IMG/VR virus record: IMGVR_UViG_3300036945_000842
Location: 1 to 21,036 of that record
Length of the DNA: 21,036 nucleotides
Reading direction: 5' to 3' (one strand)
Source: a virus
Within the stretch, counting starts at the first letter, position 1, and each line of letters begins with the position of its first letter. Both the position numbers and the translations under genes were made by a program. Shown here piece by piece: positions 1 through 21,036 of this stretch. The notes below the pieces were generated by a model. The model saw only the letters and a list, made by a program, of their open reading frames with translations, was not told where the DNA came from and did not search any database.

Positions 1-111
1 TCCGAGATTCAGCGGATTGTCGATGTCGAAGGGCCGGTCATTAAACCCGATCGTCCACCGATCGTTCCGACTGTTGGAATCGGCCAGCCGTTGCCAGGGG
101 AGATGCAATGA
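1..111 (+). CDS. 3' end of an unidentified gene
   Basis: The first frame is open from the window edge and ends in TGA at 109-111, giving the last 36 residues of a protein rich in Pro, Val and Ile. The stop overlaps the start codon of the next gene in an ATGA arrangement (108-111), the usual sign of translational coupling in a phage operon, so this is very probably a real gene whose body lies upstream of the window. Too little is present to identify it. No signal peptide or motif can be assigned to the visible part. Confidence 0.6.
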   Translation, partial: SEIQRIVDVEGPVIKPDRPPIVPTVGIGQPLPGEMQ

Positions 112-449
112 TACGCCGTTCAAAGTACCGAGCAAAAAAGACCGTCGTCGACGGCATCAAATTCGACTCGATGGCAGAGGCCGCACGCTATGGCGTGTTG
201 AAGATTATTCAATCGGCTGGGCTTATCTCTGAGCTTCGATTGCAAGTGCCTTATGTAATAACAGTCAACGGGAAAAAGATCTGCCGATATATCGCGGACT
301 TCGTTTATATCGAGAACGGCAAAGAGGTTGTTGAGGACGTCAAAGGCATGAAAACGCCGGTCTACAACCTGAAGAAAAAATTGATGGAAGCAGTGTGTGG
401 TGTGGTGATTTTGGAAACGGGTTTGAAGAAGAAGAAGGGTAAGAGATGA
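108..449 (+). CDS. DUF1064 family phage nuclease (PD-(D/E)XK-like)
   Basis: This 113-residue protein matches the pattern I know for DUF1064, a small phage family related to the PD-(D/E)XK nuclease superfamily. It starts with a basic KYRAKKT segment and a 'DSMAEAARY' helix that would supply the first acidic residue (Glu24). The block IADF (Asp64) follows, and then VEDVKG, where Asp77-Val78-Lys79 form the (D/E)XK triad. A lysine-rich tail (KKKKGKR) ends the protein. Full family length is present. It is coupled to the gene before it by ATGA and overlaps the following ATPase gene by 4 bp, so it belongs to the recombination module. The family assignment is strong. The exact substrate, for example branched DNA or replication intermediates, is inference. 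Confidence 0.82.
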   Translation: MIRRSKYRAKKTVVDGIKFDSMAEAARYGVLKIIQSAGLISELRLQVPYVITVNGKKICRYIADFVYIENGKEVVEDVKGMKTPVYNLKKKLMEAVCGVVILETGLKKKKGKR

Positions 450-1234
450 AGATCCAAAAAGGGAAACAAGGCGGCCCGCGTCGCGTGTTGTTTCATGGGA
501 CAAACTTTGTCGGCAAGACGACGTTTGCGTCGCAGGCTTTCGGCGGATGCCTGCTGATAAATCTGGAGGACGATAAAGACGTCGACATGGATAAGACGCC
601 GCCCATTCGAACCTATGACGATTTGAAGTCATGGGTTGGCGCTGGCGGATATGTCGACACGGAAAGCCAGAAACCTGACTGGCCTTACAAATGGATTGCA
701 ATCGATACGCTCGATGCTGTGCAGCGCATCTTGGAAAAACAGATCTGCATCAACGCCAATGTTGAGTCCCTCGCCGATGACAAATTCAGCTATGGAAAGC
801 TCAAGAAAGTCATTGAGCCCGCGTGGAACAAATTCCACTTCATGATGGATTGGCTTCATTCAGAGCGTGGGCTCGGGATTATTTTGCTTTCACACAGCGA
901 AGGCAAAAAGATGACACCGCCAGATGCGCCGTCCTACGAGCGATGGGAGCCATCAATCACGGATTACGCGGCTGATCTTTTCAGCGACTGGTGCCAAGAG
1001 GTTTTCTTCGGATCGTTCCGAACCTACGCAGTCAAAGAAGACGCGGGGTTCAATCGCACGCGCAACATTGCGGCGGGTGGAACTGAGCGCATTATCAGGA
1101 CATCACCGACGGCAGGCGTCCGCGCCAAGAACCGTCTGAACATGCCGGAAGAGATGACAGAGTTTTCGTTCGAGAAGTATGCGGAGTTTTTTGTTCCTAG
1201 TGAGATTTTAAAGAAGGAAAAGGCCAATGGCTGA
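446..1234 (+). CDS. Sak4-like RecA-fold ATPase (phage single-strand annealing protein)
   Basis: This 262-residue P-loop protein has a Walker A motif HGTNFVGKTT (Gly18 to Thr26) and a Walker B strand WIAIDT ending in Asp87. Its overall size and its 'LLINLEDD' segment after the P loop fit the phage nucleotide-binding/Sak4 class of RecA-like annealing proteins. Sak4 proteins pair complementary single strands and are stimulated by a cognate SSB, and here the next gene is an SSB-like DUF669 protein, which is the typical pairing. It overlaps the preceding DUF1064 gene (ATGA-type, 446-449) and the following gene by 8 bp, so all three are co-translated. The alternative is a generic AAA_24 ATPase of unknown use. 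The RecA-like fold is clear, and the annealing role rests on family knowledge and context. Confidence 0.78.
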   Translation: MKIQKGKQGGPRRVLFHGTNFVGKTTFASQAFGGCLLINLEDDKDVDMDKTPPIRTYDDLKSWVGAGGYVDTESQKPDWPYKWIAIDTLDAVQRILEKQICINANVESLADDKFSYGKLKKVIEPAWNKFHFMMDWLHSERGLGIILLSHSEGKKMTPPDAPSYERWEPSITDYAADLFSDWCQEVFFGSFRTYAVKEDAGFNRTRNIAAGGTERIIRTSPTAGVRAKNRLNMPEEMTEFSFEKYAEFFVPSEILKKEKANG

Positions 1235-1673
1235 TTTGGGTGGTTACGACGCAACGCAAGTTAAGGACAGCGAATTCGAGGCTTTGCCTGCTGGCGAGTA
1301 TCGGGCTGTCATCACTGAGAGCGAGCGAAAGAAAACGAAGGACGGTTCAAGCGAGCTGTTGCAAGTCAAACTGCAGATCGTCGACGGCCAGTACAAGAAC
1401 CGGACGATCATCGATCGGTTCAACCTGTGGAACAAAAACCCGCAGGCCACGACGATCGCTCAGCAGCAGTTCAAGAAAGTCTGCGAAGCTGTGAACGTTC
1501 CGAAGCCGGGCGATTCGTCAGCCCTGCACATGAAACCGCTGATGATCAAGCTGGCCGTTAAGGAATACAACGGCACGAATCAGAACGAAGTGAAGGGCTA
1601 CAAAGCCTGCCTTCCTGGTGCGACAACGCAGGCAGTTGCAACATCCGGAGCCACAAAACCAGGCGGCTGGTAG
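1227..1673 (+). CDS. DUF669 family single-strand DNA-binding-like protein
   Basis: This 148-residue protein has the hallmark DUF669 layout. A short N-terminal segment precedes 'LPAGEYRAVI', followed by alternating beta strands with a lysine-rich turn (ERKKTKDGS), then 'LLQVKLQIVDG-YKNRTI' and a 'WNKNPQATTIAQQQFKKVCEA' helix of which only part is quoted. DUF669 proteins are regarded as OB-fold, SSB-like partners of phage recombinases. The C-terminus is flexible (Gly/Thr/Ala-rich) and ends KPGGW rather than in the acidic tip of host SSB. It overlaps the Sak4-like gene by 8 bp and is the last gene before an intrinsic terminator. Family assignment is good; the DNA-binding role is inferred. Confidence 0.8.
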   Translation: MADLGGYDATQVKDSEFEALPAGEYRAVITESERKKTKDGSSELLQVKLQIVDGQYKNRTIIDRFNLWNKNPQATTIAQQQFKKVCEAVNVPKPGDSSALHMKPLMIKLAVKEYNGTNQNEVKGYKACLPGATTQAVATSGATKPGGW

Positions 1674-1692
1674 TCGTTTTGTTTTTTTTCAT

Positions 1693-1721
1693 GGCGCGGG
1701 GATCGTCTCCGCGCCTTTTTT
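1693..1721 (+). terminator. Intrinsic terminator inside the replication operon
   Basis: GGCGCGG at 1693-1699 pairs perfectly with CCGCGCC at 1709-1715, and up to three further pairs extend into the loop. Six T residues (1716-1721) follow at once. This is a textbook Rho-independent terminator 20 bp downstream of the DUF669 stop. The next gene has its ribosome binding site only 10 bases after the T tract, leaving no room for a promoter between them. Confidence 0.85.
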
Positions 1722-1742
1722 CATCGACACAAGGAGGGCGAA

Positions 1743-1997
1743 ATGCTCTGCCGAATAACCCTGATCACTGAAATTCAATCGCCGTTTCCGGCGATGATTT
1801 TTTCGAAGCTCCAAGATGAACTGAAGAGCCGCGCTAAGGCATGGCAAGAGGAGCAAATCATTACCAGCTTGGAACTGTGGCAGTTCAAGCAGCTGCAGGT
1901 CAAGGAGTACCGTGAAGAGTTCTGCAAAAAACTTCGGGCTGAGCACGGGATGACTCTGATTGATCTGCGGTGTGAGCGGATTGAGGAGGAGCCGTGA
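1743..1997 (+). CDS. Small unknown protein, helical
   Basis: This 84-residue protein is not recognised. It has a strong ribosome binding site, AAGGAGGG at 1731-1738, a few bases before the ATG. After a short beta-like start (LCRITLITEI) it is predominantly helical and charged, with many Lys/Glu/Gln residues and a single Met/Leu hydrophobic face. There is no signal peptide, membrane segment or metal-binding motif. It overlaps the next gene by 4 bp (GTGA, 1994-1997), so it is translated with the HTH protein. Because it is the first gene after the terminator at 1693-1721, it would be expressed only by read-through or antitermination. Function unknown. Confidence 0.7.
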   Translation: MLCRITLITEIQSPFPAMIFSKLQDELKSRAKAWQEEQIITSLELWQFKQLQVKEYREEFCKKLRAEHGMTLIDLRCERIEEEP

Positions 1998-2512
1998 AGC
2001 CGCCAATTTCTCTCCGGGTCGGAGACAGAGAATACCTGCTGACCAACTGGGCGAAAATGAAAGGCATCTCCCGCGAGGCCCTTTATTTCCGCATGAAGTC
2101 CGGATGGACACCAGAGCAAATCATTGGCGAAGAGCCTCGCCCGAAGCGAGAGGCAAAGCCAAGGAAGACGGTCAGGAATCCACAAGGCCCGAGGCCGCGA
2201 GAGAACAAGCTCATTGAGCCTGTAAGACTGCGAGCAAAGCTGAAGGCCGTGGTGATTACTGATCACAAAGCGACAGGTGAGGCCGCGAAGGAAATCAGGA
2301 AGCTTGCCGGGTTGTCGCAAGAAGACGCAGTGAAAAGTTTAGGTTGGTCACTCGCCAAGATATCAGAAATGGAGCGAGGCCAAACGAAGTGGAAACAGAA
2401 AGACATTGATCACTTTAACAAAGTCGCAAAGGGATGGGTGAAGAATGGAAACGATGATCGAACAACCGCAGTCAATGACGGACAGAGCGGTGCAGGAACT
2501 ATCGACGTTTAA
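1994..2512 (+). CDS. Xre/Cro-type helix-turn-helix protein with a second N-terminal DNA-binding-like motif
   Basis: This 172-residue protein starts at a GTG preceded by a GAGGAGGAG ribosome binding site. Residues about 10-45 (NWAKMKGISREALYFRMKSG, WTPEQII) look like the short helical motif that phages append to HNH and AP2 proteins to read DNA. A Lys/Arg/Pro-rich linker follows. Residues about 95-145 form an Xre-type HTH: 'AAKEIRKLAGLSQEDAVKSL' and 'SLAKISEMERGQ' are the canonical helices 2-3 and the 'E-G' turn. The last 20 residues are polar and disordered and overlap the next gene by 68 bp. It is probably a transcriptional regulator or replication accessory protein. Which genes it controls cannot be told from the sequence. 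Confidence 0.72.
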   Translation: MKPPISLRVGDREYLLTNWAKMKGISREALYFRMKSGWTPEQIIGEEPRPKREAKPRKTVRNPQGPRPRENKLIEPVRLRAKLKAVVITDHKATGEAAKEIRKLAGLSQEDAVKSLGWSLAKISEMERGQTKWKQKDIDHFNKVAKGWVKNGNDDRTTAVNDGQSGAGTIDV

Positions 2513-3425
2513 TGACATGATTTCTCAAGTCTTGCCTTACGGTCTTTTGACTGTTGCGGAGGCTGGAATCGGACAGGTCGAAGAGGCTCACAAGGCTGTC
2601 AAGAAGTTGAACGCGGCGATTGAAAAGAAGCGGAAGGAACTAAAGCAGGCTTCGCTTGATTACGGCCGGACGGTCGACAGTATCGCGAAGCAGTTGACCG
2701 AAAAGGTCGACGGAGTCGAGTCAAAGCTCAAATCCGAACGAGACGCTTTCGACGCTGTTGAAAAGGCGGAGAAGGCCGCGAAGGAAGCCGCGAAGGTCGC
2801 AGCAAAACAGAAGCGACTTAACGACATGGTTGCGGAAGGAATCCCCGTCGATCTTGCGGCGGCTGATCTGCCGGACGAGGAATGGATGTGGTGGCTGAGC
2901 AAGGCTCGCAAGCAGGCTGCGGAAATCGCAGAGCGGATCGCCGAAGAACGACGACAGGCTGAAGCGTTTGAAGCCGAACAACGCAAGGAGCGTGAAGAAC
3001 TGGCCGCGAAGATGGCGGAAGAAACGAAACGCCAGGCAGAAGAGTTGCGAGTTCGCGCCGAAGAGATCGAACGCCAGCGACGCGTCGACGAAGCCGCCAT
3101 GGCCGAACAACGCAAAGCCATGGAAGCGGAACGCGAAGAACTCCGCCGACAACAAGACGAGATTCGCAAGGCCGCAGAAGCGAAGGCAGCGGAGGAACGC
3201 AAGGCAGCAGAAGCCAAAGCTGAAGCTGAACGCCAAGCCGCAATCCGTACTCGTTTGGAAGCCCTGAAGCCTGAGATTGAGAAGGCTGAAAACCTCGCTC
3301 AAAGCATGATTACCGACGCGCAGGATTCATTGATTCGTCTGGGGAATCCGGCGTGGGCTGGCGATGCAATGTACGCTGTTCGGAACTGTGGCGCGACAAT
3401 TATCGCGTTGGTGACTCAGCGATGA
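2445..3425 (+). CDS. Long coiled-coil protein (SMC-hinge/Rad50-like appearance, function unknown)
   Basis: This 326-residue protein has a globular N-terminal 45 residues, then a charged coiled coil from about residue 45 to 110, a short interruption around 'LPDEEWMWWLSKA', and a second, very long coiled coil (about 150-280) made of repeated E-E-x-R-x-x-A-E heptads. The C-terminal 45 residues are globular again. It overlaps the HTH gene by 68 bp. ATGs at 2454 and 2478 are alternative starts, and none has a strong ribosome binding site. The Ala/Glu/Arg composition creates long spurious reverse-strand frames. Coiled-coil proteins of this kind are common in phage recombination modules, but no specific family can be assigned. 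A scaffold or nuclease-partner role would be speculation. Confidence 0.75.
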   Translation: METMIEQPQSMTDRAVQELSTFNDMISQVLPYGLLTVAEAGIGQVEEAHKAVKKLNAAIEKKRKELKQASLDYGRTVDSIAKQLTEKVDGVESKLKSERDAFDAVEKAEKAAKEAAKVAAKQKRLNDMVAEGIPVDLAAADLPDEEWMWWLSKARKQAAEIAERIAEERRQAEAFEAEQRKEREELAAKMAEETKRQAEELRVRAEEIERQRRVDEAAMAEQRKAMEAEREELRRQQDEIRKAAEAKAAEERKAAEAKAEAERQAAIRTRLEALKPEIEKAENLAQSMITDAQDSLIRLGNPAWAGDAMYAVRNCGATIIALVTQR

Positions 3426-3500
3426 TTTCGACTTACGACAACGCAACTGGCGACGGCCATTGGCTTCGCCAGTCTCTTGAGATTTTAAAAGGTGAGATCC

Positions 3501-3728
3501 ATGGAGTTGGAAGAGTTGAAAAGGCACTGGCTGGAGACGGACGGAAACCCGATGCCGGAAGACATCGCCAGTCAGCCGTTGGAGATGGTGCGGAAGGCAG
3601 TGCGATGGCGGAAGGCCGGAATCACGGTAGCCGTCGGAAAGCCTGCTGAGCCGACGATTGAGGTGGCGGAAGACTCTTTAATGGACTGGGACCGACAGGA
3701 TGACAAAAATGGAAACGCCTACGCTTAG
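3501..3728 (+). CDS. Small unknown protein
   Basis: This 75-residue acidic protein is not recognised. I chose the ATG at 3501 because an AGGTGA ribosome binding site lies five bases upstream (3490-3495). An in-frame GTG at 3492 sits inside that site and is less likely. The middle contains a basic helix (RKAVRWRKAG), followed by a short strand and an acidic end. It overlaps the start of the helicase gene by 29 bp. A competing frame starts with ATG at 3422, coupled to the stop of the coiled-coil gene, and runs to 3649. Its first 25 residues look protein-like, but the rest is Gly-rich shadow sequence, so either a very short peptide gene or a lost reading frame may lie at 3422-3490. Confidence 0.6.
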   Translation: MELEELKRHWLETDGNPMPEDIASQPLEMVRKAVRWRKAGITVAVGKPAEPTIEVAEDSLMDWDRQDDKNGNAYA

Positions 3729-5421
3729 CCCTCGCTGGTATCAGTCACGGGGAAACGACGCGGTCTGGTCTTACCTGTCTGCAAAGCAGGGGAACCCTGT
3801 GGTGGTCTTGCCGACCGGCGCGGGAAAAAGCCTGCTCATCGCTTTGCTGATCCGCCAAGCTCTGGAGTTCGGCGGGCGTGTTGTGGTGTTGGCACATCGC
3901 AAAGAGTTGCTGCAGCAGAACGCCGAAGAAATTCGCAGCCTGATTCCGGGCGTTGATGTTGGGATCTACTCAGCCGGGCTGAAATCCAAAGAGATCCACA
4001 ACGCTGTGGTTGTCGCTGGCATTCAATCGGTATTCCGAAAGGCTGCGGACTTGGGGCGTCGGCACCTTGTGCTGGTTGACGAATGCCATTTAATCAGCGA
4101 CCTCGAAGAATCCATGTATCAACAGTTCTTCGCAGGAATCGCGCAAGATGGATTAAGGATTGTCGGCCTCACGGCTACCGCTTTCCGTACCGGAACAGGG
4201 CCGATCTGCGGACCTGATCGACAGTTTCAGCGGATCGTTTTTGAAGCGAAAACGGCGCAGCTGATCACCGAAGGATTTCTTTGTCCGATCACCAACAAAC
4301 CAGCAGACTTTCAGGTCAACACTGACAAAGTTGCGTTGCGGGGCGGGGAGTTTGTTGAATCGGAAATGCAGGCGGTTTTCGGCGGTGATGACACCGTCAA
4401 AAAAGCCTGTCAGGAGATTTGGTCGAAGTGCGATGGCCGAAGATCAATCCTGATTTTTGCCAGCGGTGTCTGCCATGCGGAAGACATCGCAAACGAGTTG
4501 TCGGCTTTGACGGGCGAACGTGTTTGCGTTGTCACTGGCGAGACGCTGGACATCGAGCGGGCGACTATGCTCAGTGACTTCAAAACTGGTCGGCTTCGCT
4601 GGCTAGTGAACTGCGACGTTCTGACAACTGGCTTCAACGCTCGATGCGTCGACGCGATTGCGATCCTTCGCGCAACAATGTCGCCTGGTTTGTTTTGTCA
4701 GATGGTGGGGAGAGGGCTAAGGCTGCATGAAGGGAAAACTTCGTGCCTGCTCCTCGACTTCGGCGGCAACATCGCTCGGCATGGTTCAATCGATGACGAC
4801 AATTTCGGCCGCGCCATCGAAGGCAAAGGCAGGGCCGCGGTCGCAGCCGAAAACGGCAGGGGCAAACAATGTCCCGCGTGTGAATTGGACGTGGCTGCGA
4901 GCCGAACCGCCTGCCCTGAATGCGGGTTTGTTTTCCCCCGCAAAAGGGAAGTCACTCACGACTCGACGGCAGACACCGATTCGCAACTCACTGGGCCGAT
5001 GCCTGCGGAAGAATGGACTGTTGTCGATGTCATCTACAAGCGACACGTCAAGCGAGATGATGAGTTAGCGCCGCCGACGCTGCGGGTCGATTACGTCGTC
5101 TCGAAAGGCGAAGGAAATCTGCAGCGCCAAGTTATTCCTGAATGGGTCTGCCTTCAGCACGTTCGAGGCAACTTCGGAAAGACGATGGCGGGCCTGTGGT
5201 GGGAGCGGCGGTCGGACTGCGAAGAGCCTGACACCATAGACGACGCGCTGGCGCTGCTGGCGATGGGAGTGGCTCGGAAGCCGGTGAAGATCACGACGAA
5301 AAAAGACGGCAAGTTCACGAAGGTTATCAATTGTGAATGGGGCTGTGAGAAGCCGACGGAGCTGGCAGCGGTTGAAGAGTCCAAGACGTACAGCGGTCTT
5401 GATGAGGACGTTCCTTTTTAG
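3700..5421 (+). CDS. SF2 DNA/RNA helicase, RadD-like, with zinc-binding insert
   Basis: This 573-residue superfamily 2 helicase has an N-terminal Q-like motif (WYQSRG), motif I PTGAGKS (38-44), motif Ia (VVVLAHRKELL), motif II DECH (127-130), motif III GLTATA (156-161) and motif VI QMVGRGLRL (from about 334). After the two RecA domains, Cys391, Cys394, Cys405 and Cys408 form a zinc ribbon (CPAC...CPEC), as in RadD/YejH-type proteins that help recombination and fork repair. The C-terminal 150 residues are an accessory domain. The ATG at 3700 overlaps the upstream gene, and an alternative ATG at 3709 has an AGGA nine bases upstream. It probably unwinds or remodels recombination intermediates. 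Helicase identity is certain; RadD subfamily is likely. Confidence 0.88.
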   Translation: MTKMETPTLSPRWYQSRGNDAVWSYLSAKQGNPVVVLPTGAGKSLLIALLIRQALEFGGRVVVLAHRKELLQQNAEEIRSLIPGVDVGIYSAGLKSKEIHNAVVVAGIQSVFRKAADLGRRHLVLVDECHLISDLEESMYQQFFAGIAQDGLRIVGLTATAFRTGTGPICGPDRQFQRIVFEAKTAQLITEGFLCPITNKPADFQVNTDKVALRGGEFVESEMQAVFGGDDTVKKACQEIWSKCDGRRSILIFASGVCHAEDIANELSALTGERVCVVTGETLDIERATMLSDFKTGRLRWLVNCDVLTTGFNARCVDAIAILRATMSPGLFCQMVGRGLRLHEGKTSCLLLDFGGNIARHGSIDDDNFGRAIEGKGRAAVAAENGRGKQCPACELDVAASRTACPECGFVFPRKREVTHDSTADTDSQLTGPMPAEEWTVVDVIYKRHVKRDDELAPPTLRVDYVVSKGEGNLQRQVIPEWVCLQHVRGNFGKTMAGLWWERRSDCEEPDTIDDALALLAMGVARKPVKITTKKDGKFTKVINCEWGCEKPTELAAVEESKTYSGLDEDVPF

Positions 5422-5436
5422 AAAGCGGGTGATGTT

Positions 5437-6495
5437 GTGTTTAAGAGATCAGGAGACCAAGAGCAGGCTTACAGAAAATTTCTGCAGTGGATGGCCTCAA
5501 GCCCATCACAAGAATTCAGGCTTGGCGGATTAGCAGGAACTGGGAAAACAACTCTTGTAAAAACCATGCGAGAGCAAATGAGCAACTGTGATGTGATCGC
5601 CCCTACTGCAAAAGCGGCTGAGGTGCTCAATAGAAAAGGCGTCGCGGCGTCAACGTGTCATTCCCTGCTGTGCCGATTCGAGCATGAGGAACAAGGCGCT
5701 GACGGAAAACTGAAGCCAGTATTCTCCGACAAGAAAGTCTCCAAGGATTTTCTCATCGTCGATGAGTCATCAATGATTACAAGCGAAATGAGAAGGAAGA
5801 TTCTTCGCTGTGCAAATCGCGTTGTTTGGGTCGGTGACTATGGCCAGTTGCCCCCGGTTGATCCTGACGGCACCGGCGAATCAGTTATGTCGGAAGAATC
5901 GCTTGATGCGAAATTAACCACGCAGTGGAGACACGCTGGAAGCGAAGACCTGATTGACTTTGCAAACTTTCTAAGGGCCGGAAATCACCCTCGGAAATGG
6001 AAGTCAGTCAGTGAGCAAGTTTGTGTTGATCCTGCTGGAGTGCAGACATTCAGTGATGTTGTCGACCATGTTTTGAGCAATAGTCTCTGGCCTGCCATCT
6101 GTTATCGAAACACTTTTATTTCTGGTTTCAATCAGCGTGTTCGTCACGTGCTTGGGTTTAAAAAACAGATTGAAATCGGACTTAGAATTGTCTGCATATA
6201 CAACAGTTATCAGCACGGAATCGCAAACGGCGAAATGTTTACGGTGTCGAAATTCGACGGCAGCAATATCACGACGGAATGCGGAAAGCGATTCCCGATA
6301 ACGTTCGACCCAGCAGACAGGAACTCTGTTCGGGTGCAGGATGGATATGCGGTGACGTGCCATAAGTCGCAGGGCTCTGAATGGCCGCGAATTGCAGTTA
6401 TTGAGGATATGGCCGCTTCTCCTCAGTGGAGATACACAGCAGCGACTCGGGCTCAGAAGCACGTCACGTACATCACTAATGATGATGAGGTTTAG
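5437..6495 (+). CDS. SF1B DNA helicase, RecD/Dda-like
   Basis: This 352-residue superfamily 1 helicase begins at GTG 5437, preceded by GGGTGA. Motif I is GLAGTGKTT (Gly31 to Thr39), motif II is LIVDESSM (Asp109-Glu110), motif III is GDYGQLPPVD (about 133-142) and the Arg of QWRHAG follows. The C-terminal UvrD-like motif V/VI region is present as CHKSQGSEW (from Cys308) and YTAATRAQ (about 332-340). This compact set is typical of phage Dda-like 5'-3' helicases that start replication and clear proteins from forks. It lies 15 bp after the SF2 helicase and 2 bp before the primase gene, within one replication operon. The family call is strong; polarity is inferred from the subfamily. Confidence 0.87.
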   Translation: MFKRSGDQEQAYRKFLQWMASSPSQEFRLGGLAGTGKTTLVKTMREQMSNCDVIAPTAKAAEVLNRKGVAASTCHSLLCRFEHEEQGADGKLKPVFSDKKVSKDFLIVDESSMITSEMRRKILRCANRVVWVGDYGQLPPVDPDGTGESVMSEESLDAKLTTQWRHAGSEDLIDFANFLRAGNHPRKWKSVSEQVCVDPAGVQTFSDVVDHVLSNSLWPAICYRNTFISGFNQRVRHVLGFKKQIEIGLRIVCIYNSYQHGIANGEMFTVSKFDGSNITTECGKRFPITFDPADRNSVRVQDGYAVTCHKSQGSEWPRIAVIEDMAASPQWRYTAATRAQKHVTYITNDDEV

Positions 6496-6497
6496 TA

Positions 6498-8657
6498 ATG
6501 GACTACGACCGCGTTCCACAAGAGCTAAAAGACCTAAAGCGATGGATGCTCTGGAACTACAACGCCAAGGGCACGAAGATTCCGATTAGGCTCGGCGGTG
6601 ATGCTGGAAGCTCAACTGACCCGTCTGCGTGGTGTGCTTTCGATATCGCTGTCGATTCTTCGATCTATTATCAGGGCATTGCCACCGTAATCGCAGAACC
6701 ATACACGGGCATCGACCTTGACAACTGCCTGACGGAATATGGCGATTTCCGCGACTGGGCCTTACCAATCATCGCAAGACTTGACGGCGTTGCTTACGCG
6801 GAAATTTCGCCAAGCAAAACAGGCGTCAAGTTTATTACGAAGGCCCGCAAGCCTGACGGGTTCCGCTGTCTTCACAAGATCAATCCCGGCAAGGCCTACA
6901 AGCAGCAGATTGAATGCTACGACCACGATCGATTCTGGACGATCACGGGCGACGTTTACAACGGCAATGATGAGATCGGTGATGGTCAATCCGTAATCGA
7001 CTGGCTTTGCAAAACCTATCTGAGCGGAGAGCAGGAAAAGAAAGGCACCGTCAAACATGAGCCAGCGCCGCCAAGAGTCGAGGCCACAAGCCTTCTTCAG
7101 CGGGCGTCAGCCTATGCGGACAACGTGCCAGGAGAAGCGAAAGGAAATCTTCGTAATGCTGCATTCTCCCTTTCCGGTCATCTGCATTCGCTGAAAGATG
7201 AGTTTCACAATCGCCTGACGGACGCGGAAGTGTTCGACATCCTTTGTGACTGGAACCGAAAAAACAACCCACCGCTGCGTGCTGACGAATTGAAAGAGGC
7301 GTCCGTTAATGGCCGAAAAAACGGGACGCCACGCGAAGATAAATTGTCGTCATTTTTGGTGCAAAGCCATCATTCCCCGGTCTGCCTTGATTTAATCCTA
7401 AACACAAGGGAGGCGACGAAGATTGGCGACGAGCCTTTCCCAATCGACTGCCAGTCACTGCCGGGATTCCTCGGCGAGTTGATCAGGCATAACCTTGCGA
7501 CGGCACACTATCCGCTTCCAGAGGTTGCAATGGGTGCGGCGTTGTCGCTGCTATCGACGCTGACCGGCGGCAAGGTGTCAGACCGCGGCGCGAGAACAAA
7601 CCTCATGATAATTTCCTTGGCCCTTTCCGGAGCTGGCAAGGATCATGGCCGAAAGCTCAATCGCAAGATCCTGAGACTATGTGGCGGTGATCGGATGATT
7701 GGCCCCGAACGAATCGGAAGTCATGCTGGGATTTTGTCGGCGTTGTCGGAACAGTGGAACATCCTTTTCCAAGTCGATGAGATTCATCACTTGGCAATGG
7801 CCATGCAAGACCGATCGAGCCCGCATTTGGTTCAGATCGCAAGCGTGTTGATGCAGGTGTTTTCGTCGGCTGATGACATCTGGACAGGGGACGCTTACGG
7901 CGACAGGGCGAAAGTCAAGACTCTGCACTTCCCCCATTTGGTTTTGCACGGGACTGCAGTTCCAAAAGACTTTTGGGAGGCGATGACAGAAAAGAATCTG
8001 TCTGGTGGGCTGATTGGCAGATGCCTGATTTTTGAGTCCTCGAAGTACGTCGATTATCAAGACCCTTCCACAGATCCGATTCCGCAGAGTGTGATTGATC
8101 AGGCTGCGTGGTGGATGCAACTGAGAACGTCGACCGGAAACTTAGCCGATCAATCAGATGGGTCCACGCCAATCCTGATTCAGCGAGACGAAGCGGCACA
8201 CAAAAGACTTCATGAGCACGCAGTCAAGATTTCCAAGCGGAGAATGACAGAGGAGCCGATCACTGCGGCCATCTGGTCGAGAGCGGCTGAAAAGACAGTA
8301 AAGCTCGCAATGCTATTTGCCTGCTCTCGTGCTTCTGGTCAGTACGTGCCGACGATCCAGTTGGAAGACGCTGAACTGGCAATCCGACTCAATAACTGGA
8401 TCACTCGCAAAATTCTCCAGCAGGCCGATAGGCACGTGTCAGGAAGTCAGTTCGGACAAATGGTCAATGAGATGCGGTCTATGCTCAGATCTCGTCCTGG
8501 GGAATGGGGGATGAATGAAATAACTCGGCGAACGCAAAAATTGAAACCAAGGGACAGGGCCGACATCTTGGCAACTTTGATTCAGTCTGGTTGCGTTCAG
8601 CAAGGGGAGAGGGAGACTGGGGGAAGGATGGCAGTTACATTCTCTGCCATCGAGTGA
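6498..8657 (+). CDS. PrimPol-type primase fused to a DUF3987-like helicase/ATPase
   Basis: This 719-residue two-domain replication protein has an N-terminal third resembling archaeo-eukaryotic primase/PrimPol proteins of phages. It has a VPQELKDLKRWMLWN lead-in, the metal-binding motif GIDLDN (Asp73, Asp75), a 'EISPSKTGVKF' motif (102-112) and 'IECYDHDRFWTITG' (138-151). The usual nucleotide-binding His of the second motif (S-x-G-x-H) is replaced here by Lys111. A linker with a PriCT-like 'VFDILCDWNRKNNPPLR' segment leads into a DUF3987-type P-loop domain, with Walker A LSGAGKD (Gly378 region) and Walker B FQVDEIHHL (about 422-430). It is the last gene of the operon, followed by a strong terminator and the candidate origin. 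It presumably primes and unwinds phage DNA. Confidence 0.85.
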   Translation: MDYDRVPQELKDLKRWMLWNYNAKGTKIPIRLGGDAGSSTDPSAWCAFDIAVDSSIYYQGIATVIAEPYTGIDLDNCLTEYGDFRDWALPIIARLDGVAYAEISPSKTGVKFITKARKPDGFRCLHKINPGKAYKQQIECYDHDRFWTITGDVYNGNDEIGDGQSVIDWLCKTYLSGEQEKKGTVKHEPAPPRVEATSLLQRASAYADNVPGEAKGNLRNAAFSLSGHLHSLKDEFHNRLTDAEVFDILCDWNRKNNPPLRADELKEASVNGRKNGTPREDKLSSFLVQSHHSPVCLDLILNTREATKIGDEPFPIDCQSLPGFLGELIRHNLATAHYPLPEVAMGAALSLLSTLTGGKVSDRGARTNLMIISLALSGAGKDHGRKLNRKILRLCGGDRMIGPERIGSHAGILSALSEQWNILFQVDEIHHLAMAMQDRSSPHLVQIASVLMQVFSSADDIWTGDAYGDRAKVKTLHFPHLVLHGTAVPKDFWEAMTEKNLSGGLIGRCLIFESSKYVDYQDPSTDPIPQSVIDQAAWWMQLRTSTGNLADQSDGSTPILIQRDEAAHKRLHEHAVKISKRRMTEEPITAAIWSRAAEKTVKLAMLFACSRASGQYVPTIQLEDAELAIRLNNWITRKILQQADRHVSGSQFGQMVNEMRSMLRSRPGEWGMNEITRRTQKLKPRDRADILATLIQSGCVQQGERETGGRMAVTFSAIE

Positions 8658-8676
8658 AACTAGATAGGTGTACAGA

Positions 8677-8709
8677 AAGCCGTTTCGGGTGTCCGAAACG
8701 GCTTTTTTT
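8677..8709 (+). terminator. Strong intrinsic terminator ending the replication operon
   Basis: AAGCCGTTTCGG at 8677-8688 pairs over its full 12 bases with CCGAAACGGCTT at 8693-8704. The loop is GTGT, and a run of T residues (8703-8709) follows. It lies 19 bp after the stop of the primase-helicase gene and separates the operon from the candidate origin. Confidence 0.93.
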
Positions 8710-8723
8710 GTTCCTGTAGGATC

Positions 8724-8990
8724 TTGACGGAAGTTTTCGAAAAATGACCCTTCCGTCACGACCTTACCCCCTTCCGTCAAGGGTCGATTTGACGCTGGTC
8801 ATAGCAAATGTTCACTACGAAAATCCTTATAATAATAAGGGAAAATTTTTTTTAGCGCTTATAAAGACACTCTTTTACCCCCTTCCGTCATGACTTTTAG
8901 GGGGGTCTACCCTGTTGAGTTTTAAGAGATCGAAAACACCAATGTTTTTAATCTATCCTCTATCATGGTCCCCCTTTTGACAGAAGGGGG
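8724..8990. other. Candidate phage replication origin: CTTCCGTCA iterons around an AT-rich block
   Basis: The 9-mer CTTCCGTCA occurs at 8750-8758, 8771-8779 and 8882-8890, its reverse complement at 8725-8733, and a one-mismatch inverted copy (TTGACAGAAG) at 8977-8986. Two of these are extended to an identical 16-mer, TTACCCCCTTCCGTCA, at 8764-8779 and 8875-8890. The two flank an AT-rich block (8821-8868) containing the inverted repeat CCTTAT...ATAAGG and a run of eight T. The last copy lies in the loop of a CCCCCTT/AAGGGGG hairpin (8970-8976 with 8984-8990). Iterons, an AT-rich unwinding block and a position right behind the primase-helicase gene are what a phage origin looks like. No experimental or homology evidence is available here, and an operator cluster is the alternative. 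Confidence 0.5.
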
Positions 8991-9022
8991 GTCGGCGGCA
9001 AGTGTACAAGCCGGAAATCTAA

Positions 9023-9051
9023 TTGACTCCCGCTAATACTTGTATTACAGT
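9023..9051 (+). promoter_or_regulatory. Possible promoter for the ribbon-helix-helix gene
   Basis: TTGACT (9023-9028) and TACAGT (9046-9051) are separated by 17 bases. The -10 match is only moderate. If used, transcription would start at or next to the ATG at 9058, giving a leaderless message. This would fit the absence of any ribosome binding site before that gene. This promoter could drive the whole small-gene array, since an intrinsic terminator lies upstream. Confidence 0.35.
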
Positions 9052-9057
9052 TAGTCG

Positions 9058-9231
9058 ATGAAAAAACGAGCACACAAAGGGCAGCCGAAGAAGGCACCAA
9101 AGATGAAGCGGATCATCCGGGCCATCAGCCTGACACCAGCACAAGACAGGCGGCTGGACGAGATCATGAAGGCGACCGGGCTCGATCGATCGAAGGCGGT
9201 TCAGTGGCTGATTGAGAACTGGCAGGGGTAG
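9058..9231 (+). CDS. Small ribbon-helix-helix DNA-binding protein
   Basis: This 57-residue protein has a highly basic N-terminal arm (MKKRAHKGQPKKAPKMKR), a beta strand (IIRAISLT), helix A (PAQDRRLDEIMKATG) and helix B (DRSKAVQWLIENW). This is the CopG/Arc ribbon-helix-helix layout, in which the strand dimerises and enters the major groove. It is too short for routine ORF calling but is well supported by this pattern. It lies directly after the iteron region and is the first gene of the small-gene array, so autoregulation or binding to the nearby repeats is plausible. There is no Shine-Dalgarno sequence before the ATG. It could be an antitoxin-like repressor, but no toxin partner is next to it. 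Confidence 0.75.
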   Translation: MKKRAHKGQPKKAPKMKRIIRAISLTPAQDRRLDEIMKATGLDRSKAVQWLIENWQG

Positions 9232-9272
9232 AGGAATTCCGTTCCGCTGCTTTCAAAAACATTGGAGTTTGT
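9232..9272 (+). promoter_or_regulatory. Leader element A (start-associated repeat)
   Basis: It follows directly on the TAG of the ribbon-helix-helix gene. It contains GAGGAATTCCG, then TTCCGCTGCTT, then CAAAAACATTGGAGTTT with the Shine-Dalgarno GGAG, and ends at the ATG of the next gene. It shares the second half of the inverted repeat and the ACATTGG-GATTT block with the other copies. Confidence 0.75.
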
Positions 9273-9434
9273 ATGTTTTGCGACATTGTGGTTTCACTCC
9301 TGAATCTCATGGCCATCGGGGTGTTGTCGGTGTGTGCGTTTCTGGAAAAGGAACGCGGTGACCAATACCGGCAGAAGTATCTAGACGCGATGAACAGGCT
9401 GATGGAGCTGGAATGTCAGCGAGAGCATGAGTAA
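9273..9434 (+). CDS. Small single-pass membrane protein
   Basis: This 53-residue protein is below the usual ORF cut-off. Residues about 4-23 form one hydrophobic segment (DIVVSLLNLMAIGVLSVCAF), followed by a charged, helical tail (EKERGDQYRQKYLDAMNRLM) that would lie in the cytoplasm or form a short coiled coil. The ATG has a GGAG five bases upstream, supplied by leader element A. No family is recognised. It is followed directly by leader element B. Its position and size fit the small accessory genes of this array. Confidence 0.65.
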   Translation: MFCDIVVSLLNLMAIGVLSVCAFLEKERGDQYRQKYLDAMNRLMELECQREHE

Positions 9435-9495
9435 CAGGTAGCGGATCGTGGTTCCTCTGCTTCCCGGATTTGATGAAAACAAAGGAGATTTCAAA
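9435..9495 (+). promoter_or_regulatory. Leader element B
   Basis: It begins after the TAA at 9432-9434. Block 1 is AGCGGATCGTGG followed by TTCCTCTGCTT; block 2 is GATGAAAACAAAGGAG followed by ATTTCAAA and the ATG. This is close to the consensus of the set. Because the element is conserved, the in-frame GTG at 9448, which lies inside it, is not the start of the next gene. Confidence 0.8.
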
Positions 9496-9795
9496 ATGCG
9501 TGTGATTGGATTTGCGACAGTTGTTGCGGTGACTATCGTTTACAGCCAGATCCTGAATGGGTTTGCGTTCTCTGTACTTTGGGGCTGGTTCGTTGTCCCG
9601 ACATTCGACTGCGTTGCGTTGACTGTTCCAGCCGCGATAGGCATCGCAATGACGTTCAGTTACCTCGCTCATGGCATCAAGGCCGACGACGGAAAGAAGC
9701 CTTTTAGCGAAAAGCTGATTGAGGCATTTATCACAGGGACGCTGAGGCCGGCATTCGCTCTGCTGGTTGGATTCGTGGTCAAGTCTTTCATGTGA
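9496..9795 (+). CDS. Multi-pass membrane protein, unknown
   Basis: This 99-residue protein starts at ATG 9496, with GGAG eight bases upstream in leader B. Hydrophobic segments cover about residues 3-17 (VIGFATVVAVTIVYS), 22-36, 38-57 (around VALTVPAAIGIAMTFSYLA) and 83-98, so three or four membrane passes are expected. The loop between the third and last (GIKADDGKKPFSEK) is charged. No family is recognised; holin-like accessory or superinfection-exclusion roles are possible but unsupported. Its 3' end from 9752 onwards is part of a 123-bp sequence repeated exactly at 12469-12591. Its stop overlaps a GTG start in ATGTGA. Confidence 0.7.
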   Translation: MRVIGFATVVAVTIVYSQILNGFAFSVLWGWFVVPTFDCVALTVPAAIGIAMTFSYLAHGIKADDGKKPFSEKLIEAFITGTLRPAFALLVGFVVKSFM

Positions 9796-9874
9796 AACCA
9801 GCAGTGAAGCGAGCCACAGTAAAGATTGAAGAGGCGGCAATTGCGGCAATCGCGATTTTGAAACAGGCAATCAA
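9752..9874. repeat. 123-bp exact direct repeat, copy 1
   Basis: This segment is identical to 12469-12591. Copy 1 contains the last 13 codons of the membrane-protein gene and nearly all of a small GTG-started ORF. The match ends exactly where each copy meets a leader element, although copy 2 has one more A (AAATAG versus AATAG). Confidence 0.95.
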
Positions 9875-9917
9875 TAGAGGTATTCCGTTCCGCTGCTTGT
9901 TGGCGGTTTGCGGGTGA
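9792..9917 (+). CDS. Small helical peptide gene, 3' end read through (copy 1)
   Basis: A GTG at 9792 overlaps the stop of the membrane-protein gene (ATGTGA). The first 27 residues (beginning VKPAVKRATVKIEEAAIAAI) are identical to a 28-residue ORF at 12509-12595. That copy ends in Lys and TAG, whereas here one A is missing and the frame runs on through leader C to 9917, giving 41 residues. The peptide is an amphipathic helix, basic at the start and Ala/Ile-rich after. It has no ribosome binding site of its own, so it would rely on coupling. A functional role is uncertain; conservation of the duplicate in frame is the main reason to list it. Confidence 0.4.
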   Translation: MKPAVKRATVKIEEAAIAAIAILKQAINRGIPFRCLLAVCG

Positions 9918-9979
9918 ATTGAAGAAAACATCAGGGAAACGCCGCTTTTGGTGATTCCACTGCTACTTTGGGGTGAAGC
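9875..9979 (+). promoter_or_regulatory. Leader element C, followed by a second partial copy
   Basis: AGAGGTATTCCG and TTCCGCTGCTT (the same as in element A) are followed by a longer spacer and GAATTGAAGAAAACATCAGGG, as in elements F and H, but no start codon follows where one is expected. A second short half-copy, GGTGATTCCACTGCTACTTTGG, leads instead to GGGGTGAAGC and the ATG at 9980. A tiny gene may have been lost between the two. Confidence 0.6.
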
Positions 9980-10294
9980 ATGTCATTTCTTTGCGTGTCG
10001 GACAGGGTCAGGGTGAAGTTTGGCGCAGATCGTGGCCACTACGGCACTGTGAAAAGCGTCAATGGTGACACTGGCGACTATTTTGGCGTGAAGCTGGACT
10101 GCCATCACGCAGAGATTGGCTACTCAGGATATGAGTTGGAGTTCATTGATCGCGGAAAGCGGCCTTTATGGACTTTTGATGCTCAGTCGATGGTGTTTGT
10201 CCTGAGTGTGGGGGCGAACTCGCCGCGCGGTGCATCAACCATGACGCGGAGACAGGCAGGCCCATTGCCAGTGGAATCGAACTGGATTGCATGA
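9980..10294 (+). CDS. KOW-like small protein, C-terminal part uncertain
   Basis: The open frame gives 104 residues. The first 55 or so (from VSDRVRVKFGADRGHYGTVK to YELEFID) read as a small beta barrel of KOW type: basic strand, 'G-x-x-G-x-V' turn, and 'Y-x-V-x-L-D' strand. The rest is unlikely to be real, because from 10180 another frame encodes a convincing zinc-ribbon protein. Either this gene once ended near 10150-10180, or it was fused to the zinc-ribbon segment and a single base has been lost. A GGGGTGAAG lies just before the ATG. KOW domains bind RNA or ribosomal proteins, but the match here is by pattern only. Confidence 0.5.
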   Translation: MSFLCVSDRVRVKFGADRGHYGTVKSVNGDTGDYFGVKLDCHHAEIGYSGYELEFIDRGKRPLWTFDAQSMVFVLSVGANSPRGASTMTRRQAGPLPVESNWIA

Positions 10295-10392
10295 ATGACC
10301 TGCGTGATGGCAAGCCTGCTCACAAGTGGCATCAGAGCACGTGGCAGCCGATCAGAGATAAGATTGCGGAATGGTCGAGAGCGTCAAAGTAG
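10168..10392 (+). pseudogene. Zinc-ribbon protein gene without an intact start (broken or recoded)
   Basis: The frame 10180-10392 encodes 70 residues that look fully protein-like. They include a CPECGG motif at the start, a second Cys in AARC, then CINHDAETGRPIASGIELDC and a helical end (WQPIRDKIAEWSRASK). No ATG, GTG or TTG opens this frame. The in-frame ATG at 10168 is cut off by TGA at 10177. An ATG at 10190 is one base out of frame, and one additional T in the TTT that follows would give MVFCPECGG, a natural start. It therefore looks like a gene damaged by a point change or by one lost base, or less likely expressed by frameshifting. Leader D follows its stop, as for the neighbouring intact genes. 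Confidence 0.55.
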
Positions 10393-10441
10393 TAGAGGTT
10401 CGTGGTTCATCTGCTTCTGAAAACATTGGGGATTTCAACAA
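10393..10441 (+). promoter_or_regulatory. Leader element D
   Basis: TAGAGG-TTCGTGG is followed by TTCATCTGCTT, then TGAAAACATTGGGG, ATTTCAACAA and the ATG. Block 2 is the best single example of the shared start-proximal motif. The element begins directly behind the TAG of the zinc-ribbon frame, which supports that frame as a genuine former gene. Confidence 0.8.
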
Positions 10442-11155
10442 ATGCAGGTATCTCGACGAACAGTGTTGAAAGGCATCGCGGCGGCAATCATGGCCCCGAC
10501 GATCCAACTGCGGGCATCAGTCCCAGACGAGCGGCTGATGCTGGCGTTCTGCGATCCTGATTGCAGCCGATGGGCGATTGATGCTCCATTCGGCTGGGGA
10601 TCGCTGACTTATGCGACGGACACGCGGGCAATGATCCGGGCGGAAATCGCAAACCGGCAGGAGGTCGGAGAGCGGAAGTTGCCGCCGAAGATTGATCAGA
10701 TTTGGGAGAGTTGGTTTCGTCCTGCACAGCAGTGGAGACAGCTGACTCCGGACGACATTCAGCCGACGATTGCCGATGGGATTGGCATGTGTTTTGAATG
10801 CGGTGACAGGCGAGTGTCGTACGGAGATGAGTATCCCGATTTAAATGAATGGGGCTATTTTACTGATGAGCGTTGCGGCCGTCTCGGGTACGACATCGAC
10901 GACAACACGATTCGTGATGAGTCTTGCCCGACGTGCAAAGGGCTCGCTTATGGGCACAAGAATATCACTGTGATTTGTGGCCAAGAGCATCAGTCGCACA
11001 ATTTAAAGCGTATCCTCGCACTGCCAAACGCGATGGTTTGCCCCAGTGAACTGCACATGGACAAGCACGCTCCAGGGCTGTTGTTCAGGGCTGACGGGTT
11101 TGAGGGCATCGCATTGGGGTTGGCCCCGAAGGATGAGCATGGTTCGCGGTGGTAA
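10442..11155 (+). CDS. Tat-signal-like protein with several Cys pairs, unknown function
   Basis: This 237-residue protein starts at ATG 10442, with TTGGGG in leader D upstream. Residues 3-10 are VSRRTVLKG, a canonical twin-arginine motif, followed by a hydrophobic stretch (IAAAIMAPTIQL) and a possible cleavage region around residues 24-28. The mature part has a FCDPDC pair, a 'SLTYATDTRAMIRAEI' segment, and Cys pairs MCFECGD and CPTCKG that look zinc-binding. Phage proteins rarely carry Tat signals. Folded export with a bound metal would be a reason for one, but the motif could also be a coincidence in a basic N-terminus. Family not recognised. Confidence 0.65.
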   Translation: MQVSRRTVLKGIAAAIMAPTIQLRASVPDERLMLAFCDPDCSRWAIDAPFGWGSLTYATDTRAMIRAEIANRQEVGERKLPPKIDQIWESWFRPAQQWRQLTPDDIQPTIADGIGMCFECGDRRVSYGDEYPDLNEWGYFTDERCGRLGYDIDDNTIRDESCPTCKGLAYGHKNITVICGQEHQSHNLKRILALPNAMVCPSELHMDKHAPGLLFRADGFEGIALGLAPKDEHGSRW

Positions 11156-11214
11156 CAAGCAGCGGTCTCGTGGTCCTCTCCCCCCTTGGAACGAAGAAAA
11201 CATTGGATATTTCA
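11156..11214 (+). promoter_or_regulatory. Leader element E
   Basis: After the TAA come AGCAGCGGTCTCGTGG and TCCTCTCCCCCCTTGG, then GAAGAAAACATTGGATATT and TTCA before the ATG at 11215. The conserved element covers the in-frame ATG at 11149 and the region after it, so the gene start is placed at 11215. Confidence 0.75.
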
Positions 11215-11529
11215 ATGACGGACGTTTGTGAAACATGCTCTGGAACTGGTGGCCATGGCGACCCATACACAGACCACTGGCACTGGTGCAAAGATTGCGA
11301 CGCGCATCAGAAGTATCTAGACCGAAGCTCCAGAGTCGCGATTCCGCCACATTTGGTTCCTGATCTGGAAAAGATCGGAAAGCTCGCAACGCGGCTGCAA
11401 AAGGCGGAAAGCCTGCTGAAACGTGCATACGACGGAATGGCAAAAGCGCACTGGCAGGAAGGCGAGTCGGAAGCGGAAGTCTGCGATGCAATCAGGTTCT
11501 ATCGTGATAATTATGGTGCGTGGAAGTAG
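11215..11529 (+). CDS. Small zinc-knuckle protein, unknown
   Basis: This 104-residue protein has its start fixed by leader E. The N-terminus has CETCSGTGGHGD and then CKDC, spaced like half of a DnaJ-type zinc finger (CxxCxGxG). The remaining two thirds are helical and charged (LEKIGKLATRLQKAESLLKR, then a second helix) and end in 'YRDNYGAWK'. It is probably a soluble DNA-, RNA- or protein-binding accessory factor. No family is recognised. It is followed two codons later by leader F. Cys-pair small proteins of this sort recur in this array (11902, 12237), which suggests a shared design rather than shared descent. Confidence 0.65.
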   Translation: MTDVCETCSGTGGHGDPYTDHWHWCKDCDAHQKYLDRSSRVAIPPHLVPDLEKIGKLATRLQKAESLLKRAYDGMAKAHWQEGESEAEVCDAIRFYRDNYGAWK

Positions 11530-11585
11530 GCGCGGACGTGGTGTCCTCTGCTTGTGGGAATTGAAGAAAACAAAGGGAAAGACAA
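11530..11585 (+). promoter_or_regulatory. Leader element F
   Basis: GGCGCGGACGTGG, TGTCCTCTGCTTGTGGG, then AATTGAAGAAAACAAAGGG, AAAGACAA and the ATG. The 50 bases 11534-11583 are identical to 12600-12649 in leader H. Confidence 0.85.
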
Positions 11586-11909
11586 ATGCACGTCATTGAA
11601 GCCACGACGATCATGAAAAACGAACCGCCAGTCGGGCGCAGTGATGTGTCTGAGTGCCTTCCTGGCTGGATCAACACAATGTGCAACGCTTACGAGCGGG
11701 GCGAAGGCTACACGCTCAGCCACTCAGCTGTGAGTGCGTTGGCCCACACGTTGATCTGTGCCAGAGTGCGAGCGGAACGGCTTGTTAGTGAACGTGATGA
11801 GGCGATTGAGTTGCTTCGTCGATACCGTGAGGAAGTGCCGATTGGGCACCAACCGCACATGATTTGCCACCTCGTTGACGCTGTGGTTTGGAGGACAAAT
11901 CATGTGTGA
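11586..11909 (+). CDS. Small helical protein, unknown
   Basis: This 107-residue protein starts at ATG 11586 behind leader F (AAAGGG about eight bases upstream). It begins with a short variable segment, then 'LPGWINTMCNAYERGEGY', 'LSHSAVSALAHTLICARV' and a long charged helix with coiled-coil character (AERLVSERDEAIELLRRYRE). There is no signal peptide, membrane segment or metal motif. The end overlaps the next gene by 8 bp, so the two are probably co-translated; this is one of the few junctions in the array without a leader element. Family not recognised. Confidence 0.65.
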   Translation: MHVIEATTIMKNEPPVGRSDVSECLPGWINTMCNAYERGEGYTLSHSAVSALAHTLICARVRAERLVSERDEAIELLRRYREEVPIGHQPHMICHLVDAVVWRTNHV

Positions 11910-12147
11910 TGTATGCGGATGTGATGGCGACCAGACTCCGTGTGACTCATGCAGTATGATTGAGTCAATGCGGGAAAAAAGACGGCTGCAGCTGGTAGCT
12001 CCGAAAATGCTGGAAGCGTTGCAGGCTGCATTGACGTGGATACAGCGAGACGAGTCGACGCACGGAAGGACGTTTCACGCGGGAAGAATCGTCAGAGATG
12101 CAATTCAACTGGCGACCGGAAAACGACCTGAGTCGGAATTTGAATGA
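11902..12147 (+). CDS. Small Cys-rich protein, unknown
   Basis: This 81-residue protein starts at ATG 11902, chosen because a GGAGG ribosome binding site lies just upstream within the preceding gene (TTTGGAGGACAAATC). The upstream in-frame start at 11875 lacks one. The N-terminal motif CDVCGCDGDQTPCDSC has four paired Cys and one extra, as expected for a zinc knuckle. A charged helix and a C-terminal helix pair (APKMLEALQAALTWI, then VRDAIQLATGK) follow, a pattern I associate with many small phage proteins of unknown function. Leader G begins directly after the TGA. Confidence 0.65.
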   Translation: MCDVCGCDGDQTPCDSCSMIESMREKRRLQLVAPKMLEALQAALTWIQRDESTHGRTFHAGRIVRDAIQLATGKRPESEFE

Positions 12148-12198
12148 AGGCGCGGACGACGCTTCCTCTACCCTTGGAAACATTGGAGATTGTGAGTT
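12148..12198 (+). promoter_or_regulatory. Leader element G
   Basis: AGGCGCGGACGACGC and TTCCTCTACCCTTGG are followed by AAACATTGGAGATT. The element shares GCGGACGACGCTTCCTCTAC with element I. It is followed by GTG at 12192 (too close to GGAG) and ATG at 12199 (ten bases away), and neither continues cleanly into the Lar-like frame. Confidence 0.75.
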
Positions 12199-12452
12199 AT
12201 GTCAGCAAAGTATGGAATTTTTTTAGGAGCGAGGAATTGGCGGGCGAAAAATTAAAACCGTGTCCATTATGCGGACGGGAGTCCCATGCAATTCAGCCGA
12301 TCACGGGGAAAAGGCAGTCGTGGAACATTGGTTGCGGAACCGGACGCACCGAACACGATCCTACCGACGAATACGGTTGCGGGCTTGTGTTGTTTGGTCC
12401 CAGCAATGTCACGCGGTCAAAGATGGTTGCGAAGTGGAATAAAAGAAACTGA
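12192..12452 (+). CDS. Lar-like (restriction alleviation type) zinc-ribbon protein, start uncertain
   Basis: The frame encodes 'EKLKPCPLCGRESHAI', then 'WNIGCGTG', 'YGCGLVLFG' and ends 'KMVAKWNKR'. This fits the Lar-type small zinc protein pattern (L-K-P-C-P-x-C-G, second Cys pair, final W-N-x-R), known from phages and prophages and named for relief of host restriction. Three starts are possible. GTG 12192 is in frame but only three bases from GGAG. TTG 12237 has AGGAG seven bases upstream and gives MAGEKLKPCPLCG, the most natural beginning. ATG 12199, the one best placed for the leader, is one base out of frame and would fit if the T7 run at about 12218 had eight T. Coordinates use the GTG; the TTG is my preferred alternative. 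Confidence 0.6.
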   Translation: MSYVSKVWNFFRSEELAGEKLKPCPLCGRESHAIQPITGKRQSWNIGCGTGRTEHDPTDEYGCGLVLFGPSNVTRSKMVAKWNKRN

Positions 12453-12468
12453 TACAAGTAGTGGTAAC

Positions 12469-12591
12469 CATTCGCTCTGCTGGTTGGATTCGTGGTCAAG
12501 TCTTTCATGTGAAACCAGCAGTGAAGCGAGCCACAGTAAAGATTGAAGAGGCGGCAATTGCGGCAATCGCGATTTTGAAACAGGCAATCAA
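12469..12591. repeat. 123-bp exact direct repeat, copy 2
   Basis: This segment is identical to 9752-9874. The first 40 bases are the end of the membrane-protein gene at 9496-9795, here without its body and preceded directly by TAA, so they are a relic. The remainder carries the 28-residue GTG-started ORF intact. The copy sits between the Lar-like gene and leader H. Confidence 0.95.
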
Positions 12592-12595
12592 ATAG
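12509..12595 (+). CDS. 28-residue helical peptide (copy 2, intact)
   Basis: GTG at 12509 overlaps a TGA (ATGTGA), and the frame ends in TAG at 12593-12595, directly at leader H. The sequence starts VKPAVKRATVKIEEAAIAAI and ends AILKQAIK. It is an amphipathic helix with basic ends. The duplicate at 9792 encodes the same 27 residues. It is too short for confident calling, and without a full upstream gene here, coupling would depend on the relic frame (GTG 12492 or similar). I list it because the exact duplication retains the whole ORF. Confidence 0.35.
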   Translation: MKPAVKRATVKIEEAAIAAIAILKQAIK

Positions 12596-12656
12596 CAGTG
12601 GACGTGGTGTCCTCTGCTTGTGGGAATTGAAGAAAACAAAGGGAAAGACGATCGAA
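12596..12656 (+). promoter_or_regulatory. Leader element H
   Basis: AGCAGTGGACGTGG spans the preceding TAG, then TGTCCTCTGCTTGTGGG and AATTGAAGAAAACAAAGGG follow. Bases 12600-12649 are identical to 11534-11583 (leader F). A short ACGATCGAA separates it from the ATG at 12657. Confidence 0.85.
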
Positions 12657-12977
12657 ATGAAGATGGCCAAAGCGAGCAAGGAAGACATTGAGCGTTGCAT
12701 CAAGTTCTTCCAGTTCATCGAAGAGTTCATGGAGTATGGCACCCACACGCCGGAGAACGACGAATTCGAGGAAGAATCGATTGATCTGGATTACGAAGCG
12801 TTCGTTGAAAAGCTGCGAGAACTGTGGGGCGGACGGTTCAAGGCCGCGGCTGTTGATTGTGCGTGGACTCGCGTTGTGATGGGCTGCGACATCCTGATCG
12901 ACAACTGTTGCGATCCAAACTCAGATACGCTGGAGTGGAAACCGGAGATCGCGAAACAACTGGCTGCGACCGAGTAG
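12657..12977 (+). CDS. Small acidic protein, unknown
   Basis: This 106-residue protein starts at ATG 12657, directly behind leader H. The upstream in-frame start at 12618 lies inside that conserved leader and is rejected. ATG 12663 is a close alternative. The protein has two short helices (ASKEDIERCIKFFQFIEEFM), a very acidic stretch (ENDEFEEESIDLDYEAFVEK), a 'LRELWGGRFKAAAVDCAWTR' helix with 'VVMGCDILIDNCCDP' following, and an acidic end. There is no membrane segment or known motif. Its negative charge could suggest DNA mimicry or binding of a host protein, but this is speculation. Confidence 0.65.
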   Translation: MKMAKASKEDIERCIKFFQFIEEFMEYGTHTPENDEFEEESIDLDYEAFVEKLRELWGGRFKAAAVDCAWTRVVMGCDILIDNCCDPNSDTLEWKPEIAKQLAATE

Positions 12978-13015
12978 GAGCGGACGACGCTTCCTCTACC
13001 CTTTTTGGATTGAAT
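12978..13015 (+). promoter_or_regulatory. Leader element I
   Basis: GAGCGGACGACGC and TTCCTCTACCCTTTTTGG are followed by ATTGAAT and the ATG at 13016. The first half is almost identical to leader G. The A-rich part of block 2 is missing, so this is a shortened copy. Confidence 0.75.
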
Positions 13016-13231
13016 ATGATGATGAAATCAGACGCGGAAATCTGTCGTGAAAAGGGTTGGCAGGTCGGTGATGTGCTTGAGGGTGACGAGGGTTTTGGCC
13101 CAACGCGAATCCTGATCACAGCCATCGGTGAAAAGCACATTTTAGCCAAAGAATTATCTCATAGCGGTGCGGATCGGCAGCGGCAGGAAAGTCACTGGAC
13201 GGTTCAGTGCCGAGAGTGGAAAAAGGTTTGA
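13016..13231 (+). CDS. Small phage protein, unknown (beta-rich)
   Basis: This 71-residue protein starts at the triple ATG 13016-13024, right behind leader I. It reads MMMKSDAEICREKGWQVGDV, then 'LEGDEGFGPTRILITAIGEK', 'HILAKEL', and ends 'SHWTVQCREWKKV'. The alternation of 'G-W-x-V-G-D-V-L-E-G' and 'R-I-x-I-T-A-I-G' suggests a small beta barrel. I believe similar small proteins occur in other phages, but I cannot name a family from memory. No metal motif or membrane segment is present. Confidence 0.65.
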   Translation: MMMKSDAEICREKGWQVGDVLEGDEGFGPTRILITAIGEKHILAKELSHSGADRQRQESHWTVQCREWKKV

Positions 13232-13292
13232 AACTAGTGTTGAGCGTGGATTGTGCGATGGGTGCAATCCTGACATGCACTGCGGACGAAAG

Positions 13293-13325
13293 TAACAGCG
13301 GATAACCATTCCGGTCCTGCCTGCA
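13293..13325 (+). promoter_or_regulatory. Partial leader element (no gene directly after it)
   Basis: TAACAGCGGATAACCATT and CCGGTCCTGCCTGC match the first block of the leader elements, including the preceding TAA. No A-rich second block and no start codon follow. A 14-residue frame, MCDGCNPDMHCGRK, ends at this TAA (TTG 13251), which is tantalising but far too short to call. Confidence 0.45.
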
Positions 13326-13441
13326 GTTTTGCTGTCTTTCCGTAAATCTTTTCAATCTGTATTATTCTGTATTGCGCAATAAGCCGATACTGTTATTGTA
13401 CTGACATACGAGTCGCAAAGTGCGAAACGCAAAACAACTGT

Positions 13442-13464
13442 GAGGCCGCAAGCCTCGAGGAGAA
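13442..13464 (+). promoter_or_regulatory. Hairpin and ribosome binding site before the frame-shifted small gene
   Basis: GAGGC (13442-13446) pairs with GCCTC (13452-13456) around a five-base loop, and a strong GAGGAGAA (13457-13464) follows at once, placed correctly for ATG 13470. CCTCGAGG (13453-13460) is self-complementary, so part of the binding site can compete for pairing with the hairpin. The 210 bases between 13232 and 13441 contain, besides the partial leader, only AT-rich sequence with the repeated TCTGTATT; I see no gene there. Confidence 0.5.
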
Positions 13465-13469
13465 CGACC

Positions 13470-13687
13470 ATGACAAATTAAAAGCCACACGCGCACCAGG
13501 CGGGGGGCGCAAGTCCTCATACGGTGAGCCGACATTGCCATTTGCCGCTCGACTCCCAGAGTCAGTGATTGCGATTGCAAAATTTGTGGGCGGCGGAAAT
13601 GCAACGCTAGGGATCGTTGAAATTGTTAAGCAGTCTGTGCAGTATCGGCTGGAGCATGGATCTGGTGAGCCAAGATTTTTGGACTAG
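13470..13687 (+). pseudogene. Small conserved-looking gene with a one-base frame break after the start
   Basis: ATG 13470 has the strongest ribosome binding site of the region but hits TAA after three codons. One base out of frame, 13475-13684 is open for 70 residues that look real: KLKATRAPGGGRKSSYGEP, then LPFAARLPESVIAIAKFVGG, 'GIVEIVKQSVQYRLEHG' and 'EPRFLD'. One additional A in the AAA after ATGAC would give MTKLKATRAPGGG. The helical middle with 'PESVIAIAKFV' resembles a ribbon-helix-helix or similar small DNA-binding protein, but this is weak. It is either a pseudogene, a sequencing error, or a case of -1 frameshifting. No canonical slippery heptamer is present. Confidence 0.6.
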
Positions 13688-13721
13688 CAGCGGATCGGAA
13701 CACCGATAGTGGGGAGTGCAA
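13688..13721 (+). promoter_or_regulatory. Leader element J (diverged)
   Basis: CAGCGGATCGGAACACCGAT contains a five-pair hairpin, ATCGG/CCGAT, and is followed by AGTGGGGAGTGCAA with a GGGGAG ribosome binding site before ATG 13722. The first six bases after TAG match the other leaders; the rest has diverged. Confidence 0.55.
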
Positions 13722-14009
13722 ATGCTGATTGCAATTGATTTTGATGAGACATTAACCGCAGACGCGGAGCTGTGGCGTGGCTTCGTCGATCTGTGCGCGG
13801 CTGGAGAGCACCGCATTGTGTGCGTGACGGCTCGGAGAGACACAGGCGAAAACCGCGACACGCTCAGCGAGTGGATGGAATCGCATGGAATCAGCCTGCG
13901 TGTGTATTTCACGGGGCTTGGAAGCAAAACCGACTTTATGGAGCAACGCGGGCTCAAGGTCGATGTTTGGATTGATGACGATCCGCGAAAATGTGCCTTG
14001 GGGCACTGA
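13722..14009 (+). CDS. HAD-superfamily hydrolase (small phosphatase)
   Basis: This 95-residue protein starts at ATG 13722, seven bases after GGGGAG; an in-frame GTG at 13716 overlaps the binding site. HAD motif I is IAIDFDETLT (Asp6 nucleophile, Asp8 acid/base), motif II is CVTARRD, and motif IV is WIDDDP near the end. The cap domain is reduced to a small helical insert, as in minimal HAD phosphatases. Such phage proteins may remove phosphates from nucleotides or DNA 3' ends, but the substrate cannot be told from sequence. Its stop codon TGA at 14007-14009 is the first base-paired element of the tRNA-like RNA that follows. Confidence 0.82.
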   Translation: MLIAIDFDETLTADAELWRGFVDLCAAGEHRIVCVTARRDTGENRDTLSEWMESHGISLRVYFTGLGSKTDFMEQRGLKVDVWIDDDPRKCALGH

Positions 14010-14101
14010 TCGGAGGCGTGGACAGTGACACGCGGTGGTAAAGCCCGAGAGGATGACGGCCATCGAGCGACGGCTCAGCAGGTGCGATTCCTGCCCGATC
14101 A
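14007..14101 (+). ncRNA. tRNA-like cloverleaf RNA, non-standard anticodon arm
   Basis: Five stems fold into a cloverleaf of 95 bases. TGATCGG (14007-14013) pairs with CCGATCA (14095-14101) as a seven-pair acceptor stem. GCGTG (14016-14020) pairs with CACGC (14029-14033) as a D-like arm. GGTGG (14034-14038) pairs with CCATC (14060-14064), with one G-U pair, as an anticodon-like stem. GAGC (14065-14068) pairs with GCTC (14073-14076) like a class II variable arm. GCAGG (14078-14082) pairs with CCTGC (14090-14094) around the seven-base T-like loop TGCGATT. The anticodon-like loop is 21 rather than 7 bases, and no CCA is encoded. It may be a degenerate class II tRNA, a tRNA mimic, or another structured RNA. 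Confidence 0.4.
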
Positions 14102-14111
14102 ATTTTAATTC

Positions 14112-14140
14112 GAGCAGCGGACTGGTTTTCCACTGCCTCA
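14112..14140 (+). promoter_or_regulatory. Leader-like inverted repeat without an adjacent gene (element K)
   Basis: GAGCAGCGGACTGG and TTTTCCACTGCCTC resemble the first block of the leader elements. GCAG-GGA pairs with TCC-CTGC apart from one mismatch. No start codon follows closely. Between here and the holin-like gene the sequence also holds a six-pair hairpin, AGCGGT/ACCGCT (14204-14218), and two TTGAC hexamers (14164 and 14246) without good -10 partners. Confidence 0.45.
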
Positions 14141-14278
14141 CACCCTAAGCCACTTTTTTCGATTTGACCTGGACAGATTTCAAAACTGCTGTAGACTTCA
14201 GCGAGCGGTGGAACCGCTACACCTCAAAAAATACGATCCCCTGTATTGACTGCCGTTTTTCGCGGCGGAGGTGTAGCC

Positions 14279-14479
14279 GTGCCTGCAAATGTAAAAAAAG
14301 TCTGGTATAGCAAAACCAGCATCTTCGGGGCTCTGCAGCTTGCAGCCGGAACCCTCGCTCTATTCGCGGGCTCGGATCTTATCCAGCAACACCCGCAAGC
14401 TGTGGCCGCAATCGCAGCGGCATCCGGTGTGATCACGATCGGTCTTCGGTTTATCACATCCTTGCCAGTGGAGTGGTAA
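14279..14479 (+). CDS. Holin-like two-helix membrane protein
   Basis: This 66-residue protein starts at GTG 14279, seven bases after GGAGG (14267-14271); an upstream in-frame TTG at 14246 has no binding site. After a basic start (VPANVKKVWYSK), residues about 14-31 form a first membrane helix (SIFGALQLAAGTLALFAG), a polar loop follows (SDLIQQHPQ), and residues about 41-59 form a second (AVAAIAAASGVITIGLRFI). The size, the 'KKVWYSKT-GALQL' start and the position before a lysin match small class II holins, which permeabilise the inner membrane to time lysis. The function is inferred from topology and context. Confidence 0.68.
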   Translation: MPANVKKVWYSKTSIFGALQLAAGTLALFAGSDLIQQHPQAVAAIAAASGVITIGLRFITSLPVEW

Positions 14480-14482
14480 ACG

Positions 14483-15103
14483 ATGGCCAAGAAAGCCGCA
14501 AAAAAGGCACCAGCCAAACGCAAGTCACGGGCAAAAGTGCCTGTGGTGCCTACTGTTGTGCCTGCCGTCGATCTGCTCAGCGAAGACGCGAAGGCAAAAG
14601 TACTTGAGGCATTGTGGAATAACACGCATCCGCCGATTCCAACCTGGCTTTTAAGCGGGCTGAAAGCGTTGCTGCTGATTGCGGTTGGCGTTGCTGCGGG
14701 GATCTGGTTTGCGGGCGGGATCGATGTGAGCCCTGACAACAAGCCAGAGCCAACGCCGGCACCAGTTCCGGAACCGGTCAAATCCTTTCGCGTCATCTTC
14801 GTCAAGGAATCCGGTCAAACGCTCCAGGGCGAGCAACTGGCAATTCCCGGGGCGAAAGAGATCCGCGAATACCTGACTGCGAAAACAACCCCGGAAGGCG
14901 GGCAAGTTGGCTGGCGTGAATACGATCCACAGCAGCAGACGGCGAGCGAACAGCCGACGATGCGCGCTCTGTGGGAAGCCGCAAAACCTAGCCTGCTGCC
15001 TGCTCCATGCCTGATTGTCGAAGTGAACGGCAAGGCCACTGTGATGCCGTTTCCAAAGACCGTAGCAGAAGCGGTTGAGACGTTTAAAAAGGCAGGTGGC
15101 TAG
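14483..15103 (+). CDS. Membrane-anchored protein with a thioredoxin-like external domain
   Basis: In this 206-residue protein, residues 1-20 are Lys/Ala-rich (cytoplasmic) and 57-80 form one membrane helix (LLSGLKALLLIAVGVAAGIW). A Pro-rich linker (84-99) follows, and 100-206 form a compact alpha/beta domain. The order strand (FRVIFVKES), helix, strand (VGWREYD), helix, strand (PAPCLIVEVNGK) and a final helix (AEAVETFKKAGG) resembles a thioredoxin fold, but the CxxC active site is absent. It is N-in, C-out, the topology of an inner-membrane spanin. It starts three bases after the holin-like gene. A role in lysis is inferred from position only; the fold call is tentative. Confidence 0.65.
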   Translation: MAKKAAKKAPAKRKSRAKVPVVPTVVPAVDLLSEDAKAKVLEALWNNTHPPIPTWLLSGLKALLLIAVGVAAGIWFAGGIDVSPDNKPEPTPAPVPEPVKSFRVIFVKESGQTLQGEQLAIPGAKEIREYLTAKTTPEGGQVGWREYDPQQQTASEQPTMRALWEAAKPSLLPAPCLIVEVNGKATVMPFPKTVAEAVETFKKAGG

Positions 15104-15930
15104 TGGCTGAGTTTTACAAAAACATTCCGATCATTGACACGGAAGCCCCGGACAACGATGTGCTCTTTCCAGCCGGAATGACGTTCGGTCTAGTGCCTCG
15201 CGACTACTCGCAAGAGCCTGAGGCGTTGTTCTCGCCACCGAGCGACATGCAGTTGATACCAGAGTCAGAATGGGACTCGCGATTTGATGAGCAGGAGCGA
15301 CTGCAATCGAGCCTCGAACATATTTATTTGAGCGGGCCGAATGGAACGCCAGCGTTCGTGAATCTCGACCAGAACGGCCACGGTTACTGTTGGGCATACT
15401 CAACTGGCCAGTCGATCATGCTCGACCGGCTGCGACGAAATCTGCCGATGATCCGCCTGAATCCACACGCGACGGCGGCAATTATTAAGAAGGGCCGCGA
15501 CGAAGGTGGCTGGTGCGGGCTGTCCGCGAAGTTCGCACGTGAGATCGGCTACGCGATGGAAGGCAATCAGGCTGGACAATGGCCGCTCCATTCTCGCGAC
15601 CTGCGAAACGACACGCCAGAGCTGCGGACGCAGATGGTGAAGTATCGCATCGACGAAGACTTTGTTGATCTGACGCGCCAAGTGTATGACCAGAATCTAA
15701 CGACAGCTCAGGTGGCCACATGCGGTTTTCTGAACATCCCCGGACCCGGAGATTATAACTGGTGGGGCCATTCTGTTTGCCGTGTTCGATGGGTGCGGAT
15801 TGAACGCGGATCATGGGGCCAACTGATCCTGAACTCATGGAAGGGCTGGGGGCGTCATGGTCTTGGTGTTCTGCGAGGTAGCAAGGCAATCTGTAACGGG
15901 GCACTGGCAGTAAGGAGCACAACAGCATGA
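15103..15930 (+). CDS. Papain-family (C1) cysteine peptidase, probable lysis enzyme
   Basis: This 275-residue protein has a GTG start overlapping the previous stop by one base. Residues Gln90 and Cys96 sit in 'QNGHGYCWAYSTGQS', the oxyanion Gln and nucleophile of papain-type enzymes. His223 sits in 'WWGHSVCRV', and Asn244 in 'LNSWKGWG', which matches the papain 'NSWGxxWG' motif closely. There is no signal peptide, so release through the holin is expected. It has about 80 N-terminal residues that could be a propeptide or binding region. Its place between the holin-like gene and a lipoprotein gene suggests that it acts on the cell envelope, as an endolysin-like peptidase or by cutting envelope proteins. 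Catalytic identity is strong; the target is inference. Confidence 0.83.
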   Translation: MAEFYKNIPIIDTEAPDNDVLFPAGMTFGLVPRDYSQEPEALFSPPSDMQLIPESEWDSRFDEQERLQSSLEHIYLSGPNGTPAFVNLDQNGHGYCWAYSTGQSIMLDRLRRNLPMIRLNPHATAAIIKKGRDEGGWCGLSAKFAREIGYAMEGNQAGQWPLHSRDLRNDTPELRTQMVKYRIDEDFVDLTRQVYDQNLTTAQVATCGFLNIPGPGDYNWWGHSVCRVRWVRIERGSWGQLILNSWKGWGRHGLGVLRGSKAICNGALAVRSTTA

Positions 15931-16508
15931 GATACTTGATTTGCGTTTTGTTGCTTTGTGGATGCGGCGGCACTGCCAGCCAGAAGCCGGCTGAGTTTAC
16001 AGTAACTGTGCAGCAGGCCGCTGAACATCACAGCAAAACAATCGCGGTGATTGAATCGACACGTCAGGAAATCGTGTCGCAGAATGAGCAGATCATCGAC
16101 ACGTTAAAAATAGTGGAAGCAAAACTGATTGTTCCGAAACCCCAACGGGAGGAGGTGATCAAGTCTGCTGAACCGCAGGAGGAACCACGGGCGAACCCGG
16201 CTCAAACGACAATCCCGGTTGCTCAGCCTCCTGCGGTTCGTTCTTCTGGTCCGCTAAAGCTGTCGTGGAACGTAGATGGTAACTGGAATCCGACGATCCT
16301 TGAGACCGCGAAACACCTCCGCGAAGATCACGGAATTATCGCCGATGGCATGAGCCACCAGCAGATGCACGACATGCACGCGGCTGCTCACGAGGGTCGG
16401 AAAGTGGCGAACAAATCACAGCCGGTGCAGATGATCAATCGCGGGTCAACCTGCCCGAATGGTCAATGTCCTTCGCCTCGCCGTGGATTGTTTGGACGAC
16501 GACGATGA
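15927..16508 (+). CDS. Lipoprotein, possible outer-membrane lysis partner
   Basis: This 193-residue protein is coupled to the peptidase by ATGA. The N-terminus MRYLICVLLLCGCGG is a lipoprotein signal with lipobox Leu10-Cys11-Gly12-Cys13. The next 60 residues are helical (QQAAEHHSKTIAVIESTRQE with a second helix), then a Pro/Glu-rich linker. A conserved-looking segment 'LKLSWNVDGNWNPTILETAK' and 'LREDHGIIADGMSHQQMHDM' with many His follows. The end, CPNGQCPSPRRGLFGRRR, is basic with a Cys pair and looks like tails I associate with planctomycete secreted proteins. It may act like an outer-membrane spanin, but it is longer than usual and not embedded in the partner gene. Confidence 0.65.
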   Translation: MRYLICVLLLCGCGGTASQKPAEFTVTVQQAAEHHSKTIAVIESTRQEIVSQNEQIIDTLKIVEAKLIVPKPQREEVIKSAEPQEEPRANPAQTTIPVAQPPAVRSSGPLKLSWNVDGNWNPTILETAKHLREDHGIIADGMSHQQMHDMHAAAHEGRKVANKSQPVQMINRGSTCPNGQCPSPRRGLFGRRR

Positions 16509-16792
16509 GCTTTCTGCGAATCACAGAGCGGGTGAAATCGACAGCAAATGCAATGCTGTTTGATTTGTTTCACACGGGTCGATTAGAGGTCGGTGGTCGA
16601 ACCATCCAGCTAAGGGAATTGCTTTTGCCGGTCGGCACCCGTGAAGAAGATCATATTGTCTGGCGATTTTCAGAGGCCGTGAGAGTCGCAACTCCGGGGC
16701 CTGATGCGTGGATAACGACCGTAAAGCAGTACAGAGATCGAATCGAGTTCAGTGTGCGACCTTGGGCCGATGTGAGGATCGAATTCGAATGA
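16505..16792 (+). CDS. Small unknown protein
   Basis: This 95-residue protein starts at ATG 16505, overlapping the lipoprotein stop as ATGA; the in-frame ATG at 16466 lies inside that gene and is less likely. It is mostly beta with charged edges: 'TNAMLFDLFHTGRL'-like segment first (here STANAMLFDLFHTGRLEVGG), then 'TIQLRELLLPVG', 'VWRFSEAVRV' and 'RIEFSVRPWADVRIEFE'. There is no signal, membrane helix or motif. It is followed by another ATGA-coupled gene, so it belongs to the same late transcript. Function unknown. Confidence 0.62.
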   Translation: MSFLRITERVKSTANAMLFDLFHTGRLEVGGRTIQLRELLLPVGTREEDHIVWRFSEAVRVATPGPDAWITTVKQYRDRIEFSVRPWADVRIEFE

Positions 16793-17079
16793 CAATCGAA
16801 GACACAATTATCGCCAGCGTCATCCATGAGCATCAGCGGATGGTCAGCGGTGGGCGGACTAATCTGGATGACGCACGGTCGATCGGTAAGTATGGCCGCA
16901 AAATGCTTCGGTGGGCTGACAGCGGAAAACTAAAGGCAACAGACACAAACGAAGAGATTGCAGCGTCACTATCCGCTGGACTTGTAGTGTGGCTGTTCTG
17001 GCAAATCGCTCCAGAACTTTTGCTATGGATTGTCGCTGCGATCAGAAAACGAATTTGGCAACAGGACTCACAACAATGA
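16789..17079 (+). CDS. Small protein with a C-terminal membrane helix
   Basis: This 96-residue protein is coupled by ATGA to the gene before it. The first 65 residues are soluble and helical, with 'VIHEHQRMVSGGRTN' and 'SIGKYGRKMLRWADSGKL' basic segments. Residues about 68-88 (AGLVVWLFWQIAPELLLWIV) form a tail-anchor-like helix rich in Trp, followed by a basic end (RKRIWQQDSQQ). This is an N-out or cytoplasmic, tail-anchored layout. A role in lysis timing or in modifying the host membrane is possible. No family is recognised. Confidence 0.6.
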   Translation: MTIEDTIIASVIHEHQRMVSGGRTNLDDARSIGKYGRKMLRWADSGKLKATDTNEEIAASLSAGLVVWLFWQIAPELLLWIVAAIRKRIWQQDSQQ

Positions 17080-17369
17080 CGGAAGAAGCGAAACCAATCA
17101 CAAGTCAGGTGATCGCATGGGCGGCGGGTCAGCCATTTAATAATGTGCTGCTCATGGCTATTTTGTGCGCGATTGGTTGGGGTGGCTACTATACTATGAC
17201 GGTCGGCATTCCGGCACATTTGCAGCAGATCCAAAAGGGATACGAGAGCCTGACGGAGTCGCATCGAGACGAGCGTGAGCAGACGCAGCAGCTCTATGAC
17301 AGATGGATGAACCGAACGGGCGTTGATGGCGTGTCTAATAGCAAAGTGGCGAACGTACCGAACGAATAA
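17076..17369 (+). CDS. Small membrane protein with coiled-coil tail
   Basis: This 97-residue protein is coupled by ATGA to the previous gene. A polar start (MTEEAKPITSQVIAWAAGQP) precedes one membrane helix (about 22-42, NVLLMAILCAIGWGGYYTMT), then a helix with coiled-coil character (HLQQIQKGYESLTESHRDER with EQTQQLYDRWM). A single helix with an extended charged coil after it is also how many i-spanins look, so this is an alternative inner-membrane partner for the lipoprotein. It is the last gene of the lysis block; leader element L follows its TAA. Function inferred only. Confidence 0.6.
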   Translation: MTEEAKPITSQVIAWAAGQPFNNVLLMAILCAIGWGGYYTMTVGIPAHLQQIQKGYESLTESHRDEREQTQQLYDRWMNRTGVDGVSNSKVANVPNE

Positions 17370-17420
17370 AGTAGCAGCGGGCTTCGATTCCGCTGCTTCC
17401 GAAAACATTGAGGAAATCAA
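17370..17420 (+). promoter_or_regulatory. Leader element L, most symmetrical copy
   Basis: AGCAGCGG (17373-17380) and CCGCTGCT (17390-17397) form a perfect eight-pair inverted repeat around the loop GCTTCGATT. They are followed by TCCGAAAACATTGAGG, AAATCAA and the ATG at 17421. No T run follows, so it is not an intrinsic terminator. This copy precedes a late gene, which shows that the element is not confined to the early small-gene array. Confidence 0.85.
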
Positions 17421-19202
17421 ATGCCACTAGCACCACCAATCGACACAATCCAACAACCAGCCGTGGGAATCTACGGACTGCCGGTCGGTGCGTCTGCTGG
17501 TGCGATGGTGTTGCTGACGGCTGCACAGATTCGGACACATGCAGACTTGAGTGGGTACGTCCCCTACACGGGTGCGACTGGTGCGGTTACGCTGGGGGAG
17601 TATGGGCTGACGTGCGGGAATATCACATCAACTAACTTAATTACCTCCAACGAGACTACTACCACTACTTGGGAGGTACCAGGCGGCCAAAATCTCACTA
17701 TACAGGGAAAGGCTGGAATCCTAAATCTAAGCGATGGGAACCAGAATCTTAAAATAGTATCCACTAGCGTCACGCTGGGTGTTACCAACGGAAGAGATTT
17801 GTTGGGGTGCAGAAATCTGTACCAAGCAAATGGAACAACAGCAGTCATCCAAACAATCGAAAAGACATTCACCTCTGCAACATCCCGCGAATGGATCCAA
17901 TCCGGCTGGAACGCGACTGATTCAGCTTATGATGTCGGTGTGTCGTATCAGGGATCTGCGGGCGGAAGTTTACAGGCGGTAAGGATTGGGAACAGGTCAG
18001 CGGCTGGGACGTTTGCAGGGCTGACTGTTGCGACGACTGGGATTGTGACGTTTTCTAACCACGTGGCCTTAACAAATGACTTGAATTTGTCAGCAGGAAC
18101 ACAGGTAGCATGGGCAACAAAATCACAATTACGAGCCATTGATGTAAACGGAACTCTGCGACTGGCTAACAATGCCTCGACCGCTGGAATTCAATTTGAT
18201 GTCCGTACAGACGGTACGCTGAAACTATGGGATCGCACCTTATCCAGTGTGGCGAAATTGGACTGCGGCCAAGTGACCTGCAGTGCAATCACGGCGAGCG
18301 GCACAATCCTCACCCGCAACGGCACGTCTCCAACCTCAATCCAGATCACGAACACCTACACCTCCGCGACTTCATTCGGCCTGCTGGACATTCGTGCCAA
18401 TGCTGCACAGACAGCCTACGAGATCAGCAGTTTCCTCGGCAGTGCAGGTGGTGCGAATCTGCCGATCAATATTGGGCATAGGATTGCTGACGGGACGTTT
18501 ACGATTGCGTTGAGTGTGGCGACGAATGGTGAAGTTTCCTTTAATCGGGGGGATGCCGTCAATCCGGTTTTCTTCGCTGGCAATAATGAATTTTCTTTGC
18601 GGGCGGTTGGATCAGTTGGGTTTCGTACTATAAATAATGCCCAAACTGGAACTACAGATGCTAAGTTAGTACGACATACGACAGCAACACTGGGCTTATA
18701 CGCAAATAGTGGATTGGCAATTCGTAATCTTGCCAACTCAGCCGACGCAGCCCTAACCTGTGGGGCGATCACGGCGAGTGGACAAATTATCGGTACTGAG
18801 TCTAGGATTAGTCTTAGTTCTGGTGTGGGTGGTCAACTTGCTGGGTATATTAACACAGTTCCGATTTTCTCTGCGTCAACATCAGGAGGGTTTCGCTTAC
18901 AAAACACGGTCGCGTTTGGGTTTGCTAATATATCCGCGGGTATTGATGCGGCTGCTGATGCGACAATAAGTCGCCAGTCCGCTGGTGTGGTGCAAATAGG
19001 GACGACATCGAATAACGCTCTGGGGTCTTTGGCATGTGCCGCCATCACGGCAAGTGGCACAATCATCCAAGTACCACCAGCATCAGTCACGCTCGAAACC
19101 AACGGTCAATTCAGCATCGAAATGACATCCGACACAGCCGGGAATCTGGTCTATCGTGGATCAGACGGAACTACACGCAGAGCAGCACTCACATTCGCTT
19201 AA
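17421..19202 (+). CDS. Tail-fibre-like repetitive structural protein
   Basis: This 593-residue protein has an N-terminal segment with 'LLTAAQIRTHADLSGYVPYT' and 'GATGAVTLGEYGLTCGNITS', the Y-V-P-Y-T-G-A-T motif typical of phage tail-fibre repeats. Thr/Ser/Asn/Ala-rich beta-strand repeats follow. A module of about 65 residues, beginning T-S-A-T-S and containing G-S-A-G-G and 'IGNR/IGHR...A-G/D-G-T-F', occurs at about 148-213 and 310-375. A junction motif C-x-A-I-T-A-S-G-x-I occurs near 288, 447 and 540. No C-terminal autocleaving chaperone (peptidase S74-like) is present. Trimeric beta-helical folding and host recognition are inferred from the family style. It starts behind leader L. Confidence 0.75.
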   Translation: MPLAPPIDTIQQPAVGIYGLPVGASAGAMVLLTAAQIRTHADLSGYVPYTGATGAVTLGEYGLTCGNITSTNLITSNETTTTTWEVPGGQNLTIQGKAGILNLSDGNQNLKIVSTSVTLGVTNGRDLLGCRNLYQANGTTAVIQTIEKTFTSATSREWIQSGWNATDSAYDVGVSYQGSAGGSLQAVRIGNRSAAGTFAGLTVATTGIVTFSNHVALTNDLNLSAGTQVAWATKSQLRAIDVNGTLRLANNASTAGIQFDVRTDGTLKLWDRTLSSVAKLDCGQVTCSAITASGTILTRNGTSPTSIQITNTYTSATSFGLLDIRANAAQTAYEISSFLGSAGGANLPINIGHRIADGTFTIALSVATNGEVSFNRGDAVNPVFFAGNNEFSLRAVGSVGFRTINNAQTGTTDAKLVRHTTATLGLYANSGLAIRNLANSADAALTCGAITASGQIIGTESRISLSSGVGGQLAGYINTVPIFSASTSGGFRLQNTVAFGFANISAGIDAAADATISRQSAGVVQIGTTSNNALGSLACAAITASGTIIQVPPASVTLETNGQFSIEMTSDTAGNLVYRGSDGTTRRAALTFA

Positions 19203-19212
19203 GGTAATTATC

Positions 19213-19626
19213 ATGCCATTTGAAATCCCATCAGCAACATTCGACGCATCCGAACACGCTCGCAATAAAGCCATCAGGGCTAATCAACTCGAAGCCTCGA
19301 TCCTGCAACAGTACAAGGATAGTTTCGAGGATTTTTGGGGCGTATCAGGTAGTGACGTGACGACCGAAGTTGATGGTGTATCCGTCACCGCATTTGTAAG
19401 CAACGGCAGTCGATACAGCGTGCAGGAGATGCAGCAAGTCATCGACACCCTTGGAGCGGCTGCAATCCAGATCCTGACGGGAGCCGCAGGACTGACTCAA
19501 TTTATCGACGCAGCTTATCCGGGTGTTTTGCCCGATCGGTACAAGACGGCCGCATTTGAATACACGATTGGCCAAAATGGTTTGGTCATCGGAAACCTTA
19601 ACAAATTTTGGAATGTGACCCCATGA
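19213..19626 (+). CDS. Unknown protein downstream of the tail fibre gene
   Basis: This 137-residue protein starts at ATG 19213, with AAGGTAA seven bases upstream; the in-frame ATG at 19156 lies within the fibre gene. It has a helical first third (EHARNKAIRANQLEASILQQ), then an alpha/beta part: 'VTAFVSNGSRYSVQEMQQVI', 'QILTGAAGLTQFIDAAYPGV' and a C-terminal strand region 'YTIGQNGLVIGNLNKFW'. It resembles small tail-associated proteins in layout only. Its stop overlaps the next start (ATGA-like, ATG 19623). Confidence 0.6.
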   Translation: MPFEIPSATFDASEHARNKAIRANQLEASILQQYKDSFEDFWGVSGSDVTTEVDGVSVTAFVSNGSRYSVQEMQQVIDTLGAAAIQILTGAAGLTQFIDAAYPGVLPDRYKTAAFEYTIGQNGLVIGNLNKFWNVTP

Positions 19627-19874
19627 AAGTCGAACTAACCCTGCAACAAGCGGACGTACTCGTTGAAGCTCTTGGGCTTGCACTGGCTGCCGTCCCACCA
19701 GCTCAGCGAGTTGCCGTCTCAGTCAATCAATACGCTCCAATCGTGCAAGCACTTCAACAGGCCGCACAACCAGCTCAGCGAGTTGCCGTCTCAGTCAATC
19801 AATACGCTCCAATCGTGCAAGCACTTCAACAGGCCGCACAACCAGTTGATCCACCTACGACGGATGAAACATGA
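19623..19874 (+). CDS. Small protein built on an exact 24-residue tandem duplication
   Basis: This 83-residue protein has a start (MKVELTLQQADVLVEALGLA) followed by the segment PAQRVAVSVNQYAPIVQALQ-QAAQ twice, identical at the nucleotide level with a period of 72 bases. The repeat is amphipathic and helical (VNQYAPIVQALQQAA). The end is Pro/Thr/Glu-rich. It overlaps the genes on both sides by four bases, so it is translated within the tail operon. Without the duplication it would be a 59-residue single-helix protein, so the duplication doubles its second helix. Function unknown. Confidence 0.6.
   Translation: MKVELTLQQADVLVEALGLALAAVPPAQRVAVSVNQYAPIVQALQQAAQPAQRVAVSVNQYAPIVQALQQAAQPVDPPTTDET
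19697..19845. repeat. 72-bp exact tandem duplication
   Basis: Bases 19697-19768 are repeated exactly at 19769-19840, and the first few bases of a third unit (CCAG) follow. The duplication stays in frame in the gene at 19623-19874. The absence of any difference between the copies suggests a recent event. Confidence 0.95.
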
Positions 19875-20320
19875 CCACACAGACAGTCAACGTCGACGCA
19901 TACGGCTACACCGGAACTTTCGGTGCGAAGTTGCGTGATCCTGACACGATTGCGACATTGGTTGCAACTGCTGACACGGTTGTTACGAGCGGCACGATTG
20001 CCTCTCGATTTGTCTGCACGTTCGGGGAAGTGTCGGTGATTCCAGCGGGTGAATACTTGCTGGAATTCATCGTGAATGGTGTGAGTTACATCCTTTACGT
20101 CACACTGACTGGGGTTGACGGCGAGGTTGCTCTAGCGAGGGCGGAGCGAGCAGCGGTACTGGACTCCGCTACTGCTCTGCAAATCAATCGAATTGAAGCA
20201 GTGGCGACCGGCACAGTCACCGGGGCTGGAACGTCAACGGAAGTCTTTGTTGGGCCATCCGCAACGCTAACGATCACTGTCGATGCGAGCGGCAATAGAT
20301 CAGCAGTGGTGGTGACATGA
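19871..20320 (+). CDS. Probable tail or baseplate structural protein, beta-rich
   Basis: This 149-residue protein is coupled by ATGA to the preceding gene. The first 90 residues alternate Thr/Val strands (TQTVNVDAYGYTGTFGAKL, then 'SRFVCTFGEVSVIPAGEYLL' and 'YILYVTLTG'), consistent with an immunoglobulin-like or jelly-roll domain. A helix follows (ALARAERAAVLDSATALQIN), then a Gly/Thr-rich C-terminal beta segment ending 'TVDASGNRSAVVVT'. The layout, a beta domain with a helical linker and a second beta segment, is common in accessory tail proteins. No specific family is recognised. Confidence 0.6.
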   Translation: MTTQTVNVDAYGYTGTFGAKLRDPDTIATLVATADTVVTSGTIASRFVCTFGEVSVIPAGEYLLEFIVNGVSYILYVTLTGVDGEVALARAERAAVLDSATALQINRIEAVATGTVTGAGTSTEVFVGPSATLTITVDASGNRSAVVVT

Positions 20321-20529
20321 GTTTGAGGACATTTAATCAGCGGGCTTTTAATGCTCGGACGTTTAATGCTCGGACGTGGGGCGGTTCAGATCCAGCCATC
20401 GTCACGACACGCCTTTCGCTGATCGGGACATCACGCCAGCGACTAAGTATTGAAGGCACATCAATGGAGCGACTCGCGACAACCGGTACATCACAGCAGC
20501 GATTGACTATTGAGGGATCAAGCCGATGA
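20317..20529 (+). CDS. Small repeat protein of phage tail region
   Basis: This 70-residue protein has two kinds of internal repeat. The N-terminal part repeats a five-residue unit (RTFNQ, RAFNA, RTFNA, RTWGG). The second half repeats a ten-residue unit, R-L-x-[I/L/T]-x-G-[T/S]-S-x-x, four times (RLSLIGTSRQ, RLSIEGTSME, RLATTGTSQQ, RLTIEGSSR). It is coupled by ATGA at both ends and lies between two probable tail genes. The units could form a small beta-solenoid or collagen-like extension, but this is speculation. The clear periodicity is the evidence that it is a real gene. Confidence 0.55.
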   Translation: MSLRTFNQRAFNARTFNARTWGGSDPAIVTTRLSLIGTSRQRLSIEGTSMERLATTGTSQQRLTIEGSSR

Positions 20530-20918
20530 CAGCACAGGTACACAGAAGACGGGTCGGGGATCTGCGGACAGTACTGCCGGTCACATTGCAGCAGCCTGAT
20601 TCAAGCCGCACTCTCGCGGCTATCGACCTGACAGGGCTGACAGTCACGTTCAAGATGGTCAATGCTGCGGATGGGACAACAAAGATTGCAGCAACATCAA
20701 CAGGTGTTACTGTGGTGACTGCTGCAAGCGGCACGGTTAACTATGATTTCAGCAGCACGGGTGTTGATGCGGCGGGCGTCTATTGGGGCACGTTTCTGGT
20801 GACGGAATCGGGACAGACTGATGCTGTGCCGGTGAGACAGAAGGACCTGAAGATTGTGATTGATAGTGATACGCAGACGGGTGAACAGGCTTACGAAGCT
20901 GCGGTTGCGGCGGGGTAA
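20526..20918 (+). CDS. BppU-N-like baseplate/tail domain protein
   Basis: This 130-residue protein is coupled by ATGA. It begins with a basic segment (HRRRVGDLRTVLPVTL) and then 'DLTGLTVTFKMVNAADGTTK', 'VNYDFSSTGVDAAGVYWGTF' and ends in 'KIVIDSDTQT' with a short helix. The sequence 'L-P-V-T-L...[I/V]-D-L-T-G-x-T-V-x-F-x-M...' followed by 'G-x-Y-x-G-x-F-x-V' is the pattern of the BppU N-terminal baseplate domain found in phage upper baseplate proteins, often as single-domain proteins. It would be an immunoglobulin-like module binding tail or fibre proteins. Family call by pattern only. Confidence 0.62.
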   Translation: MTAQVHRRRVGDLRTVLPVTLQQPDSSRTLAAIDLTGLTVTFKMVNAADGTTKIAATSTGVTVVTAASGTVNYDFSSTGVDAAGVYWGTFLVTESGQTDAVPVRQKDLKIVIDSDTQTGEQAYEAAVAAG

Positions 20919-20970
20919 AACTGCTCGAAAATCGACCATGCTGGAGCAGTTTCAATCAGGTCGATTTTCG
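20918..20970. repeat. Two interleaved inverted repeats after the tail operon
   Basis: AAACTGCTC (20918-20926) pairs with GAGCAGTTT (20944-20952), and CGAAAATCGACC (20926-20937) pairs with GGTCGATTTTCG (20959-20970). The two stems interleave, so they can form as alternatives or together as a pseudoknot. No T run follows either, so this is not a standard terminator. A related TGATTTTTGACC follows at 20981-20992. Confidence 0.75.
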
Positions 20971-21012
20971 ACAATCGTGATTGATTTTTGACCATAAAAT
21001 TTCAATGGGTCC

Positions 21013-21033
21013 TCCCGGGGTGTTTTGCCGGGA
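21013..21033. repeat. Short GC hairpin at window end
   Basis: TCCCGG (21013-21018) pairs with CCGGGA (21028-21033) around a nine-base loop containing TTTT. It lies at the window edge, so what it leads into cannot be seen. Confidence 0.4.
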
Positions 21034-21036
21034 TAC

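Follow-up and report, generated by a model that had tools for sequence, protein, structure and literature searches.

How does a phage break out of a host whose wall may consist of protein rather than of peptidoglycan? Which of the two forms the load-bearing wall of Planctomycetales has been disputed since the 1980s (PMC8567305; PMC4432640), and since a phage must break the layer that holds the cell together, the enzyme by which it lyses its host testifies independently to the nature of that wall. The question is raised by the stretch of DNA analyzed here (referred to as the window), which comprises 21,036 nucleotides (positions 1 to 21,036 of IMG/VR record IMGVR_UViG_3300036945_000842). It is a 21 kb virus fragment with replication genes (Sak4-like, helicases, primase) before and tail-fibre-like ORFs after a tight operon of four genes, which encode, in this order, a small membrane protein, a membrane-anchored partner, a C1 peptidase and a lipoprotein.

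The peptidase and its active site

The peptidase gene (15103..15930, plus strand) is an open frame of 275 amino acids starting with GTG. In the initial annotation it was claimed that Cys, His and Asn of a C1 peptidase are present in the right order within papain motifs, and indeed GYCWAYS, GHSV and NSWKGWG are all found in the translation at the positions given there. The claim is borne out by an alignment of 44 homologues (27-76% identity). The oxyanion-hole glutamine Gln90 (codon 15370..15372; papain Gln19), the catalytic nucleophile Cys96 (15388..15390; papain Cys25), the catalytic base His223 (15769..15771; papain His159) and Asn244 within NSW (15832..15834; papain Asn175), all encoded on the plus strand, are conserved in 44/44 sequences, and the spacing of six residues from Gln90 to Cys96 is the same as in papain. 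Because Q90, C96, W97, G135, G136, H223, N244, S245 and W246 do not vary in any of the 44 homologues, the motifs are, as judged from the alignment, not there by chance. The catalytic cysteine is the only invariant one of the family. A signal peptide or N-terminal membrane helix is absent from the window peptidase, and by hydropathy no family member has an N-terminal membrane segment. Gln90, the conserved anchored partner gene and the inteins described below were missed in the initial annotation.

As lone query the window peptidase retrieved nothing usable from Pfam, PHROGs or PDB sequences. PF00112 (Peptidase_C1) is, however, matched by 27 of its 44 relatives (best 4.2e-14), and the family profile finds chymopapain (2.8e-15) and cathepsin K (2.9e-15) in the PDB with the catalytic residues aligned. 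An initial model from 7 sequences (pLDDT 44.9) was set aside; the AlphaFold model of the window peptidase that was used has a pLDDT of 93.8 and a pTM of 0.92. Its closest structural match is xylellain (3ois; Z 20.8, 2.2 Å, 210 residues), followed by proenzymes of papain-family proteases, pro-cathepsins among them (Z 17-19), and by Cwp84 (Z 16.7). The best structural matches listed are all C1 peptidases, so that the papain-type identity proposed earlier, which a predicted structure unlike papain would have refuted, was upheld by sequence and fold alike. There can be hardly any doubt that the product of the gene is a C1A (papain-family) cysteine peptidase, for which thiol-dependent peptide hydrolysis is inferred. 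Because the model aligns to proenzymes over a longer stretch (207-233 residues) than to most mature forms (186-201 residues), the N-terminal segment may be a latch that covers the cleft.

Models of CHAP, NlpC-P60 and C58 peptidases were not among the Pfam matches of the 44 members at E <= 0.01. It should be noted that their absence from the fold matches listed, the best of which are C1 enzymes, is no exclusion. Nor did Pfam reveal a peptidoglycan hydrolase or wall-binding domain in any of the 44 members; since the matches were only of Peptidase_C1 type, the peptidase was not filed as a peptidoglycan endolysin.

Related loci were found in viral contigs (54) and in bacterial genome contigs (8). 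By tblastn no member of the family was detected among 50,697 annotated phage records: the window protein gave only chance matches, none covering 80%, and a second family member gave no match. The best of these matches, crAssphage gp61 (E 0.1-0.2), was rejected as a chance match because the papain motifs are absent from it.

Two genes that travel together

Directly upstream of the peptidase gene lies that of the partner (14483..15103, plus strand), whose TAG stop overlaps the GTG start at 15103 by 1 nt. The partner has a Lys-rich N-terminus, a membrane helix (residues 62-80), a Pro-rich linker and a C-terminal domain of about 100 amino acids. It is preceded by the gene for the holin-like small membrane protein (14279..14479, plus strand), which has 66 amino acids from a GTG with GGAGG upstream or 77 if translation starts at TTG 14246. 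The peptidase gene is followed, with a 4-nt ATGA overlap, by that of a predicted lipoprotein (15927..16508, plus strand; 193 amino acids; LLLCGC) containing the motifs HLREDHG and CPNGQCP. The holin-like and lipoprotein neighbours already claimed for the peptidase do flank it. Further downstream, 17076..17369 (plus strand) encodes a protein with a single membrane helix and a likely coiled coil, recognized by inspection of the sequence only. Similar small proteins adjoin the module in several relatives; the protein may be a second holin or a spanin-type component, although this is uncertain. A scan for promoters and terminators gave no excess over shuffles.

Partner and peptidase are kept together. 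A partner profile search found the partner in 29 of the 30 C1-carrying viral records, and in the exception (L050) a similar small secreted ORF is seen by eye. The two genes overlap or are at most 3 nt apart in 21/35 loci, and an N-terminal membrane or signal segment is present in 32/34 partner sequences. The distance matrices of the two proteins are correlated (Mantel r 0.595; permuted maximum 0.257). Since the other genes near the module are mostly not common to the loci, which lie in otherwise dissimilar viral contigs, partner and peptidase travel as a unit. What the partner is related to was not revealed: no Pfam family covers it and there was no match in annotated phages. The PDB matches of its profile, which resemble Pro-rich linker and Ig-like segments belonging to other proteins, were disregarded; the partner alignment was too diverse to serve for a scan of viral contigs.

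At about ten loci, mostly of the window's clade, secreted thioredoxin-like CxxC proteins are encoded downstream of the peptidase, one of which matches the thioredoxin model at 2.9e-6. The lipoprotein of the window has no thioredoxin-like CxxC, yet has the HL..HG motif in common with them. Such CxxC proteins are found downstream in L002, L004, L009, L011, L012, L013, L046 and L054 and upstream in L050 and L058; their variants are CGPC, CPPC, CEPC, CPSC and CPAC, and some share an HL..HG...LHD motif.

Three repeats in the window were also observed. A perfect direct repeat of 123 nt (9752-9874 and 12469-12591) and one of 60 nt with 93% identity (11524-11583 and 12590-12649), which between them link three small-gene stretches, may stem from a recent duplication event in the phage or else from an error of assembly. 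A 72-nt tandem duplication (96%) at 19689-19832 lies within a small ORF, to which it adds 24 residues in frame.

Evidence for a role in lysis

A small membrane ORF (55-160 amino acids, ending at most 700 nt upstream) precedes the partner gene at 22/32 loci, as compared to 26/153 control genes on the same contigs (Fisher p 1.8e-8). At about one third of the loci no such ORF is detectable directly upstream of the partner. In L004, L011 and L012 the module is preceded by an ORF related to that of the window. In one contig (G003) the ORF at 7670-7828 is a Pfam holin above cut-off (PF23987, Pam3 gp28 family), after which come the partner at 8168 and the C1 peptidase at 9068. The holin-like ORF of the window itself has no holin-family match in PHROGs or Pfam and nothing informative in annotated phages.

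Other lytic enzymes were searched for in the 30 relatives' records: none contains Amidase_2, Peptidase_M15_4, Phage_lysozyme or an above-cut-off M23 domain, and only weak M23 matches were seen, in long ORFs of two 193 kb records. In a Pfam census of four relatives' records, two scans listed 25 families each (9 and 5 more were not listed), and there was no lysin among those listed. Since the searches for PF11860 and PF05838 had no positive control, their outcome is not taken as evidence of absence. It should also be considered that the relatives' contigs are incomplete; another lysin could be encoded outside of them or belong to a family beyond those searched. The assignment of the peptidase to a lysis block, made from the window alone, thus gains support from the enrichment of holin-like genes upstream, from the one Pfam holin and from the lack of a common peptidoglycan hydrolase in the relatives. 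That the peptidase is the lysis enzyme is probable; this role is suggested by the context and has not been demonstrated.

Probable hosts with genes for cysteine-rich wall proteins

Among the bacterial contigs that bear the module are those of one Gemmataceae MAG, of two MAGs of Planctomycetaceae and of two further MAGs of Planctomycetota. The enzyme was found at E <= 1e-12 in 2 of 392 Planctomycetota genomes, in one of them within a prophage on a 3.02 Mb contig, where the order is again small membrane ORF, partner, C1 peptidase and where structural genes akin to those on the viral contigs are present. The prophage (G232:C1:2726760-2763493; L095-L097), which is part of a Planctomycetota chromosome, has an integrase-like gene, followed by structural genes and then by the module; provided that the genome belongs to an isolate, it offers a lead to a cultivable host.

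Proteins with a YTV domain are cysteine-rich wall proteins reported from Planctomycetales only (PMC8567305). They are encoded, above cut-off, in 6/9 of the module-carrying bacterial genomes versus 0/14 control genomes. The three carriers without them are an Alphaproteobacteria MAG, a Planctomycetota MAG of 4.1 Mb and a Flavobacteriales MAG whose copy is divergent. The contig under the Alphaproteobacteria MAG (L063, VBAH01000059.1, 199 kb) encodes a C1 protein identical to that of a 193 kb virus record (L034); it is probably a binned virus, and its host label is therefore unsafe. Planctomycetota hosts with YTV wall proteins are in keeping with the guess from the window that the envelope of the host is unusual. 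For the phage of the window itself, a Planctomycetota host is inferred from its relatives only.

An intein at the catalytic cysteine

In two relatives, which are phages distant from each other, the peptidase frame is interrupted by an in-frame insert of 337 amino acids directly before the catalytic cysteine (L004:4200-5210; L028, L100:2501-3511), the insertion point being the codon that corresponds to Cys96 of the window. The inserts meet the sequence criteria for inteins (CHTADTEV.../VTPDH/...SSN|C): they begin with Cys1, have a TxxH block B and a C-terminal Asn, use the catalytic cysteine as +1 residue, and their removal restores the extein exactly. The two inserts are 64% identical, whereas the exteins are alike at only 92/176 residues of the C-extein and 33/90 of the N-extein. 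A third allele (L005) is without the insert and is 99.86% identical to L004 over the 4202 nt up to the catalytic cysteine codon, which is what a mobile intein would lead one to expect. Evidence for a LAGLIDADG domain is weak (PF14528, 5.8e-4, just under cut-off). A model of a replicative DNA helicase is also weakly matched (2.2e-4), probably by way of its intein part, and among PDB sequences the intein has no match.

In phage proteins, active centres are preferred sites of inteins (PMC5050341); in Lysin A of mycobacteriophages none was found in 224 genes (PMC3314691). Before splicing, which is itself inferred, the active site of the intein-bearing protease would not be competent. Nature would here provide an example of a protease in which splicing is needed to complete the active site.

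How the protease may act

The reading that we rather favour, with reservations, is that of a holin-released C1A protease lysin of a Planctomycetota tailed phage, which probably cuts wall proteins. Lacking a signal peptide, the protease would accumulate in the cytoplasm, and its release by the holin-like membrane protein encoded just upstream is inferred. Once outside, it would encounter the partner, which by then is anchored in the inner membrane and exposes its C-terminal domain on the outer side; that the partner serves for docking or control is likewise an inference. The protease would then cut envelope proteins of the host and so free the phage; the most likely target is the cysteine-rich protein wall of Planctomycetales, or else the proteins by which this wall is held together. 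The adjacent secreted thioredoxin-like protein, encoded in some members of the clade, may open disulfides of the wall or maintain the catalytic cysteine in the reduced state. That the substrate is a protein wall rather than peptidoglycan is inferred, and we consider it quite possible without going so far as to call it probable.

A lysin that acts on peptidoglycan in the manner of CHAP and NlpC/P60 enzymes, by cleaving its cross-links or stem peptides, has to be kept in mind, even if we think it unlikely. A peptidoglycan target is not excluded because sacculi of peptidoglycan were reported in Planctomycetes by Jeske et al. (PMC4432640), and a papain-clan domain (N5, C39-like) is predicted in mycobacteriophage endolysins (PMC3314691). 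However, the close matches of the enzyme in fold and sequence are all C1 proteinases cutting ordinary peptide bonds, no wall-binding domain was recognized in it, and the module-carrying genomes encode YTV wall proteins; moreover, genes of peptidoglycan synthesis are reported to be missing in most Planctomycetales, Gemmataceae included (PMC8567305).

The protease might also not be a lysis enzyme at all, serving instead as a secreted or host-takeover protease or as a superinfection or competition factor at the envelope, with the partner as its membrane receptor or inhibitor. A dedicated, co-inherited and anchored partner would suit a regulated protease-inhibitor pair, as would an N-terminal segment that may cover the cleft (the model aligns to proenzymes, 211-233 residues). 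We give this little credence: the enzyme is without signal peptide, its link with holin-like genes is strong, and the pair is retained across the virus set, whose members otherwise have few of the nearby genes in common. Very improbable is a protease of the virion, acting in head maturation or in penetration of the wall at entry. The tail-fibre-like ORFs after the module in the window and the structural genes beside it in the prophage would be in line with such a function, but the partner and the downstream proteins have signal or membrane segments, which most virion proteins do not, and a scaffold-protease arrangement was not observed.

Returning to the protease lysin, a more far-reaching generalization can only be proposed tentatively and may well prove wrong: that phages of Planctomycetales lyse their hosts by a papain-family protease digesting a disulfide-linked protein wall, not peptidoglycan, helped by an anchored partner, in some phages also by a thioredoxin-like reductase, and that in some an intein keeps the protease inactive until splicing. 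Since the only recognizable lytic enzyme is protein-cutting, in phages tied to YTV-bearing genomes, the question of the wall becomes directly testable, and the C1 peptidase could provide a tool for opening planctomycete cells.

Comparison with known systems

Papain-clan domains predicted in phage lysins (N5) and C1A genes of uncultured phages in the databases are already known. A report on a lysin of a planctomycete phage was not found in the open PMC literature. Two things appear to be new: that a C1A protease is the sole lytic enzyme recognizable in a conserved phage module, one linked to hosts that have genes for a protein wall, and that an intein is inserted at the catalytic cysteine of this protease.

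With papain, the cathepsins K, L and B and their proenzymes (PF00112, MEROPS C1A) the phage peptidase shares the order Gln19/Cys25/His159/Asn175, the Gln-Cys spacing and the GG and NSW motifs, and the likeness extends to a significant profile match and to the fold (Z 17-19). It differs from them in that Cys22 of CGSCW is lacking and only the catalytic cysteine is invariant, so that there are no conserved disulfides, and in having no signal peptide and a short N-terminal segment in place of a long propeptide. Xylellain, the C1A cysteine protease of Xylella fastidiosa (3ois), resembles the window peptidase in fold, in being bacterial and in its compact size, but the two are only 16% identical and xylellain is a cellular protease outside any phage lysis operon.

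Among phage proteins, two of uncultured Caudovirales annotated in BFVD as 'Peptidase C1A' (A0A6J5QDM8, A0A6J7XQB9) also have a C1A fold (TM 0.64-0.65); their identity is, however, only 15-17%, and the records consulted give neither a function nor a module. Papain-like folds are also seen in BFVD proteins annotated as 'peptidoglycan binding-like' (A0A6J5MXS7) and 'N acetylmuramidase' (A0A8S5PQA2), which are possible cases of C1-type domains in other lysins. The N5 domain of mycobacteriophage Lysin A (PMC3314691) is likewise a predicted papain-clan cysteine peptidase domain of phage endolysins, but it is C39-like rather than C1A, is part of multidomain endolysins and is directed at hosts with peptidoglycan. 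Cwp84 (4ci7; Z 16.7), the S-layer-associated C1A protease of C. difficile, acts on a protein layer of the bacterial surface, though as a host-encoded processing enzyme with a lectin-like domain and not as a phage lysin.
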